Shown here: in pieces, positions 1 to 64,000 of the stretch
How positions within the stretch are numbered: position 1 is the first letter of the stretch
Layout: every line of letters starts with the position of its first letter
From: Desulfuromonadales bacterium
Lineage (GTDB): Bacteria > Desulfobacterota > Desulfuromonadia > Desulfuromonadales > BM103
DNA length: 64,000 bases
Assembly: GCA_030145195.1 (NCBI GenBank)
Contig: JAQYVY010000003.1
Coordinates: forward strand, 1-64,000
Reading direction: 5' to 3'
Notes under the pieces: generated by a model
Database searches by the model: none
Seen by the model: the letters and a program-made list of their open reading frames with translations, nothing else
What the model was told of the DNA's origin: nothing
Made by a program: the position numbers and the translations under genes

Positions 1-3000
1 ACCGAAGCGCCTAACGAGTAGGTTGCCTTGGCGACATCGATGGTAACGTTATTATCAATATGACTACTTGCACTGGCAGCCGTATGACAATCGGTACAAG
101 CCGCGCCGGTGTAGCTGTTGTCCATGTGCTCGTTATGAGCGTTGCTAAACGTTGTCGTTGAATTATCGTGACAGGTCACGCAATCAGCAACCGGCGTACC
201 CCAGGTGTAAGCGGCCGGGGTGCCTGTTGTCAGGCTGGTGCCGTCGTTGTGACAGTCGTTGGTGCCGCAACCGTTAAGAGCGATCGCAGTTGCTGAAGCG
301 ATTACTGTCGGGGTGCTGTTCTGCGATACCGTGATCTGCTTGGTGGTGTCCATGTGAGCAGCATCAACAACCGCCGGGTGACAGCTATCGCAATCGACCG
401 TAACACCGAAGAGTGTTGCTGAATTGAGATGCTCTACATGGCTACCAGAAGCCATCTTCGTCCCGGACTGATCATCACCGTGACACATGACACAACCGAT
501 ATTCGGTGTACCCCACGCGTTGGAGACGTTCGTCGCGCCAGCACTTGGATTGTGACAGGCTACGTTGTTACAGGTATCTGCAACATCGTCGAAACCGAGA
601 CCGTTGATGGTGGCGTTATTCGCAGTCGGGTTGGATCTTTCTACTAAAGTCCCGGCCTCAATGTGACCCAGAGGATCGGCAACATCGCCACTGTTATCTG
701 CATGACAATCGTCACAACTGGTAATAGCGGCAGCATCAAAGTGAGCATTGTGAGAACCACCAATCTGGATCGGTGCCACGTTGCTGGCGCTGAGAGGAGA
801 ACCGGAGGTGTAGTAGTGACAATCGTCACAAGCCAGAGCTGTCGCATTCCAGGCTGCAGACTGATCAGCCCCCGCAACGTTGTTATGACAGCCGGAGGTC
901 AGGCAAGTTCCGGTGACTTCATTACGCGTCGCGGTGGAATAGGTAACGCCGACAAGGTTAACGTTGGTGTCGCTGTGAGTTCCGGTGTAAACCGTGTAAC
1001 CGCTGCCGCTGTTATTGCCGTGACAGGGGTAACAAGTGGTTTCATCAGAAAGACTGGCACCATGATTATCGTGTGCGCCACTCGAAGAACTGACTGACTT
1101 ACCACCGGTATGACAGGAGCCGCAACCGGCTTCGATTGGATCGCCAGCAATGGTAGCGATGGTCCAGCTTGTATCTTCGAAGTTATGCACACCGTCTTGA
1201 CCGACAGCGGTGTGACACGTCGCACAGACACCCGTTGTAGGCTCATAAGTTGCGGTTGCGTTGCTGATTTCGATCGTTGCATTACCGTGGTTACTGGTGC
1301 CGCCCCAAGCGTTCGTATCGAAATCGAAGGTGTAGTTGTTGCTGGTCGCTTCGAGCCCGTGACAATCTTTACACTGGTAATCGGTACCGCTACCGTGCGT
1401 CGACTCGGCGCCAGCGCGGTGAACAACACCGGTGTTCCAGCTCTGGTTCCAGTCGCCGTGACAACCGGCGCAAGAGGTCAGCGAATCGGTATAATAACCG
1501 ACCGCGCTGTTCCACTCGTGTGCCCAGTCGCCGCTCAGCGTCGTGTGGCAATTGGTGGTACAGGTACCAGCGTCGTTGGCTGTTTGAGTGTAGAAAGAAG
1601 CCAGACCCATCTGGATCGTATGACCACTGCCGCCGGTAAAGAAAGTATCAATATGTGTCGGCTGAGCACTCAGGGTGTCGTGACAGGCCTCACAACCACC
1701 TGTGACCGTGTCATCGTGCTTCTGACCAGAAACGGTCGGGGTCACATTGTGCAAACCTGAAGTCGGTGCGTTAGCGGTGCTGCCGTTGATGAGCGCAATC
1801 GCGCTACCGGTGTGGCAGGTGGCGCAATCGACCGAGGTATCGTCGGCCCAGATTGGTTGGCGGTCCGGACCTGTCGTGTTGTCCCCATTCGTAGCACCGT
1901 GGCAAACGTTACAAGCTGTCTGGGCAATAAAATCAATGCTCTTGTCAATATGTTCAGTATGACTACCGTCTGCCGAGCCCGCAGGATGACAGGCATCACA
2001 AGTCAGGCCAGCCGAGATGTGCTTGGGGTGAGAACCCGAGTTGATTGTATTGGTATCTCCAGTCCGGGCCCCGTGGCAATCACCACAAGCGCCGCCGGTT
2101 GCTCCGTCCCAGTCGGCAGCAACATTGGCTGCGCCTTTACCGTTGGAGTGGCAGTAAACTGCGCAAGTCGCTCCAGAGGTTGTCCAGCGATCTGCAGGAT
2201 CAACGACACCGGGAACTTCGGTCAGAGGATCTGCGTCATCAAAGACAACATCAACAACACCATCAACGTGGGTGCCACCGACGGCAGTCGCCGAGAAGGT
2301 GTTGTTGCCGTCTGCCGTGGCATCATGACAGACATTACATTCGAAGCCATAGGCAAGGTGAGCCTGGTGAGTGGGTGAGTTGCCGGTAGCACCTGCGGAA
2401 AGACCATCTGTCGGCACATCGTGACAGGATACGCAGTCAATGATGGCACCATTGCCACCGCCCCATTGCGGAATCGTTGCGTCAGGAGTTGGTACAGCAC
2501 CACGAACGCGACCGTTACTATGACAGTAGACAGTATCGCAAGTATTGGTGGCCCCGGTGTATCCAGGGGTTAAGCTCGCAGTCGACGCCAGCAGATCGGC
2601 GGTATCAAGGAAAACATCCTGGAAGGTCGGGTTGTTATTAGCACCGCCGCCGTTGTCGTTGTGAAGATTGCCCTTATGACACTCAGAACAACTGAACGTA
2701 TATTCGCCAGCTTGATCGCCAGCGTGGGTTTTGTGGCCGGTATTAGCTTCGTTCAAGTATGGAATATTACCATTCACATCAGCTGAAACAACACTGTAAT
2801 TGTAGTTAGTTGCAGGCTCGCCAGCGTAACCGATACTAGAAATCGCATAGCCGGTTGCATCAAGACCACCGCCGGTTGCATCTCGTGGCGGCCAACCGTG
2901 GCAATCCGTACACCCAGCAGCCTCAGAGAAGGAACCATCGCTATGAGTGGTATGGCAGACGTTACATAGGTTCAGGTCATCAGCACTGTGCTCGCGACCG

Positions 3001-4151
3001 ACACCGGCACCCGTCCAAGTGGAAATATCACCATGGCAATTTTCGCAGAAACCATCCATCGTACCAAAGGTTCCTACCCAAGCCGTGCTTACTTCTGTCG
3101 GGGTGGTTGGTGGTGTGGCGAGAGCATAGGCATTGGTCGGGTCATTCAGCATGTATAAAGTGGGCTGGCCATCATTATAGCTATGACCGCCGTGACACGC
3201 CAGACAACCTACAGGCTTGGCCCCGCCGTTATCACCATGCAGCGCATTCTCATAGATGTGGCAAACAAGACAAACCGAACCTCCGGTGGGCAGACCGGTA
3301 CCAGCATCGATAATCTGCGAACCATCACCACGCAGCATCGAGCCATTACCTTTAGTAAGAGTGTGGGCCGTCGCACTGGCGGCGCCATCAACGGTCGAAT
3401 TATCTGAGTCGGTGAAGTGAACACCATGACAAGAGGTACAAGAGATGCCACCATTGACCAGTTGCACATCACCTGCAGTACCTTGATTGGCAATTGATTC
3501 GGGAGAGGTCAAAGAACGATATTTAGTGGGTTCGGCACTAACTGCGGCGTTGTAATTGGAGACCAACGGATGGCTCAGCAGGCCATGCTGATTCGCGACA
3601 TCTTGCGAGACATCGACCCAAGGCTTATGACAAGCACGACACATACCATCGACATCCCCTTGCATAGCCAACAAGGAATCGTTGTCTTCAGTGCCGTGCG
3701 GCTGATGGCAGCGGGTACAAGTGATTTTGCCAACCGAGGTTTGGTAGCGGGAGAAGAAATACCTGTTTTCTGCAATGTAGAGTGGTGCCTGGGCACCAAA
3801 CTTCGGGTTGACATCTGTCTGCGCTCCCCAACTGTGTGAGGTTTGGTAGTCCGCGGGATTATCAACGCGACGGCCATCAGCATTACTGGAGTCGCCGATC
3901 TGGAAGGGAGTAAAGGATAGATCCTGTGCAGCAGCAGGAGGGTTAAGCCCAAGCGTTACAGGATCAGGATTGTCGGTGTGACATTTGAGACAAACACCAT
4001 TTGCAACTTCGGAGTAATCCGCCATCCCGCCAAAATGACACTGGTCACAATCAAAGAAGTGTGACTTGGCAAAGGTATACGCATTAGCTGAAATTGGTGC
4101 GCACAGAACAAACGCCAGTATTGCGGCGGCAAAAAGTGCTCTCTGTCTCAT
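1..4151 (-). CDS. Giant multiheme c-type cytochrome (at least 35 hemes), partial
   Basis: The 3' end lies beyond base 1, so 1383 codons are visible. The ATG at 4151 follows AGGAG at good spacing and opens a signal peptide ending near ISANA. I count 35 heme-binding motifs: 28 CXXCH, five CX4CH (such as CDTVYCH, CLTSGCH, CNNVACH, CGTNDCH) and two CX3CH or similar (CAVYCH, CTTNCH), often followed by SNG or NN. Mixed CX4CH and CXXCH motifs are typical of the Geobacter CxxxxCH...CXXCH repeat family of exported cytochromes. About one heme per 40 residues suggests a long heme wire at the cell surface or in the periplasm, used for extracellular electron transfer. It is the last visible gene of a three-gene set with the tetraheme cytochrome and the NHL/PEGA/FG-GAP protein. 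Family assignment is firm; the physiological electron acceptor is unknown. Confidence 0.93.
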   Translation of the reverse strand, partial: MRQRALFAAAILAFVLCAPISANAYTFAKSHFFDCDQCHFGGMADYSEVANGVCLKCHTDNPDPVTLGLNPPAAAQDLSFTPFQIGDSSNADGRRVDNPADYQTSHSWGAQTDVNPKFGAQAPLYIAENRYFFSRYQTSVGKITCTRCHQPHGTEDNDSLLAMQGDVDGMCRACHKPWVDVSQDVANQHGLLSHPLVSNYNAAVSAEPTKYRSLTSPESIANQGTAGDVQLVNGGISCTSCHGVHFTDSDNSTVDGAASATAHTLTKGNGSMLRGDGSQIIDAGTGLPTGGSVCLVCHIYENALHGDNGGAKPVGCLACHGGHSYNDGQPTLYMLNDPTNAYALATPPTTPTEVSTAWVGTFGTMDGFCENCHGDISTWTGAGVGREHSADDLNLCNVCHTTHSDGSFSEAAGCTDCHGWPPRDATGGGLDATGYAISSIGYAGEPATNYNYSVVSADVNGNIPYLNEANTGHKTHAGDQAGEYTFSCSECHKGNLHNDNGGGANNNPTFQDVFLDTADLLASTASLTPGYTGATNTCDTVYCHSNGRVRGAVPTPDATIPQWGGGNGAIIDCVSCHDVPTDGLSAGATGNSPTHQAHLAYGFECNVCHDATADGNNTFSATAVGGTHVDGVVDVVFDDADPLTEVPGVVDPADRWTTSGATCAVYCHSNGKGAANVAADWDGATGGACGDCHGARTGDTNTINSGSHPKHISAGLTCDACHPAGSADGSHTEHIDKSIDFIAQTACNVCHGATNGDNTTGPDRQPIWADDTSVDCATCHTGSAIALINGSTANAPTSGLHNVTPTVSGQKHDDTVTGGCEACHDTLSAQPTHIDTFFTGGSGHTIQMGLASFYTQTANDAGTCTTNCHTTLSGDWAHEWNSAVGYYTDSLTSCAGCHGDWNQSWNTGVVHRAGAESTHGSGTDYQCKDCHGLEATSNNYTFDFDTNAWGGTSNHGNATIEISNATATYEPTTGVCATCHTAVGQDGVHNFEDTSWTIATIAGDPIEAGCGSCHTGGKSVSSSSGAHDNHGASLSDETTCYPCHGNNSGSGYTVYTGTHSDTNVNLVGVTYSTATRNEVTGTCLTSGCHNNVAGADQSAAWNATALACDDCHYYTSGSPLSASNVAPIQIGGSHNAHFDAAAITSCDDCHADNSGDVADPLGHIEAGTLVERSNPTANNATINGLGFDDVADTCNNVACHNPSAGATNVSNAWGTPNIGCVMCHGDDQSGTKMASGSHVEHLNSATLFGVTVDCDSCHPAVVDAAHMDTTKQITVSQNSTPTVIASATAIALNGCGTNDCHNDGTSLTTGTPAAYTWGTPVADCVTCHDNSTTTFSNAHNEHMDNSYTGAACTDCHTAASASSHIDNNVTIDVAKATYSLGAS

Positions 4152-4210
4152 TGGCCTACTCCTGAAAATATCCATATCACGATTGGGCATCAGATTTCCC
4201 TTTATAACTT

Positions 4211-5029
4211 CTACTTATTGTGGCAAGCAAAGCACAGCGCACTCTTTGTGTTTGCCGTAATCAGGAACGGTGTAAACTCCGGATTATCAAGATAATTTAC
4301 ATGCGGATCATGGCAAGAAGAACATTCGATGTTGGCATCAGTACCAGAGAAAAAACGGACGCCCAAGGCTACAGCCTCATTGACAGAGCGTAATTCACCG
4401 GTACGACTACCAACTGTATAAATCGTGTCAGCCAGAACGGTGCTATAGCTGAAAGAGATTGGGTGATCATCGGAAAGGTCGCCAGACCCACCAAGACCGA
4501 CACCAGAACCGTTCAAAGTAGCACCAATCCTCGAATTGGGTGTAGAAGTAGAAGCAATGAAGGTGTCTGGCCCACTCGCTCCGTCTGTCGTATAGAAAGA
4601 TGCGTCGTTCGCATTCGAAACGTTGTGAACAGCGTTAATCGACAAGCTACCGTCATGGCAGGACAAGCAGAGCAAAGACTCTGGATTAACCGCACGGTCA
4701 GTCGGTAGACCCTTCAGGGCATCGGAGAGCAACACATTGCTATAATGGGTAAACACCCCAGCACCCTCCAAACTCGAGATGTCTTTATTCCAGAGCTGTT
4801 GGTTGCTTTCACCACCGTGCGGAGTATGACAGAAGACGCAGACCTCTTCGCTGTCTGTAACGTACAGAGAAGGTTCTGGAAATCCCGGGAAAAAGCCAGG
4901 GCCGACTCCGGTCGTTGACAGGTTATGCAAACCATTGGTTACATTCGCTGGCCCCTTACTCCAAGCCGAAGGCGTCAGCGCCAGCATTACCACAAACAAC
5001 AAACCTATAATTTTCACGAAATGACTCAT
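4211..5029 (-). CDS. Exported tetraheme c-type cytochrome
   Basis: A 272-residue protein with four CXXCH motifs: CVFCHTPHGG near residue 60, CLSCHDGS, CSSCHDPH and CFACHNK at the very C-terminus. I chose the internal ATG at 5029 because it begins a clean signal peptide (hydrophobic core GLLFVVMLAL, cleavage near SAWSKG) and follows a purine-rich GAAGGGTGTGGAAAA stretch; the ATG at 5071 would add 14 hydrophilic residues before the signal. CxxCHxPHG-type motifs resemble doubled-CXXCH cytochromes. It lies between the exported repeat protein and the giant cytochrome with gaps of about 50-60 bases, so the three are probably cotranscribed. A periplasmic or outer-membrane electron-transfer role is inferred. 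Confidence 0.88.
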   Translation of the reverse strand: MSHFVKIIGLLFVVMLALTPSAWSKGPANVTNGLHNLSTTGVGPGFFPGFPEPSLYVTDSEEVCVFCHTPHGGESNQQLWNKDISSLEGAGVFTHYSNVLLSDALKGLPTDRAVNPESLLCLSCHDGSLSINAVHNVSNANDASFYTTDGASGPDTFIASTSTPNSRIGATLNGSGVGLGGSGDLSDDHPISFSYSTVLADTIYTVGSRTGELRSVNEAVALGVRFFSGTDANIECSSCHDPHVNYLDNPEFTPFLITANTKSALCFACHNK

Positions 5030-5079
5030 TTTTTCCACACCCTTCAAGTATTCATTTTGCGTGTAAAACAACTTATTAA

Positions 5080-7956
5080 TTAAAAGAGTCCTGCCAACTC
5101 AGCCGCAGAATCCTGGGCTGGACCAGCGACCAATTGCAACACTAAAAGCTTGGCATTTTCTTTAACAACACCATAGTCCCCTGCGTCAACCAATGTTCCG
5201 ATAGCAACAACGGCAGGCAGCAACTCAAAAGCCTCAATGGCGACCAGTTCGGCCAGTTCATCAACTTTGCTCATCAACGCGGCAGAGAAACTCTCGACGT
5301 AAGCGTTATTGGAACCGGTCATATAGTTCATTTGGCCAGAGACATCACCAACCAACAGCTCCTTACCCTTGTCACCCGTCAGATCAATCGGGAAGGCCGC
5401 ATGGAACGGTATTTTTCTGTCACTGAACTCCTCGGTCGGCAGGTAGACACCATCAACCTGAGAATAGACCGTGACCTGACCACCGGAAGTGACCTGGAGG
5501 TCTTTCTGACCGTCAGCGTCCCAGTCAACCGGGAAAGGCACCGCCGAACTGCCAACCAGCAGAATTTCAACCGGAGCAGCCAGTTGCGGAGCGGCGTCGC
5601 TGTCATCATTCAGATTCAGGCAGAGCTGAATTTGACCGGCAGCATTGCCGACTAGCAGATCCTTGGCACCGTCGTTGTTATAATCGATGACAGCCGGAGC
5701 AGCATTCGCGCCGACATTCAGAGCACTGCCGCCAGCCGAAAGGTCCGCACCAAGCCCGAAGGCCGGAGCCTCTTCGAGACCCAGATTGAGGAACAACTTA
5801 ACCGAACCGTCCGCCGCCCCCACGAGCAGGTCTTTGCGTCCATCGTTGTCCCAATCGGCAACAAAGGGAACCGCACCAGGGAGGACCGGCAAATCGAGCG
5901 TTATCCCAGGCTGAAAAACGAGCCCACCGCGGGTTGTCACTTCCAACGCGGGGTAAAGATTAATCTGACCAGCGGCATCACCAACCAGCAGGTCGAGCAA
6001 TCCGTCGCTGTCAAAATCAACCAGGAAGGGACTCGCCTTGCCATCCACCGTCAAACCAGTTCGCCCGTTGATACTCCGTGCTCGCACGACAAGGCTATTG
6101 GTCTCCATCGCTGGCACCAGCTTGGCATAAAGGTCAGCACGCCCCTGTTCGGCAAGACTCACCTGAGCAACAAATGGCTCGAATCCAGAGCGCTCTACCA
6201 CGACAGAGAATATCCCGGCAGGAAAATCACGCAGTTCAAGCGGAGCAACACCGATTTCACGACCGGAAAAGCCGTGGTTGCCGAGGAGAAAAACCTTGGC
6301 ATCCGGCATATTTGCCGTAATAGTCAGTGAAGTCGTATCGTAAACGAACTGCCCTGTAGCACTTGCGTCAGAAGCGGTCTCATCATCGTCCAGAGCCACA
6401 ACGCGCCAGAAGTAGCCAGTACCATCGACCAACTCGGCATAATCCGCAAAGCCCCCCAGAACCAGGGCCGTTGCTGTCGTCGACTCCGTAGCAACAACCT
6501 GACCGAAAGCTTCGTCAAGGGCAATGGTGATTTGGTAGCTAATTTCACTGTCGTTCGGATCAGGGTCAAGGGATTGACCCCAGATCATGGCGTCCAAGCC
6601 ATCGGCAGAAGCTCCGTCAAGCGGAGCAACCAGTTCAGGTGTGGATGGTGGGTCGTCAACGGCATTGACTACAAAATTCGCTGAAAAACTCTCTGCCGAA
6701 GAAGTCTCATTATCAAAAGCCTGAACCGTCCAGGAGTAGGCTGTATTTTCTGTCAACGTCACGGTGTCAACCGTTACCGAGGTGGTCTCGCCGCCAGCTG
6801 GGTCTTCGTCCACATCGGCTTCAAAGACCATCGCGCCATCCTGACTGACGACCACGCGGTAGGTCAGCGCATCACCATCATCATCGGTTGCATTTGTTAT
6901 GATCAGAGTCGGATTTGCGGAAGTTTCGCTACCGGCAGCTGGGCTGAGCGTTCCAGGCACAGACGGAGCTTCATTGACATGAACCGGACTCAGACTGCCA
7001 TCAATCCCGAAAACTTCAATGCGACCGCCGCCACAGGAAATAAACAGCCGCTTGTTGACCGCGTCAAACGCAGCATCCTTGATATTAGAAAGCAGGCCGG
7101 GAGCAGTCTCGGTATTGGCATAGGTTGAAAGATATGCGAATCCGGCATCAAGCACCCGGATCTCGGAGCGAAACGACTCGAAGAAATAGGCCCGGGAAAA
7201 ATGATCGTAAGCCACCCCATCACTGACAAACAATGGCGTCTTTGTCGTTTTGGTCGGGACATCAAAGGCGGTAGTTCGAGAGTAACTCTCAATCCCCGAG
7301 AGAATCGGCTCAAAATTCGAATCCAGACCGAAAGTGAGGACATAAACCAGTGCGTTGGTGGCGTCGTTGTCAACCACAATCAGCTGGTTGCTTGGCGAAA
7401 CCGTCATGCTGCCGATCTGCTGGAAGGGGCCAGTATTGGCACCAGCACCGTTAACCGAATAGAGATAGTTCCCTGCTTTATTGAAGACTTTAACCACCTT
7501 CGCAAAGCTATCTACGACAAAAACGTTGCCGGAGCTGTCGAGATCAATCTCACGGACGCTCTCAAACTCCACACCAGTTAAAGAACCGAGTTTCGCGCCA
7601 GAAACCGTGTCCAGGATGGCCACACTCTGCGTTTGTGCCACGTACAGCCTTGAACTGTCAGCGTTAAGCGCAAGCCCAGCACCATTGCCACCAGCATCAA
7701 AGGTTGCCATCAGGCTACCGTATTGGTCGAACTTGTAAACCCGCCCGTTACTAATTTCAGCGACAAACAAGTTACCTGCCGCATCAGGACCCGAGTCAGC
7801 ATCAAGTGCTCCCGGCGTACTCATGCCTGGCGTACGCAGTTGGCCAAGGGAAGCAAGCCCCGGCACATCAACCGCCATGACCTGACAAGGCCAAATAGCA
7901 TTAAGCAACAGTGATATCACCGTGACCAGGCACAATATCGCTTTTGATCGCTTCAT
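5080..7956 (-). CDS. Exported NHL-repeat / PEGA / FG-GAP repeat protein
   Basis: A 958-residue exported protein. The ATG at 7956 is chosen because AGGAGG lies 8 bases upstream and a signal peptide follows (core LCLVTVISLLL, cleavage after QVMA); a start at 8004 would precede the signal by 16 residues. In order I see an NHL-type beta-propeller region (about residues 35-330), two Ig/fibronectin-like segments with DDDGDALTYRV and DPNDSEISYQI signatures (about 345-540), a PEGA-like domain (about 550-610, ending VERSGFEPFVAQVSL), and five FG-GAP/VCBS-like repeats such as DFDSDGLLDLLVGD and DWDNDGRKDLLVGA (about 645-890). There is no heme motif. NHL proteins often accompany giant cytochromes in Geobacter relatives, so it may be a surface scaffold or adhesion partner. 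It is the first gene behind the sigma-54 promoter candidate. Confidence 0.85.
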   Translation of the reverse strand: MKRSKAILCLVTVISLLLNAIWPCQVMAVDVPGLASLGQLRTPGMSTPGALDADSGPDAAGNLFVAEISNGRVYKFDQYGSLMATFDAGGNGAGLALNADSSRLYVAQTQSVAILDTVSGAKLGSLTGVEFESVREIDLDSSGNVFVVDSFAKVVKVFNKAGNYLYSVNGAGANTGPFQQIGSMTVSPSNQLIVVDNDATNALVYVLTFGLDSNFEPILSGIESYSRTTAFDVPTKTTKTPLFVSDGVAYDHFSRAYFFESFRSEIRVLDAGFAYLSTYANTETAPGLLSNIKDAAFDAVNKRLFISCGGGRIEVFGIDGSLSPVHVNEAPSVPGTLSPAAGSETSANPTLIITNATDDDGDALTYRVVVSQDGAMVFEADVDEDPAGGETTSVTVDTVTLTENTAYSWTVQAFDNETSSAESFSANFVVNAVDDPPSTPELVAPLDGASADGLDAMIWGQSLDPDPNDSEISYQITIALDEAFGQVVATESTTATALVLGGFADYAELVDGTGYFWRVVALDDDETASDASATGQFVYDTTSLTITANMPDAKVFLLGNHGFSGREIGVAPLELRDFPAGIFSVVVERSGFEPFVAQVSLAEQGRADLYAKLVPAMETNSLVVRARSINGRTGLTVDGKASPFLVDFDSDGLLDLLVGDAAGQINLYPALEVTTRGGLVFQPGITLDLPVLPGAVPFVADWDNDGRKDLLVGAADGSVKLFLNLGLEEAPAFGLGADLSAGGSALNVGANAAPAVIDYNNDGAKDLLVGNAAGQIQLCLNLNDDSDAAPQLAAPVEILLVGSSAVPFPVDWDADGQKDLQVTSGGQVTVYSQVDGVYLPTEEFSDRKIPFHAAFPIDLTGDKGKELLVGDVSGQMNYMTGSNNAYVESFSAALMSKVDELAELVAIEAFELLPAVVAIGTLVDAGDYGVVKENAKLLVLQLVAGPAQDSAAELAGLF

Positions 7957-8071
7957 CTTGACGCCTCCTGCAGATGCGACTATTTTCTTAATAAGATCAA
8001 TCATTTCAAACCCTTAATCGTTTTTGAAAAGAAATCTAACTTTCAGCACTCCATCCGTCAATCAATCTTCT

Positions 8072-8087
8072 TGCAACCTTAGTACCA
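8072..8087 (-). promoter_or_regulatory. Candidate sigma-54 (-24/-12) promoter of the cytochrome operon
   Basis: Read on the minus strand the site is TGGTAC, five bases, TTGCA, against the consensus TGGCAC-N5-TTGCW. The invariant GG and GC pairs have correct spacing and there is one mismatch in the -24 element. It lies about 115 bases upstream of the NHL/PEGA gene start and just beyond a gene for a sigma-54 activator. Function is inferred. Confidence 0.6.
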
Positions 8088-8160
8088 AAACCAGCCTTCG
8101 GTCTTTTGCCAAGAACGCCACGGTTAACTCACCGAACCAAATCCACCAGAACTTATTCAC

Positions 8161-8197
8161 AAAAAAAACCGACCATGCAACTTAAGTGCAAGGCCGG
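8161..8197 (-). terminator. Intrinsic terminator of the two-component operon
   Basis: On the minus strand a GC-rich imperfect stem (CCGGCC...GGTCGG, with the inner near-palindrome TTGCACTTAAGTTGCA) is followed by eight T. It lies about 70 bases after the regulator's stop and separates that transcript from the sigma-54 promoter candidate. Confidence 0.7.
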
Positions 8198-8267
8198 AAT
8201 TCAACGAGCCGGACTCCTTCGAAGGTAGAATCGGCGAGTTCTCATAGAGCCAAAGATGTCGAATTAG

Positions 8268-9641
8268 TCAGCTCATGAAACCAAATTTTTTCATTCGATA
8301 GCGAAAAGCATCAATTCCCAAATTAAGTCTTTTAGCAGCCTTTGATTGGTTGCCCTCGGAGCCTTCAAGGGCTTGCCGGATCAACTCCCGCTCCACGTCT
8401 TCAATATCAATCCCTTCCGCCGGGATGCGCAAATTCATCGGCCCGGAAGCAACTTCACCGGTACGCGAAATCAACTCACGTGGCAGGTGCTCCAGCATAA
8501 GAGTTTCTTCGTTCTCAAGAATAATCGCCCGTTCAATAATGTTGCGTAACTCACGCACATTCCCTGGCCACTCATACTCCTCGAGAAATTTGCAGGCCAT
8601 TTTTGAAACGCCTTTGACCGTTTTGCCGAACTCACGGTTGTAGTGAGCGATAAAAAAGTCAACCAGAGGCATGATATCTTCCGGTCGATCCCGCAGTGAC
8701 GGCAGATAAATCGGAATCACCTGAAGGCGGTAGTAGAGATCATTGCGGAAGGTCTTTTCCTCAATTTTTTTCAGTAGTTCCTGATTGGTGGCCGAAACGA
8801 TACGGACATCGACCGGAATCTCCTTGGTGCCACCGACACGGCGAAAGGAACGTTCTTCCAACACCCGCAGTAGCTTGGCCTGCATGCCCATTTCCATGTC
8901 ACCGATTTCATCCAGGAAAATGGTACCGCCATCAGATATCTCAAAGAGACCTCTTTTTTGAGTCTTGGCATCAGTGAAGGCGCCCTTCTCATGCCCCATC
9001 AGTTCGCTCTCAAGCAGGGCCTCAGGTACAGCCGCACAGTTGATCGCCATGAACGGTTGGTCTTTGCGCGCACTTTCCATGTGAATCGCCCGGGCAATCA
9101 ACTCCTTTCCGGTGCCACTCTCACCTTGAATTAAAACGGTGCTGGCATCACTCTTGGCCACCTTGCGCACCATATCGAGGACCTGCTTCATGTGGCGACT
9201 GTCGCCGATGATATTATTGATACCGAATTTCTTCTCTTGAGCAGAGCGCAGGTGAGCGACCTCCTTGCGCAAATCTCGAGTCTCAAGAGCCTTTTTGACA
9301 ACAATTGAAAGTTCATCAAGATTAAAGGGCTTATTGATGTAATCGTAAGCTCCCAAGCGCATCGCCTTAACTGCCGTTTCCAGGACCCCAAGCGCCGTCA
9401 CCATAATGATAAGGATCTCACTATCGATCTCTTTGGCCTTCTCCAAAACTTGCAGACCATCCATGCCGGGCAGTTGAATATCGAGCAGCATCAACTCAGG
9501 AGCATCTTCCTGCACCAACCTGATCGCATCCTCGCCGCTGGCAGCGGTAATCACGTCGTAGCCCTGTTTCTTCAGGGACTGCTCCAGTGACCAGCGAATC
9601 AGATGTTCATCGTCTACAACTAAAATTCTTGTATTACGCAC
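8268..9641 (-). CDS. NtrC-family sigma-54-dependent response regulator
   Basis: A 457-residue activator with the classical three parts. The receiver domain (1-120) has the acidic pocket VVDDE and phosphoacceptor D54 in LLDIQLPGMDG. The AAA+ sigma-54 interaction domain (about 145-370) has Walker A GESGTGKE, a Walker B region GGTIFLDEIGDM, and a loop reading GAFTDA instead of the usual GAFTGA. The C-terminal Fis-type helix-turn-helix has NQSKAAKRLNLG. It starts at GTG; the TAG stop of the kinase gene shares its G with this GTG (TAGTG), so the two are translationally coupled. It should bind upstream of sigma-54 promoters and use ATP hydrolysis to open them. The nearest candidate target is the cytochrome operon immediately downstream. 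Confidence 0.93.
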   Translation of the reverse strand: MRNTRILVVDDEHLIRWSLEQSLKKQGYDVITAASGEDAIRLVQEDAPELMLLDIQLPGMDGLQVLEKAKEIDSEILIIMVTALGVLETAVKAMRLGAYDYINKPFNLDELSIVVKKALETRDLRKEVAHLRSAQEKKFGINNIIGDSRHMKQVLDMVRKVAKSDASTVLIQGESGTGKELIARAIHMESARKDQPFMAINCAAVPEALLESELMGHEKGAFTDAKTQKRGLFEISDGGTIFLDEIGDMEMGMQAKLLRVLEERSFRRVGGTKEIPVDVRIVSATNQELLKKIEEKTFRNDLYYRLQVIPIYLPSLRDRPEDIMPLVDFFIAHYNREFGKTVKGVSKMACKFLEEYEWPGNVRELRNIIERAIILENEETLMLEHLPRELISRTGEVASGPMNLRIPAEGIDIEDVERELIRQALEGSEGNQSKAAKRLNLGIDAFRYRMKKFGFMS

Positions 9642-11134
9642 TATTTGCCCTCGCTCATAGCCAAAAGTTTCTCTTTGTTGACCGGCAGCTTAATAATAAC
9701 TCGGGTGCCCTCACCAACACGACTATTAACATCGATCGCACCACCCTGTTGTTCCATAAGTTGTCGACAAATCGCCAGGCCGAGACCAGTCCCCTGGGTT
9801 TTGGTGGTAAAAAACGGCGTGAAAACCCTTTTTAGATTCTCGGACGAAATACCGGGGCCAGAATCGCCAATCAGGACGCGCACGTTCTCACGCCCGCCCT
9901 CTTCAAAAAGTTCCGTCTGCAGCAAGAGGGTGCCGCCATCCTTCATGGCCTGAATAGCATTGATGATAATGTTGAAAAATACCTGTTGAAGCTGCTTCTC
10001 GTCAACCCATACCGGGGGTAAATTACGGGTAAACTCCTTACTTTGGTGTACATTTCTCGCTTCCGGATGCTGGGTCACGAAAAACATCGTCTTGTTGAGC
10101 AGTTCATTGGTGTCGACAAAATCGAAAGCGGGCTTGCCAGGACGACCAAAAAAGAGCAGGTCGGTCGCCGCCTTATCGAGTCTGGCAATCTGCTCCAGAA
10201 CCTTACCAACGACTTCTCGCCTCGGATCCTCCTCGGCGAAATCATCCGCCAGAACCGTTATGGCACCACCGATCGCTGCCAGCGGATTTTTAATCTCATG
10301 GGCAATCCCGGCCGACATCTCCCCCACCGAAGCAAGGCGATCCACACGCTCCATCTGCTGGTAATGACATTGCTGCAATTCATCATTGGCCAAGCGCAAA
10401 CGATCAACCATTGAGTTGAAACTAAGCATCAGGCGACCGACTTCATCCTCGTGCTGCGGTTCCATCTTGGCCGTCAGATCACCATCCTCAACCAGAGACA
10501 TTTTATCCGACATATTTTGCAGCGGTTGACGCACAAAACGCTGAAAAATCAGAGAGACTCCGCCTGTCAACAACAGGACCATCACCAGCATAGAAGCACC
10601 AAATAGCTGTGAGGTCTCAAGCATCTGATCTTCCATCTCCGCCATGGAAAGATCGAGGTTAATCACCCCGATCACTCTTCGTCCAGAGCCGTGACAGGGA
10701 GTACAACGCGCCTCGGTGTAGATCGACTTGACTACACCAAGAACTTCCTCGCCAGTAGGGCCACGATAGATATCGTGTTGATTCCCATGGAGGAAAATCG
10801 CCAGGCTGTGCGGATCAACCCGTCGCCCGATCTCATCAGGCTCGGAGGATTTAAGTATGCGTCCATTCGGATGAAAAATGCGAACTCCCGCCAACCGGGG
10901 ATCACTGCCGACCATCTCCAAAATCGACTGAACATCACTCGAGTTGCCAAGCCCCATAGAACTGGCAATGGCCCGATCTATGACCGAAATCATCAGTTCA
11001 GCAGTCCGCAGACTGGAATTGGTCAGATGGGTATGCTCGCGACGGATATGGAACAGCGTAACACTGCCGATAGCGACAGTAAACAGTAGCAGCGACAGGA
11101 TCACTATGCGACCGATCAAGCTCTTGAAAAACAC
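9641..11134 (-). CDS. Sensor histidine kinase with periplasmic heme motif
   Basis: A 497-residue membrane kinase. TM1 is about residues 8-29, the periplasmic sensor about 30-177, TM2 about 178-198, then HAMP (to about 250), a HisKA domain with phosphoacceptor H279 in GIAHEIKNPLAAIGG, and an HATPase domain with GDSGPGIS and GTGLGLAIC boxes. The sensor holds a single c-type heme motif, CTPCHGSGRRVIGV, at residues 144-148, just before the last strand of the sensor. The family pattern (heme motif before a GVINLDLS-like strand) suggests detection of redox state or a small ligand by periplasmic heme. It partners the downstream sigma-54 activator by 1-base overlap. The stimulus is unknown. Confidence 0.92.
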   Translation of the reverse strand: MFFKSLIGRIVILSLLLFTVAIGSVTLFHIRREHTHLTNSSLRTAELMISVIDRAIASSMGLGNSSDVQSILEMVGSDPRLAGVRIFHPNGRILKSSEPDEIGRRVDPHSLAIFLHGNQHDIYRGPTGEEVLGVVKSIYTEARCTPCHGSGRRVIGVINLDLSMAEMEDQMLETSQLFGASMLVMVLLLTGGVSLIFQRFVRQPLQNMSDKMSLVEDGDLTAKMEPQHEDEVGRLMLSFNSMVDRLRLANDELQQCHYQQMERVDRLASVGEMSAGIAHEIKNPLAAIGGAITVLADDFAEEDPRREVVGKVLEQIARLDKAATDLLFFGRPGKPAFDFVDTNELLNKTMFFVTQHPEARNVHQSKEFTRNLPPVWVDEKQLQQVFFNIIINAIQAMKDGGTLLLQTELFEEGGRENVRVLIGDSGPGISSENLKRVFTPFFTTKTQGTGLGLAICRQLMEQQGGAIDVNSRVGEGTRVIIKLPVNKEKLLAMSEGK

Positions 11135-11162
11135 GTAACCACCGTTTCAATGCAACGCTATT

Positions 11163-11699
11163 TTAAGGCGTGGCTGTTGTTGGGGAAGCAGTCGGTTTTT
11201 TGTTCGCCTGAGCCTTTGGCGCGACGAAAACAAACTCCCACTCACTGTATGAGGTTTTCTCTTTCAACTCTTCCAGGCTTTTGGGAAAGCCGTCTTTGCG
11301 AAACGGCTCTAGCTCGCTACTGCTATGGACACCGATGACCCGTTCCGCCGGGTCTTTGATCAGAACCCAGTCTTCACCGGTCATCGGGTCAAGATAGAGT
11401 TTGCGCAAATGCCGCACCACCCCAGGAAAACGCGGATCACGAACCAAATGCTCTAGCTTGGCCGGATACATCTGCTGCGGACCATGCTTGACACTGTAAT
11501 AGCTCGCAATCGCCTGCTGGTACTGTTGGCCCCGCCAGAGCAACTCGGCTTCCCGTACCTGCTGCATAGTACTACGCCAGGATTGACCGGCCAAACTGGC
11601 AGCCAGACCAAGAACGACGACCACAACCAAAAGCAAAAGGAGAGCTGCGCCGCGTTGTGTTGACGCTGAAGATTTCCAGCACATGACTTCCAGAGACAA
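11163..11699 (-). CDS. Type II secretion / pseudopilin-like membrane protein
   Basis: A 178-residue protein with an N-terminal hydrophobic helix preceded by a prepilin-like RGAALLLLLVVV segment (about residues 17-38), then a soluble domain with repeated charged motifs and a Pro/Thr-rich tail. The pattern resembles pseudopilin-like proteins of the general secretion pathway, but the canonical G-FTLIE signal is absent, so the peptidase site is uncertain. The start is probably the TTG at 11699, with GGGAG six to seven bases upstream; an ATG at 11684 is the alternative. It lies 11 bases after the upstream hypothetical gene and 28 bases before the kinase gene. The specific secretion system is not visible here. 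Confidence 0.6.
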   Translation of the reverse strand: MSLEVMCWKSSASTQRGAALLLLLVVVVVLGLAASLAGQSWRSTMQQVREAELLWRGQQYQQAIASYYSVKHGPQQMYPAKLEHLVRDPRFPGVVRHLRKLYLDPMTGEDWVLIKDPAERVIGVHSSSELEPFRKDGFPKSLEELKEKTSYSEWEFVFVAPKAQANKKPTASPTTATP

Positions 11700-11709
11700 A
11701 AAAGACTCC

Positions 11710-12243
11710 CTACTTTTCGTCCCCCATCAAGTAGGAGAGGATCACCTCATCGAGGCTGACTTCGACGGTTGACTTCGACTTCGACAACGGTTGCGCCGCT
11801 GGCGGTTGCATTTGCTTCGGTTCCGGTTGCACCTGAACCGGTACAACAGGCTGAACCAGTGGTTCTAGCGTCGCTACGGGGGTCGCAGGTATCGGCGCCA
11901 CCGATGGCTTAATCGCGGCGGGCGGCGCAATGACCGGCGCGGCAGCCAACTCCGTGGGACGGGCCAAGCGACCGGACTGGAACCGTTCGATCACATCATC
12001 GTACTCGCCAACCTTCAAACCGCGCAGCATATTTTTATGCTGCTCCTTCATCAATTCCTCGACCACCTGCTCGAGATTATCGACCTTGGTAATGTCGGCA
12101 TAGGAGGTTTTCTTGGAAGCGAGAATCGTCCCCCCAAAGTAAAGCAGGGTGACAATACTGGGATTCTTCAGACCACTATCTTCAGTCTGAATATGATAGA
12201 CCTCGCCCTTGTAGCGAAAGTTATGATTAAAGCCGACAACCAT
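11710..12243 (-). CDS. Conserved hypothetical protein with Pro/Ala-rich linker
   Basis: I do not recognise a named family. The 177-residue product has a compact N-terminal domain (about 1-95: FNHNFRYKGEVYHIQTED, then an I/V-rich stretch and a helical segment), a Pro/Ala/Val/Gln-rich linker (about 100-150), and a short acidic tail VSLDEVILSYLMGDEK. No signal peptide or transmembrane segment is seen, so it is probably cytoplasmic. The ATG at 12243 has AGGAAC nine bases upstream. Proteins of this shape occur in delta-proteobacteria beside gliding, pilus or secretion genes, and the pseudopilin-like gene follows directly here. That link is inference. Confidence 0.55.
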   Translation of the reverse strand: MVVGFNHNFRYKGEVYHIQTEDSGLKNPSIVTLLYFGGTILASKKTSYADITKVDNLEQVVEELMKEQHKNMLRGLKVGEYDDVIERFQSGRLARPTELAAAPVIAPPAAIKPSVAPIPATPVATLEPLVQPVVPVQVQPEPKQMQPPAAQPLSKSKSTVEVSLDEVILSYLMGDEK

Positions 12244-12372
12244 TATTTTTTGTTCCTGTAAACAGAGTTATCTTGCGTTTTTAAACCAGAGGCCAGAAAT
12301 CCCTCCCGAACCGTAATATCACGCAACATCACATTGTCTCACAGCCAAAAAACTGGTGCAACCTGTGTATGC

Positions 12373-14775
12373 TCAGTGCCCCAGCGCCTGCTTTATCTTG
12401 GCGACCGCCTCAATGGCATCCGCGGCATAAATATCAGCACCGATACTATCGGCATAATCCTGGGTAACCACCGCGCCGCCGACCATAGTGAACACCTTGA
12501 TACCGGCATCTCGAAGTTTATCGAGTGTGACTTGCATCTGCTGCAGGGTCGTCGTCATCAGAGCCGACAGGCCGACGGCGTCAACCTGACGTTCCAGCGC
12601 AACCTCCAGAATTTTCTGGGCTGACACATTTTTGCCTAGATCGATGACTTCAAAACCATGGTTCTCCAACAAGGTACAGACAATATTTTTGCCGATATCA
12701 TGAATATCACCTTCGACAGTCGCCATCAGAATTCGCCCCAAAGGCTTCACCGCCTGCCCGGACATCGTCTCTCTGAGGCGGCCGAATGCGGCCTGCATGG
12801 TATCAGCCGATTGCATCACCTGCGGCAGAAAAACCCGGTTGTCAGCAAAGCGCCGACCTACTTCTTCGAGCCCAGGCAACAAGCCTTCATTGCCGATCGT
12901 CATAGCGTCAAGACCTTCCTGCAAGGCTTCTTCAACCAGCGGCACGATCCCTTCACGGTCACCGGAGATGATCGCCGCAGCAAGCCGTTGTCGCAAGTCA
13001 AGAATCTCGTCAGCAGGGCCACCTGAAGCCGCGACCTGGGTTGTCTGTCCAGCGTAACTATCGATATAACCTTCGGCCCTCAGATCCTGGCAGAGCAGCA
13101 CCAAAGCAGAACGATAGGAATCCATCATGCGGCTGTCTTTGGGGTTGATAATCGCCGCCTTGAGACCAGCCTCCAGAGCCATAGCGAAGAAAGCCGAGGA
13201 AAGAATCGGCCGGGATGGCAACCCAAACGAAATATTACTGACCCCGAGCGCCGTACTCAGACCAAGCTCATCCCGCACCATGCGCAAAGCCCGCAAGGTT
13301 TCAAGAGCGCGACTTTGCTCAGCAGAAACGGTCAAGGTCAGGCAGTCGATCACCAGATCCTCTTTGGGCAAACCGACTGCCAGTGCCGCATCAAGAATCC
13401 GCTGGGCAATCGCCACCCGCCCTTCTGCCGTTTCGGGAATCCCTTCTTCATCAAGGGTCAAGCCAATCACGGCGGCACCATAGCGATGGGCCAGCGGCAA
13501 AATCCGCTCCAGACTTTTCGCCTCGCCGTTAACCGAATTGATCAGCACCTTGCCATCGGCAGCCATCAACGCCCGTTCCAAAGCGATCGGGTCGGACGTA
13601 TCGAGTACCAGCGGGGCCGTACTGACGCCGGATACGGCGTAAACAGCCCGCTCCAGAGCCAGGGGTTCGTCCACCCCGGGGGCACCGCAATTGACATCAA
13701 GCAGATGTGCTCCGGCCGCGACCTGTTCGGTCGCCTCGCGACGGATATAGGCGGTTTTGCCAGAGAGAAGCTCTGCGCTATAGCCCTTCTTGCCGGTGGG
13801 ATTAATCCGCTCGCCAATCAAGACACAAGATGCCTGCCCGCCGATTTCAACCACACCGGCACGACTGGAAAGAAAGCCACGCCGGGGCGGCGGCGTCCAG
13901 GCTTGCGAATAGTCTTCCAGAGCGTTTCGAATCGCCCGGATATGCTCCGGCGTGGTACCACAGCAACCGCCGATGACGCGCACGCCCAGCGCAATCAGCT
14001 GTTGGTGATAAGCCACCATCTCGTTTGGGGTTCCGGGAAAAATGGTCTCGCCGTCTTTTAAAATCGGCAGTCCGGCGTTGGCCTGAGCGATCAGCGGCAA
14101 TGACGTGACCCGACGCATCTGTGCCAGCACATCGTGGATTCCATCGATACCAAGTCCGCAATTGGAGCCGACGACATCGACCTGCAGGGCATCCAGGGTC
14201 ACCGCTGCTGCATCTGGAGGAGTGCCAAGCACGGTTCGCCCGCCATCGTCAAACGTCAGTTGGGCAATGATCGGCAAATCACAGACCTGGCGGCAGGCTA
14301 TGACTCCGGCCTTCAACTCACGAATATCGAGAAAGGTTTCAAAGGTAATCAGGTCGGCACCGGCCTCTGCCAGAGCCGTGATCTGTTCGGCAAAGATATC
14401 GACCATCTCGCTAAAGCTGGCATCACCAACCGGCTCAACAAAACGACCGGTGGGGCCAATCGATCCGGCAACAAAAGCCTGCGCACCTCCGGCCTGACGC
14501 GCCAGCTCAACCGCCTTACGATTGAGCGCGACAACATCTTTTTCCAGACCATAATGAGCCAACTTGACACGATTGCCGCCGAAGCTGTTGGCGACCAGAA
14601 TATCGGCACCAGCGGCCGCGTACCCGGCGTGGATATCGACGACGACCTCGGGGGCCGTTCGATTCATCTCTTCTGGACACCCGCCAGGAGACAAGCCTCG
14701 TTCTTGCAACAGGGTGCCCATGGCACCATCTAAAACCAAGACCCGTTCGGCAATCGCTTTACGAAAATCGTTCAC
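12373..14775 (-). CDS. metH: Cobalamin-dependent methionine synthase, short form
   Basis: An 800-residue enzyme that transfers the methyl group of 5-methyltetrahydrofolate to homocysteine. The N-terminal homocysteine-binding barrel has the zinc ligands GSNCG and GGCCGTTPEHI. A pterin-binding domain follows (from IGERINPTGKKGYS, about 320-580). The B12-binding module (about 600-795) has the cobalt-ligand motif DIHDIGKN. The protein stops after the B12 domain, so the roughly 300-residue S-adenosylmethionine reactivation domain of E. coli MetH is absent, as in several anaerobes; reactivation must come from elsewhere or matter less anaerobically. The GTG start overlaps the preceding gene's TGA (GTGA). 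No B12 riboswitch is visible upstream because it sits inside the operon. Confidence 0.93.
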   Translation of the reverse strand: MNDFRKAIAERVLVLDGAMGTLLQERGLSPGGCPEEMNRTAPEVVVDIHAGYAAAGADILVANSFGGNRVKLAHYGLEKDVVALNRKAVELARQAGGAQAFVAGSIGPTGRFVEPVGDASFSEMVDIFAEQITALAEAGADLITFETFLDIRELKAGVIACRQVCDLPIIAQLTFDDGGRTVLGTPPDAAAVTLDALQVDVVGSNCGLGIDGIHDVLAQMRRVTSLPLIAQANAGLPILKDGETIFPGTPNEMVAYHQQLIALGVRVIGGCCGTTPEHIRAIRNALEDYSQAWTPPPRRGFLSSRAGVVEIGGQASCVLIGERINPTGKKGYSAELLSGKTAYIRREATEQVAAGAHLLDVNCGAPGVDEPLALERAVYAVSGVSTAPLVLDTSDPIALERALMAADGKVLINSVNGEAKSLERILPLAHRYGAAVIGLTLDEEGIPETAEGRVAIAQRILDAALAVGLPKEDLVIDCLTLTVSAEQSRALETLRALRMVRDELGLSTALGVSNISFGLPSRPILSSAFFAMALEAGLKAAIINPKDSRMMDSYRSALVLLCQDLRAEGYIDSYAGQTTQVAASGGPADEILDLRQRLAAAIISGDREGIVPLVEEALQEGLDAMTIGNEGLLPGLEEVGRRFADNRVFLPQVMQSADTMQAAFGRLRETMSGQAVKPLGRILMATVEGDIHDIGKNIVCTLLENHGFEVIDLGKNVSAQKILEVALERQVDAVGLSALMTTTLQQMQVTLDKLRDAGIKVFTMVGGAVVTQDYADSIGADIYAADAIEAVAKIKQALGH

Positions 14776-15419
14776 TCTTCTCTCCCTGTCGGCAGGTTGA
14801 TTATTTGACCGGCAGGTGCCAGACCTTCTTCTACCAAACTGAAATCAGGATTAATCGGTTGACGCAGATCAACATGTCCCTTCAAAGTGTCCACCGGTGC
14901 CCCTTCGACTAGAATTTGCATTTGGCGCAAGTGCGGGAAATTCACCGTCAGCGTATTGACCAACCCGTAAGTAGTCAAAAGCTCACTCCGGGTTCCGCCA
15001 GGATGACCGGAGACAAACTCGCGGCTGAAGTCGATTGTCACCACGCTGGCCTCGACCGAAAGCCCCTGCAAGCGCGCCTGCGCAGGTAGAATTGGCGATA
15101 AGCCACTGCGGGGCCCTGCCAGCAGTTCATGGATTGTATCGCGCAAGCACTCCTCGTCAATCTGACAGTCCGCAATCGTTCTGGCTTCGGCCATCAGAAT
15201 CAATCCGTCTGGCGAGGCGAAATAGAGTAGGACCTCGCGCCTTGGTCCCAGCTCGGCTTCGACGGCAACTGGTTCGGGTTGAGACGGCTCGGAGGTCAGA
15301 TACTGACCAAGGAGCAGACCAACACAACTCAGCAGCACGACACCCACAAGCCACAAGATCAGACGAGTACGGGACGGTTTCAACTGCTGCTTGCGCGGCG
15401 CATGATAAGAGACTGTCAT
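14772..15419 (-). CDS. GerMN-domain membrane-anchored protein
   Basis: A 215-residue protein with a basic N-terminus (PRKQQLKPSRTR), one transmembrane helix (about residues 21-42), and a GerMN-type extracytoplasmic domain with the signature VLLYFASPDGLILMAEAR and a later VVTIDFSREF strand. GerMN domains occur in spore germination proteins and in many non-sporulating bacteria in envelope proteins. It starts 3 bases after the murI stop and its TGA overlaps the metH GTG, so it is in the murI-metH operon. A cell-envelope role is plausible given murI; nothing more precise is supported. Confidence 0.75.
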   Translation of the reverse strand: MTVSYHAPRKQQLKPSRTRLILWLVGVVLLSCVGLLLGQYLTSEPSQPEPVAVEAELGPRREVLLYFASPDGLILMAEARTIADCQIDEECLRDTIHELLAGPRSGLSPILPAQARLQGLSVEASVVTIDFSREFVSGHPGGTRSELLTTYGLVNTLTVNFPHLRQMQILVEGAPVDTLKGHVDLRQPINPDFSLVEEGLAPAGQIINLPTGREE

Positions 15420-15422
15420 AAA

Positions 15423-16223
15423 TTAATCCAAATTGACCATGGTCACCCCGTGTAACGACGCCCCGAGAAAAGCGCCGCCGACGCGCTCAAAGCGATCGGG
15501 GATATCGGTCACAAAGTATCGCGTCGGAACATTCGCCGCGACCGGCAAGCGCAACTGATGCGCATCAAGTTTTAAGGCAACGGCCTTGGCGGTCTCCTCG
15601 GCAGAATCAATCAGACGGACGTTCGGGCCAACCACTTCCTGAAGGGTCTTTTTCAGCAGGGGGTAATGAGTACAACCGAGAACCAAAGTGTCAATCTCTT
15701 GAGCCAGCAACGGAGCGAGGTAGTCCCGTGCCGCAAGGCGAGCCACTTCATGCCCAGCCCAACCTTCCTCAGCCAGCGGCACAAACAACGGACAGGCCAC
15801 AGCGTGAACAACCACATCCGGTTGCCCCGCCCGCAAGGCGCGTTCATAAGCGCCACTACGTATGGTTCCTTCCGTGCCGATAACACCAATCCGTCCGCTA
15901 CGGGTGACCTCAAGCGCCCGCCGCGCCCCCGGTTCAATCACACCAACAACTGGCAACCGATAAGTCTCTGCCAGATCATCGAGCGCAACAGCTGAAGCCG
16001 TATTGCACGCCACAACCAGAAGTTTAACCCGCTGGGCCACGAGAAAAACGGCGGCTTCGTGGGCGTATCGCAAAACGGTTTGTGCACTCTTGGTGCCGTA
16101 AGGAACTCGGGCGGTATCGCCAAGATAGACCAGCGGCTCACCAGGAATCTGATATTGCAATTCCCGCAAAACGGTCAATCCACCGACCCCCGAGTCAAAG
16201 ACTCCGACAGCTCTTTCCGGCAA
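15423..16223 (-). CDS. murI: Glutamate racemase
   Basis: A 266-residue racemase making D-glutamate for peptidoglycan. Key motifs are FDSGVGGLTV near the N-terminus, VVACNTASAV with the first catalytic cysteine, and LVLGCTHYPLL with the second. I chose the TTG at 16223 because AGGAG lies eight bases upstream; an upstream TTG at 16244 would add seven residues but has no ribosome site. It is the first gene of a minus-strand operon leading into the GerMN gene and metH. A sigma-70-like promoter lies upstream. Confidence 0.94.
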   Translation of the reverse strand: MPERAVGVFDSGVGGLTVLRELQYQIPGEPLVYLGDTARVPYGTKSAQTVLRYAHEAAVFLVAQRVKLLVVACNTASAVALDDLAETYRLPVVGVIEPGARRALEVTRSGRIGVIGTEGTIRSGAYERALRAGQPDVVVHAVACPLFVPLAEEGWAGHEVARLAARDYLAPLLAQEIDTLVLGCTHYPLLKKTLQEVVGPNVRLIDSAEETAKAVALKLDAHQLRLPVAANVPTRYFVTDIPDRFERVGGAFLGASLHGVTMVNLD

Positions 16224-16262
16224 GGTGTGTACTCCTGTTAACAAGGGATTTAGCAGGTGGCC

Positions 16263-16291
16263 ACTCTAATGAGCCACCTAGTAAAAGTCAA
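16263..16291 (-). promoter_or_regulatory. Candidate sigma-70 promoter of the murI operon
   Basis: On the minus strand TTGACT (-35) and TAGAGT (-10) are separated by exactly 17 bases, about 40 bases upstream of the murI start. The -10 match is only 4 of 6, so the call is moderate. Confidence 0.45.
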
Positions 16292-16376
16292 GAATTATGG
16301 CGGTTTTTTAGCCTTTGTCACATCTTGAAAAGCTGGTAAGATGTTACGCGAATGCTTGTCAAATTACAGAAAAAAC

Positions 16377-16545
16377 CTTTACAGTCTGTCAGACTATCAG
16401 GGGTGCAGCGAAAATTTGGATATTTGAGACCAGATTTTAGCTCATTTGAGAGTAATAGCCGTAGCTTTTGTTCGAAAAGGAGCTGAGAGATGAGTCAAAC
16501 AGGCGGATTGGCAGCCAATTCATTGATAGTCCGACAGGTTGCTAG
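16377..16545. repeat. MITE-like element with inverted ends
   Basis: The left end (16385-16398, CTGTCAGACTATCA) is the inverted counterpart of the right end, whose complement reads CTGTCGGACTATCA. About 170 bases lie between the outer ends and carry no convincing ORF. The right end is one copy of the dispersed 27-base repeat also at 25294 and 58751. It fills most of the 330-base gap between murI and the next gene and ends about ten bases before that gene's start. It may be a non-autonomous transposon or the joined remnant ends of an insertion sequence. Confidence 0.6.
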
Positions 16546-16556
16546 TAGGGGGGCTT

Positions 16557-16892
16557 ATGGATTTTTCCACCGTAATTGATTTTTTAAAACAATTTGAAAC
16601 CAGCAAGGTAATGACTTACATTCAAGCCCTTGAACTCAAGGAATTGATGGGGCACCCCTACTTTCTGGCTGGCATAGGCGTTACCGCAATCATTGCCTTC
16701 CTCATGAAATGGCGTCTTCTACTGGTAACGGTCATGTCGATAACTGGCTTTATCTACCTGCTCTCCTACACACTCGCTCAGGGAGTTTCCCTTGAAAAAG
16801 GTCTGCCAGCGGACGCCCTGGCGATCCTGGTCGGCGGCGGTGCCTTCATCGTCTTCCTGGCCATTTACCTGCTCTTCATCCGCGGTGAGTAA
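16557..16892 (+). CDS. Small integral membrane protein, unknown function
   Basis: A 111-residue protein with three likely membrane segments: about 36-52 (LAGIGVTAIIAFLMKW), 54-72, and 87-108 (AILVGGGAFIVFLAIYLLF). The first 30 residues look amphipathic. I chose the ATG at 16557, which follows a strong AGGGGGG site; an upstream ATG would start inside the repeat element. It is followed after 35 bases by a membrane-anchored diheme protein, so the two may form a small redox unit. I do not recognise the family. Confidence 0.65.
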   Translation: MDFSTVIDFLKQFETSKVMTYIQALELKELMGHPYFLAGIGVTAIIAFLMKWRLLLVTVMSITGFIYLLSYTLAQGVSLEKGLPADALAILVGGGAFIVFLAIYLLFIRGE

Positions 16893-16927
16893 CGACAAAC
16901 CATAACTTTCAAATTCAAGAGGTTGAT

Positions 16928-17197
16928 ATGCCCCTGGGACTAAAAAAACGTGATTTTCTTCTGATCGGCATTGCCATTCTGATTCTGGCTTTTTTGCTAC
17001 AGGCCCCGCCGGAATCAACCAGTCGGGTGCCGTTTGATGACGACCACAAACAATATTACGACATCGTCAAGAAGCAAGGGAAAAAGGCTGCAGAAAAATT
17101 CTGTGAAGAGTGCCACAACCCGGACACGGTCCCCTTTCCTGAAGGCCATCCGGCAAAGTACCGCTGCCTCTTCTGCCACAAAATGCAGCCGTCTTAA
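16928..17197 (+). CDS. Membrane-anchored diheme c-type cytochrome
   Basis: An 89-residue protein with an uncleaved-looking N-terminal helix (residues 10-25, LLIGIAILILAFLL) and a periplasmic part with two heme motifs, CEECHNPD and CLFCHKMQPS, the second close to the C-terminus. The size and short spacing between hemes suggest an electron shuttle tethered to the inner membrane. The start at 16928 is preceded by AAGAGGTTGAT. Its likely partner is the membrane protein immediately upstream. No terminal oxidase or reductase is adjacent, so its pathway is unknown. Confidence 0.8.
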   Translation: MPLGLKKRDFLLIGIAILILAFLLQAPPESTSRVPFDDDHKQYYDIVKKQGKKAAEKFCEECHNPDTVPFPEGHPAKYRCLFCHKMQPS

Positions 17198-17343
17198 GTA
17201 ACGGCAACAAATCATCAAGCTCAGCTATTTCACTGAAATTCATCCTTTCCAACAACCGGACAAAGTAACGACTAACCTCGCTACAAGGAGAAAAAACCTT
17301 TAATTCAAGTAAGTTATCACTCCACCCCAGAATTTTAATCAAC

Positions 17344-17362
17344 TTGGCATACCCATTGCTTT
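17344..17362 (+). promoter_or_regulatory. Strong sigma-54 promoter match
   Basis: The sequence TTGGCATACCCATTGCTTT contains TGGCAT-N5-TTGCTT, a very close match to the sigma-54 consensus with correct GG-to-GC spacing. It lies in a 210-base intergenic stretch, and transcription would begin about 35 bases before the 42-codon gene at 17408. Confidence 0.7.
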
Positions 17363-17407
17363 CTTAAATATGGCCTGGTATTAATACTTTTTACAACGGA
17401 GCCATAG

Positions 17408-17536
17408 ATGTCTAACCATATAAACCAAACCAAAATGACCAACAACTTTAGTGTCATGGATGCGTTGCTCTATATTCTGGCTGGGACTGCCATGTTGATT
17501 ATCAGCGTTTCCTTCCTGCTATGGTTGCGCTTCTAA
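17408..17536 (+). CDS. 42-residue single-pass membrane peptide
   Basis: A short gene of 42 codons and a TAA stop. ACGGAG lies about seven bases before the ATG. A polar 17-residue N-terminus (MSNHINQTKMTNNFSVMD) is followed by one hydrophobic helix (residues 20-40) and a terminal RF. It is framed by a sigma-54 promoter match upstream and a terminator about 35 bases downstream, so it looks like an independent transcription unit. I do not recognise it; the design resembles small regulatory or assembly subunits of membrane complexes. Confidence 0.6.
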   Translation: MSNHINQTKMTNNFSVMDALLYILAGTAMLIISVSFLLWLRF

Positions 17537-17566
17537 AATTCTGACCCCAAATTATCATCCCAAAAC

Positions 17567-17597
17567 AAAACCCCCGGCTTATCTCGCTGGGGGTTTT
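17567..17597. terminator. Bidirectional intrinsic terminator
   Basis: A CCCCCGGC...GCTGGGGG stem is followed by T7 on the plus strand, and by a TTTTGTTTT tract on the minus strand. It can end both the small membrane peptide transcript and the convergent nrdG transcript. Confidence 0.8.
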
Positions 17598-17650
17598 TTT
17601 GTGTCTCGATTTTTTTGTGCCTGAATTTTTACGTGAAGAGTTAATAAAAG

Positions 17651-18346
17651 TCAGAGCCCACGTACAATGACCCGGTCTACATATTGTCGGGCAATATCAG
17701 CAAAAGACTCAACCTGCCCAGAGGAAAAAGGGGTCTGCTCACGGGAATCTTCTGACAAGGCATACTCGGGGTGGTACTGCTGCAACGACCAGAGTGGAGC
17801 ACCGACGATTCGTTCACCCAGCTGCCTGACGATCTCCTCGTCAACCCATCCCGGCACACAGGTGGTACGAAATTCAAGCTCGACCGATGCTTTCAAACCG
17901 AGACGTACGGTTTCGAGAAGCGCGGCGGGGTTGACCGGAGCAGGATGCAGCTCGGGGTATCGCTCGAAAGCCGTTTTTAAATCGATGGCGAGATAATCGA
18001 TCAACTCACCATCCAGGGCCTGCGCGACAACGTCTGGTGCGAGACCATTAGTGTCCAGCTTGACTAACAGACCCAAGCCCTTAACCTGTTCAAGAAAAGC
18101 GATCAATCCGGGGTTCAAGGTCGGTTCGCCACCGGAAACCACGACACCATCAATAAAGGAGCGGCGACCGGCAAGATCGTCCAGCAGAGCCGCAACCGCC
18201 AAGTCAGGATAGCCTTCGGGCTCCAGGACCAGAGCTGGGTTATGGCAAAAAGGGCAGGTTAAATTACACCCGCCCCAAAAAACCAGAGATGCGATACGCC
18301 CGGGGAAATCGAGCAGACTCGTCCCCTGGAAACCTTTTATGCCCAT
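17651..18346 (-). CDS. nrdG: Anaerobic ribonucleotide reductase activase (radical SAM)
   Basis: A 231-residue radical-SAM enzyme. The cluster motif CNLTCPFCH (CX3CX2C) is at about residues 27-35, with VVSGGEPTLN and later SAM-binding strands behind it. It belongs to the anaerobic ribonucleoside-triphosphate reductase activating protein group, whose role is to generate the glycyl radical on NrdD using S-adenosylmethionine. It lies 81 bases after the 45-codon glycyl-radical gene and is transcribed in the same direction, completing an nrdD, radical-tail, nrdG order. Its length matches the YjjW/NrdG2-like activases more than the short E. coli NrdG (154 residues). Confidence 0.88.
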   Translation of the reverse strand: MGIKGFQGTSLLDFPGRIASLVFWGGCNLTCPFCHNPALVLEPEGYPDLAVAALLDDLAGRRSFIDGVVVSGGEPTLNPGLIAFLEQVKGLGLLVKLDTNGLAPDVVAQALDGELIDYLAIDLKTAFERYPELHPAPVNPAALLETVRLGLKASVELEFRTTCVPGWVDEEIVRQLGERIVGAPLWSLQQYHPEYALSEDSREQTPFSSGQVESFADIARQYVDRVIVRGL

Positions 18347-18427
18347 AATTTTTACAAACCTGAAGAGAGGGGAGTCCCCAACAAAGGTGGTGCCAAGCCC
18401 AATCCTCTTATAGATTTAAAAGAGGTA

Positions 18428-18565
18428 TTACTTACCTTGATCTACCACGTATTCCTGGCGATCCTTGAACTCTTCCTTTTTACCCTTGTTCCATTGTTGG
18501 ACCGGGCGGAAGAACCCACAGACGCGTGAATAGACTTCAGTTCTTGCACTACATTTGGTTGACAT
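18428..18565 (-). CDS. Stand-alone glycyl-radical subunit of class III ribonucleotide reductase
   Basis: A 45-codon gene with its own AGGAG six to seven bases before ATG. The product contains TEVYSRVCGFFRPVQQW followed by NKGKKEEFKDR, which matches the glycyl-radical segment that normally ends NrdD; the predicted radical glycine is G17. The larger upstream gene ends at residue 662 with an incomplete zinc-site-like CPEHG...CPHVH stretch and lacks this segment, so the radical tail is a separate polypeptide. Cys5 (STKCSARTEV) sits where a zinc-ligand cysteine would lie in an unsplit protein. The 45-base gap to the upstream stop and the dedicated ribosome site argue against sequencing error. The pairing with NrdD is inference from sequence complementarity. 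Confidence 0.85.
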   Translation of the reverse strand: MSTKCSARTEVYSRVCGFFRPVQQWNKGKKEEFKDRQEYVVDQGK

Positions 18566-18610
18566 AACAACTCCTAAATAATTTCTGCACTCAGCACTCA
18601 AGCACCACGA

Positions 18611-20599
18611 TCAAGCCGCCTGGCCTTCATGAACATGCGGACAGGCAAAGTGTTCACCCGAGATGTAACCGTGCTCGGGACAAATGGTAAAGGTCGGGCT
18701 GATAGTGAAATACGGCAGGTGGAAATTTTCGGCAATGCGTCGCACCATCAGACGTGCACTCCGCCAGTCATCCAGTCTTTCGCCGAGGAACCCATGAAAA
18801 ACCGTTCCGCCAGTGTAAAGCGTCTGCAAGCTGTCCTGGTGTGTCAGGGCTTCAAAGATGTCATCCGTAGAACTGACCGGTAGCTGGGTTGAATTGGTAT
18901 AGTAGGGTTCGGCATCGCCTGCCGTGACGATGTCTGCATAGAGCGCCCGGTCGGCGCGTGCCAGACGAAAGCTGGTGCCTTCGGCCGGGGTGGCCTCGAG
19001 ATTGTAAAGATGTCCGGTTTCTTCCTGGTAAGCTTCAAGCTGGCTACGCATAAACTGCAGAGTTCGCACTGCCAGGCTCTTGCCTTCAGAGGTCTCGATC
19101 CCTTTTCCGATCAGATTAAGCATCGCCTCATTCATGCCAAGCAAGCCGATGGTCGAAAAATGATTATCCCAGTAGCGACCGCTACGTTCACGAATACCCT
19201 GAAGGTAATAACGACTGTACGGATAAAGCCCCTCCTCGGTCAGTCGCTCCAGTTGCTTGCGCTTGATTTCGAAAGATTCGTAGGCCATGCGCATCAGATC
19301 CGAGATCCTGGCGAAGAAACCATCAACATCTTCAGCCTGGTAAGCCGCACGGGGCAGGTTAAGCGTGACCACCCCGATCGAACCCGTCAGCGGGTTGGAG
19401 CCGAACAAGCCGCCGCCACGTCGACGCAATTCTCGATTGTCGAGCCGCAGGCGACAGCACATGGAACGAGCATCTTCTGGATCCATGTCAGAATTGATAA
19501 AATTACTGAAATAGGGAATGCCATACTTGGCAGTCATCTCCCATATCGGCTGGAAGCGCGGACTGTCCCAATCGAGTTCCTTGGTAATATTGACGGTCGG
19601 AATCGGGAAAGAGAAAATTCTCCCGGAGGCGTCGCCGTCCATCATCACCTCACAGAAGGCTCGATTAAACAGGTCCATCTCATTCTGGAACTCGCTGTAG
19701 GTGGCGTCCATCAACTTGCCGCCAATGATGACAGCATCCTGACCAATATCGCGCGGGGCCAAAAGATCGAGAGTGATATTGGTGAACGGGGTCTGGAAGC
19801 CGACACGGGTCGGCACGTTCATGTTGAAGATGAATTCCTGCATCGACTGACGAACCTCCCGGAAGGTCAGTCCGTCGTAACGAATGAAGGGCGCAAGCAA
19901 GGTATCAAAATTGGAAAAAGCCTGGGCACCCGCAGCTTCGCCTTGCAAAGTATAAAAGAAGTTGACGACCTGACCGAGGGCGGTACGGAAATGTTTGGGT
20001 GGGGCGCTCTGAATCTTACCGTAGGCCCCGCTGAAACCCTTAAGAAGGAGGTCTTTGAGATCCCAGCCGCAACAGTAAACCGAAAGCATACCGAGGTCAT
20101 GAATATGGAAATCACCGTCGCGATGGGCATCGGCGACGTACCGAGGGTAAATCTTGTTCAACCAATAGTTACTGGTAATATTGGCCGCAATATGGTTATT
20201 GAGCCCTTGTAAGGAATAACCCATATTGGCGTTCTCGTTGACCCGCCAGTCCTCCTGGGTGAGATAGGAATCCATCGATTCGATCGATTCCTTGATAAAC
20301 TCTTTAGTCTCGCGCAGTGCGGCATGTTGTTGCCGATAGAGGATGAAGGCTTTAGCGGTCTTGGCATGACCATTCTCAATGAGAATTTTTTCAACCAGAT
20401 CCTGGACATTCTCAACGGTCGGAATGCGCCCATCCTTGTAAATAACCTCAAGGATACCAACAACTTGCCGCCCGATACCGGCAACTTGATCCATATCGGT
20501 GCCACCAACGGCCTTAACCGTCTTCTGAATGGCAGAAACAATATTATCTACCTGAAAGGCGACAAGCCGCCCATCCCGCTTACGAATAAATTCCAACAC
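18611..20599 (-). CDS. nrdD: Anaerobic ribonucleoside-triphosphate reductase, large catalytic part
   Basis: A 662-residue class III ribonucleotide reductase making deoxynucleotides without oxygen. An N-terminal ATP-cone (residues 1-95, FIRKRDGRLVAFQ) senses dATP/ATP. The catalytic ten-stranded barrel follows, with conserved segments such as GLNNHIAANITSNYWL, FHIHDLGMLSVYCCGWDL, RVGFQTPFTNITLD and SNPLTGSIGVVTLNLPR. The C-terminus reaches the zinc-site region (CPEHGYISGEHFACPH) but stops before the glycyl-radical loop, which is encoded by the next gene. The GTG start has a GGGGGAGG site six bases upstream. Two NrdR boxes upstream suggest repression by NrdR. Confidence 0.92.
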   Translation of the reverse strand: MLEFIRKRDGRLVAFQVDNIVSAIQKTVKAVGGTDMDQVAGIGRQVVGILEVIYKDGRIPTVENVQDLVEKILIENGHAKTAKAFILYRQQHAALRETKEFIKESIESMDSYLTQEDWRVNENANMGYSLQGLNNHIAANITSNYWLNKIYPRYVADAHRDGDFHIHDLGMLSVYCCGWDLKDLLLKGFSGAYGKIQSAPPKHFRTALGQVVNFFYTLQGEAAGAQAFSNFDTLLAPFIRYDGLTFREVRQSMQEFIFNMNVPTRVGFQTPFTNITLDLLAPRDIGQDAVIIGGKLMDATYSEFQNEMDLFNRAFCEVMMDGDASGRIFSFPIPTVNITKELDWDSPRFQPIWEMTAKYGIPYFSNFINSDMDPEDARSMCCRLRLDNRELRRRGGGLFGSNPLTGSIGVVTLNLPRAAYQAEDVDGFFARISDLMRMAYESFEIKRKQLERLTEEGLYPYSRYYLQGIRERSGRYWDNHFSTIGLLGMNEAMLNLIGKGIETSEGKSLAVRTLQFMRSQLEAYQEETGHLYNLEATPAEGTSFRLARADRALYADIVTAGDAEPYYTNSTQLPVSSTDDIFEALTHQDSLQTLYTGGTVFHGFLGERLDDWRSARLMVRRIAENFHLPYFTISPTFTICPEHGYISGEHFACPHVHEGQAA

Positions 20600-20668
20600 G
20601 ACAACCTCCCCCTGACAGAAAAAACCTTTTAAAACCTACCATAAGGGCCAAAAATGACAAAGAGAAAA

Positions 20669-20717
20669 ACACAACATATAGACAAAACTTAGCAGTTTTT
20701 GCACTATATATTGTGCA
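20669..20717. promoter_or_regulatory. Tandem NrdR boxes upstream of nrdD
   Basis: Two sites resemble the NrdR consensus ACACWATATATWGTGT: ACACAACATATAGACA at 20669-20684 and the near-perfect palindrome GCACTATATATTGTGC at 20701-20716. Their centres are 32 bases apart, about three helical turns, the usual arrangement for cooperative NrdR binding. They lie 70-120 bases upstream of the nrdD start and also in front of the divergent nikR gene. Confidence 0.8.
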
Positions 20718-20838
20718 AAAACCGGTGGACAGCCTGTGGATGAAATTTTTCAAAGGTTGTTAAACCAGCAAGATTCTTGACCCTTGCGAAATCCTCATGC
20801 TAAACCTTCGCCATAGATTGCTTCTGAGAGAGGACACC

Positions 20839-21264
20839 ATGACTGAACTTGCCCGTTTCGGAATTTCCATCGACCCACGCCTGCTGAACAAATTTGATCA
20901 ACTGATATCCGACAAGGGTTATGATAACCGTTCCGAAGCAATTCGCGACATGATTCGCAACGCTCTGGTCGAAGAGCAGATCGACAAAGCCGACTCGACT
21001 CCTACCGTCGGCACGGTCACTCTGGTTTACGACCATCACACTCGGGACCTTTCAGACAAACTCACCGAACACCAGCATTCACATCACGATGCCATCGTCT
21101 CTGCCCTGCACGTCCACCTTGATGCGCACCACTGCCTCGAAGTTGTCGTCGTGCGCGGCACCGCCGTCCAGGTCAAACGCCTGGCCGATGAGTTGATCGG
21201 CACCAAAGGGGTCAAGCATGGGAAGTTGGTTTTAACAACCACTGGAGAGGGGTTGGGAGCGTAA
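20839..21264 (+). CDS. nikR: Nickel-responsive transcriptional regulator NikR
   Basis: A 141-residue protein with an N-terminal ribbon-helix-helix DNA-binding domain ([16 protein letters not shown], then [14 protein letters not shown]) and a C-terminal ACT-like nickel-binding domain. High-affinity nickel ligands are visible in HQHSHHD (about residue 76-80) and in LDAHHCLEV, which supplies His and Cys ligands. The ATG at 20839 follows GAGAGAGG. NikR represses nickel uptake when nickel is plentiful; no nickel transporter gene lies in this window. It is divergent from nrdD. Family assignment is strong. Confidence 0.93.
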
Positions 21265-21285
21265 AGGTTAGTTATGCACAAAAGA

Positions 21286-21324
21286 GTTTCGGGGCAACAG
21301 ATTCGCAATCCGTTGCCCCGAAAC
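21286..21324. terminator. Bidirectional terminator hairpin after nikR
   Basis: A perfect 13-bp stem (GTTTCGGGGCAAC / GTTGCCCCGAAAC) lies between the convergent nikR and thioesterase genes. The flanking T tract is weak on both sides, but position and stem strength fit a shared terminator. Confidence 0.7.
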
Positions 21325-21356
21325 CTGAAATATTTTAAAAGGGTAATCCAAACAGT

Positions 21357-21818
21357 TCAGCCCAGCAGCTTAAGCTTCCCACCGCCATGCCCGACTGCCA
21401 CCACCGCAACCGTCAACCGAACGATACAGACCATTCTTTGACGTTCATCAGCCACACTAATCCCCCAAACCTGAGAGGACCGGCCAAGATAGAGCGGTTT
21501 AGCCGTTCCAGTAACGTGACCGGTGCGCACCGGTCGCAAGTGGCTGGCATTGATCTCCTGGCCGACACAGACCCAGCGCTTCGGATCGACACAGAGATTT
21601 GCTGCGATGCTGCCCAAAGATTCTGCCAGCGCAACCGACGCTCCGCCGTGTAGCAAGCCCGCCGGCTGAACAGTTCGATGATCAACCGGCATGGTTCCTA
21701 CCAAGCAATCATCCTGTAGTTCGGTCAGTTCGATACCGAGATGCTCCAACATATTGCCTTGACAAATTTGCCGGACATCTTCGAGTGGATATTCCTTGAA
21801 CCAGATCGGCGTTGGCAT
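21357..21818 (-). CDS. Hotdog-fold thioesterase (PaaI/YdiI type)
   Basis: A 153-residue acyl-CoA thioesterase of the hotdog fold. The signature GLLHGGASVALAESLGSIA carries the catalytic acidic residue and the CoA-binding helix; INASHLRPVRTGHVTG follows as the second conserved block. Relatives hydrolyse 1,4-dihydroxy-2-naphthoyl-CoA or aryl-CoA esters in menaquinone or aromatic metabolism. The substrate cannot be read from sequence. It is followed by the lipoprotein gene upstream at a 35-base gap, which may share its transcript. Confidence 0.85.
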   Translation of the reverse strand: MPTPIWFKEYPLEDVRQICQGNMLEHLGIELTELQDDCLVGTMPVDHRTVQPAGLLHGGASVALAESLGSIAANLCVDPKRWVCVGQEINASHLRPVRTGHVTGTAKPLYLGRSSQVWGISVADERQRMVCIVRLTVAVVAVGHGGGKLKLLG

Positions 21819-21852
21819 TCAGATTCCTAGAAGACTGTCCCTCAATAACCAA

Positions 21853-22464
21853 TCAGCGCAATGCAAGAACAACCAGATTCCCGGTCTGGAAAACCTTTTG
21901 GTATTGGTCTTCCAGTTGAGCACGCATCTCTTCACCGTTAAAAGAATTCAGCTTTCTATTTCGTCCTTCAATGGCATAACCACGCTCAATTTCGGCATTG
22001 ACACACCAGACGCGATAGCCGGAGTTGTCTTCGGCCAACCAGAGGTAGGCCTGAAAACCCTCAGGCGTAATCTCCGCGAGGTATTCGGAATCGAAAAAGT
22101 AGCCACTCTGATCCAACGCCTCGATTGACGGCGGATACTCGGCAAACATCGAATAATAACCGTTGATCACCTGTTGATAACTTTGAAGGATTTTGACAAA
22201 CTGCTGAAACTCACGTAATTCCCGGCGCTCTATCAACTGCTGCAGCAGCGTTTGGGCCTTTTCTGCCGCCTGCGTTCGCGAATATTTAGCGACCAGTTCA
22301 GCCAAAACCGTCTCGGCAGTCAACGCATCACCCTCCTGCAACAGGGACTCAGCTTGGCCATAGAGCTTATGACTTTTCATCTCATCAAAGTCGCTACAAC
22401 CGCCAGCAAAAAGCACCGCCAGCACTAAAGCAACCCAAATCATACGGGGGAATAAATCGTACAC
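21853..22464 (-). CDS. Hypothetical lipoprotein
   Basis: A 203-residue protein starting at GTG 22464, chosen because AGGAGG lies six bases upstream; a TTG at 22479 would start inside the ribosome site. The N-terminus is a lipoprotein signal with lipobox LFAGGC. A helical TPR-like stretch (EGDALTAETVLAELVAKY) and a C-terminal domain with GYYSMFAEYPPSIEAL and YLWLAEDNSGYRVWCVN follow. The latter resembles the C-terminal part of pseudopilin-like or periplasmic assembly proteins. The function is not recognised. It lies after the cobL gene in the same orientation. Confidence 0.6.
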   Translation of the reverse strand: MYDLFPRMIWVALVLAVLFAGGCSDFDEMKSHKLYGQAESLLQEGDALTAETVLAELVAKYSRTQAAEKAQTLLQQLIERRELREFQQFVKILQSYQQVINGYYSMFAEYPPSIEALDQSGYFFDSEYLAEITPEGFQAYLWLAEDNSGYRVWCVNAEIERGYAIEGRNRKLNSFNGEEMRAQLEDQYQKVFQTGNLVVLALR

Positions 22465-22544
22465 TTTTGTCCTCCTCAAAAATCCAGCAGAGATTCTCTC
22501 TTGGTGCGGTTTTTAGTGTGTCATCAGCCAGAAGCCCATCCAGC

Positions 22545-23756
22545 TTAATCTTTCATTGCCGCCAGGACAAAGACCGGATTGAAGGCTTCAAATATTTTGT
22601 AATCCGTCAAAGGTCGGGTCCGTGCAATGTTGACCGTCGTCACTTCCAGTTCGTACCCGGCGTTCTCAAAAAATTCCGTCGCTGCTGTTAAAGTATCAAG
22701 CGTCACCGCATTGAGCACCACGCGCCCACCGGTCGACAAACGACCATCAACGGCAGAGAGGATATCCCAGAGGTGGCCGCCAGAGCCACCGATAAAGACC
22801 CGGTCCGGATCGGGCAGATCATCAAAACACGCTGGTGCCACCTCGGCGACCAGGGTAATGTTGCGTGCATTGAACTTTTTCAGGTTTTTTTTAAAGTAGG
22901 CCAGACATTGTGGATTGCGCTCAACCGCAAAGACCTGCCCGTTCGGCAGCAGATGGTCGGCTTCAATACTCACCGAACCGGAACCGGCACCGATATCCCA
23001 GAGCGTCATATCGTGGCGCAAACGCAACTTGGCCAAACTGACTGCCCGCACCTCTTCGCGCGTGATCAACTTCTTGACCGTGGCAAACTCGTCATCAGGG
23101 ATCCCCAGACAAGGGCCAGCGCCTTCACCACCAGCCTCGTACTCTTTGATCAGAATCAGAACATTCAGCGGTGCGGCGTCAACCAGCAGCAAGCCCTTGA
23201 GGTCAGTGTGCGTGATCAACTCTTCAGCCGTTCCCAGATTTTCGCAAAGATACGCGGTATACCCATCGCGACCGCGTTCAATCAGTTCCTGGGCAATTGC
23301 CTTCGGCGTATTGACTTCGTCGGTAAGAATCGCCACCTTGTCGTGCGCCACCACCTGATCGACAGCACTCTTCATACCTCGACCGTGTGCTGACACGGAG
23401 ATCGCATCATCCCAAGGCTCACGGATTTTGGCGAAAGCATACTGCACTGAACTGACATTCGGCACAAACTCCAACTCAGCATCTGGCAGATTGCGCAGCA
23501 AATAACGGCCAATGCCAAAAAAGAGCGGATCACCGGAAGCCAGGAACACCACGGCCCCGTTAGCCTGCTCCAGACATTTCAGGACGGGTGCCAGATCTGC
23601 ACCCACAGCAAGAGTTTCACCAGAAAAAGTCGGGAACAGTTCAAGCTGCCGTGCACTGCCAATCAGCACATCAGCCTGCCCGACTAAATCGAGAGCCCGA
23701 CGGCTAAAGCCTTCCTGCCCTTCTACTCCGGCACCAATGACATATATTGTTTTCAT
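22545..23756 (-). CDS. cobL: Precorrin-6Y C5,15-methyltransferase, decarboxylating (CbiE-CbiT fusion)
   Basis: A 403-residue fusion. The N-terminal CbiE domain (about 1-200) has the tetrapyrrole methylase signatures YVIGAGVEG and VFLASGDPLFFGIG. The C-terminal CbiT domain (about 225-400) has a Rossmann SAM-binding motif, LWDIGAGSGSVSIE, then VFIGGSGGHL. Together they methylate C5 and C15 and decarboxylate the acetate side chain during corrin assembly. The pathway ties to metH and cobC in the window, both of which depend on or build B12. Its neighbours are not other cob genes, so the pathway is dispersed. Confidence 0.9.
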   Translation of the reverse strand: MKTIYVIGAGVEGQEGFSRRALDLVGQADVLIGSARQLELFPTFSGETLAVGADLAPVLKCLEQANGAVVFLASGDPLFFGIGRYLLRNLPDAELEFVPNVSSVQYAFAKIREPWDDAISVSAHGRGMKSAVDQVVAHDKVAILTDEVNTPKAIAQELIERGRDGYTAYLCENLGTAEELITHTDLKGLLLVDAAPLNVLILIKEYEAGGEGAGPCLGIPDDEFATVKKLITREEVRAVSLAKLRLRHDMTLWDIGAGSGSVSIEADHLLPNGQVFAVERNPQCLAYFKKNLKKFNARNITLVAEVAPACFDDLPDPDRVFIGGSGGHLWDILSAVDGRLSTGGRVVLNAVTLDTLTAATEFFENAGYELEVTTVNIARTRPLTDYKIFEAFNPVFVLAAMKD

Positions 23757-23919
23757 GCGCGGACTTCCTTCCCTAAAGCTGAATCCGTGAGTAAGAGGCT
23801 AACATCTTTGACGAAAAATCGTACGCAGACACTTTATCCGTTTGCTTATCTGGTCGTCAAGGTCGACAATCGGAACATGCTCGCAAAAGGCCCTCCGTGA
23901 TACGACATGAGACGGAGCG

Positions 23920-24549
23920 TCAAGCTGGCTCAGATGTCGCCAGCGAAGTTCTACCGTTAAGCAGTCTTACGACACTGTTGCCATCGGCATAATAGTCAAT
24001 AACGTTAACGCAGCCATAGTCCTGTTCGATGGAAAATACTTGCTCCAAAGGTGCACCGATGGCATCAAGCAGGATAATCCGGTTGACACCACCATGAGCA
24101 ACCAAAGCAACCTTGCCACCGGGATTCTGCTCGCATATCATCTGCAAGACAGGACGGATACGATCGGCTGCGTCCTGCAAACTCTCGCCCCCAGGAACCT
24201 GAAAATTCACCAGATCCCGCAACCGGGCTTGCCAGTCCTCGGGATAAGCCGTTTTCAGCTCCTCCCAAGTCCGCCCCTCCCAATCACCGACGTGCAATTC
24301 ACGCAACGACTCACAACAATTAACCGCTAGACCGTGACAGGCAGCGATCATCTCCGCACAAAGCAGGCTGCGGTCTAGGTCGCTGCTGTAAACAGCGTCG
24401 AGGGGTTTATCTGCCAACCAGTCGCACACCAGACGGGACTGATCTTCGCCAAGGCTCGTCAATGGAACGTTGACCTGGCCGTTGTAACGTTTCTGTTCAT
24501 GGCCTTCGACCTGACCGTGCCTGGCCAGAAACAGGCGCGTACACTGCAT
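23920..24549 (-). CDS. cobC: Alpha-ribazole phosphatase-like histidine phosphatase
   Basis: A 209-residue protein of the histidine phosphatase (phosphoglycerate mutase-like) superfamily. The catalytic RHG motif is at residues 8-13 (LARHGQVEG) and the second histidine lies in VALVAHGGVNR. The start at 24549 is two bases after the engB stop (TGA CT ATG). CobC removes the 5'-phosphate of alpha-ribazole phosphate in cobalamin nucleotide-loop assembly. The assignment to CobC rather than another phosphatase rests on the nearby cobL and the overall length, and is moderate. Confidence 0.72.
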   Translation of the reverse strand: MQCTRLFLARHGQVEGHEQKRYNGQVNVPLTSLGEDQSRLVCDWLADKPLDAVYSSDLDRSLLCAEMIAACHGLAVNCCESLRELHVGDWEGRTWEELKTAYPEDWQARLRDLVNFQVPGGESLQDAADRIRPVLQMICEQNPGGKVALVAHGGVNRIILLDAIGAPLEQVFSIEQDYGCVNVIDYYADGNSVVRLLNGRTSLATSEPA

Positions 24550-24551
24550 AG

Positions 24552-25166
24552 TCAACCCTCGCCCTGGCCACGAGGGGACTCCACTGCAGCGACAATCCGC
24601 TCCCAGAGTTCGTCCCGACCGGTATTTTTCAAACACGAAAACAACGCAAAATGCTCAACCTCAAGACCGGTCCGGGCGGCAATGACCTTCAGGCGCCCGG
24701 GCAAAGCGTTGCGACTGACTTTATCCACCTTGGTCACCACCGGAATGGTCGGCAGATTACTCTCCTCCAGCCAATCCAAAAACTCTAGATCTTCGGCAGT
24801 CGGGTCGCGCCGAACATCAAGCAACCAAACCACTGCCCGCAAAGTCGAACGCCCCTTCAGGTAACCGTGCACCATCGGCTGCCACTGCTGCCGTACCGAA
24901 CGCGGTGCCCTGGCGAAACCATACCCAGGGAGGTCGACAAAGTAGAGATTTTCATTGATCACAAAAAAATTAAGTAATTGAGTTCGACCAGGTGTCGAAG
25001 AGGTTCTCACCAACCCCTTGCGATTAAGCAGACAATTGATCAGGCTGCTCTTGCCAACGTTGCTTCTACCGGCAAAGGCAATCTCCGGCCATTCCACAGG
25101 CGGACAACGCTGGAGATCCGGGGCACTGGTTATAAAACTGGCACTCTGTACAATCATTATGGACAC
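24552..25166 (-). CDS. engB: Ribosome biogenesis GTP-binding protein EngB/YsxC
   Basis: A 204-residue GTPase needed for large ribosomal subunit assembly. Visible G motifs are GRSNVGKSSL (G1), the switch around RTSSTPGRT (G2), DLPGYG (G3) and TKVDK (G4). The start is either GTG at 25166 or ATG at 25157; no strong ribosome site decides. It is followed by cobC with a two-base gap. Confidence 0.95.
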   Translation of the reverse strand: MSIMIVQSASFITSAPDLQRCPPVEWPEIAFAGRSNVGKSSLINCLLNRKGLVRTSSTPGRTQLLNFFVINENLYFVDLPGYGFARAPRSVRQQWQPMVHGYLKGRSTLRAVVWLLDVRRDPTAEDLEFLDWLEESNLPTIPVVTKVDKVSRNALPGRLKVIAARTGLEVEHFALFSCLKNTGRDELWERIVAAVESPRGQGEG

Positions 25167-25293
25167 CCAACCTTATATTGTTCCACTGAATCAACTCTCA
25201 GGCCTCAGCGGCATTTATCGTATCACAGCGACTTAAAAACACCCAGCTTTCTGTACCCTCGGTAAGCCCTTAAGATTTCAAGCTAACAGCCAG

Positions 25294-25320
25294 TTCATTG
25301 ATAGTCCGACAGGCTGCTAG
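25294..25320 (+). repeat. Dispersed 27-base repeat, copy 2
   Basis: TTCATTGATAGTCCGACAGG followed by CTGCTAG, nearly identical to the right end of the element at 16519-16545 and to 58751-58777, all in the same orientation. Here the copy abuts the 5' end of a decayed gene. Confidence 0.75.
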
Positions 25321-25756
25321 CGTAGCCATCCCCCTGCTGACTATCCTGTGCCTGGCAACATTCGCCAGCGCTGACCAGAGCCGTCTAGGCCGACTGGTCA
25401 CCCTTGACAACAAAGAAATCGTTTTTGACGGCATCCTGGAGCGCGACATTGTCAAAGGCTGGTGGAATGGCTCAGCGATTACCGTGCCACTGGACACCGT
25501 CACTGAAGTTACTTTTTTTTGAAGCACCAAAAGTTGACGACAGCATCATCAGCAATGACATCAAAACTGGCAAGATGGGCCTGACGCGTCGAAGCGATGG
25601 TTAAAAATTCGTGCTCAACGAAGCTTTCATGCCAGCGGACTGTAATTGCAGTTACATCACTTACACCTACCGCAACCCTTTCACCGGTGAAACCCTGCAA
25701 GCCAACGCTGCTATCGACGGGTTACAGAAAATCGTTTCCGAAGACAGCGTGCGCTA
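25321..25756 (+). pseudogene. Decayed exported-protein gene beside repeat
   Basis: Reading from the repeat gives a signal-peptide-like start (SVAIPLLTILCLATFASA) and an open frame to base 25522. An eight-T run at 25511-25518 then shifts the frame; removing one T restores reading into EAPKVDDSIISNDIKTGKMG. A TAA interrupts this at about 25603, after which the same frame continues to a TAA at 25754-25756 through FVLNEAFMPADCNC and YRNPFTGETLQANAAIDG. The 5' end lacks its own ATG because the repeat adjoins it. The intact protein would have been about 145 residues and secreted. I do not recognise the family. Confidence 0.65.
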
Positions 25757-25772
25757 AACACAAAGCATTTCC

Positions 25773-25810
25773 ATTAAAAAAGCGGGGCATCATTGCCGCG
25801 CTTTTTTAAT
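25773..25810 (+). terminator. Intrinsic terminator
   Basis: ATTAAAAAAGCGGGGCA pairs with TGCCGCGCTTTTTTAAT across a 4-base loop. It follows the decayed gene and lies about 190 bases before the ferritin gene. Confidence 0.75.
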
Positions 25811-25996
25811 GCCCTGCGTTGCACAATCTCCCCTCTGAGTGTATATTTCTAGGTGAGACTTGAATTCAACAAGTGCCCATAATGAAACAGACAAAACGGA
25901 ATTTAAAACCTCCGTACTTTCACAACAGTCGGTCAATTCAGGCAGGCTTAACGACAACCAGAGACATACACCAAACGTCTTTAAGGAGGCAATCAC

Positions 25997-26509
25997 ATGT
26001 TCAGCAAGCAATTGCTCGATGCCATGAATGAGCAGATGAAAAACGAATTCCTCTCAGCCCAGCTCTATCTGGCCATGTCCGGATATTTTGAAGCCGAAGA
26101 TCTCCCTGGGATCGCCTCATGGATGCGCGTTCAGGCACTGGAAGAACTGACTCACGGCGAAAAATTCTTCAATTTCATCTGCGAAGCCGGAGGTCGTACC
26201 GACTTTCGCGCCATTGAAGCGCCGCAAAACGACTACGATTCTCCGCTCGATTGCTTTGAATACTCGCTAAAACACGAAAACTTTGTCACCACCGGCATCC
26301 ACAACCTTATGGATCTGGCGCGGAAGGACAACAACCATGCGACTCAAATCTTTTTACAGTGGTTTGTTACCGAGCAAGTCGAGGAGGAGGCCGCCTTTGG
26401 CCTGATTGTGAAGAAGTTGCAACGTATCGGCGATGATGGCAACGGGCTGCTACGTTTTGACGAGGATCTTGGGCAACGGGTATTTGTTGCACCGACTGCC
26501 GGAGCCTGA
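25997..26509 (+). CDS. ftnA: Ferritin
   Basis: A 170-residue four-helix ferritin storing iron as ferric oxide. Ferroxidase ligands are visible in MNEQMKNEFLSAQLYL (E17-type glutamate), EELTHGEKF (E/H pair) and LQWFVTEQVEEEA (C-terminal glutamates). AAGGAGG lies upstream of the ATG. No heme-ligand pattern of bacterioferritin is evident. The next gene encodes a related diiron rubrerythrin-like protein, suggesting a shared iron or peroxide protection role. Confidence 0.92.
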   Translation: MFSKQLLDAMNEQMKNEFLSAQLYLAMSGYFEAEDLPGIASWMRVQALEELTHGEKFFNFICEAGGRTDFRAIEAPQNDYDSPLDCFEYSLKHENFVTTGIHNLMDLARKDNNHATQIFLQWFVTEQVEEEAAFGLIVKKLQRIGDDGNGLLRFDEDLGQRVFVAPTAGA

Positions 26510-26668
26510 AAGTACGCCAGCAACAGAGCCAAAGACGAGCCAACAGACTCTCCTTAAGCTAAAGTTTCGATTAAAGCACAGGAGCGATCGTGCACTTTTA
26601 ACTTTGTTTTTTTGATCTTATTTAAAAATAAAACTCAAAAAAACATCTCTACAGGAGGACGTTGTACA

Positions 26669-27157
26669 ATGGAGAAAATTGAGCTACAAGATGCCGTGCG
26701 TCGCGCGATGCAGACCGAAAAAAATGCCATGGACTTCTACCTGCAAGGGGCGAAGAGAATGGAAAACGCCAACGCAAAAAAAGTCTTTGAGCTTTTGGCA
26801 AGAGAAGAACGGGAACACGCAGAATGGTTTTTTAATGTCTACCCAGGGGATGACATCACTGACTTTGAGGCATTTATCAGTGCTGGACCAGACAATGACT
26901 CCGACTGGATGTCAGAGCTCAACGCAGTTAAAGATTTCAACGAGCGCAAAGCCATGGAAATGGCTCTAGCCAAGGAGAAGCAGTTGGCCGACCAATTGAG
27001 CAAAATGGCTGACCGCATCGAAGACCCGGAAGTAAAAAAAGTCTTTGAGCAAAACGCCAAGTCAACAGACCACCATTACCAACTGATTGAATCTGAATTT
27101 GCCCGCCTGATGGGCATGGTTCACGAAACCGACATAGACACCTTTGTCCGTGAATAA
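26669..27157 (+). CDS. Rubrerythrin-like ferritin-family protein
   Basis: A 162-residue ferritin-like helical protein. Two diiron half-sites are apparent: QTEKNAMDFYLQ with REEREHAEWFF, and a second pair KAMEMALAKEKQ with STDHHYQLIE. It lacks the C-terminal rubredoxin CxxC domain of full rubrerythrin, so it belongs to the erythrin/YciF-like side of the family. The ATG at 26669 follows ACAGGAGG. Probable role in peroxide or iron handling in an anaerobe. It ends before a perfect hairpin terminator. Confidence 0.82.
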   Translation: MEKIELQDAVRRAMQTEKNAMDFYLQGAKRMENANAKKVFELLAREEREHAEWFFNVYPGDDITDFEAFISAGPDNDSDWMSELNAVKDFNERKAMEMALAKEKQLADQLSKMADRIEDPEVKKVFEQNAKSTDHHYQLIESEFARLMGMVHETDIDTFVRE

Positions 27158-27176
27158 AGATAGCTTTTAACGCAGC

Positions 27177-27215
27177 AAAAAGCCGGTGAGAACTTAGGTT
27201 CTCACCGGCTTTTTC
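27177..27215. terminator. Strong bidirectional terminator
   Basis: AAAAAGCCGGTGAGAAC pairs with GTTCTCACCGGCTTTTT over a 4-base loop, a 17-bp perfect stem. It separates the convergent rubrerythrin-like and GGDEF/EAL genes. Confidence 0.9.
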
Positions 27216-27237
27216 GTTACACACGCACGGCTCTAAA

Positions 27238-29622
27238 TCAACCGTCACTACCTTTATCTGGACGGTCCGCTAGCCCTGCCCGAAGCAAAGCAGCCACATC
27301 CCCAACCGGTACCGGCTTACTGAACAGATAACCCTGCATCTCATCACAATGCTTATCTTTGAGCATGGCGAACTGGCCTTCGGTCTCAACCCCCTCGGCA
27401 ATGACCTTGAGGTTCAGACTGTTGCCCATGGAGATAATTGCGCTGGTTATGGCAGCATCCGTTGAATTTTCCACAATATCACGAACAAAGGTCCGATCGA
27501 TTTTCAGGGTGTTTACCGAAAAACGCTTTAGATGCGCCAGCGAAGAGTAGCCAGTGCCGAAATCATCAATGGAGATATGAATCCCTTGATCTCGCAACCG
27601 GACCAAAACACTGACAGCAAACTCAGGGTTCTGCATAATGACTGTTTCAGCAATCTCAAACTCCAGGTATTTTCCTTCCAAGCCAGTCTCTTCCAGCAGG
27701 CCGACAACGCTTTCCACGAAGTCCTTCTTCTGCAACTGATATCCACTGAGATTGACCGCCACCCGAACCTTGGGTAGCCCTTGGGCCTGCCAACGGCTGT
27801 TATCGCTGCAGGCCCGACGAATCACCCAGTCTCCGATAGGAATAATCAAACCGGTTTCTTCCGCCAAGGCAATAAAATCGGACGGAGGCAGAGTGCCCAT
27901 CTCCGGGTGCTCCCACCGAATGAGCGCTTCAAGAGCGGTAATTTCATTCGACACCACGTCAACCTTGGGCTGGTAAAGGATTCGGAATTCGTCACGTTGC
28001 AGTGCCCTGCGCATCCCGGTCTCCAACGACATGCGCCGCTCGGTGTCAAGGTCCATAGCCGGATCATAAATCTGGTAATTGTTGCGGCCCTGCGCTTTAG
28101 CCTGATACATCGCCGAATCCGCTTTTTTGAGCAATGACTCAGAATTATCATCGTGTTTCGGATAAAGGCTAATGCCGATACTGATGGTAATAAAGAGTTC
28201 ATGTTCTGCGGCCTGAACCGGCTTGGCCAGAGCCTTGAGAATCTTTCCGGCTATCTGCTCTGCATCGGATACATGGCTGAGATCCACAAGCACAACGGCA
28301 AACTCGTCACCTCCGATGCGCGCCACCGTATCGACCTCACGAACACAATCACGCAACCGCTTGCCGACTTCCTTAAGCAAGAGATCACCAACTGCGTGAC
28401 CGAGGGTGTCATTGATTATTTTGAAACGATCAAGATCAAGATAAAGAATCCCGCATTGTGATTTGAGCCGCTTGGCCAGAACCTGAGCCTGATGTAGACG
28501 ATCAGCAAAGAACAAACGGTTCGGCAAACCGGTCAATTGATCATGGTGAGCCATGAAGTAGAGTTGATCCTGGGCTTTTTTGCGCGCCGTGATATCCCGG
28601 CAAATCACCCATACCGCACCGTCCTGATCATTTTGGAAACTACAGGAGATCGTGCCCTCAACGTCAACGCCTTCACCCTTGCGCGTCAAAAGGCGCCCTT
28701 CAAGAGGATCGACCTTTTGGCCCATCGCCGCCTTTTCTATTTCCGCCATACATTTGGACCGCATGTCAGCGTCAACAATAGTCTCCAGATTCAGGACCGA
28801 CAAATCCTCACGCTCGTAGCCGAGGACCCTCGCCCAGGCCTGATTGACATACAAGAACTGACCATTTGGCTTGACGCTGAAAATCAGGTCGTTGGCGTCT
28901 TCAATAAACTCCTTGAGTCGCGACTCCGTCTCCTGAACCTGTTGGTGTCCCCGCCTCAAAACCGTCATCAGATAACTGCTGACGACGGCCGATATGGCAT
29001 TCAGTAGAGTTACCCAGAAACACATCAACACCAGGAAGAAACCGTGATGATGCAACGCTGAATCGATAAAGGGCATCTCAACATACGGCAAAAAATTAAA
29101 GAAGCTGCCCGCCAGAACCAGACCGTAACAGCCTCCAGCAAACAGGCCGAGGAAAATAACCTGCATGCGGCTTTTAATCAGGATCGCCGCTTCGAAAGTC
29201 ACCAGGATATAAACCGGCCAGAACCAGCTGGCACCTCCGCCGCTGAGGTAAATCAGCAGGGTGACGCACAGATAATCGAGCACCACCTGCAGATGGTCGC
29301 CCCAGGCGACCTCCGCCATATGCTCATTGTGGAAATAGTAGATGGCGTTGTACGTCAGGATAACGAGCAGCCCGAGTAGCATGCCAACGCCCTGCGCGTT
29401 GGTCAGAAACCAGCCGTAATCACTGAAGGTGTAACCGAGACCGGCGCAAGCGCCGTAAATGGCAACGATTCCGAGAAAGAACCAGCGTGCCTTGGCAACA
29501 AGCAGATAGCGTTCCTTGCGTTCTAGCAGAGGAGCTCGTGTCCTACCGTTTTGAAGGCTTTTCCACATACTGTCAACCCACGAGGGCTGCAGAGAAGCGG
29601 TATCCTTGGTTATTTTTCCCAT
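27238..29622 (-). CDS. Membrane PAS-GGDEF-EAL cyclic-di-GMP protein
   Basis: A 794-residue signalling protein. The ATG at 29622 begins MGKITKD and is preferred over a start at 29790, which would add 56 basic residues ahead of the membrane domain. Several transmembrane helices fill about residues 50-235. A PAS domain follows (about 250-370, NDLIFSVKPNGQFLYVNQAW). The GGDEF domain has an intact RIGGDEFAVVL active site, and the EAL domain begins EALIRWEHP with later DDFGTGYSS, both apparently catalytic. It can therefore make or degrade cyclic di-GMP, with PAS sensing. It stands alone and shares the downstream terminator with the rubrerythrin-like gene. Confidence 0.92.
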   Translation of the reverse strand: MGKITKDTASLQPSWVDSMWKSLQNGRTRAPLLERKERYLLVAKARWFFLGIVAIYGACAGLGYTFSDYGWFLTNAQGVGMLLGLLVILTYNAIYYFHNEHMAEVAWGDHLQVVLDYLCVTLLIYLSGGGASWFWPVYILVTFEAAILIKSRMQVIFLGLFAGGCYGLVLAGSFFNFLPYVEMPFIDSALHHHGFFLVLMCFWVTLLNAISAVVSSYLMTVLRRGHQQVQETESRLKEFIEDANDLIFSVKPNGQFLYVNQAWARVLGYEREDLSVLNLETIVDADMRSKCMAEIEKAAMGQKVDPLEGRLLTRKGEGVDVEGTISCSFQNDQDGAVWVICRDITARKKAQDQLYFMAHHDQLTGLPNRLFFADRLHQAQVLAKRLKSQCGILYLDLDRFKIINDTLGHAVGDLLLKEVGKRLRDCVREVDTVARIGGDEFAVVLVDLSHVSDAEQIAGKILKALAKPVQAAEHELFITISIGISLYPKHDDNSESLLKKADSAMYQAKAQGRNNYQIYDPAMDLDTERRMSLETGMRRALQRDEFRILYQPKVDVVSNEITALEALIRWEHPEMGTLPPSDFIALAEETGLIIPIGDWVIRRACSDNSRWQAQGLPKVRVAVNLSGYQLQKKDFVESVVGLLEETGLEGKYLEFEIAETVIMQNPEFAVSVLVRLRDQGIHISIDDFGTGYSSLAHLKRFSVNTLKIDRTFVRDIVENSTDAAITSAIISMGNSLNLKVIAEGVETEGQFAMLKDKHCDEMQGYLFSKPVPVGDVAALLRAGLADRPDKGSDG

Positions 29623-30132
29623 GCGACTTGAGGATCCTTTTATAAACAACAGCGGATGAAATTTACTTACTATAGTAACTTTGGGCATAAACGGCCAGAA
29701 GATTTTTCTTCGCCCAAGCACCCTGAAGCAGGCTAAACCAGACGTTCGCAGGGCACTTGATTTCAATCTGAGCGCTTGCACTCTCCACAATTCCCCCTAC
29801 AATTAGGATATACACATAAAGTCAAAGCAAGAATCGAACCGTTCTTTCTGGACTTTAATTGCGGAGACAACTGGCAACACACCGGTTATTTGACAGCAAG
29901 GGCTTGGCCTTATAACTAAAGATGCAAATATACAAATGTTTATGCTGTGCCGTTGATAAGTTTTTTTTCACACAAAACAGCAGGTTACTGGTTCATCAGA
30001 AGAATTGGCACACATCGTGAAATAAGAATATATAAATTCTACACTTAGTCGAGCTCCCCAAAACTCCAGAGGGATCCATAACACCTGACGGATAAAGTGC
30101 TCGACAAAAACAAACCTACGGAGGTTATCACT
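29623..30132. other. Long AT-rich intergenic region
   Basis: Divergent promoter region between the cyclic-di-GMP gene and the cytochrome cluster. I see no ORF, repeat or RNA gene. A TGGCAC at 30006-30011 looks like half of a sigma-54 site but lacks the downstream GC. Confidence 0.4.
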
Positions 30133-30453
30133 ATGAAAAAACTAATCAAACCTGCCTTATTCTTGGCCCTGGCCACCTTTATCGCAACTTCGGCTCTGGC
30201 CGCTGAAGGTGGCAATCCGCGTAAAGGCAAGCACCTCTACAAAAAAACCTGTAAGACTTGCCACTCAGCCGGCGCTGAAGGCGGTGAGGTCACCCCAATG
30301 ACCAAAACCCAGTCGCAATGGGACCGACTCTTCGACAAGAAAAAGCACGATCAGGACGCCTGGAAAGACCTTTCGGAACAAGACTTGAAAGACATTCAAC
30401 AGTTTCTGTATGATCATGCTGCCGACTCCCCTCAGCCACAAACTTGCGGCTAA
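30133..30453 (+). CDS. Monoheme c-type cytochrome (first of a tandem pair)
   Basis: A 106-residue exported cytochrome. A signal peptide (KLIKPALFLALATFIATSALA) is followed by one heme motif, CKTCHSAGAEGG, near residue 40, and a possible methionine ligand in VTPMTKTQ. The C-terminus ends QPQTCG, with an unpaired cysteine. The ATG at 30133 follows ACGGAGG. It is about half identical by eye to the next gene, so the two arose by tandem duplication. A periplasmic electron carrier for the porin/octaheme set downstream is likely. Confidence 0.88.
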   Translation: MKKLIKPALFLALATFIATSALAAEGGNPRKGKHLYKKTCKTCHSAGAEGGEVTPMTKTQSQWDRLFDKKKHDQDAWKDLSEQDLKDIQQFLYDHAADSPQPQTCG

Positions 30454-30509
30454 GCCAATCATCCGGGGATTCTGGCTGCGAACCCATTAACTTCTACGGG
30501 AGGCACCCA

Positions 30510-30860
30510 ATGAGTAGCTGCATGAAATCCCTGGTTTTGACTGGAACAATATTGGCCGCGCTCGGTCTCTTCACTGCGACAACCGCATTCGCCGCCATTG
30601 AAGGCGGCGATGCTCAAAAAGGTCGCACTCTGACGAGAGAGCAGTGCAAGAGTTGCCATATTGCCGGGGCATCGGGAGGGACTATGACGCCTCTCTCTAA
30701 AACCCAGCGCCAATGGCAACGTTTTTTCGACAAGGACAAACACAACCAAAAAGCACCAGGAGCTTGGGACAAAATCAGCCAGGCAGACATCAAGGACATC
30801 ATGCAGTACATTTATGACCACGCCGCCGACTCGGAACAACCAGAGACCTGCGGTCAATAG
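30510..30860 (+). CDS. Monoheme c-type cytochrome (second of a tandem pair)
   Basis: A 116-residue exported paralogue of the preceding gene. After a signal peptide (core LTGTILAALGLFTA) it carries CKSCHIAGASGG and the conserved block MTPLSKTQRQWQRFFDKDKH. It ends EQPETCGQ, again with a near-terminal cysteine. ATG at 30510 is preceded by ACGGGAGG. The porin gene follows after a 29-base gap, so the cytochromes and porin should share a transcript. Confidence 0.88.
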   Translation: MSSCMKSLVLTGTILAALGLFTATTAFAAIEGGDAQKGRTLTREQCKSCHIAGASGGTMTPLSKTQRQWQRFFDKDKHNQKAPGAWDKISQADIKDIMQYIYDHAADSEQPETCGQ

Positions 30861-30889
30861 CTTTTCTAAATCTACTCAGGAGGTAGAAA

Positions 30890-32719
30890 ATGCAAAAACT
30901 TACTTTATTGATCATGGTCGCCTTATTGGCCCTGCCGCTCAATGTTTTTGCGGCCAGCCAGGAAGACGCCATGATCTCAGAACTGCAGAAGCAGATTTCT
31001 GAACTGGTCGAAGAACTCGATGAGTTGAATGATCGCGTCGACGGCGCGGAGCGTCACGCGACGCTTGACCGCATTGAATTCAGCGGTGATCTGCGTGGCA
31101 AAGCACACAGTCTGCATTACCAGGATGTGACGTACAACCCGGGCATCACAGTCGACTACGACAACTTTGGTTCGAAAGTACAGGGGGCCTTGGCAGGGAC
31201 ATCCGGCTTCCATACCCCGTTGACAGACGCTGGCGGCAACCCGTTGACATTCTACGCGCCATTAACTGACCCCCTCAATCCTACCGATGCTGATAAGCTC
31301 GCTGGCTTCTTAGAAAATAACAACCTTACGCCTTTGACCAAGATGCTGATTGCCAATCCCGGCTTTCTGAATATGTTCGTCAATGAAAATCTGCCCTCAG
31401 GAATCGCACCTTATCCTTTTGTCGTCAAGCCTGCGACCTACGACATCAACAACGACATTCTTTACACCTCCCGCCTGCGCCTGAACATGAAGGCCCAAGT
31501 CTATGATAACGTCAAGTTCTCCGGCCGCCTGTCGATGTTCAAAAACTGGGGCGACTCCACGAATTCTCAGGTGTTTGACTCCTGGAACCGGTTCACCATG
31601 GATGCCACCAACAGCGGCAACACCACCGGTGACGTGCTGCGCGTTGACCGTGCCTACATGGACTGGAGCAACATCGCAGACAGTGGCTTCTACCTGTCGA
31701 TCGGTCGTCGTCCGTCTACGGGCGGTCCCCCGCTCCACTTCCGCGAAAACGAAATGCGCGGCGGCACCCCGACCGGCAACGTCATGAGCCTCAACTTTGA
31801 CGGCATCACCATCGGTCGCAGTCTTGAAGAGCTGACCGGTATTGAAGGAATGATGGCCCGTTTCTGCTACGGCCAGGGTTTTGAATCGGAATGGGGCAAC
31901 GGTGAGATGTTCAACGAAATCACCACCAAGGACACTCACTTTGCCGGCATCAACGTTGATCTGCTCAACGATGGCACCAACTTCCTGCAATTCACCGCCT
32001 TCCGGGCCATGGACCTCAACGATGGTTTCAAAGGGGTGATTGCATTCCCGACCCAGTACGCAGCAATCTTTGCCCCGACCCTGTACAGTGACATGCAGAA
32101 GTTCCCCACCTTCAACTTCGAAACCCGCTACCAGCCGAGCGTCACCATTGGTGACATCGATCTTGGCGGCGTGGTTTTCTCGCGCACAGAGGACAACGGC
32201 GTCAACTGGTTCGTTTCCGGCGGCATGACCATTCTGCGACCTAATAACAATGCTGGCATGTTCGGCGGCATGGGCAGCGATGCGGTCTATCAAGCCGAGT
32301 TGAACGACAACGGCACTGAAATCGTCTTTGCACCCAAGGTCGCAACTGAGGCCGATGATGAGAAAGGCTACGGTTTCTACGCTGGCGTCCAGGTACCGGC
32401 CCCGATGGGCAAGCTCGGTCTCGAATACAGCTACGGCTCCGAGCACTGGACACCTTTCACCCAGTCCCAGGATGACGCGGTGGGCAGTAAACTGGCCACC
32501 CGCGGCCAGACCGGAGAGGCTTATTACATCTTCGATGTCAACCCGAAGATGTTCATCAAGCTCAGCGGCATCTACTACGACTACGAATACAGCAATAGCG
32601 GTTCAGCAGTCGGCAAGCCACAGAAAGTTGAGGACATCAAAGATGGCCTCGCTTACTCGCTGTTGCCTGTCGTCGACACAGCATATGATGTGAATGCTTC
32701 ACTGACGGTCAAGTTTTAA
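30890..32719 (+). CDS. DUF3373-type outer-membrane porin-like protein
   Basis: A 609-residue exported protein. A signal peptide (LLIMVALLALPLNVFA) precedes a coiled coil (about 22-55, ISELQKQISELVEELDELND) and then a long beta-barrel-like region with alternating aromatic strands, ending in the outer-membrane C-terminal signature ASLTVKF. The N-terminal coiled coil with a RIEFSGDLRGKAH strand matches the DUF3373 family known beside cytochromes in Geobacter relatives. It has no heme motif. It may form an outer-membrane conduit for the neighbouring cytochromes, by analogy with porin-cytochrome complexes; that function is inference. Confidence 0.82.
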   Translation: MQKLTLLIMVALLALPLNVFAASQEDAMISELQKQISELVEELDELNDRVDGAERHATLDRIEFSGDLRGKAHSLHYQDVTYNPGITVDYDNFGSKVQGALAGTSGFHTPLTDAGGNPLTFYAPLTDPLNPTDADKLAGFLENNNLTPLTKMLIANPGFLNMFVNENLPSGIAPYPFVVKPATYDINNDILYTSRLRLNMKAQVYDNVKFSGRLSMFKNWGDSTNSQVFDSWNRFTMDATNSGNTTGDVLRVDRAYMDWSNIADSGFYLSIGRRPSTGGPPLHFRENEMRGGTPTGNVMSLNFDGITIGRSLEELTGIEGMMARFCYGQGFESEWGNGEMFNEITTKDTHFAGINVDLLNDGTNFLQFTAFRAMDLNDGFKGVIAFPTQYAAIFAPTLYSDMQKFPTFNFETRYQPSVTIGDIDLGGVVFSRTEDNGVNWFVSGGMTILRPNNNAGMFGGMGSDAVYQAELNDNGTEIVFAPKVATEADDEKGYGFYAGVQVPAPMGKLGLEYSYGSEHWTPFTQSQDDAVGSKLATRGQTGEAYYIFDVNPKMFIKLSGIYYDYEYSNSGSAVGKPQKVEDIKDGLAYSLLPVVDTAYDVNASLTVKF

Positions 32720-32730
32720 GTAGCACTCCT

Positions 32731-32764
32731 AATAGGGGGAGAGATTCGTCTTTCCCCCTATTAT
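32731..32764 (+). terminator. Hairpin between porin and octaheme genes
   Basis: TAATAGGGGGA pairs with TCCCCCTATTA across a 12-base loop and is followed by a short T tract. It may end or attenuate the cytochrome-porin transcript before the octaheme gene, changing subunit ratios. Confidence 0.65.
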
Positions 32765-32888
32765 TTAACCCTTTCAATCAATGTATTAATATATCCGATT
32801 ATCTAATATTGCTAACGACCAGTTATCTGGTAAACATTTAAGGGACTTTATTAAGACCAACCCAAAAACCGCATAAGGAGAGATAGTC

Positions 32889-34277
32889 ATGAAGCAATTG
32901 TTGTTATCGGGCGCCTTCTGTAGCGTCCTGCTCTTCACCCTGGCCACAGGCACCACACTGGCCGCGGAGAATGATCACAGCTACTTTGTCCAAGGTCCGA
33001 TGGAAACGGGGCCAGAAGTTACGGCTCAGTGTCTGAAATGTCACGAAAAACATGCCACAGAATTCATGAAGACCACTCACTGGAACTGGGCTCAGGAGCA
33101 AATAGTTGACGGCAAAAAAGTCGTCCGCGGCAAAAAGAACGCCATCAACAACTTCTGCACCTCGATCTCCGGCAACGAACCGCGCTGCACCAGCTGTCAC
33201 GCGGGCTACGGCTGGACCGATTCCAGTTTCGACTTCACCAATCCCGGCAACATCGACTGCCTGGTCTGCCATGACACCACCGGCACCTATGTCAAAGAAC
33301 CTACCGGCGCAGGCAATCCTTCTAAGCGCGTTGACCTGGTGTATGTTGCCCAGAGTGTTGGCAAACCCAGTCGTTTCAACTGCGGCACCTGCCACTTCTA
33401 TGGCGGCGGCGGCGATGCGGTCAAGCACGGCGATCTGGATTCGTCCATGGAATACCCCACTCGCTCGGTCGACGTACACATGGATGCCGACGGCAATGAC
33501 TTTGCCTGTCAGGAATGCCACGTCACTGAAGGCCACGCCATCCCCGGCAACTCGCTGGGTGTTTCGCCAGGAGGAACCAATCACTTCTCCTGCGCCAAGT
33601 GTCATGAAGAGGCTCCCCATGCCCAAAGCCGCTTGAACAAGCACGCAGAAGATATCTCTTGCCAGAGCTGCCATATTCCTTTTTACGCCAAGGAAGTCCC
33701 GACCAAGCTCTCCTGGGACTGGTCGACAGCCGGACAGGACATTGAGGCCACCGTTGATGAAAACGGCAAACACGCCTACAACAAGAAAAAAGGGCACTTC
33801 ACCTGGGGCAAGATGGTGACACCCAAGTACCTCTGGTACAACGGTAGCGCCAGCGCCTACAACCGCGGCGAAAAGATCGACCCGGACAAGGTCACCATGC
33901 TGACTTACCCGAATGGCAGTATCAAGGATGAGAAGGCCAAGATCCACCCCTTCAAGCTGCATTCTGGCAAGCAGATTTACGACGCGAAGAACAAGTATTT
34001 CATCACTGCCAAAGTCTTTGGTGACGGTGGCTACTGGCGCGATTATGACTGGGACAAGGCGGCACGCCTCGGCATGGAAGCCAGCGGTCTGCCATACAGT
34101 GGCGAATACGGTTTTGCTGCCACCGAGATGTACTGGAGCATCAACCACATGGTCTCTCCCAAAGAAGAAGCTCTGGGATGCCTTGACTGCCACGGTGACC
34201 AAGGCCGCATGAACTGGCAAGACCTTGGCTACAAGGGTGACCCTATGGACAACCCTAAATTCGTTCGCTCCAAATAA
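32889..34277 (+). CDS. Octaheme c-type cytochrome, tetrathionate reductase family
   Basis: A 462-residue exported cytochrome with eight CXXCH motifs: CLKCHEKH, CTSCHAGYGW, CLVCHDTTG, CGTCHFYGGGGD, CQECHVTEGH, CAKCHEEAPH, CQSCHIPFYAK and CLDCHGDQGR. The arrangement, with FCTSISGNEPRC ahead of the second heme and SWDWSTAG after the seventh, fits the octaheme tetrathionate reductase (OTR) family, which can reduce tetrathionate, nitrite or hydroxylamine in vitro. A signal peptide ends near TTLAA. The ATG at 32889 follows AAGGAGAG. Its physiological substrate is not readable from sequence; with the porin and monoheme cytochromes it may be an extracellular or periplasmic reductase or wire component. 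Confidence 0.88.
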   Translation: MKQLLLSGAFCSVLLFTLATGTTLAAENDHSYFVQGPMETGPEVTAQCLKCHEKHATEFMKTTHWNWAQEQIVDGKKVVRGKKNAINNFCTSISGNEPRCTSCHAGYGWTDSSFDFTNPGNIDCLVCHDTTGTYVKEPTGAGNPSKRVDLVYVAQSVGKPSRFNCGTCHFYGGGGDAVKHGDLDSSMEYPTRSVDVHMDADGNDFACQECHVTEGHAIPGNSLGVSPGGTNHFSCAKCHEEAPHAQSRLNKHAEDISCQSCHIPFYAKEVPTKLSWDWSTAGQDIEATVDENGKHAYNKKKGHFTWGKMVTPKYLWYNGSASAYNRGEKIDPDKVTMLTYPNGSIKDEKAKIHPFKLHSGKQIYDAKNKYFITAKVFGDGGYWRDYDWDKAARLGMEASGLPYSGEYGFAATEMYWSINHMVSPKEEALGCLDCHGDQGRMNWQDLGYKGDPMDNPKFVRSK

Positions 34278-34303
34278 GCCTCCTGAATCTTGCTTGGACG
34301 ACC

Positions 34304-34337
34304 ATGGGGACCGACATCAGTCGGTTCCCATTTTTTT
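34304..34337 (+). terminator. Intrinsic terminator after octaheme gene
   Basis: ATGGGGACCGAC pairs with GTCGGTTCCCAT (one G-T pair) and is followed by T7. It ends the cytochrome cluster. Confidence 0.85.
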
Positions 34338-34483
34338 GTTCAACAACCCCAAAAGAGCACTGCCCCCGGGGAAAGGATACCAATCAAAGGAGTACAGAAG
34401 CACAGACAAATGCAAAGCTGTTGATTTTTCCCGGAATATGACTATGATGATCTCTCAAACAACCTACTCAAGGAGTCACTCCC

Positions 34484-34681
34484 ATGTTCGGATTGGGCAC
34501 AACAGAACTGATTATCATCCTGGTACTCGTCATGATTGTTTTCGGAGCAGGCAAGCTCCCTTCTGTAGGCGGAGCCTTGGGTAAAGGTTTGCGTAACTTC
34601 AAGGAAGGGGTTAAAGAGGGTGACGAAGAGAAAGACGCAAAGGATCCCGACAAGATTGACAATAACGGCCAGGAAAAATAA
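34484..34681 (+). CDS. tatA: Twin-arginine translocase subunit TatA
   Basis: A 65-residue protein with the TatA/E plan: a short N-terminal transmembrane helix (TELIIILVLVMIVFGAGKLP), a hinge GKLPSVGGALGKGLRNFKEG forming the amphipathic helix, and a charged tail. TatA forms the pore for folded proteins with twin-arginine signals. AAGGAGT lies upstream. tatB and tatC are not in the window. A terminator follows. Confidence 0.93.
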   Translation: MFGLGTTELIIILVLVMIVFGAGKLPSVGGALGKGLRNFKEGVKEGDEEKDAKDPDKIDNNGQEK

Positions 34682-34708
34682 TTCCGGACGGCTCACACAT
34701 ATGAAGCT

Positions 34709-34740
34709 AAAAAGGCGCCCCATTCTGGAGGCGCCTTTTT
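34709..34740 (+). terminator. Terminator between tatA and OmpA-like gene
   Basis: AAAAAGGCGCC pairs with GGCGCCTTTTT, able to act in both directions for the convergent genes. Confidence 0.85.
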
Positions 34741-34765
34741 AATTAATCACGACGGAGAAAGAAGA

Positions 34766-35437
34766 TCAGTAAGCCCCACCCTGCTGCGGAGCGATGGTAA
34801 CCACCACCCGCCGGTTTAATTGACGGCCAGCTTGGTTGGAATTGTCGGCCACCGGCTGGCTTTCACCAAAACCGATGGTTCGCATCCGCATCGCCGAGAC
34901 GCCCTGGTTCGCCAGAGCATTCTGCACACTGGCAGCCCGCCGCTCGGACAGGTCCTGATTATAAACTTCCGCTCCGGAACTGTCGGTATGGCCGGCAATC
35001 TGGATATCAGTCTGCGGATATTGCACCAGCACCTGGGAGACACGGTTGATTTCGTTATAGGCTCCAGGCTTGAGTGCCGCCGAGTTGACATCAAAAAGGA
35101 CGTCTGATTTAAAGGTCACCGCCAGCACGTCAGCGTTCCGCTGAATGTTGGCCGCCTCAGAGGATGCGAACTGCTGCTGCAAAGCCGATTCCTGGTTATC
35201 CATATAGCGACCAATACTTCCACCGGCGACACCGCCGAGGGCAGCACCGATCCCGGCGCCAATCAGAGTAGCCTCGGTGTCGCCACCAATAACCTGCCCC
35301 AAACCAGCACCAACCGCTGCGCCAATCCCGGTTCCGTATAAGGCACCCTTCTGCGTATTAGACGTCGGTGCGGCACAGCCCCACAACATCATCACAGCCA
35401 GGGTCAACACTGACATTCTTTTCAATACCTTCAACAT
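34766..35437 (-). CDS. OmpA-family lipoprotein with glycine zipper
   Basis: A 223-residue lipoprotein. The signal ends in lipobox MMLWGCAAP. A glycine-zipper segment (about residues 32-80, with GIGAAVGAGLGQVIGG and GGVAGGSIG) precedes an OmpA-C/Pal peptidoglycan-binding domain with the signature AGHTDSSGAEVYNQDLSERR. It resembles E. coli YiaD and would link the outer membrane to the cell wall. The ATG at 35437 has AGGAGG seven bases upstream. It is unlinked to tolB or pal genes here. Confidence 0.88.
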   Translation of the reverse strand: MLKVLKRMSVLTLAVMMLWGCAAPTSNTQKGALYGTGIGAAVGAGLGQVIGGDTEATLIGAGIGAALGGVAGGSIGRYMDNQESALQQQFASSEAANIQRNADVLAVTFKSDVLFDVNSAALKPGAYNEINRVSQVLVQYPQTDIQIAGHTDSSGAEVYNQDLSERRAASVQNALANQGVSAMRMRTIGFGESQPVADNSNQAGRQLNRRVVVTIAPQQGGAY

Positions 35438-35750
35438 AATTCAACCTCCTTTTGGTCACAAATTGTAAGATGAATTGCTTTCAAGAATAACGGTAACAAG
35501 TCAAAAGGACTTCTTACAACAGGGTCCTGAATACCTCTTTTTTTCATGCTTTGCCATACCCGAGTATTATAACAGACAAATTCACTTCAACACAAAAAAA
35601 CCCAAATCTGGTTCTGCCAGTAACTTACAGAAGCAGAACAGAGAAACTGGCGGCACAACGACTTCTCAGGCTTGCCATACCATGGGAGCCCGTGCTAATT
35701 TTCTCTTTTGCCTATTTTGAAAAGTTCAACCTCTGGAGGTTTACAGAACA
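35438..35750. other. Intergenic region between OmpA-like gene and gatC
   Basis: A 313-base divergent promoter region. I see no ORF with a ribosome site, no repeat and no RNA structure beyond short A/T tracts. Confidence 0.4.
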
Positions 35751-36038
35751 ATGAAAATTACTCGTGCAGAAGTCGAGCATGTCGGCCGCCTTGCTCGCCT
35801 GGCCTTGAGTGAAGACGAACTCAACGCCCTGACCGGTGAGATGGATGCCATTCTCAACTACGTGGAGCAATTGAACGAGCTAAACACCGACGGCATCGTG
35901 CCTACCGCTCACGCCGTACCGGTGGAGAACGCGTTCCGACCTGATGAGGTCAAACCTGGCTTTACCCCGGAGCAGGCCTTAAGCAATGCTCCCGACGCGG
36001 CCCAGAGCGCTTTCCGGGTCCCCCGGGTTATCGAATAA
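35751..36038 (+). CDS. gatC: Aspartyl/glutamyl-tRNA amidotransferase subunit C
   Basis: A 95-residue small subunit of the GatCAB amidotransferase, which converts Glu-tRNA(Gln) or Asp-tRNA(Asn) to the amide forms. The typical N-terminus [17 protein letters not shown] and C-terminus [10 protein letters not shown] are seen. CTGGAGG precedes the ATG. gatA starts 28 bases downstream and gatB follows. Confidence 0.95.
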
Positions 36039-36066
36039 TCTTTTACTTCTGACGGACATAATCATC

Positions 36067-37524
36067 ATGACCATCTACGATCTTACGCTCGCCGAATTAC
36101 GAACCAAACTGGACAACCGGGAGCTTTCGGCCGTTGAAGTTGCCGAAGCCTACCGCGCCCGCATTGCCGCCACCGACCAGGACGTCAATGCCTATATTAC
36201 GGTTTGCGATGAATCTGCCATGGCCGAAGCAAAACTGGCCGATCAGGCACTGGCCGCTGGCGAGATAGCGCCCTTGACCGGTCTGCCAATCGCGGCCAAA
36301 GACATCTTCAATACCGCCGGGCTAAAGACCACCTGTGCCTCACGCATTCTGGAAAACTATATCGCTCCTTACGATGCGACCGTAATCGCTCGCATCAAGG
36401 AACAAAAGGCGGTTATCACCGGAAAACTGAACATGGATGAATTCGCCATGGGCAGTTCCAATGAGAACAGCGCCTTTGGCGCGACCCGCAATCCCTGGAA
36501 CCTGAATCATGTCCCAGGCGGATCCTCTGGCGGCAGCGCAGCGTGCGTGGCCTCCCGCCAGGCTGCGGCGGCACTGGGCACCGACACGGGCGGTTCAATC
36601 CGGCAACCGGCATCGCACTGCGGCGTAGTCGGCCTGAAACCGACCTACGGCCGAGTCTCCCGTTATGGCGTGATTGCTTACGCCTCATCACTGGACCAGG
36701 TTGGCCCCATCACCAGAGACGTTCGCGACAGCGCCCTTTTGCTGCAGGCGATCGCTGGCCATGATCCGGCTGACTCCACCTCCATCGATACGCCCGTGCC
36801 TGATTATCAGGCGACATTGACGCAAGAGCTGACCGGCCTGAAGGTTGGTCTGCCCGCAGAATATTTTATTGATGGTCTGGATGAAGATGTCCGTCGTGCG
36901 GTCGAACAAGCCGTTGCCACCTACAAAGAGCTCGGCGCCGAAATCGTTGAAGTCAGCCTGCCGCACACATCATATGCGGTCGCCTGTTATTACCTGATTG
37001 CCACGGCCGAAGCTTCGAGCAACCTGGCGCGCTACGACGGGGTCCGCTACGGCGTTCGTACCGATCAGGCAGAAAACCTGATCGACATGTACATGCAGAG
37101 CAGAGCCGCTGGCTTCGGCGCTGAAGTCAAACGCCGCATCATGCTTGGCACCTACGCCCTCTCTTCAGGCTACTACGACGCCTACTATCTCAAAGCACAG
37201 AAAGTCAGGACTATGATTCGTCAGGACTTTCTCGATGCGTTTGCAAAAGTCGATGTATTGTTGACTCCAGTCGCACCGACCCCGGCGTTCACCATCGGCG
37301 AAAAAACCAATGACCCGCTGCAAATGTATCTGTCGGACATTTACACCATCCCGGTCAACCTGGCAGGCACCTGTGCCATGAGTCTCCCCTGTGGCTTCTC
37401 GGCAGCCGGTCTGCCAATCGGCCTGCAACTGATCGGTAAACCTTTCGAAGAAGCAACCATCCTGCGCACGGCCCATGCTTTCGAGCAAGCCACGGAATGG
37501 CATAAACGGAAACCAGAATTTTAG
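36067..37524 (+). CDS. gatA: Glutamyl/aspartyl-tRNA amidotransferase subunit A
   Basis: A 485-residue amidase-family subunit that releases ammonia from glutamine. The catalytic Ser-cisSer-Lys set is visible: AAKDIF (lysine), GGSSGGSAA and [12 protein letters not shown] (serines). The ATG at 36067 gives the usual N-terminus ([11 protein letters not shown]). It lies between gatC and gatB, with a 249-base repeat-bearing gap before gatB. Confidence 0.96.
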
Positions 37525-37548
37525 TGGATCTATAAACACAAAAAGAGC

Positions 37549-37704
37549 AATTTAACGCAAAGACGCTAGGAAAAGCTAACAGAGGCGCAAAGAAAAACCT
37601 TCAATACTATCAACCTTGAACCTGGGAAAAGCCCCATTGCTTATCGTTGAACCCAGGGTTTCATTGCGAGCTTGCCTTTCACTCTTTGCGCCTTTGCGTT
37701 AAAT
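37549..37704. repeat. Intergenic inverted repeat, GCAAAGGCGC type, copy 1
   Basis: TTTAACGCAAAGACGC and GGCGCAAAG at the left face CTTTGCGCCTTTGCGTTAAA at the right, making inverted ends of an intergenic element between gatA and gatB. A related copy is at 57848-57946. Repeats with this core are widespread in bacterial intergenic DNA; mobility is unknown. Confidence 0.65.
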
Positions 37705-37773
37705 GTCTACAGCCTTGGTTTGGCTTGTTAGTGCCAAAATTCAAAAGAAACTAGGAGCAAAGGGTTTATTCAT

Positions 37774-39225
37774 ATGACTCAACCATACGAAACTGTCATC
37801 GGCCTGGAAATCCATGCCCAACTGACCACCAACACCAAGATCTTCTGTGGCTGTTCCACAGAGTTCGGGAAAACACCCAACTCACAGACCTGCCCGGTCT
37901 GTCTCGGTCTGCCGGGAGCCCTGCCGGTGCTTAACCGGCAGGTGGTGGAGTTTGCGATCAAGACCGGCCTGGCGACCAATTGTCAGATCGCGCCACGGTC
38001 GATTTTCGCTCGCAAAAACTATTTCTACCCGGACTTGCCGAAAGGCTACCAGATCTCCCAGTTTGAGTTACCCGTCTGCGAACATGGTTGGCAAGACATC
38101 GAACTTGAAGGCGGAGAAAGCAAGCGCATCGGCATCACCCGCATCCACATGGAAGAGGATGCCGGCAAATTGATTCACGGCGATACTCCAGAAGCCCTGG
38201 GGACGTCACTGGTCGATCTCAACCGGGCCTGCACCCCGCTATTGGAAATTGTTTCCGAACCAGACATGCGTTCGGCCGATGAGGCAATCTCATACCTGAA
38301 AAAAATCCATCAGATTGTGGTCTACCTTGGAGTCTGCAACGGTAACCTTGAAGAAGGCAGCTTCCGCTGCGATGCCAATGTCTCGGTCCGACCTTACGGT
38401 CAGGCAGAATTAGGCACCCGCGCCGAGCTGAAAAACATCAACTCTTTCCGCTTTATTAAAGAAGCGATTGAGCACGAGGTGGAACGGCAGATCGACCTGA
38501 TCGAAAGCGGCGGCAAAGTGGTCCAGGAAACCCGCCTGTTTGATAGCAACACCGGCATGACTCGCTCCATGCGTGGCAAGGAAGAGGCTCACGACTACCG
38601 CTATTTTCCCGACCCGGACCTGGTACCGCTGGTGATTGACGACAGCTGGATTGATGCCGTCCGCTCCAGTCTACCGGAGCTGCCGGATGCCAAACGTAAG
38701 CGTTTTATCGAAAAGCTCGGCCTGCCAGAATACGATGCCGAGGTCCTGGCCTCTGACCGGCTACTGGCAAATTACTTTGATGCATGCGTCACCCACGCCA
38801 AAGAGGCCAAGGCCTGCGCCAACTGGATCATGGGCGAAGTGCTGCGCAAGCTCAAGGAAACCGATACCCTCATCGGGGAGGTACCGATCTCGCCCGTCAT
38901 GTTGGCGGAGCTGCTAGACCGGATTGCCGACAACACCATTTCCGGAAAAATTGGCAAAACCGTCTTCGAAAAAATGTGGCAAACCGGCCGCGGTGCCGAT
39001 GAGCTTATTGAATCTGAGGGTCTCAAGCAGGTCACTGATACAGGCGCCATCGAAACCCTGGTCGATGAAGTCATCGCCGCCAACCCCGATCAGGTGGCCG
39101 AATACCTGGGCGGCAAAGACAAGCTGATCGGCTTTTTCGTCGGCAAGGTCATGCAGGCCAGCCAGGGTAAAGCCAACCCCGGCATGGTCAATCAACTTCT
39201 AATAAAGAGACTGAAAGGGAACTGA
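37774..39225 (+). CDS. gatB: Aspartyl/glutamyl-tRNA amidotransferase subunit B
   Basis: A 483-residue subunit that binds and phosphorylates the misacylated tRNA. Conserved stretches include [20 protein letters not shown] (start of the cradle domain), [12 protein letters not shown] (zinc ligands), [17 protein letters not shown] and [12 protein letters not shown]. The C-terminal YqeY-like helical domain is complete (ends LLIKRLKGN). It follows the repeat element after gatA. Confidence 0.96.
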
Positions 39226-39230
39226 AGAAA

Positions 39231-40307
39231 ATGAGCAACTGTGCTGCCTTTCCTAACGCCGGCGGTATCCGCCCGATCAGATACGCTGATGGCATCTTAA
39301 GCCTGCTCGACCAACGACGTCTGCCGAACGAAGAGCTCTGGCTGGAGTATTCTGATTATCGGGAGGTGGCTGAAGCGATTCGGAGCATGGTGGTTCGCGG
39401 CGCTCCGGCAATCGGCATCACGGCAGCATACGGGGCCTTTCTCGGCGCTCGCGCCATCGAAGCCGACAACTACGCCGACTTCATGAACGCCTTTAATAAA
39501 ATCTGCGAGGTTCTGGCGACGACACGACCGACCGCAATCAACCTGTGCTGGGCTTTGGATCGGATGAAGAGTCTGGCTCAGGCCAACGCCGAGCAATCAC
39601 CCAACAACCTCAAAATCGGCCTAGAATACGAGGCCATGGCGATTGCCGAAGAGGATGTTCGCATCAACATGAACATGGGCCGCCACGGCAATACCTTGCT
39701 CCCAAACAAAGTCAAAATCCTGACCCACTGCAACGCCGGAGCCCTGGCAACCGGCGGCTACGGTACGGCACTCGGCGTGATCCGGGCGGCGGTGGCTGCG
39801 GGCAAACAGGTCTCGGTTTATGCGGACGAAACCAGACCTTTCCTTCAAGGAGCCCGTCTGACCGCCTGGGAACTGCAGCGAGACGGCATCGAGACAACCC
39901 TGATCTGCGACAACATGGCTGGCTACATGATGGCCAAGGGTGAGGTCGACGCGGTCATCGTTGGTGCCGACCGGATTGCCGCCAACGGTGACGTTGCCAA
40001 CAAAATTGGCACCTATACAGTCGCCGTGCTGGCAAAAGAACATAATATTCCCTTTTACGTTGCCGCCCCGGTTTCAACCATTGACCTGAAGCTAAGCGAC
40101 GGCTCAAAAATTCCGATCGAAGAACGCGACGGTCGGGAAATCACTCACCTTGGAGATCAGCAGCTGGCCCCCACCGGCATCGCCACCTGCAACCCGGCGT
40201 TTGATATCACTCCGGCCCGACTGGTCAGTGCCATCATTACTGAACATGGTGTGGCCAAGGGCAATTATCTTGAGCAACTAGCTGGTTTTGTTCGCCAGAG
40301 TAGGTAA
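39231..40307 (+). CDS. mtnA: S-methyl-5-thioribose-1-phosphate isomerase
   Basis: A 358-residue isomerase of the methionine salvage pathway, converting methylthioribose-1-phosphate to methylthioribulose-1-phosphate. Conserved blocks are MVVRGAPAIGITAAYG, THCNAGALATGGYGTALG (catalytic cysteine) and VIVGADRIAANGDVANKIGT (catalytic aspartate). It starts six bases after gatB and stops eight bases before glnE. No other mtn genes are in the window; metH is a distant methionine link. Confidence 0.94.
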   Translation: MSNCAAFPNAGGIRPIRYADGILSLLDQRRLPNEELWLEYSDYREVAEAIRSMVVRGAPAIGITAAYGAFLGARAIEADNYADFMNAFNKICEVLATTRPTAINLCWALDRMKSLAQANAEQSPNNLKIGLEYEAMAIAEEDVRINMNMGRHGNTLLPNKVKILTHCNAGALATGGYGTALGVIRAAVAAGKQVSVYADETRPFLQGARLTAWELQRDGIETTLICDNMAGYMMAKGEVDAVIVGADRIAANGDVANKIGTYTVAVLAKEHNIPFYVAAPVSTIDLKLSDGSKIPIEERDGREITHLGDQQLAPTGIATCNPAFDITPARLVSAIITEHGVAKGNYLEQLAGFVRQSR

Positions 40308-40315
40308 TCGACCTG

Positions 40316-43300
40316 ATGACTTTTGCTGAAACGCCAACATGGCGTGAACAACTCTTGGCTGGCGATGAAAAGGCCCTTGCGGACACAGCTGCAAAAGCAG
40401 GTTTTTTGGAACCAGCAAAAACCGCAACCAACCTGTCCCTGTTGCAGGAAACCTTTACCAACCCCAAACTTGTCATGAACCTCGCCAGACAGGCGCTGAC
40501 AACCGCTGATCCAGACCTCGCACTCAACAACCTCGAACGTCTGAGTGGAACAGTTGAAAAACAGCGACTGGCCGAGGTTCTTAACGAACCAACGCCTACT
40601 CGCCAGCTACTGACGATCCTTGGTGCCTCACCCTTCCTCGCCGGTATCCTCTGCCGCCGAGCCAGTTTTTTTGAAGGCCTGTTTTTCCAGTCCCAATTTG
40701 AGCACCGCAAAACCGAAGAGCAGATGAACACCGAGCTGCAACAGATAATCGCCGACACGGCCGACACTGCGACATTGAAACAGGGTCTACGTTGCTATAA
40801 AGCCCAGGAGATGTTACGCATCGGTGGCCGCGACCTGTGCGGCATGGCAGAGCTTGAGGAAGTCACCGCCGAACTTTCATCGCTCGCCGCAGCCACACTG
40901 CAAAGAGCCTTCGAAGTCTGTAGTCTCCAATTACAGGCCGAATACGGCATCCCCCTGCTCGACGCGACAGAAGGAGAACCTGAGAAAGAAGCCGAATTCA
41001 CCATCCTCGGCATGGGCAAGTTCGGCGGCTGCGAGCTCAACTTTTCCTCCGATGTCGATCTGATCTACTTCTACACTTCGGACCACGGCCAAACCACCGG
41101 CATCCCGGATCCGGTTCGTGGCGTCCGTAACCAAATTTCTCTGCACCAATATTTTATTCGTCTTTCGGAAATAATCAGCAAGGCGATCGGGCAAGCGACC
41201 GATGACGGCTTTGTGTTCCGGGTCGACCTGAGACTGCGCCCTGAAGGCAACAGTGGCGAAATGGCCAACTCCATCGCGGGCGCTGAAATCTATTACGAAA
41301 GCTGGGGACAGAGCTGGGAACGTTCGGCCATGCTCAAAGCCCGTCCGGTGGCTGGGTCAAAAGCACTGGGTGAACTGCTGCTAAAACGACTGGAACCGTT
41401 CATCTATCGCCGACACCTTGATTACGCCATGATCGAAGATATCAAGGTAATGAAACAGAAAATCGACCGGAGTCTGACCCGCGAACGAGAAGGTGAGCTG
41501 AACCTCAAGCTGGGACAGGGAGGGATCCGTGAAATTGAGTTCTTCATTCAAGCACTCCAGTTAATCAACGCTGGCAAGAAGCCCCTGTTGCGAGAACGCA
41601 ATTCCCTCAAGGCCTTAAGCCTCCTTTGCAAGGAAGAGCTAATCACTCCAGATGAACGTGACAGTTTAGGCTCTGCCTATCGTTTTTTACGGACGGTGGA
41701 GCATCGCATTCAGGTGGTCAATGAGCAACAAACTCACAATTTGCCAACCCGTCCAGAGGAAATAACTGCTCTGGCCCGACGTTGCGGCTTCAACAACTGT
41801 GACGAGTTTCTGATGACGCTGCAACAGCACCGCGACAATGTTTCCGCGATTTTCCGAGATCTTTTTTATACCAGCGAAGAGGAACTGCCATCGCAGGTCA
41901 ATGCCAGGGTCGCTTTCCTGTTCGACCCTGAGGCCGACCCTGACCTCTGTATGGACATCCTTGAGGAGAAGGGCTTTCGTAATCCTGAAGCCGCCTATGA
42001 AAGCCTGACCATACTCCGCAAAGGGGGAACACATGGGTATCTGACCGAGCGAGCCAGACGACAACTGGACCGGATTGCGCCGTTACTTTTTCAGGAAGTT
42101 CTCAACAGTCCAGATCCACCCATGGCCCTGGCCAATCTTGAAAAGTTCCTCGCGGCCTGTCGCCGGGCACGCGGAACTTATTATGCCCTGCTGGCTGAAA
42201 ATGCTGAGATCATCAAAGTTCTGATTTCTCTCTTTGCCACCAGTCAATTTCTATCGCGCACCTTCATCCAGCACCCGGAGGTGCTCGATGCTCTGGTCTC
42301 GCGCGCCTACGCCCAGAACATCAAAGAACCGAGGGCCCTCTCCGAAGAACTCGCAGAACAGATCAACCAGGTCACTCACTACGAGGACAAGTTGAACCAG
42401 TTACGCCGCTTTCGCAATGAAGAGTTCCTGCGGGTGGCTCTGAATGACATTTACGGCCATACCCCACAGGGGCAAACGGCTCGACAACTTTCCCTGATCG
42501 CCGATGCCTGTCTGCAGCAAGCGCTCTCCATCTCCCGTGAAGAGCTGGTGACACGCTATGGTCTGCCTTATTGTCATGAGACCGACGGACCCCGCCATGA
42601 AGCAGAGTTCGCTATTATCGGCCTCGGCAAACTGGGTGGCATGGAGCTCAATTATCACTCGGACCTGGACATCATCTTCATCTACGAAGGTGAAGGCAAG
42701 ACCCAGCCGGTTGCCGGGACTGACCCAGACCGGTTTCGACCGCAAACCAATCAGCAGTACTTTGCCCGCCTGGCTCAGCGCATTATTTCAGTGCTATCTG
42801 TGATGACCCAAGAAGGCCATGTCTACGAAATAGATACCCAACTGCGACCTTCCGGGAATCAGGGTCCGCTGGTCACCTCCCTGCCCGCTTATCGCGACTA
42901 CCACCAAAATTCAGCAGCTTCCTGGGAGCGACAAGCCTTGATCAAGGCCCGCGTTGTGGCTGGAGCGACAAATCTGGCCACAAGTTTCGACGCCTTGACC
43001 GCGCAAACTGTTTATGAGCGTCCTGTTGCAGACAACCTTGCCGCGGAGATTTATCGCCTGCGACAACGCATGGAAAAAGAGTTGGGCAAAGAAGATAACC
43101 AGCATCGCAACATCAAGACTGGACGCGGCGGCATGGTCGATGTTGAGTTTTTGGCCCAATACCTGCAACTTTGTCATGGCCAGGCGCACCCGAACTTACG
43201 TTGCCGAAACACCCTCGATGCGCTATCGGCGCTGTTTGAAGAGAACTTAATCCTGGGAGAAGATTACACGAACCTGGTCAGCGGATATAAGTTTTTGCGG

Positions 43301-43510
43301 CGGATGGAAAACAAGTTGCGGCTGGTTCACGACCAGTCAATCAACAAACTTGACGCTGAGCCAGAGTATTTGGCCAAACTGGCGAGACACCTTGGATATC
43401 CAGAGCAACCAATCCAACCGGAGCTGGCGCTGCTTGAAGAATATGCTCAGGTCACGCAAAAGATTAGAGAAGTTTTCGATCATTACCTGACCGCTACGGA
43501 GGCAATCTAA
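40316..43510 (+). CDS. glnE: Glutamine synthetase adenylyltransferase/deadenylase
   Basis: A 1064-residue bifunctional enzyme controlling glutamine synthetase by AMP addition and removal. Two nucleotidyltransferase domains are recognisable: GKFGGCELNFSSDVDLIYFY in the N-terminal deadenylase half (about 230-250) and GLGKLGGMELNYHSDLDIIF in the C-terminal adenylylase half (about 765-785), each followed by a GlnD-type helical domain (RHLDYAMIEDIKVMKQKI; KTGRGGMVDVEFLAQYLQ). Length exceeds E. coli GlnE (946). It is followed one base later by the receiver/DUF4388/J-domain/TPR gene. Confidence 0.95.
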   Translation: MTFAETPTWREQLLAGDEKALADTAAKAGFLEPAKTATNLSLLQETFTNPKLVMNLARQALTTADPDLALNNLERLSGTVEKQRLAEVLNEPTPTRQLLTILGASPFLAGILCRRASFFEGLFFQSQFEHRKTEEQMNTELQQIIADTADTATLKQGLRCYKAQEMLRIGGRDLCGMAELEEVTAELSSLAAATLQRAFEVCSLQLQAEYGIPLLDATEGEPEKEAEFTILGMGKFGGCELNFSSDVDLIYFYTSDHGQTTGIPDPVRGVRNQISLHQYFIRLSEIISKAIGQATDDGFVFRVDLRLRPEGNSGEMANSIAGAEIYYESWGQSWERSAMLKARPVAGSKALGELLLKRLEPFIYRRHLDYAMIEDIKVMKQKIDRSLTREREGELNLKLGQGGIREIEFFIQALQLINAGKKPLLRERNSLKALSLLCKEELITPDERDSLGSAYRFLRTVEHRIQVVNEQQTHNLPTRPEEITALARRCGFNNCDEFLMTLQQHRDNVSAIFRDLFYTSEEELPSQVNARVAFLFDPEADPDLCMDILEEKGFRNPEAAYESLTILRKGGTHGYLTERARRQLDRIAPLLFQEVLNSPDPPMALANLEKFLAACRRARGTYYALLAENAEIIKVLISLFATSQFLSRTFIQHPEVLDALVSRAYAQNIKEPRALSEELAEQINQVTHYEDKLNQLRRFRNEEFLRVALNDIYGHTPQGQTARQLSLIADACLQQALSISREELVTRYGLPYCHETDGPRHEAEFAIIGLGKLGGMELNYHSDLDIIFIYEGEGKTQPVAGTDPDRFRPQTNQQYFARLAQRIISVLSVMTQEGHVYEIDTQLRPSGNQGPLVTSLPAYRDYHQNSAASWERQALIKARVVAGATNLATSFDALTAQTVYERPVADNLAAEIYRLRQRMEKELGKEDNQHRNIKTGRGGMVDVEFLAQYLQLCHGQAHPNLRCRNTLDALSALFEENLILGEDYTNLVSGYKFLRRMENKLRLVHDQSINKLDAEPEYLAKLARHLGYPEQPIQPELALLEEYAQVTQKIREVFDHYLTATEAI

Positions 43511-43511
43511 G

Positions 43512-45416
43512 ATGGATCACGAAGACAACGGCAAGCGTATCCTGATCGTCGACGACGACCCAAACATCCGGCGTTTCCTCACTGAATCGTTGCGGCTGCG
43601 GGGATATGACGTACAGAGCTACGAAACAGCCGAAACCGCATTGCAACAGCTCGAAAGTCACAGCTTTGACCTGGCGTTGCTCGACATCCTTCTACCAGGC
43701 ACCAACGGGCTACAACTTTGCCGCAAGCTAAGGGATCTGCCGGCGACCAAGGAACTGCCGATCATCATGATGACCGCCTTCTACAAGCAGGCTGACCATA
43801 TCCGTGATGCCCGTGAACAGTATGGCGCAACAGACTACCTGCTCAAACCTTTTCCGCTGAAAACGTTGCATGAAAAGATCGATGCGTTAATTGGCGCGCC
43901 AGCAGCATCTCCCAGTTCCGAACGCCTCAGCGTCGAGGGCAATCTTACCGAAACCAGCCTGGCGCATATCCTGCACAACCTTTACAGCCTGCGCACGACC
44001 GGACTGCTGCACATTGAACATGGTGACGTCAAGAAAGTCGTTTATATTCGTAATGGATACCCGATTTTCGTCCGTTCGAATCTGGTCCGGGAGTTTCTCG
44101 GTCAGATCCTCATACGCAAAGGCACCCTGACTGCAGAAGAGTTGGAGCAGTCACTGCAAGCGGCCAAAGAGCAGGGTCGGCGTCACGGCATGATCCTAAT
44201 TGAAATGGGTCTGCTCACACCACAGCAACTGGATGACACTCTGCGCAATCAGGTCACCGAAAAGCTCCTTGATACTTTTTCCTGGGCAGAGGGCAGTTAT
44301 CGCTTTATTCAGGTTCGCGAGTTCAAAGAGGGTGTGACCAGCATCGACCTGTCGCCAGCGAACCTGATTCTGCAGGGGCTACGCGAATATGCCGACAACA
44401 AGCAACTTTTGAAAGCCCTAGAACCGCACCTCGATCTTTACATGCAACAGGCAGAGAACCCGCTGTATCGCTTTCAGGAGATTCGCCTTTCTGTCAACGA
44501 GCAACGTATTTTTGAAAGTTGCCAGGGGCAGATCACCCTAAAAGAGTTGCTCAAACGCAACCAACTCTCAAAAAAAGAGGCCGAGCCCTTGTTCGCCGCC
44601 CTCATAAGCACCGGAATTCTGGTCGGGCGCACTGAGGCTGAGGTCAACGCCGAAGCTGAAGGTTGCGAGGTTCCCCAGGACTTTCGTTCCAAACGCGCTG
44701 CGTTTTTAAAAGAATACACCTGGATGATGGGTCAGGATTACTTCACACTCCTCGGTGTCAGTAAAACCGATTCTCGCGAACAAGTTCGCAAGTCCTACTA
44801 CAACATGGTCAAGAAATACCATCCGGACCGGTTCTTCGAGCAAGCCTTTTTGATTGATCTTAAAGACAAAGTCAACACCCTCTTTCAACGCATCAGTGAC
44901 GCCCACGACACACTGAGCGATGAAAAAACCAAAACTCACTATCTAAACGAGTTAAAAGACAAATCCTCTAACGCAAAAACGAATCTGGAAAACATCTTGC
45001 AGGCCGAAACTGCTTTTCAAAAAGGGATGTTGCTTTTACAGGTCAAAAAATACGAAGACGCCGCCAAATCTTTTACCGAAGCACTGGAGTTGAATCCCAA
45101 CGAAATAGAATGTCTTTTGTATCACGCCTGGACGACTTATAAATCGAGCGCCAAAGATAAGGACAGCGCCGCTCAGGCTCGCACGAGCCTGCTACGGGCA
45201 GTCACAATCAACCCGAAACTTAGTCAGGCGCACCTTTATCTGGGACACATTTCCAAGGACGAGGGCAATGCAAAGAAAGCACAACGCAGTTTCGAAAAAG
45301 CCATTCAATGCAATCCAAATTGTACCGAAGCACTGCGTGAATTGCGGTTGCTAAATATGCGTAAGGACAAAACGGAAAACGAGAAAAAAGGGTTGTTCGG
45401 GAAGATCTTCAAATAG
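43512..45416 (+). CDS. Response regulator / DUF4388 / J-domain / TPR fusion protein
   Basis: A 634-residue cytoplasmic fusion. A receiver domain (1-125, phosphoacceptor in LLDILLPGTNG, ending DYLLKPFPL) is followed by a DUF4388 (PATAN-like) domain (about 140-260, GNLTETSLAHILHNLYSLRT), a helical region, a J-domain (about 405-475, DYFTLLGVSKTDSREQVRKS with the HPD motif in YHPDRF) and TPR repeats (about 490-620). The J-domain HPD should stimulate a DnaK-type chaperone. A phosphorylation-controlled chaperone adaptor is a reasonable reading. It lies one base after glnE; no partner kinase is adjacent. Confidence 0.88.
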   Translation: MDHEDNGKRILIVDDDPNIRRFLTESLRLRGYDVQSYETAETALQQLESHSFDLALLDILLPGTNGLQLCRKLRDLPATKELPIIMMTAFYKQADHIRDAREQYGATDYLLKPFPLKTLHEKIDALIGAPAASPSSERLSVEGNLTETSLAHILHNLYSLRTTGLLHIEHGDVKKVVYIRNGYPIFVRSNLVREFLGQILIRKGTLTAEELEQSLQAAKEQGRRHGMILIEMGLLTPQQLDDTLRNQVTEKLLDTFSWAEGSYRFIQVREFKEGVTSIDLSPANLILQGLREYADNKQLLKALEPHLDLYMQQAENPLYRFQEIRLSVNEQRIFESCQGQITLKELLKRNQLSKKEAEPLFAALISTGILVGRTEAEVNAEAEGCEVPQDFRSKRAAFLKEYTWMMGQDYFTLLGVSKTDSREQVRKSYYNMVKKYHPDRFFEQAFLIDLKDKVNTLFQRISDAHDTLSDEKTKTHYLNELKDKSSNAKTNLENILQAETAFQKGMLLLQVKKYEDAAKSFTEALELNPNEIECLLYHAWTTYKSSAKDKDSAAQARTSLLRAVTINPKLSQAHLYLGHISKDEGNAKKAQRSFEKAIQCNPNCTEALRELRLLNMRKDKTENEKKGLFGKIFK

Positions 45417-45557
45417 AAACAAGTTGGATTTAATCAGAAGTTGTGGGGAAAGCATCAAGCCGGTCCATAAGCACGTCAATTTTTCGTGAGACAAATTGAA
45501 TCAAGCGTTTACACAGAGACCTCAGAAGAAGAAGCTTTGCCTGAGAAAAAACGGTAA

Positions 45558-46256
45558 TCAGGGCTGTTCCGCCCAAGGATCGTCGGCAAAGTCAATCCAG
45601 TTGACGCAAGGATCATTGAACGCTATCCCCGCGCGGGCACAGGCGATCTCTACGGTACTCTTTTCAACAAAGCGGCTCAGAGACTCAAACACTTGCTCCT
45701 CCGCAGGCTTGAAAACAACCCCGACCTTCGGTTGCTGTCGACCCGGGGAATCACTTGCCGAAACACAATAGAGCACCTCGGCCGCGGTTCTTATCACCTT
45801 CCCTGCCAGTTTCATTTCGATCGTCACCGGAGTCTTGCGTGGCAGTTCAACATCACACAAAAAGCGGCATCCGCGGGGTGAAAGGGAAATCATTCGAGCT
45901 TCGTGCCAGCGGCCGTCATACTGCAAATCGGCCGAGATATCCATGGCGACCCGAAGATGCTGCCGCAAGTTCGAAAAGAAGTGGGCTTCCATCTGACAAT
46001 AAAGCCGCGTCAGCGAAATGGGTACCATAAGAAAGTTCACATCAGCCAGCGGCATCGGGGAGAGCCAGAGAACTGAAGCTTCATGTTCCGGCAAAGCGAG
46101 GCCGCGCTCGACTAAAACGATTCTGGCTGCCATCAGATCATCAACAGTTTCGAATTTCCAATCAGCCAGAATGCTGGACAGCAGCCGTTTAACCAACGGA
46201 TTACGGACCACAATCGCGATCGCTCTGGTATTGGAAGAACTCCCTCCTAATAACAC
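45558..46256 (-). CDS. PilZ-domain protein with degenerate receiver-like N-terminus
   Basis: A 232-residue cytoplasmic protein. The N-terminal 90 residues (IAIVVRNPLVKRLLSSILAD) look like a receiver fold without a clear phosphoacceptor. The C-terminal half is PilZ-like, with RQHLRVAMDISADLQ and SLSPRGCRFLCD corresponding to the cyclic-di-GMP-binding RxxxR and SxxG elements. Start GTG at 46256 has GGAG five bases upstream. It may be an effector for the nearby GGDEF/EAL-type signalling. Confidence 0.78.
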   Translation of the reverse strand: MLLGGSSSNTRAIAIVVRNPLVKRLLSSILADWKFETVDDLMAARIVLVERGLALPEHEASVLWLSPMPLADVNFLMVPISLTRLYCQMEAHFFSNLRQHLRVAMDISADLQYDGRWHEARMISLSPRGCRFLCDVELPRKTPVTIEMKLAGKVIRTAAEVLYCVSASDSPGRQQPKVGVVFKPAEEQVFESLSRFVEKSTVEIACARAGIAFNDPCVNWIDFADDPWAEQP

Positions 46257-46432
46257 TCGTTCTCCACTCCTGGCTCAAAAGGTTGCATAAACGTTCCCCG
46301 GCAGCAATGGAATCTTGCCGAGCGACCACCTTGGTCAACAAGCCTCAAATCTACCATTATATTGACCGTCATGTCTCGTTAAAGTTCCACTGATAAACAA
46401 CCTGCCCGACACCACACAGGGCAAAATCAACG

Positions 46433-47215
46433 TCAGGGCTCCAGTTGAGTCAGCTCCGACAACCGTACCAGATCCTGGTCAAGCAGATGTCGCGGCTTCA
46501 CATTGCTCAACGCCCTAATCATACTGCGCTTGAGGTGGCGGTTATCCTTATACAGATCAGCAATCAGACGCTTCATTTTTTGACGTTTTTGATCCTCCTG
46601 CGTCATTTGCGGACAACCGCAGTCGATCACCGGAAAATCGTTCTGCTGTGCGAACTCGATTATATCAGCTTCCTCGACATAAACCAGCGGGCGAATAATA
46701 GTATGGCGCCCGTTGTCGGCCAACAGCTTAGGACTCATGGCGGCCAGGGTTCCAACATAGAACTGGTTGAGCAAGAGGGTTTCAATAAAATCATCCAGAT
46801 GGTGACCTAGGGCAATCTTATTGCACCCGAGCCGGTCAGAAACGTCATAAAGAACCCCTCGCCGCAACCGGGCGCAGAACGCGCAATAAGAGGAATTTGG
46901 CCGCCGTTTCTCCTCAATAATCTGTCGGCAGTTGGTCTGCTCCATGTGAACGAGGTAACCACAATCACGCAGGTATTCTTCCAGAACGTCCTTGCGATAA
47001 CCGGGGAAACCAGCATCAACATTGACCGCAATCAATTCATAATCAATCGGTGCACGACGTCGCAGTTGGTGTAGGATATGAAGCAAGGCATAGGAATCCT
47101 TCCCGCCAGAAACGGCCACCGCAATCCGGTCGCCCGCTTCGATCAAGCCAAAATCACCAACCGCCTGTCCGGTCCGTTTTTTGACCTTTCGGAAATGTGT
47201 ATTATTGAGCAACAA
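46433..47215 (-). CDS. ttcA: tRNA 2-thiocytidine biosynthesis protein TtcA family
   Basis: A 260-residue PP-loop ATPase. The ATP-binding SGGKDSYALLHIL is followed by the iron-sulfur CXXC motif CAFCARLRRG and a further cysteine-rich VIDCGCPQ. These features fit TtcA, which thiolates cytidine 32 of tRNA, rather than TilS. The only start found is TTG at 47215, with no good ribosome site, so the N-terminus is uncertain. Alone on the minus strand between the PilZ gene and the efflux operon. Confidence 0.85.
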   Translation of the reverse strand: MLLNNTHFRKVKKRTGQAVGDFGLIEAGDRIAVAVSGGKDSYALLHILHQLRRRAPIDYELIAVNVDAGFPGYRKDVLEEYLRDCGYLVHMEQTNCRQIIEEKRRPNSSYCAFCARLRRGVLYDVSDRLGCNKIALGHHLDDFIETLLLNQFYVGTLAAMSPKLLADNGRHTIIRPLVYVEEADIIEFAQQNDFPVIDCGCPQMTQEDQKRQKMKRLIADLYKDNRHLKRSMIRALSNVKPRHLLDQDLVRLSELTQLEP

Positions 47216-47336
47216 CGTTAAGAACCTGCCTTCAGCCTGAACCTGAGTTTACCGATTCAAGCCTTAATAATACGGCTTACAACCCAAACAAGGGTGAACC
47301 TTATAAGCGCACATAAAAAGTGAGCGACACAAAAAA

Positions 47337-50300
47337 CTAGCCTTCCGGCTCAACATGACGCACTGCATGAGTCGGAGCCAGCCCGATAAGCTTCCGGCCA
47401 TCTTCAAGCACCAGGTAAAAGGCTGGAATCAGAACCAAGGTAATGCCGGTAGCAAAGAGAATACCGAAGGCCAGGCTGATCGCCATGGGAACGAGAAACT
47501 GTGCCTGAACGCTGGTTTCCAAAATCATCGGCATAAGACCAAAAAAGGTTGTCAGCGAGGTTAATAAAATCGGCCGAAAGCGTCTTTGCCCAGCCTCCAT
47601 GACCGCATCATGCAAACCCATGCCCTTGCGCAGCATCCGATTGGTGTAGTCGATCAACAACAATGAATCGTTGACCACCACGCCGGTCAAGGCAACAATA
47701 CCAAACATGCTCAGGATGCTCATATCGTATCCCATAATAAAATGCCCGAGAATCGCACCAACAATCCCGAACGGGATCGCGACCATGATCAGCAACGGCT
47801 GGGAGTAGCTACGAAAAGGAATCGCCAGTAGCGCAAAGATGACGATCAACACCAACTTGAAACCGTCAAAGATACTCTCCATCGATTCCCTGCGGCTCTT
47901 CTCCTCGCCTTCCATATCGAAGCTTAAGCCTGGATAATCAGCCATCAGTTTCGGCAGAGCCGTCGCCTTGATTTCGGCGATGATCTCCTCCACGTTGGCA
48001 ACAGCGCTATCCACCGTTGCTGAGACATTAATCACCCGCTTCCGATCCGTCCGGTTGATCGTGCTGAACCCGCGACTCTCAACCAACGTAGCCGCCCGAT
48101 CCAGAGGAACCTCGCCCCCGCCCGGCACCCTGATGCGCAGGGTTTCAAGATCCCATACCCGCTGACGATTCGCCTCGGGATAGCGAACCAGAACCTTGAC
48201 CTCATTGCGGCCACGCTGCAGCCGTAGAGCTTCTGCACCGTAAAATGCGCCGCGCACCTGTCGGCCCAGATTCTCTTCGGTAATACCCAGAGTCCGCGCT
48301 TCGGCCTTCAGGAGGACTTTAACTTCCCGTTTGCCCAGGGTGTAATTGTCAATAATGTCACCCGTCCCCGGATAGGTGGCAATCGTTTTCTTGAGACGCT
48401 CAGACGCCTCGTCCAGAACCATAAAATCCTCATGTGCCAACTGAATGTCGACATTGGCCCCAAGATGCATCAGGTTTGAAGAAAAGGTCAGTTTTTCAAC
48501 GTCTGCAAGTTCCCCCACCCGCTCGCGCCAGAGACTGGAAATCTCGCTGGCACGCACACTACGCCGCTCACTCGGGGTTAAGAACATAGAGATACTGGCC
48601 AGGTTGCCACCGGCACGAGAGATTGATCCCGCCGGGCCCCGATCTGCGGTAGACGTGCCAATATCCGCATAAACGTGTCGCATCACGGAGTCGCCATCCG
48701 CGAGCTCCTGATCATACTCGGCAACAACAGCCAATCCGGCCTTAACGATCTTTTCTTGAACCTTGGTTGTCAATGCCACCGAGCTACCGGGAGCCAACTC
48801 AAGAGCGACCTGAATAACATCGCCATCAACATCCGGCATGAAGCGCGTCTTGACGACCCCGCCACCAATCAGGCCAACACCAGCCAAAAGCAAAACCGCG
48901 CAAGCCAGAGCAACTGTTGTGTAGCGATAGTGCAAACAAAGCACGAGAGTTTTCTGATATGGACCGTCAATAAACTTCTGCAGAGCTCGACCGAACCGCC
49001 GCCGGTTCTTGTCGAGACTACTCAAAAAACGACCCGGAGCCTGCATCGGTTGGCCAATCGCCAGATGCGCTGGCAAGATAAACAGACACTCAACAAGTGA
49101 CACCACCAGGATCGAAATAACAATCACCGGAATCACCATAATGAACTTCCCCATAATACCGAGGGTAAAGAGCAAAGGTAAAAACGCTGTCACCGAAGTC
49201 AGGATGGCAAAAACAACCGGCTGAAAAACCTCAAGGGTGCCGTCGATCGCAGCTTGGAGATAGGGTTTGCCCTTTTGCCGGTGTTCATAAACATTCTCGC
49301 CGACCACAATGGCATCATCAACCACAATGCCGAGCGCCATAATAAAGGCAAAGAGCGAGATCATGTTGATGGAGACATCGGCCACCGGCATGAAGAGCAA
49401 CGCCCCACAGAAAGAGATGGGGATGCCAAGCATGACCCAGAGCGCCAGGCGAATTTCGAGGAACAGACTCAGGACGACAAAAACCAATACCAGACCGATC
49501 AGGGCATTTTTAACCAACAGATCCTTGCGGCTCTTGAAAAGTTCCGAGTTGTCGTTCCAGGTAGCCAAATCAACCGAATCTGGAAGTTGACGTCGTTTTT
49601 TCTCGACAAATTCATGCACAGTCTCGGAAATTTCCGTCGGCTTCTGGTCACCTACCCGGTAGACCTTGACCATAGCCGCCGGCAAGCCATCAAAGAGACC
49701 CAACTGGTCAGTCTCCTCGAACCCATCCCGAATGGAGGCAATCTCGCCGAGGGTGACTTCCGTACCCTCGGCAGAGGTCAGAATAACGATACTGGCGTAT
49801 TCATGACCGACATAGCGCCGTTCCTTGGTTCTGACCAGGATCTCACCGGAAGCCGTTTTAATCGTTCCCCCGGGCAGATCAAGAGACGCCTGACGAACCC
49901 TTTGTGCAACTTGATCGAGGGTCAGATCGTAACGCCGCAGAGTGGTCTCATCAATCTCGATCGATATTTCATAGGGGCGCACACCACTTAAATCAATCTG
50001 GGTAATGCCAGGTTCCAAAAGTAATTCGTCTTGAATCTGCTCGGCCAATTCACGCAAGCTGCGCTCGGGCAGCTGGCCGAAAACAACCACGGAGATGACC
50101 TCGCGCCGATTGAGCAGCTTGCTGACCACCGGCTTTTCAGAGTCTTGCGGAAAGGTGGTGATCCGGTCAACTTCACTCTTGATATCCTGCAGGACCAGGT
50201 CGATATCTGCATCAGTGGTCACCTCAGCGGTGACCACACCATAGCCTTCAGCCGCGACAGATTTGAGTTGTTTGATACCGTCAAGCCCGGTCAGGTTTTC

Positions 50301-50507
50301 CTCAACCTTGAGAATGACGCCCTCTTCAACCTCTTCCGGACCGGCACCCGGATAGACCACTTTCACCTGAATACGGTCAAGGGCAATATCCGGGAAAACT
50401 TCCTGTTTAACGTTGAAGCCGAGGATCAGGCCACCAATGACGAGGACCAGCATCAACAGATTGGCGGCGACGTGATTTTCCGCCATCCAGCGAATGGGGC
50501 CATTCAT
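47337..50507 (-). CDS. RND-family multidrug efflux transporter (inner-membrane pump)
   Basis: A 1056-residue transporter with 12 membrane helices and two large periplasmic loops. The proton-relay signature GIVVDDAIVVGENVYEH is in TM4, and NDSLLLIDYTNRM in the C-terminal half. Of the HAE1/AcrB-like group, but the periplasmic part also fits uncharacterised RND pumps; the substrate is unknown. Its ATG overlaps the stop of the adaptor gene (TAATG). It is the third gene of the tripartite operon. Confidence 0.93.
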   Translation of the reverse strand: MNGPIRWMAENHVAANLLMLVLVIGGLILGFNVKQEVFPDIALDRIQVKVVYPGAGPEEVEEGVILKVEENLTGLDGIKQLKSVAAEGYGVVTAEVTTDADIDLVLQDIKSEVDRITTFPQDSEKPVVSKLLNRREVISVVVFGQLPERSLRELAEQIQDELLLEPGITQIDLSGVRPYEISIEIDETTLRRYDLTLDQVAQRVRQASLDLPGGTIKTASGEILVRTKERRYVGHEYASIVILTSAEGTEVTLGEIASIRDGFEETDQLGLFDGLPAAMVKVYRVGDQKPTEISETVHEFVEKKRRQLPDSVDLATWNDNSELFKSRKDLLVKNALIGLVLVFVVLSLFLEIRLALWVMLGIPISFCGALLFMPVADVSINMISLFAFIMALGIVVDDAIVVGENVYEHRQKGKPYLQAAIDGTLEVFQPVVFAILTSVTAFLPLLFTLGIMGKFIMVIPVIVISILVVSLVECLFILPAHLAIGQPMQAPGRFLSSLDKNRRRFGRALQKFIDGPYQKTLVLCLHYRYTTVALACAVLLLAGVGLIGGGVVKTRFMPDVDGDVIQVALELAPGSSVALTTKVQEKIVKAGLAVVAEYDQELADGDSVMRHVYADIGTSTADRGPAGSISRAGGNLASISMFLTPSERRSVRASEISSLWRERVGELADVEKLTFSSNLMHLGANVDIQLAHEDFMVLDEASERLKKTIATYPGTGDIIDNYTLGKREVKVLLKAEARTLGITEENLGRQVRGAFYGAEALRLQRGRNEVKVLVRYPEANRQRVWDLETLRIRVPGGGEVPLDRAATLVESRGFSTINRTDRKRVINVSATVDSAVANVEEIIAEIKATALPKLMADYPGLSFDMEGEEKSRRESMESIFDGFKLVLIVIFALLAIPFRSYSQPLLIMVAIPFGIVGAILGHFIMGYDMSILSMFGIVALTGVVVNDSLLLIDYTNRMLRKGMGLHDAVMEAGQRRFRPILLTSLTTFFGLMPMILETSVQAQFLVPMAISLAFGILFATGITLVLIPAFYLVLEDGRKLIGLAPTHAVRHVEPEG

Positions 50508-51679
50508 TATTTGCTCTCCTGCAACTGCGGACGCAACAGCATACCTTCAGCGGCCCCGGGCAAATTCGACAAGACCACCTTTTCACCGGTTTCCAGCCCG
50601 GCACGAACCAGAACCTCATCTCGCTCGCGACGAAAAATCTCGACCCCACGGATATGCAGCCGATTTTCGGCATCAACAATCCATACGCTGTCGTTGTCAT
50701 GCAAGGCACCGCGCGGCACAGCAATAACGCCAGAGATTTCTTCACCCTGCATATGGACTTCAACGAACATTCCCGGCAAGAGCTCGCTCAGAAGACTTGC
50801 ATCTTTCGAATCCCGGAAAAACGGATCAGCAACGGTCACCACCACATTTGCCATTCGATTGCGTGGATCTATCTCGCCCAAAGCTCGGGTTATCACGCCC
50901 TGCCAAGCAAAGGTCTTGCCACCGGATTGCAATTCAACTTGCGCGGTTGAACCTTGCTGAGAAACCTCATTGCGCGGGACCTGTAACCAGGCAAGCTGAT
51001 CGAGAGAAACCGGCACGACAATTTCCATCTGATCGGTCCCGGCAACAGTTGCGACTGACACGCCAGCCCGGAGATATTGACCGACATCGACCTGTTCATT
51101 GCGAATATAGCAATTAAACGGGGCGGTAATGCTAGTGCGTTGCAGGTTGAGTTCCGCCTGTTTGATCGCAGCGAGAGCCGCATCACGCTGGGCCAGAGCG
51201 CTCTTAAGTTGCGGCGCGTAAACAACCAGAGGGCTGGGCTCTTCATTCTCCTTGAATTCAAGCCGTTGCCACTCCTTGCGCGCGAGAGCCGCAAGGTTTT
51301 CATTACGCGCCAACTCCAGTTCCGTCTGCGCCAAACTGGCCTGAGCCATAGCGAGCGCCAGTTGATAATCAACCGCCTCAATGGTAAACAGCTCTTCGCC
51401 TTGGCGAAAGAAACCACCAGCAACCATGCGCGGCGAAATCTTGTTAACCTGACCCGTAACTTGCGGCGCAATACTCGCCTCGAAGCGTGGTTGAGCGGTA
51501 CCGGTACCGGTGACGACAATTCTCCGACTGGCGGCCGTCACCTCAACAACCTCGACGAGAGGTCCAAGATATGGCTTCTCCTGCGGCTGCGGCAGCTGGC
51601 GTGATTTGACTATCAACCCGGTCAGAACCAGGGCGACAACCATGATGATAACTGGCAAAACAACCTTTCTCTTACTCAT
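50507..51679 (-). CDS. RND efflux periplasmic adaptor
   Basis: A 390-residue membrane-fusion protein. An N-terminal signal anchor (VVLPVIIMVVALVLTGLI) precedes a lipoyl/barrel-sandwich domain (VTGTGTAQPRFEASIAPQVT), an alpha-helical hairpin and a beta-barrel region. I prefer the ATG at 51679, with AAAGGAT upstream, over one at 51700. It overlaps the end of the outer-membrane gene by 8 bases and the pump start by its stop. It bridges the pump to the outer-membrane channel. Confidence 0.9.
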   Translation of the reverse strand: MSKRKVVLPVIIMVVALVLTGLIVKSRQLPQPQEKPYLGPLVEVVEVTAASRRIVVTGTGTAQPRFEASIAPQVTGQVNKISPRMVAGGFFRQGEELFTIEAVDYQLALAMAQASLAQTELELARNENLAALARKEWQRLEFKENEEPSPLVVYAPQLKSALAQRDAALAAIKQAELNLQRTSITAPFNCYIRNEQVDVGQYLRAGVSVATVAGTDQMEIVVPVSLDQLAWLQVPRNEVSQQGSTAQVELQSGGKTFAWQGVITRALGEIDPRNRMANVVVTVADPFFRDSKDASLLSELLPGMFVEVHMQGEEISGVIAVPRGALHDNDSVWIVDAENRLHIRGVEIFRRERDEVLVRAGLETGEKVVLSNLPGAAEGMLLRPQLQESK

Positions 51680-53093
51680 TATCGGTATCCTTTTTTGCAC
51701 TCAGACGTAATGCCATCTCTTGCCGCATCCAACCACCACCCAGCGCCCGCGCCAGAGTGATCCGATCAGAGAGGAGTTGCCGTCGGGCTGACAGTAACCG
51801 GCTGCGTGTTTCAAAGTCAGCGCGTTGAGCAGTTAAAACCGGCAGGTAATCCGTGAGGCCGAAGAGATAGCGTTCGGTCGTTAAACGTAAGGTTGAACCG
51901 GTTGCCTGAGACGTTTCGTTCAAGCGCGCGACCCGCTGTGCCTCCGCCCAGTTGTCGACAAGAGCATCCTCAACCTCGCGAAAGGCGTCCAGAACCTTTT
52001 GTTGATATCGAGAAACCGCCTCTGCCAGTACGGCCCGAGTGCGGTCGACTTCGGCTCGTCGTCGGCCACCATCGATCACCGGCAGGGTCAAACTGCCCAA
52101 CAAGTTCCAGAACTCGCCGGTCAGCAACCCCGCAGTGAGCTCCTGTCGCGTTGAACCGTAACTACCCATCAAGCTGATCGAAGGGAAACGGTCAGCGATT
52201 GCGGCGGCAACGCTGGCGTCGGCAGCTTCAATCCGCTTCAACTCAGCCCTGAGATCAGGTCTGTTCTCAAGCAATTCAAATGGAACACCGGTGGCGAAGA
52301 GTTCAGGCACCGGCGGCAAGACCGTCAGCTCGCCGGACAAAACCGACCCAGGATAATGCCCGAGCAACACCCCGATGGCATGCTCCGCTCTGGCTTGTCC
52401 AGCTTCATACAGAGGACGAGTCGCCTGGGCTGCAGACAAGCTCTGGCGGGCCTGGTGCATATCGACGGCCGGCACCAAACCTGAACGATAGCGGTCTTCG
52501 ACCCGGGCCAAAGTATCAGCAAAGGAAGCAATGCTCTGATCAACCAGGGCCAGCTGTGCCCGTTGTTCAATCGCTAGAAAATAGAGATCTGCCAGTCGCG
52601 ATGACAAGCTGAGATAAAAACTCTGCAGCTCTTCTTCGCCAGCAGCAAACTCACTCAAAGCCGCTTGGCTCCGTGCAGCCAGCTTGCCCCAAAGATCAAG
52701 CTCAAAACCTGCCGCGACCGACAACTGTTCGCTCTTTCCAGTAAAATCGTTGACCAGTCCAGGTTGACGGCTACGCCCTAAAGTCCCTTCGGCAGAAAGC
52801 CTCGGCCGCTGTGCACTGCTCGTAATGCGAAACGCCGCCGCCACCTGCTCCAGCCGCGCGTAGGCCTGAGCCAGTTCCAGGTTCTGGGCAAACAGTTCCT
52901 GCATCAACTGGTTGAGCTGCTCATCTTTAAAAACAAGCCACCAGCGATCAAGCGCTGGGTTCGAAGTTGCAACCGTGCTGCTTTCGAGGTACTGCGTCGG
53001 CAGTTCGTCGGACAGGTTCACGACTGTTGCCTGATGCAACGAACAACCACTCAGCAACAAAACAATCAAGAAGAAGAACCATCGAAAGGTCAT
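51672..53093 (-). CDS. RND efflux outer-membrane lipoprotein (NodT/TolC-type)
   Basis: A 473-residue channel. A lipoprotein signal with lipobox LLLSGC is followed by two TolC-like helical repeats (ELAQAYARLEQVAAAFR; VPFELLENRPDLRAEL, a hallmark of the NodT family). The ATG overlaps the TetR gene's TGA (ATGA). Completes the tripartite pump with adaptor and inner-membrane protein. Confidence 0.9.
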   Translation of the reverse strand: MTFRWFFFLIVLLLSGCSLHQATVVNLSDELPTQYLESSTVATSNPALDRWWLVFKDEQLNQLMQELFAQNLELAQAYARLEQVAAAFRITSSAQRPRLSAEGTLGRSRQPGLVNDFTGKSEQLSVAAGFELDLWGKLAARSQAALSEFAAGEEELQSFYLSLSSRLADLYFLAIEQRAQLALVDQSIASFADTLARVEDRYRSGLVPAVDMHQARQSLSAAQATRPLYEAGQARAEHAIGVLLGHYPGSVLSGELTVLPPVPELFATGVPFELLENRPDLRAELKRIEAADASVAAAIADRFPSISLMGSYGSTRQELTAGLLTGEFWNLLGSLTLPVIDGGRRRAEVDRTRAVLAEAVSRYQQKVLDAFREVEDALVDNWAEAQRVARLNETSQATGSTLRLTTERYLFGLTDYLPVLTAQRADFETRSRLLSARRQLLSDRITLARALGGGWMRQEMALRLSAKKDTDNE

Positions 53094-53725
53094 TGGGCGG
53101 CCTCCAGTCCGGCAGTGGTGTAATCGAGGAACACCTCAATCAGTTCCTCCGTTTCGAGCTCAACGGAAACGTCCGCTGGCGTTATGGAGTGGCGATCGTG
53201 GCAGCGCATGATATGACTCATCGAACCAATGGCGAAATGCAGTCGCCAAAAGAGCGTCTTCCGCGACAAGCCCGGCAAGGCCCGTTCCAGAGCAGTAAAC
53301 AATTTGACCATGATCGGACTCATGTGCCGCATAAAAATTGACATGACCAGCCCTTGCGGCTCGGCGAGGGCATGCCCGATCAGGCGGATAAAACCTTCAG
53401 CATCAGAACCTTTTTGCCGCAACCGAAAGGTCGGCTCAACAAAGGTGCGAAGGACCTCACGCGTAGTCGGCACGGTTCCAGCCGCCTCGGCCCGAGACAA
53501 AACAGCTTCAAGTTGGCTCAACCGAAGCTTATTCAAGGGCTCAAGCCGCCGCAGCAAAACGGCTTCCATCAGAGCATCTTTACTGCCAAAATGATAATTG
53601 ACTGCGGCAAGGTTAACCTCAGCAGAAGCAGTAATCGCTCGCAGTGAAGTGGCATGATAACCGTGCGCAGCAAAGAGCAGTTCGGCAGCATCGAGAATTT
53701 TTTCTTTGGTATCGATTTGGCACAT
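53090..53725 (-). CDS. TetR-family transcriptional regulator
   Basis: A 211-residue repressor (if started at ATG 53725, preceded by GGAG; a start at 53776 adds 17 residues). The N-terminal helix-turn-helix is clear: ILDAAELLFAAHGYHATSLR and VNLAAVNYHFGSKDALMEAV. The C-terminal ligand domain resembles the CecR/YbiH group. As first gene of the efflux operon it presumably represses its own operon; the inducer is unknown. Confidence 0.92.
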   Translation of the reverse strand: MCQIDTKEKILDAAELLFAAHGYHATSLRAITASAEVNLAAVNYHFGSKDALMEAVLLRRLEPLNKLRLSQLEAVLSRAEAAGTVPTTREVLRTFVEPTFRLRQKGSDAEGFIRLIGHALAEPQGLVMSIFMRHMSPIMVKLFTALERALPGLSRKTLFWRLHFAIGSMSHIMRCHDRHSITPADVSVELETEELIEVFLDYTTAGLEAAQ

Positions 53726-53969
53726 TGCTGTTGATGACTCCAGAGGCATGATAGTAAGATCAAGCACATTGTTCATACGAGTGATTTAAACGACTGTTTG
53801 AAATCTGTCAAGCTTTTTCATGCTCACTCTTTTTTGAGGCCAGAGAGAAAATGAAGTGTAAGATGGAACCGTAGACCAAACCGACCTCCAAGTCAGAGGC
53901 ACCAGCCGTTGCGCCTTGAACCATAAGTGCTAACCTTAAAACAACCTGATAATTCCTGAGAGGGTTTCG

Positions 53970-56900
53970 ATGTTTACCTGGAAACGACTGCTGTATGCTT
54001 CGGCATTGATCATTATACTTTTGTTTGCATTCACCAGCCTGATCCTCCCAGGAATCGTTATCGACCGGGCGCAAAGCTGGGTTGCCGCAGAAACGGGCCG
54101 CACCCTGAAGATTGATTCGGTCACCATCAATCCGCTTGGTCTCACCGTTGCAATTCACGAGCTATCACTCAGCGAAGCAGACCAGCACACGCCCTTTATC
54201 ACCTGGCAAAAGCTGAGCCTGTCATTGAGCGTGAAATCACTGTTCCACCTGGCACCGATTGTCGATGAACTTAAGCTGGACAACCCGACCTTACATCTCG
54301 AACGCCTGGCAGACCATCAATTCAACTTCAGCGACCTCCTTCCCGAGACTAAGGAGGAGGCCAGCCCCGACTCTCCGAAGGAACCCTCGCGGTTTTCTCT
54401 CAACAACCTGACGATCAACAATGGCAGCATTGAACTGATCGATTCCAGCCTCGGCGAGGAGATCAAGCACACCATTCAGGAGTTGAACCTGGCCCTGCCG
54501 GCCATCGGCAACCTGGCCTACATGGTCGAAAACCCGGTGCAACCGATGCTGCACGCAGTTGTCAATGACGCGCCGATTGACATCCAGGGAACCCTCAAGC
54601 CCTTCTCCAAAACCCAGGAGATGCACTTCAAGCTGGCTTTAGACGACATTGATCTGCCCTTTTATCTCGGCTACGTTCCGATGGAACTGCCGATTCAGCT
54701 GCGGACCGGGCGGCTGAGTTTTGACCTCGGTCTCATCTATCGACTGTCCGCCGAAACGGGTCCGCAACTCGAACTTAACGGCGATGTTGTCTTGACGGGG
54801 CTGAACATTTTCGATCGGCAAAGTGAACAGCTGTTTTTTCTGCCGTTGCTCCAATGTCAGATAGCCCCTTCCCAGCTCCTGGAGAAAGCCATCCATCTCG
54901 CCACCTTACGAATCTACAACCTCGAAGTGCAGCTTAACCGAGACAGCAAAGGCGAATGGAACCACGCCCGCCTGAAAATGCCGGAAACCGCAAAACCGCA
55001 ACCGGAAGAACCGGCGGCCGCTGACACCAAGCCGTTCAACCTGACAATTGACTCCCTCTGGTTACGTGATGGCGTCATCGTTTTCCGCGATGACATCCCG
55101 CCAGGCGGCTTCGAAACTGTGGTCAAGGACATCACTCTCGACCTTCACGATTTTGCTCTCGGCAGTTCAACACCGATGCCACTGCACCTGGCCCTAGCTA
55201 CCGAACGTGACGAACAGCTTGAGATCGAAGGCCATCTGGCCCTTGAACCACTATCGCTTTCTCTGGCGATCAAAGCCGCGCAGATTCCGCTGGCGGCCTA
55301 CCAGCCTTATTACCAAGCCACCGTTGCCGCGCCGCTGGGGGGGACGCTGCATTTACAAACACAGCTGGCCGTCACTCCAGAAAACCCATTGTTGCTGAGC
55401 AACGCTCAGATGGTGATCAACGATCTTTACGGGCCGATTGCTGCGGACGAAGGTCTCTGGATCGACCTGTTGAAGGTGTCGGATTTTTCTTTCGATCTGG
55501 CCGCCAACCGGCTGGAGATTGAGCGGATCGCCTATGATGACGCCAGGGTCCGCTTCTCCCGTGCGCATGACGGCCGCTGGTCATTCATGTCGCGCAACTA
55601 CCCGGTGTTGATGAAACTGCTGGAACCGAGGGCCGAGCAGCCGGCCAAACCCAAAACGGCACCGAGCGGGCCGGAGTTCAATTATCGTATTGGTGAATTG
55701 ACTTTGCAAAACTGGAATTTCGACATTCGCGATCACCAGCTCAAGCAGCCAGCCCGGATCAGAATCGATGACCTGAATCTGGCGATTCAGAACCTTGCCG
55801 CGCCTGAGCCGGTGCAGAGTCCGATCACCTTCTCTGCTTTGGTACCACCGAAAGGTCAGGTTCAGATCGACGGCAACCTTAGCCTGGCAAACCAGTCTGT
55901 CGAACTGGTTGGACAGTTAACGCAGCTGCCGCTGACCCCCCTGGCACCCTATCTTGCCGAGCAAACTAATCTGGAGCTGAGCAATGGGGTCATCAATGCC
56001 AAGCTGAAGGTAAAGTCTGTCCCCAACGCTGATGGCGCCGCCATAGCCTTTGCCGGCAAGCTGGGGATCAGCCGTATGCACCTGCTCGACGGTCTTCATC
56101 ATGAAGACCTGGTGAAATGGGACAGCCTGCAGGTCGCCGGGCTCAAGGGCACCACCGCCCCGTTAAGTCTTGCAATCGACTCGATTACTTTGAGCGATTA
56201 CTTTGCCAAAGTCATAATTGATGAAGAGGCCCGGCTGAACCTGACGGAAGCTTTTAAAAACAGCGATGAAAGCACAGAGGACGCCCTGACCAAAGCAGAA
56301 AAACCAGCGACTGAGATTGAACCGGTTCCCGTGCAACCGACCACATCGCCGGAGGTGCAAATTGCCAAGGTCGTTTTGCAGGGCGGCCAGATCGACTTTA
56401 CTGATCGACACCTGCCGCAACCGTTTCATGCCGACATGCAAAAGTTAGGCGGACGCATTGAAGGCCTCAGTTCGGCACCTGACGCACGTGCCGAAGTTGA
56501 CCTGCGAGGCAACTTGCGCAACCAGTCGCCGCTCAGTATTACAGGAGAAATCAACCCACTGGCAAAAGAGCTCTTCCTGGATTTGAAGCTCGGCTTCCGC
56601 GACATCGAGATGAGCCCTTTCTCGCCTTATTCAGGAACCTTTGTCGGTTACTTGATCGAAAAAGGCAAACTGCACTTAAATCTCAATTATTTTATCGAGG
56701 AGAGTCGGCTTAAAGCCAGTAACAAAGTCTTTATCGACCAGCTCACTTTTGGCGAGGCCGTTGAGAGCGAGCAAGCTACCAGTCTGCCGGTTAAATTGGC
56801 GGTAGCCTTGCTCAAGGATCGCAACGGCGAAATTCATCTCGATATCCCGGTGTCTGGCAGCCTCAATGATCCGCAGTTCAGTATTGGCAGTGTGATCTGG

Positions 56901-57557
56901 ACAGTCCTCAAAAACCTGTTGGTCAAAGCTGCCACCTCGCCCTTCGCCTTGCTTGGAGCCTTAGTCGGAGGCGGTGACGAAGATTTCAGTAGCATCAGTT
57001 TCGACTATGGCTCATCTCGGCTGACCGAGCTTGAGCAGGACAAGTTAAGGCTGATGGCCAAGGCCCTGCTTGATCGACCGAGCCTCGACATTGAGATCAA
57101 GGGTTACATCGATGCCGAAAAAGATCCGGAGGGCTACCGCCGCGAGTTATTAAACCAACAACTCAATCAACTCAAGTACCAGGAACTGGTCGAAGAAGAG
57201 AAGCTGCCCGAAGGCGCAACCGCACACAGCCTCGTGCTGGAACCGGAGGAGTATACGGAATATCTCTGGCAGGTTTACAAAGAGACAAGCTTCCCCAAAC
57301 CACGCAATTTCATCGGCATGACCAAGCAACTGTCTGACACAGAAATGGAAAAACTGATCTATGCCAACACCACGGTCAGCACCGAGGAGTTAGCCAAGTT
57401 GGCCCAGGCACGGGCTCTTAGCGTCCAGAATTTTCTGGTTGAAGCAGGGCAACTACCTGGAGAGCGCGTCTTTTTGACCAAACCGAAGATTACTGAAGCG
57501 CCTGAAGAAGAAGGAAAAATTAAAGCGCGGGTCGAACTCGGCGTCACGGTTCAATAG
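53970..57557 (+). CDS. DUF748 (AsmA-like) giant envelope protein
   Basis: A 1195-residue protein with one N-terminal transmembrane helix (LLYASALIIILLFAFTSLIL) and a long beta-rich periplasmic body. The AsmA/DUF748 pattern is seen in repeated strands such as LKIDSVTINPLGLTVAIHEL and FNLTIDSLWLRDGVIVFRDD. The C-terminal 150 residues (about 1010-1195) look like an OmpA-type tail with FDYGSSRLTELEQDKLRLMA and ARALSVQNFLVEAG. AsmA-like proteins form bridge-like lipid channels between the membranes; function here is inferred. It is divergent from the tetR gene. Confidence 0.85.
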   Translation: MFTWKRLLYASALIIILLFAFTSLILPGIVIDRAQSWVAAETGRTLKIDSVTINPLGLTVAIHELSLSEADQHTPFITWQKLSLSLSVKSLFHLAPIVDELKLDNPTLHLERLADHQFNFSDLLPETKEEASPDSPKEPSRFSLNNLTINNGSIELIDSSLGEEIKHTIQELNLALPAIGNLAYMVENPVQPMLHAVVNDAPIDIQGTLKPFSKTQEMHFKLALDDIDLPFYLGYVPMELPIQLRTGRLSFDLGLIYRLSAETGPQLELNGDVVLTGLNIFDRQSEQLFFLPLLQCQIAPSQLLEKAIHLATLRIYNLEVQLNRDSKGEWNHARLKMPETAKPQPEEPAAADTKPFNLTIDSLWLRDGVIVFRDDIPPGGFETVVKDITLDLHDFALGSSTPMPLHLALATERDEQLEIEGHLALEPLSLSLAIKAAQIPLAAYQPYYQATVAAPLGGTLHLQTQLAVTPENPLLLSNAQMVINDLYGPIAADEGLWIDLLKVSDFSFDLAANRLEIERIAYDDARVRFSRAHDGRWSFMSRNYPVLMKLLEPRAEQPAKPKTAPSGPEFNYRIGELTLQNWNFDIRDHQLKQPARIRIDDLNLAIQNLAAPEPVQSPITFSALVPPKGQVQIDGNLSLANQSVELVGQLTQLPLTPLAPYLAEQTNLELSNGVINAKLKVKSVPNADGAAIAFAGKLGISRMHLLDGLHHEDLVKWDSLQVAGLKGTTAPLSLAIDSITLSDYFAKVIIDEEARLNLTEAFKNSDESTEDALTKAEKPATEIEPVPVQPTTSPEVQIAKVVLQGGQIDFTDRHLPQPFHADMQKLGGRIEGLSSAPDARAEVDLRGNLRNQSPLSITGEINPLAKELFLDLKLGFRDIEMSPFSPYSGTFVGYLIEKGKLHLNLNYFIEESRLKASNKVFIDQLTFGEAVESEQATSLPVKLAVALLKDRNGEIHLDIPVSGSLNDPQFSIGSVIWTVLKNLLVKAATSPFALLGALVGGGDEDFSSISFDYGSSRLTELEQDKLRLMAKALLDRPSLDIEIKGYIDAEKDPEGYRRELLNQQLNQLKYQELVEEEKLPEGATAHSLVLEPEEYTEYLWQVYKETSFPKPRNFIGMTKQLSDTEMEKLIYANTTVSTEELAKLAQARALSVQNFLVEAGQLPGERVFLTKPKITEAPEEEGKIKARVELGVTVQ

Positions 57558-57650
57558 CGTGATAGCTGTTCGACAATTTGCGCCCGGAGCCAACTTTGCG
57601 TTAATCTCAACGAAGTGACAATGATGTCCCCTCAACTAGGAAAAAACACG

Positions 57651-57755
57651 ATGCTAAAACTGATCAGCCTACTCCTACTTTTATTGCTAACACTCCTGCT
57701 TGCAACCGGCTGTATCCCGGACCTCCCCGGACCGATCGGCATCCCTGGGATTTAG
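57651..57755 (+). CDS. Tiny predicted lipoprotein, 34 residues
   Basis: A 34-codon gene with AGGA about nine bases before ATG. The signal core LLLLLLLTLLLATGC ends in a plausible lipobox (LATGC), and the mature part is only about 14 residues, IPDLPGPIGIPGI. It lies about 90 bases after the DUF748 gene. Peptides of this kind exist in entericidin-like families, but I do not recognise it. Confidence 0.5.
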   Translation: MLKLISLLLLLLLTLLLATGCIPDLPGPIGIPGI

Positions 57756-57847
57756 ATCGGGAACAGGATGAGGCTGCGCGGAGTTTAATGGCCTTGCCCG
57801 GTGAAACCTAAAAACGATTTTAACGCTCGTTCGTTGCACTCGCTCAA

Positions 57848-57946
57848 GACGCAAAGTCGCAAAGTCGCAAAGCAAGAGATAAGAGCTTTGGGGTTTATCC
57901 CAGAGTTTAAGCTTTTACCTTTGCATCTTTGCGCCTTTGCGTTAAT
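57848..57946. repeat. Intergenic inverted repeat, GCAAAGGCGC type, copy 2
   Basis: Left arm GACGCAAAGTCGCAAAGTCG contains tandem GCAAAGTC units; the right arm is CTTTGCGCCTTTGCGTTAA. It lies in the 327-base gap between the tiny lipoprotein and the SseB-like gene, which otherwise holds nothing recognisable, and is related to 37549-37704. Confidence 0.65.
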
Positions 57947-58082
57947 CACGTTTTTGGTTCAAAACCATAAAATCCGAGAAAAACCCCACGCCTAAACTGG
58001 ACGCCAAGTCACCCAATCTGTTAAAGTAGCGACCTTTAACTTTACCCAACTTTTATCATCCAAAAACCAAAGGTTATTCTTC

Positions 58083-58484
58083 ATGACTGAACTCGATCAA
58101 GCCCTCGAAACCCTGAAATCAAACCCCGAAGATCCAACGTCGCAAATGAACTTTTACGGTCTGTTCCTTAATACGATCTTTTTCGTTCCCATCAAGAAGG
58201 TCAACTACGACGAAGAAGGTGAGGGAAAAGGGGTCGAGTTGCCGCTAATCATTGAAAATGAGGGTAGCAACTTTCTGGTCTTTTTTGATGAGCAGAAGCG
58301 TCTGGACGATTGGGCGGAGAAAACGGCGCCTTCTGCTCAGATGCCGGGGTATGCAATCGCCGAGATCACCTCAGAGGAGGTCTGCTGGGCGATGAATGTC
58401 GGCACCGAGCACGACAAGCAGTTCAGCCCGGAAGAGATCGCCTGGCTCAAGGATGTGATCGCACGCTCCAAAGTTGGGGCTTGA
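58083..58484 (+). CDS. SseB-family protein
   Basis: A 133-residue protein with the SseB N-terminal domain pattern: LDQALETLKSNPEDPTSQMN, then LIIENEGSNFLVFFDEQKRL and WAEKTAPS. E. coli SseB is linked to serine sensitivity, and the fold is also seen in type III secretion accessory proteins; no such system is present. Ribosome site AAAGGTTATT before the ATG. Stands alone. Confidence 0.75.
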   Translation: MTELDQALETLKSNPEDPTSQMNFYGLFLNTIFFVPIKKVNYDEEGEGKGVELPLIIENEGSNFLVFFDEQKRLDDWAEKTAPSAQMPGYAIAEITSEEVCWAMNVGTEHDKQFSPEEIAWLKDVIARSKVGA

Positions 58485-58703
58485 ACAATCCGGGGTCGTG
58501 GCCCCGTTCGCCATTAAGCCATTCGACTCCGGCGGCCGGACACGCCCCCCCCCAATACCCTCAAAAGGGGAGATAATATCGATTTTGGAAGATCAGATAG
58601 CACCCTCGATGCGGAGGATTGGGTCTTCTTTGCTTATTTTGACTTTCAGGGGGAACAGATGGGGCAGAAGTTCATTACCAGGCACCGCTGAAACGTATTT
58701 TTG

Positions 58704-58738
58704 AACCGCTCTATCGGTCTGTACCGATGAGCGGTTTT
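58704..58738 (+). terminator. Intrinsic terminator
   Basis: AACCGCTC(T)ATCGGT pairs with ACCGATGAGCGGTT with one bulge, then T5. It lies after the remnant downstream of the SseB-like gene. Confidence 0.7.
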
Positions 58739-58750
58739 TCTTTGAGTCCG

Positions 58751-58777
58751 TTCATTGATAGTCCAACAAGCTGCTAG
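58751..58777 (+). repeat. Dispersed 27-base repeat, copy 3
   Basis: TTCATTGATAGTCCAACAAG followed by CTGCTAG; two changes against the copies at 16519 and 25294, same orientation. No partner end is seen nearby. Confidence 0.7.
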
Positions 58778-58873
58778 TAATCCTTGATTGCGTCGGCATT
58801 TTCAAAAAAACAAAACCGGCGGGGTTGCCCGCCAGCAATTTGTTCATAGAGACAACTAAGGAGGAGTTTGCAT

Positions 58874-59140
58874 ATGTCTGAGCAAGAAGAGCAACTGAAC
58901 AAGGGTAAGGCTATGCTGGAAGAGGTCGCTCTACGTTATGCCGGGCAGCACGGCTTGCGTTTGAATGAGGTTGAATGGGTCAACCAGGGGTATGAATGGT
59001 TGCTGAAGATCAGTGACGCCGAGCGCACAGTGCGGGTGGTATTTTCGCCTGACGAGATCGAGATGTTTGCCGAGGATTTGCCGGAGAATCGGATGACCAA
59101 AAGCAAGATTCGCGATGCGTTTGCGAGTTTGTCGATGTGA
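58874..59140 (+). CDS. Small conserved hypothetical protein
   Basis: An 88-residue protein from ATG 58874, with AGGAG seven bases upstream. It is soluble, with a helical N-terminus (EQEEQLNKGKAMLEEVALRY) and a mixed region (VNQGYEWLLKISDAERTVRV) ending in MTKSKIRDAFASLSM. No known domain is recognised. The next feature is a decayed transposase gene. Confidence 0.65.
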   Translation: MSEQEEQLNKGKAMLEEVALRYAGQHGLRLNEVEWVNQGYEWLLKISDAERTVRVVFSPDEIEMFAEDLPENRMTKSKIRDAFASLSM

Positions 59141-59226
59141 GAATAAAGGGGGGTCATAAGGGGGGTCAAATCTTTATTGTTGAAAAACGCTGAGGCAACC
59201 AAGCAACCGGCACTCAGGGCACTCAC

Positions 59227-59590
59227 GGGGGACTCTCACACAAGGGTGTCCCGAAGTAATGTTTGTCTTGCTTGATCTGAACAATAGTCTTAGTTACAAT
59301 CTGTTATCTTATTGCTTTTATTTTGTTATGACTTTCAGGGAGGGGATCATGCTACGCAATTCTCGCGCGGTGGCTATTGGCTATCCGCATCAGATTACCC
59401 AACGCGGCAACAATCGTGAGCCGGTCTTTTTTGATGACAGTGACCGTCTCGCTTACCTGGGTGCGCTCAACCACTACTCACGCGATTTAATGTCGATATC
59501 TGGGTTTATTGCCTGATGACAGATCACGTGCATCTGCTCACCGTAGCGCACAGGTTTGATTGAGCGGGGGCACTCTCGCGGGTGTGTCCG
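59227..59590. repeat. Pair of REP-like hairpins flanking transposase remnant
   Basis: GGGGACTCTCACACAAGGGT with GTCCC at 59227-59252 and GGGGGCACTCTCGCGGGTGT with GTCCG at 59566-59590 are related hairpin-forming sequences on either side of the RAYT remnant. RAYT transposases are typically found between such REP sequences. Confidence 0.55.
59349..59563 (+). pseudogene. Decayed RAYT (REP-associated tyrosine transposase) gene
   Basis: The ATG at 59349 has AGGGAGGGG upstream and reads YPHQITQRGNNREPVFFDDS, the hallmark start of Y1/RAYT transposases. The frame fails near 59490; the other frame continues DIWVYCLMTDHVHLLTVAHR, which includes the catalytic-type HVH motif, then stops at 59561. About 72 residues of an expected 150 or more remain, so it is a frameshifted, 3'-truncated copy. 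Confidence 0.8.
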
Positions 59591-59624
59591 TAAATCTTAA
59601 TATCAGAAATCAATGGGGATAGTT

Positions 59625-61556
59625 ATGTCGTTATTACAAACACAATTGCAGCAGTCTTTTGGTTTTAGTTCCTTTCGAGAAGGACAGGAGGAGGTCATCA
59701 CCAGGCTGTTGGATGGAAAATCAGTTCTGGCGGTTTTCCCGACCGGTGGTGGAAAAAGTCTTTGCTATCAATTGCCCTCGATTTTGCTAGAGGGCTTAAC
59801 TTTGGTGATTTCTCCGCTCATCGCTCTGATGAAAGATCAGCTGGATTTTCTCGTCAGCAAAGGCGTGCCAGCAGCGCGACTGGACTCCACCTTGACGCGT
59901 GAAGAAAACCAGAAACTCTTCGACGATCTTTATGCCGGCACGCTGAAATTGCTCTATATCTCACCGGAACGTTTGGGAAATGAGCGATTTCTCAAGGCTA
60001 TCGCCAGACAACGCATTTCCCTCTTAGCCATTGATGAGGCGCATTGCATCAGTGAATGGGGGCATAACTTTCGCCCCGATTATCTGAAAATTGCCCGGCT
60101 GGCAAAACAGCTCAAGGTCGAACGAACCTTAACGCTCACCGCCACAGCAACCCCGGAGGTTGCGACGGATATCCGCAAAGCGTTTGACATTGCCACAAAT
60201 GATTATATCCACACCGGCTTTTATCGCCCTAATCTGCAATTAAGCGTTTTGCCGGTTGCCGATGACGATCGTAAAAAAATTCTGCTGGCGCGCATCAAAA
60301 AACGTGCTCCCGGTTCGACGATCGTCTATGTCACCTTGCAGCGCACCGCAGAGGAAGTCGCGGCATATCTTGTAAAACATGGGCTCCCCGCGACGGCCTA
60401 TCATGCCGGATTGAAGAGTGAAGATCGGACCGCGATTCAAGATGCCTTCATGATGTCCAAAGAGACCATTATCGTGGCAACGATTGCTTTTGGCATGGGC
60501 GTGGACAAAGCGGACATCCGTCATGTTTACCATTACAATCTGCCCAAAGGTCTGGAGAGTTATTCTCAGGAGATCGGGCGTGCCGGCAGGGATGGCGAAC
60601 CCTCGGTCTGCGAAATGCTGGCTTCTGCAGATGACGCCATCACGTTGGAGAATTTCAGCTACGGGGATACTCCCGAAGCAGAAACCATTGCGGTTTTTAC
60701 CCGTTATGTGTTTGCCGCTGAAGAAACCTTCGATGTCTCTGAAATTCAACTCTCAAACCAGTTTGATGTGCGGCCATTGGTGGTCAAAACGCTTTTAACT
60801 TATCTGGAACTGGACGGCTATCTGGCCTCAACCGGTCCCTTTTACGCGGAATACAAGTTTCAATGTCTGAAACCTGCGGCGGAGATCATGGGCCGGTTCA
60901 GCGGTGAACGCGCCGACTTTCTGCAAGCCATGTTTGAACACGCTCGCAAAGGAAAGCTTTGGTATGCCCTCGACACCGTGGCCGCCAGCCAAGCCATTGG
61001 CCAACCGCGCGACCGCATTGTGACCGCGCTGGGATACCTGGAAGAGCAAGGTGACATGTTAGTGAAGGTTGCCGGTGTGCGACAGGGGTACCGTCGCTTA
61101 AAAATGCCCGACAACGTAGAGGCTCTGATCGTCTCGCTTAACGAGAGATTTCAGAAAAGGGAAGCGAACGACATCGGCCGGATTCGACAGGTGCTCAGCT
61201 TTGCGCAACACGACGGCTGCCTGACGCAATACCTGCTGGCCTACTTTGGCGAACAACTTGCGCCCTGTGGTCACTGTTGCTGGTGTCTTGGGAAACCTCC
61301 GGCACCACTGAAACCTTGCAACCTGGCGGGCTTCGATGCCCAGGATGAAACCCGCATTCAAACACTGATCGCTGAAGACCGTGAGGCCCTCGGCAGCCCG
61401 CGTCAACTGGCACGCTTTCTCTGTGGCATCACTTCTCCCGCGACGACTCGCGCCAAACTCAGAAAGCATGCTATGTTTGCTGTCTACGACAACTTTCAAT
61501 TCAAGCAAGTGTTGCACTTTGTGAATGCTCAAATTAAGTTACGATCAACCCTATGA
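59625..61556 (+). CDS. RecQ-family ATP-dependent DNA helicase
   Basis: A 643-residue superfamily 2 helicase. Motifs are Walker A FPTGGGKSLCYQLP, DEAH in LAIDEAHCISEWGH, LTATATP, and QEIGRAGRDGEPS. The C-terminal CGHCCWCLG is a RecQ-type zinc site, and a further domain follows. It lacks an obvious HRDC. I chose ATG 59625 (GGGGAT upstream) over 59613. Unwinds DNA 3' to 5' in recombination repair. It overlaps the U32 peptidase gene by four bases. Confidence 0.88.
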   Translation: MSLLQTQLQQSFGFSSFREGQEEVITRLLDGKSVLAVFPTGGGKSLCYQLPSILLEGLTLVISPLIALMKDQLDFLVSKGVPAARLDSTLTREENQKLFDDLYAGTLKLLYISPERLGNERFLKAIARQRISLLAIDEAHCISEWGHNFRPDYLKIARLAKQLKVERTLTLTATATPEVATDIRKAFDIATNDYIHTGFYRPNLQLSVLPVADDDRKKILLARIKKRAPGSTIVYVTLQRTAEEVAAYLVKHGLPATAYHAGLKSEDRTAIQDAFMMSKETIIVATIAFGMGVDKADIRHVYHYNLPKGLESYSQEIGRAGRDGEPSVCEMLASADDAITLENFSYGDTPEAETIAVFTRYVFAAEETFDVSEIQLSNQFDVRPLVVKTLLTYLELDGYLASTGPFYAEYKFQCLKPAAEIMGRFSGERADFLQAMFEHARKGKLWYALDTVAASQAIGQPRDRIVTALGYLEEQGDMLVKVAGVRQGYRRLKMPDNVEALIVSLNERFQKREANDIGRIRQVLSFAQHDGCLTQYLLAYFGEQLAPCGHCCWCLGKPPAPLKPCNLAGFDAQDETRIQTLIAEDREALGSPRQLARFLCGITSPATTRAKLRKHAMFAVYDNFQFKQVLHFVNAQIKLRSTL

Positions 61557-63583
61557 AAAGAAAAATTGAGCTACTCGCACCAGGCGGGGACATTGAGTCG
61601 GTAAAGGCTGCCATTGCGGCCGGTGCCGATGCGGTGTACCTCGGCCTGAATACTTTTAACGCCAGGATGCGGGCAACCAACATTGAGCTTAAGGACTTAA
61701 CCCGCATTGTCAAACTTGCCCACAGGCACCACTGCGAGATCTTCGTCACGCTCAATATCCTGATCGTTGAAAGTGAAATCCGGGCTTTAATCAACCTGCT
61801 GAACAACCTCGTAAACACCAAAATTGATGGGGTCATTGTTCAGGATCTCGGCTTGCTCTATCTGTTATCAACCTACTTTAAAAACCTTACAATCCATGCC
61901 TCAACCCAGCTGACAACTCACAATCAAGGACAGATAAAATTTCTCGGCAAACTCTCTGCAACCCGGGTTAATTTATCAAGAGAGCTGAACCTTGATGAGA
62001 TCAAAATGCTCACTCAGGCTGGCCATGAAAATAATATTTTAAGTGAAGTCTTTGTCCATGGCTCAAACTGTCTCTCTTTTTCGGGAATCTGCTATATCAG
62101 TTCCGTCCTTGAAGGCAAATCGGCAAACCGCGGGCGCTGCAACCAATCTTGTCGCGAGCAATACGTAACCACTCCGGAAGGAAAAGACTTCCCCCTCAAC
62201 CTTAAAGACAATTCTGCATTTAATGATCTCAGGGAACTCTCTGCGGCCGGGGTTGACTGCGTAAAAATCGAAGGGCGGATGAAAAAGTTTCAATACGTCT
62301 ATACGGTGGTGAATGCGTGGCGGAAGCTGCTCAATAATTTCTATAGTCACAATCAGACCAATGGGGATGATACTGACCTTTATCAGGTGTTTAACCGGGA
62401 CTTCACCGCTGCTTGCTTGAGGGGGGATCTCAATAAAAATGTGTTCATTGATAATCCCCGGGATAGCTCCGCCCTTCATTTTCATGCGACACAGGGTCGC
62501 CCCACCGAGCAAGGGATAAAAATCACCAAGACCGAGCTTCAAGAGATAAGAGCTGGAATCATCACCAAGGTAAAAACCAAAATTGCAGAATTTGATGCCG
62601 AAACAGAGCTCTTGGAAAGGAGTGTTTCCACAGAAGCTGGAACTTTGCTGCGAGCCTCTGTTGCGACAACCGATACCTTGGCTGTTAACCCGATTGCCAC
62701 CCCGCGTTTAGACCGCCAGCATCCGTTAAAAATTCAACCCAGGCTCTCGGTGTTGATCTCTTCCAGAGCGCAACTGGAGCGGTGTCGTGAGACCACTGCC
62801 GATCTCTTTTTTCAACTGCCGAGTTGCTTTGCGGATGATTATGGTGACTTGGTAAAGCTCTTTGTCGAGAACCCGGAGCTCACCCCCTGGTTCCCCTCGG
62901 TGCTCATAGGCAAAAACTTTGCAGCGGCCGTTGATCTTCTTGAGCAGGTGAAGCCGAAACGGATCGTAACCGATAACACCGGAATCGCTTTTGAGGCGTG
63001 GCGGAAGGGGCTCCCCTGGGTCGCAGGGCCCTATCTGAATATCGTTAATTCCTTTAGCCTTTTGTGCTTAAAGGAAAAGTTCCAATGTTCTGGGGCTTTC
63101 ATATCAAATGAAATGAGTCAGGATCAGATTGAGCGAATTATCACGCCCAAAGACTTTAAGCTCTACTACCGCATTTATTATCCGGTTGTGCTCTTGACCA
63201 GCCGGCACTGTTTACATTACCCGCTTGAGGGTTGTGACAAAAGCGTTGTTGATGAAGACTGTACTCTGGATTGCAACAAATCAGCGTCAATTACGAACTT
63301 GAAAGGCGTTGCTCTGTCTGTCGATAAATCCAAAGGTTGTTACCATCGCATTTATAACAATCATAACTTTCTCAACGCAGAGATTGTGACCGATTTGCCG
63401 GATAGGTTCTCCAGCTTTTTTATCAATTTAACCGAGGTTAAAACGGAGACTAAAATAGCGATAGACGAACCACGCATTATCACTGTTTTTGAGAACCTCT
63501 TAAAGGGCACGCCAGATTCCCAAAAAGAACTCGAAGCAGCGATCCACCCCACCACGAACATTCAATATAAACAGGGTCTCTAA
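61553..63583 (+). CDS. U32-family peptidase / RlhA-like protein
   Basis: A 676-residue protein. The U32 domain (about 1-300) has ELLAPGGDIESVKAAIAAGA, a cysteine cluster in HGSNCLSFSGICYISS and GRCNQSCREQY, and VKIEGRMKKFQYVYTVVNAW. The second half is DUF3656-like. Length fits RlhA, which hydroxylates cytidine 2501 of 23S rRNA with a prephenate-derived cofactor, but other U32 proteins act in tRNA hydroxylation or as proteases. Its ATG overlaps the RecQ stop (ATGA). Confidence 0.82.
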   Translation: MKRKIELLAPGGDIESVKAAIAAGADAVYLGLNTFNARMRATNIELKDLTRIVKLAHRHHCEIFVTLNILIVESEIRALINLLNNLVNTKIDGVIVQDLGLLYLLSTYFKNLTIHASTQLTTHNQGQIKFLGKLSATRVNLSRELNLDEIKMLTQAGHENNILSEVFVHGSNCLSFSGICYISSVLEGKSANRGRCNQSCREQYVTTPEGKDFPLNLKDNSAFNDLRELSAAGVDCVKIEGRMKKFQYVYTVVNAWRKLLNNFYSHNQTNGDDTDLYQVFNRDFTAACLRGDLNKNVFIDNPRDSSALHFHATQGRPTEQGIKITKTELQEIRAGIITKVKTKIAEFDAETELLERSVSTEAGTLLRASVATTDTLAVNPIATPRLDRQHPLKIQPRLSVLISSRAQLERCRETTADLFFQLPSCFADDYGDLVKLFVENPELTPWFPSVLIGKNFAAAVDLLEQVKPKRIVTDNTGIAFEAWRKGLPWVAGPYLNIVNSFSLLCLKEKFQCSGAFISNEMSQDQIERIITPKDFKLYYRIYYPVVLLTSRHCLHYPLEGCDKSVVDEDCTLDCNKSASITNLKGVALSVDKSKGCYHRIYNNHNFLNAEIVTDLPDRFSSFFINLTEVKTETKIAIDEPRIITVFENLLKGTPDSQKELEAAIHPTTNIQYKQGL

Positions 63584-63594
63584 TCTCAGGATTG

Positions 63595-63612
63595 GGGACT
63601 GAAAGTCCCTTT
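63595..63612 (+). terminator. Short intrinsic terminator
   Basis: GGGACT pairs with AGTCCC over a 3-base loop, followed by T4. Placed 12 bases after the U32 gene. Confidence 0.55.
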
Positions 63613-63788
63613 TAAAAACCAACTATTTTCAGACTTGAGGCTCTCTTAACAGCGGTTTTTCGATATTCTCAATCTATCTGCTACGAAATCATCAAGCATG
63701 AGTCGCAGCTTAAAAACTTAGACAAAAATCCATAGTTTTGAACTCGGGTGATGAAACAATATAACGAGAAGCAGGTCAAAAGCCTTTT

Positions 63789-64000
63789 TCACGCAGTCCA
63801 GCCCGCACGGACGGCCTTTAGATTGATTTCGAGCAACGCTGGTTTCTCGAAAATCTCACCCAGGAATTTCTCCAGTTCGGCCAGATCAAACATCCCGGTC
63901 TTGCGAGCGATAAAACCGAGAACCACGACGTTGGCCGCCTTGACAGTGCCAGCTACGGCGGCAAGGTCGGTTGCTGGCAGAGCGTGGACCTGACCTTTGA
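63789..64000 (-). CDS. 2-oxoacid:acceptor oxidoreductase gamma subunit, partial
   Basis: The C-terminal 69 residues of a minus-strand gene whose 5' part lies beyond the window. VHALPATDLAAVAGTVKAAN, VVVLGFIARKTGMFDLAELE and LLEINLKAVRAG match the C-terminus of the gamma subunit of 2-oxoglutarate, indolepyruvate or related ferredoxin oxidoreductases. The subunit cannot be typed further. It would be the last gene of its operon; the gap to the U32 gene (63584-63788) holds only a terminator. Confidence 0.8.
   Translation of the reverse strand, partial: KGQVHALPATDLAAVAGTVKAANVVVLGFIARKTGMFDLAELEKFLGEIFEKPALLEINLKAVRAGWTA

Follow-up and report, generated by a model that had tools for sequence, protein, structure and literature searches.

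The locus described here raises the question of whether a class III ribonucleotide reductase can consist of two chains, with the radical glycine on a gene product of its own. The window (the whole stretch analysed, 64,000 nt: positions 1–64,000, forward strand, of contig JAQYVY010000003.1, Desulfuromonadales bacterium, assembly GCA_030145195.1) contains an nrdD gene that stops within the zinc-site region, a very short gene for the missing radical loop, and nrdG. The reading preferred below, at a probability of roughly 0.83, is that of a two-chain class III reductase, separately translated from one operon.

The nrdD locus and its two pieces

The features of the locus are as follows, in the direction of transcription.

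20701–20716: probable NrdR box, GCACTATATATTGTGC
20669–20684: possible second NrdR box, weak
18611–20599, minus strand: nrdD large chain, 662 aa plus stop, GTG start, C-terminal end TICPEHGYISGEHFACPHVHEGQAA; comprises an ATP-cone (residues 4–93), the class III barrel, the finger loop and zinc ligands 1–3 (basis PF03477 and PF13597)
19454–19459, minus strand: Cys381/Cys382 of the finger-loop motif MCCRL
18680–18682, minus strand: Cys640, large-chain zinc residue
18671–18673, minus strand: His643, large-chain zinc residue
18641–18643, minus strand: Cys653, large-chain zinc residue
18611–18613, minus strand: TGA ending the large chain; the small gene is in frame with it here, though not in most relatives
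18571–18575, minus strand: AGGAG, Shine-Dalgarno sequence of the small gene
18431–18565, minus strand: putative small glycyl-radical subunit, 45 aa, ATG start, sequence MSTKCSARTEVYSRVCGFFRPVQQWNKGKKEEFKDRQEYVVDQGK
18551–18553, minus strand: Cys5 of the small chain, at the position of the fourth zinc ligand
18515–18517, minus strand: Gly17 of the small chain, at the position of the radical glycine
17651–18346, minus strand: nrdG, radical-SAM activase (NrdG2 type), 231 aa; TIGR02495, 162.4 bits (cut-off 131.15)

The first-pass annotation had described a 662-residue NrdD ending inside its zinc site, a radical loop encoded 45 bases downstream with its own AGGAG and ATG, and NrdG next in order. 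All three points hold: the stop falls after the third zinc ligand, the ORF coordinates give a gap of 45 nt, and the downstream gene scores above the TIGR02495 cut-off. In the window both ORFs lie in the same frame, separated by a single TGA, and the gap has no further in-frame stop. The first upstream box differs at two positions from ACACWATATATWGTGT, which we take to be the NrdR box consensus, and is unique in the window at two mismatches or fewer. The second, 32 bp from the first (start to start), has four mismatches, a level reached at eight places in the window, counting both strands.

Both pieces match the same family, PF13597: the match of the large chain (597.1 bits, cut-off 26.2) ends at model position 526, and the small chain covers positions 526–562. 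TIGR02487 (513 bits for the large chain, cut-off 326.35) and NF006126 (1019 bits for the large chain) agree with this. The end of NRDD is the sole Pfam match of the small protein up to an E-value of 0.1, and by homology the protein corresponds to the radical domain of NrdD. It carries the radical-glycine loop RVxGYxRP, which is missing from the large chain, and so is a small separate protein with a radical-glycine motif, as is GrcA/YfiD; Pfam does not place it in the PFL-type glycyl-radical family. The large chain has the cysteine pairs YCCGW (Cys176/177) and MCCRL (Cys381/382), presumably those of the strand and the finger loop, as in the NrdD family generally, and Cys176, Cys381 and Cys382 are invariant across the 62 rows of the alignment used for the joined model below. 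The nrdD of the window is the single PF13597 locus of its genome, where the small chain likewise matches once. Since this genome also encodes a class II reductase-like protein of 741 aa, NrdD need not be essential.

Conservation of the two-gene arrangement

The small chain was matched in 69 of the 75 genomes sampled from the same order, the window's own included. Five of the other six have no NrdD, and one has an NrdD cut at a contig end (for G030, truncation by the contig end is inferred from the length of the locus). Over two genome sets, eight of the nine genomes lacking the small gene also lack a PF13597 match. Among the 69 order genomes none has its best match within an NrdD-length frame; the longest frame holding a best match is 432 aa, and inspection of this one and of those of 268 and 259 aa found all to be split. 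A frame of NrdD length turned up only once in the order, as a second NrdD of one genome. A continuous NrdD of about 700 residues in relatives, an observation that the first-pass annotation had set against its own claim, was thus absent from all 69 best matches. The split also occurs in six genomes assembled as one contig, and is therefore not an assembly join.

For closer comparison 44 pairs of the window's type were used, selected by a motif that contains Gly17. The frame offset between the two genes is 0 in 17 pairs, 1 in 8 and 2 in 19, the gaps range from −17 to 251 nt, and a Shine-Dalgarno-like site precedes the small gene in all 44. Because frames and gaps vary while the site is constant, the pieces are two separate genes. 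NrdG is encoded downstream of the small gene in every pair. Across a 38-codon core of the small gene the median pN is 0.118 against a median pS of 0.845 (the latter near saturation), and pN is lower than pS in 946 of 946 comparisons. With pN so far below pS, the small gene is under purifying selection and its presence is not due to chance. Conservation, operon order and the lack of a second NrdD in the genome support the original proposal that the radical glycine resides on a separate subunit.

Proposed assembly of the chains and the zinc site

In the preferred reading, both chains would be translated separately from one operon. The large chain would contribute the ATP-cone, the catalytic barrel, the thiyl-radical finger loop and the zinc ligands Cys640, His643 and Cys653 (ligand roles that we assume from the NrdD family); the 45-aa chain would contribute the Gly17 radical loop and also, probably, Cys5 as fourth zinc ligand. 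The two would join at the broken zinc knuckle, with the radical loop inserting into the barrel, and NrdG would then install the radical on the bound small chain, making the complex competent for catalysis. As the large chain is without any radical loop, the small chain would be obligatory.

When the NrdD of the window was read through its TGA and modelled with AlphaFold2 from an alignment that included continuous homologues, the core of the small chain reached block pLDDT values of 79–87, with about 48 for the artificial linker and less than 50 for residues 386–401 behind the finger loop. The joined model matches 8p2s_B (Z 35.1, model residues 94–718 on 85–735) and 4u3e_B (Z 32.6), and its superposition on continuous NrdDs runs through the radical domain. 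It partly borrows from those homologues and so is not independent evidence of docking. AlphaFold2 run on the 40 split-type rows alone left the small part unfolded and undocked (pLDDT below 50); the 21 top class III entries matched by that model have ranges ending between residues 626 and 663.

The proposal that Cys5 completes the zinc site across the chains fared less uniformly. Cys5 is present in all 44 pairs, which form a single clade, and the first three ligands (C-H-C) lie on the large chain in 43 of 44, the exception having a frameshifted tail. Position C+3 of the large chain shows 12 residue types in the 43 readable pairs of 44, Cys not among them, while in continuous NrdDs it is Cys in 51 of 57 rows (some of them near-identical, and three misread by the search pattern counted in). 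In 21 split pairs of other lineages the large chain keeps CPxC (12 pairs) or has CPxPH (9 pairs), and the small-chain Cys is found in none. Strict complementarity between a fourth ligand on the large chain and the small-chain Cys nevertheless fails: the tail has His at C+3 in 19 and at C+4 in 19, and at one or other in 34 of 43, that of the window (CPHVH) among them. With so His-rich a tail, most pairs could have a complete zinc site in the large chain alone.

This opens the first alternative, that the enzyme has two chains but holds its zinc entirely in the large one through the tail His, Cys5 having another role or being a relic. Its appeal is increased by the CPxPH of 9 of the 21 split pairs of other lineages, and by some continuous NrdDs with His at C+4. 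Against this, Cys5 is invariant and the His is not: nine of the 43 large chains have it at neither position, and in two pairs the tail has neither His nor Cys beyond the third ligand and the small-chain Cys is kept. A cross-chain Cys also recurs in two Diapherotrites pairs, one on a distant branch, giving about two independent events. The large-chain site is thus doubtful though worth keeping in mind, and Cys5 is, with reasonable likelihood and judged from the sequence pattern, the fourth ligand of a zinc site common to both chains.

Recurrent splitting, stand-alone radical domains and known systems

The split is not peculiar to the order. Among the best 80 of at least 572 confirmed genome loci, 40 are split and 31 continuous; these were ranked by likeness to a split-type query, so the ratio is biased and is not a frequency. 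As labelled by script, split NrdDs fall into some ten phylum-level groups of Bacteria and Archaea. Cultured species with a split pair include Thermodesulfatator autotrophicus (690 aa plus 57 aa) and Thermodesulfobacterium thermophilum. A tree was built from 66 rows, reduced from 156 by thinning inside each label at 78% identity. Its well-supported branches require no fewer than 11 changes of state, from split to continuous or the reverse, and anchoring on the window sequence gives 15 changes in all; a superseded tree, with badly trimmed, intein-bearing rows, gave 16. The tree covers loci remaining after the removal of ten that were too short or could not be cut cleanly, earlier-locus rows below 600 residues, two with a masked or broken frame and five with less than 75% coverage. 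The breaks come after the third zinc ligand and before the radical loop, in a stretch of variable linkers. Three further loci, at contig ends, are uninformative, and three others encode a different small radical-domain protein without a window-type NrdD nearby.

The radical domain also occurs alone. Some genomes with a split pair have extra copies away from nrdD, one stand-alone copy (locus L107) is prophage-like, and two Patescibacteria loci encode a zinc-ribbon plus radical-domain protein directly after a continuous NrdD. Among the best 80 of 296 confirmed viral loci, ranked by likeness to the split-type query, 68 records carry the NrdD radical domain by itself, as does the published archaeal virus ANMV-1. 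Phages with the small part alone suggest that the radical module is exchangeable. It is an even matter whether the domain serves as a cartridge repeatedly detached by cells, with viral cartridge-only genes loading onto host NrdD and being radicalised by host NrdG, so as to sustain dNTP synthesis or replace oxygen-cleaved parts during infection. Such genes would suggest viral support of host DNA-precursor synthesis, and would change how they should be annotated.

The comparison originally drawn was with YfiD/GrcA, and it stands in part. The likeness lies in a small separate glycyl-radical protein completing a large enzyme, one that even has a phage version (T4 Y06I), according to the accessible text of PMC8683613. 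There, however, pyruvate formate-lyase is complete until oxygen cleavage and YfiD rescues the damaged enzyme, whereas the large chain of the window never has a radical loop; moreover, the small part belongs to the NrdD sequence family and not to PFL, and has 45 aa against about 14 kDa. A second alternative follows, that the small protein is mainly a YfiD-like spare for oxygen-cleaved NrdD and that the split arose as the spare became permanent. Stand-alone domains beside split pairs, behind continuous NrdDs and in the viral records make a replaceable part of this kind plausible, and spares for other glycyl radical enzymes are called possible but unproven in the accessible text of PMC8683613, where the idea is validated for pyruvate formate-lyase only. 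In this order, though, the large chain has no loop to repair and the adjacent small chain must be constitutive, so that as a main function repair is a tentative proposition. For the two-chain enzyme, the most likely benefit is that an oxygen-cleaved part would be cheap to replace and exchangeable, as recurrent splitting and the viral stand-alone copies suggest. The spare-part idea would then reach a DNA-precursor enzyme, with many natural candidates supplied.

Neutral gene fission, in which a break in the linker is tolerated and splits appear and are kept without any advantage, is rather unlikely. The variable linker at the break point may make fission cheap, and switching on the tree is frequent, but the split is general in the sampled order and reappears in many phyla, and neutrality does not predict viral records repeatedly holding the small piece alone. 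Regulated assembly, with a dissociable radical subunit as an on/off switch that ATP assembles and dATP releases, is more unlikely still. The large chain does have an ATP-cone, and a loosely held domain would be compatible with Prevotella copri NrdD, where dATP disorders the whole radical domain (PMC11226230, accessible text); in S. thermophilus NrdD, on the other hand, the position of that domain is independent of the cone (PMC12662201, accessible text). That the locus is really one continuous gene, misread through sequencing error, decayed to a pseudogene or with a recoded stop codon, as the shared frame and single TGA of the window might suggest, is highly improbable: recoding (selenocysteine or readthrough) is out, since relatives differ in frame and stop codon, and error, raised in the first-pass annotation as well, or a pseudogene is ruled out by the varied frames and gaps, the constant Shine-Dalgarno-like sites, the one-contig genomes, conservation in 69 genomes and pN far below pS.

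Among known systems, continuous NrdDs (T4 1H7A, T. maritima 4U3E/4COI, P. copri 8P23, S. thermophilus 9D3X) share the barrel, finger loop, predicted zinc site, radical loop and NrdG partner with the window's enzyme, and those of P. copri and S. thermophilus the ATP-cone too; the difference is that here a separate gene product bears the radical domain and, probably, also the fourth zinc ligand. Split class II NrdJa/NrdJb is likewise a two-chain reductase, its second chain having a C-terminal zinc-finger domain (PMC9669993, accessible text). T4-like phages have nrdD in several pieces, with six nrdD cases counted, among them T-even phages, whose nrdD holds a group I intron, and phiAS4, with three nrdD fragments of unknown origin; the accessible text (PMC3653736) describes no cellular lineage with two genes as its fixed state. 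In the class III reductases of the cited literature, as far as its accessible text goes, the glycyl radical is on the catalytic chain, whereas here it would be on a separate one. With a stable enzyme of two chains, the installation of the radical, the docking of the domain and catalysis could each be examined separately, because a protein of only 45 residues would be all that has to be made, labelled or mutated for the radical part. NrdJa/NrdJb, being of class II, is cobalamin-dependent, and to our knowledge its second chain has no radical glycine. No earlier description of a separate NrdD radical subunit, cellular or viral, was found in searches of open-access literature.

With the split-type query at an E-value of 1e-3, only three of 50,697 phage records match, indicating that cartridge-only genes are rare in deposited phages at this threshold; the three are MT835493 (a whole NrdD), ANMV-1 and an Oceanotoga phage (annotated as class III large subunit). 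In PHROGs, three of four small proteins match a family weakly (E 0.0002–0.002) and the fourth has no match. Short radical-domain ORFs of this kind are commonly annotated as NrdD, and that of ANMV-1 (AJP62049.1) is an example.

Two adjacent genes for a probable two-chain reductase

Three genes lie in a row on the reverse strand, with NrdR-like boxes upstream of the first:

20701: good NrdR-like box, upstream of nrdD
20669: weak NrdR-like box, upstream of nrdD
18611-20599 (-): nrdD large chain (NrdD without the radical loop), 662 aa, from ORF reading
18571-18575 (-): AGGAG Shine-Dalgarno site of the small gene, from the sequence
18431-18565 (-): small gene, 45 aa, ATG start, from ORF reading; carries Cys5 and the radical glycine, Gly17
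17651-18346 (-): nrdG, third in the row after nrdD and the small gene

By hmmscan, the PF13597 match of the large chain stops at position 526 and that of the small chain covers 526–562, so that the two are contiguous parts of one family. This is the sole PF13597 match in the genome, and the small protein has one match only. A 741-aa class I/II-type reductase gene is also present in the genome, probably NrdJ to judge from its C-terminal cysteines, and the NrdG of the window matches the NrdG2 profile. Nearby, an 89-aa protein (16928–17197, +), hydrophobic near its N terminus and bearing two CxxCH motifs (CEECH, CLFCH), is probably a small c-type cytochrome, and a NikR-type nickel regulator (20797–21264, +) is divergent from nrdD.

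The large and small ORFs share a frame with one TGA between them, which means that one base, or recoding, could fuse them. Such a single-base error in, or recoding of, one continuous gene is excluded by the varied frames, gaps and Shine-Dalgarno-like sites of the relatives. Among 44 pairs of the window's type (the window and 43 of loci L069–L168, picked by the small-chain motif VCGFFRP; in L099 and L111 the start is unclear or the large chain partial), the frame offset is 0, 1 or 2 in 17, 8 and 19 pairs, gaps range from -17 to 251 nt, with repeats inside several, and a Shine-Dalgarno-like site precedes the small gene in all 44. The first-pass annotation of NrdD and its radical loop as two genes is thus borne out. 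nrdG lies downstream of the small gene in every pair. Over its 38-codon core the small gene has a median pN of 0.118 vs a pS of 0.845, the latter close to saturation, and residues 10–21, Gly17 among them, are fixed by the choosing and anchoring motifs.

Within the order (Desulfuromonadales), 51 of 58 genomes of a first sample have a small-chain match; in a second, 69 match and 6 are listed without a match (the window's own genome counted in both). The annotation had named a continuous NrdD at this position in relatives as counter-evidence, and no best match in the 69 genomes is of that kind: none sits in an NrdD-length frame, the longest is 432 aa, and the frames of 432, 268 and 259 aa, on inspection, are all split. 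The sole continuous frame in the order (739 aa, genome G070) is a second NrdD beside a split one. Nine genomes across the two samples lack the small gene and eight of these lack a PF13597 match, so that within the sample the two chains come and go together; in the ninth, G030, the match stops ~9 bases before the locus end, which we read as a contig end.

The data are most simply read as an obligate two-chain enzyme. The radical loop of the small chain would be inserted in trans into the large-chain barrel, a zinc knuckle would probably form across the interface, and NrdG would place the radical on the small chain once the two are assembled, much as, in the parts of PMC8683613 covered, pyruvate formate-lyase (PFL) activase is proposed to act when YfiD is bound to the cleaved enzyme. 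If oxygen cut the protein at the radical glycine, only 45 residues would have to be replaced; the same parts give spare parts as validated solely for PFL. Regulation through release of the radical domain is a rival, less likely reading, in keeping with the disorder that dATP induces in that domain of P. copri NrdD (PMC11226230, parts covered). No description of a separate NrdD radical subunit was found in the covered parts of the open-access papers PMC3019208, PMC9531940, PMC9669993, PMC4390871, PMC11194802, PMC11528403, PMC8683613, PMC11226230, PMC12662201 and PMC3653736 (for the last, the first part of the split-gene section).

A structure was predicted for the window protein read through the TGA, from an alignment with split and continuous relatives. 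Mean pLDDT is 86.2, with 79–87 at residues 681–720 (the small chain's core), ~48 in the artificial linker and <50 at residues 386–401. The model superposes on solved NrdDs, radical domains included (8p2s_B: Z 35.1, rmsd 2.9, 563 aligned); from split-type rows only, the small-chain core did not fold. The predicted structure shows compatibility of the chains rather than docking.

The fourth zinc ligand

Continuous relatives have the consensus CPxHGYxxGEHxxCPxCxxx(T/C)EVYSRV, and Cys5 of the small chain aligns with the second Cys of CPxC, at equal spacing to EVYSR. That Cys is present in 51 of 57 continuous rows (some near-identical, three misread by the pattern counted), and five of the six rows without it (L178, L213, L224, L230, L239, L245) have His one place on. 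In split pairs of the window's type, C-H-C is kept in 43 of 44 large chains and the fourth-ligand Cys in 44 of 44 small chains; the third position after the third ligand (C+3) is never Cys in the large chain, and 12 different residues occur there. The exception, L137, has the last large-chain residues frameshifted and the zinc motif lost with the small gene intact, through sequencing error or decay.

From these alignments, we consider it fairly likely that Cys5 supplies the fourth ligand across the chains. Against this, His stands at C+3 of the large tail in 19 pairs, at C+4 in 19 and at one or both in 34 of 43, among them the window (CPHVH), so that in most pairs the large chain alone could close the site. 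Nine of the 43 have no such His; in L097 and L148 the large tail holds neither His nor Cys past the third ligand, and the small-chain Cys is retained. Of 21 split pairs from other lineages, 12 have CPxC and 9 CPxPH in the large chain; all 21 small chains lack Cys at the fourth-ligand position. Two Diapherotrites loci (L200, L204) have a cross-chain Cys and a large chain without Cys or His at C+3/C+4. L204 lies on a distant, well-supported branch of the tree; its continuous relative L239, in which an insertion separates the third ligand from the fourth, is a possible intermediate.

Split NrdDs beyond the order

Outside the order, most of the matches listed for the phylum sample sit in ~700-aa frames, and three more split types occur: family f22 together with members of f18 and f39, family f52/f87, and family f37. 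The f52 small protein of genome G224 has a 100% match over 48 residues in Thermodesulfobacterium thermophilum. In two f37 loci (L078, L079) the genes overlap, the small start lying 46 and 31 nt before the large gene's end; the large tail and small start look like charged helices that might pair as a coiled coil.

By script labels, the best 80 of at least 572 genome loci comprise 40 split, 31 continuous, 5 without core and 4 unparsed. The split loci fall under roughly twelve phylum-level names, of which eight have at least two loci (Thermodesulfobacteriota, Elusimicrobiota, Spirochaetota, Fermentibacterota, Chloroflexota, Campylobacterota, Caldifarciminota, Diapherotrites); Woesearchaeota, Microcaldota, Aminicenantes and TA06 have one each, among which metagenome assembly errors could be present. 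Cultured examples are T. thermophilum, T. hveragerdense and Thermodesulfatator autotrophicus (690 + 57 aa). A LAGLIDADG-type insert, probably an intein, breaks up a 1004-aa Thermodesulfobacterium large chain (L169:962-3976).

A tree built from 66 NrdD cores, zinc and radical region left out, requires at least 15 changes between the split and continuous states, 11 forced by starred (well-supported) branches alone, with gains and fusions not distinguishable; neither state forms one clade in any of 200 bootstrap trees. Pairs of the window's type form a single clade (100/98), joining the continuous NrdD L100 at 96/87.

Stand-alone radical domains and viruses

Several order genomes have extra radical-domain copies with no NrdD nearby (L101–L108). 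One adjoining protein was scanned for each of seven. The hits were to Mu Gam, DNA transposition and endolysin families at L101, L107 and L108, to phrog_286 (a PHROG of unknown function, shared with viral L281 and L257) at L103 and L106, and to a pyrophosphatase at L104; the neighbour of L105 is not clearly a phage protein. Viral record L281 carries a copy identical to that of L107. Small proteins at L086, L087 and L093 (frames of 113–142 aa), with no NrdD of the window's type near them, have a different NrdD-like radical end, e.g. TRVTGYYSKVGSWNNGKRAELKDRK.

The most surprising part of the finding is the viral genes for a radical domain alone. On viral contigs, 296 stretches were confirmed, and in 68 of the best 80 loci (L281, L307, L257, L262, L288, L290 and 62 others) the NrdD core is absent from the fetched stretch. 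In all 68 whole records (50 + 18), PF13597 matched only in its last part, from position 490 onward; 39 are at least 30 kb, and a fragmentary record could miss the core by chance. The core was detected in every control (8 of the 12 core-bearing viral records, and MT835493). The radical glycine is present in 64 of 64 readable copies, which the search pattern favours, and at E 1e-4 the fetched stretches gave no relative of the window's nrdG. Only 3 of 50,697 deposited phage records match, so that stand-alone domains are seen mainly in uncultured viruses.

The ANMV-1 virus, described in the parts of PMC4372165 covered as apparently complete and encoding an oxygen-sensitive ribonucleotide reductase, carries only a 144-residue protein with CxxC...CxxC and a radical domain (AJP62049.1, L332:3680-4114). 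Proteins of the same composition, with zinc-ribbon-like CxxC pairs and a radical domain, stand directly behind continuous NrdDs in Patescibacteria (L221:4115-4430, L225:490-871), which is where a genuine spare part would be expected.
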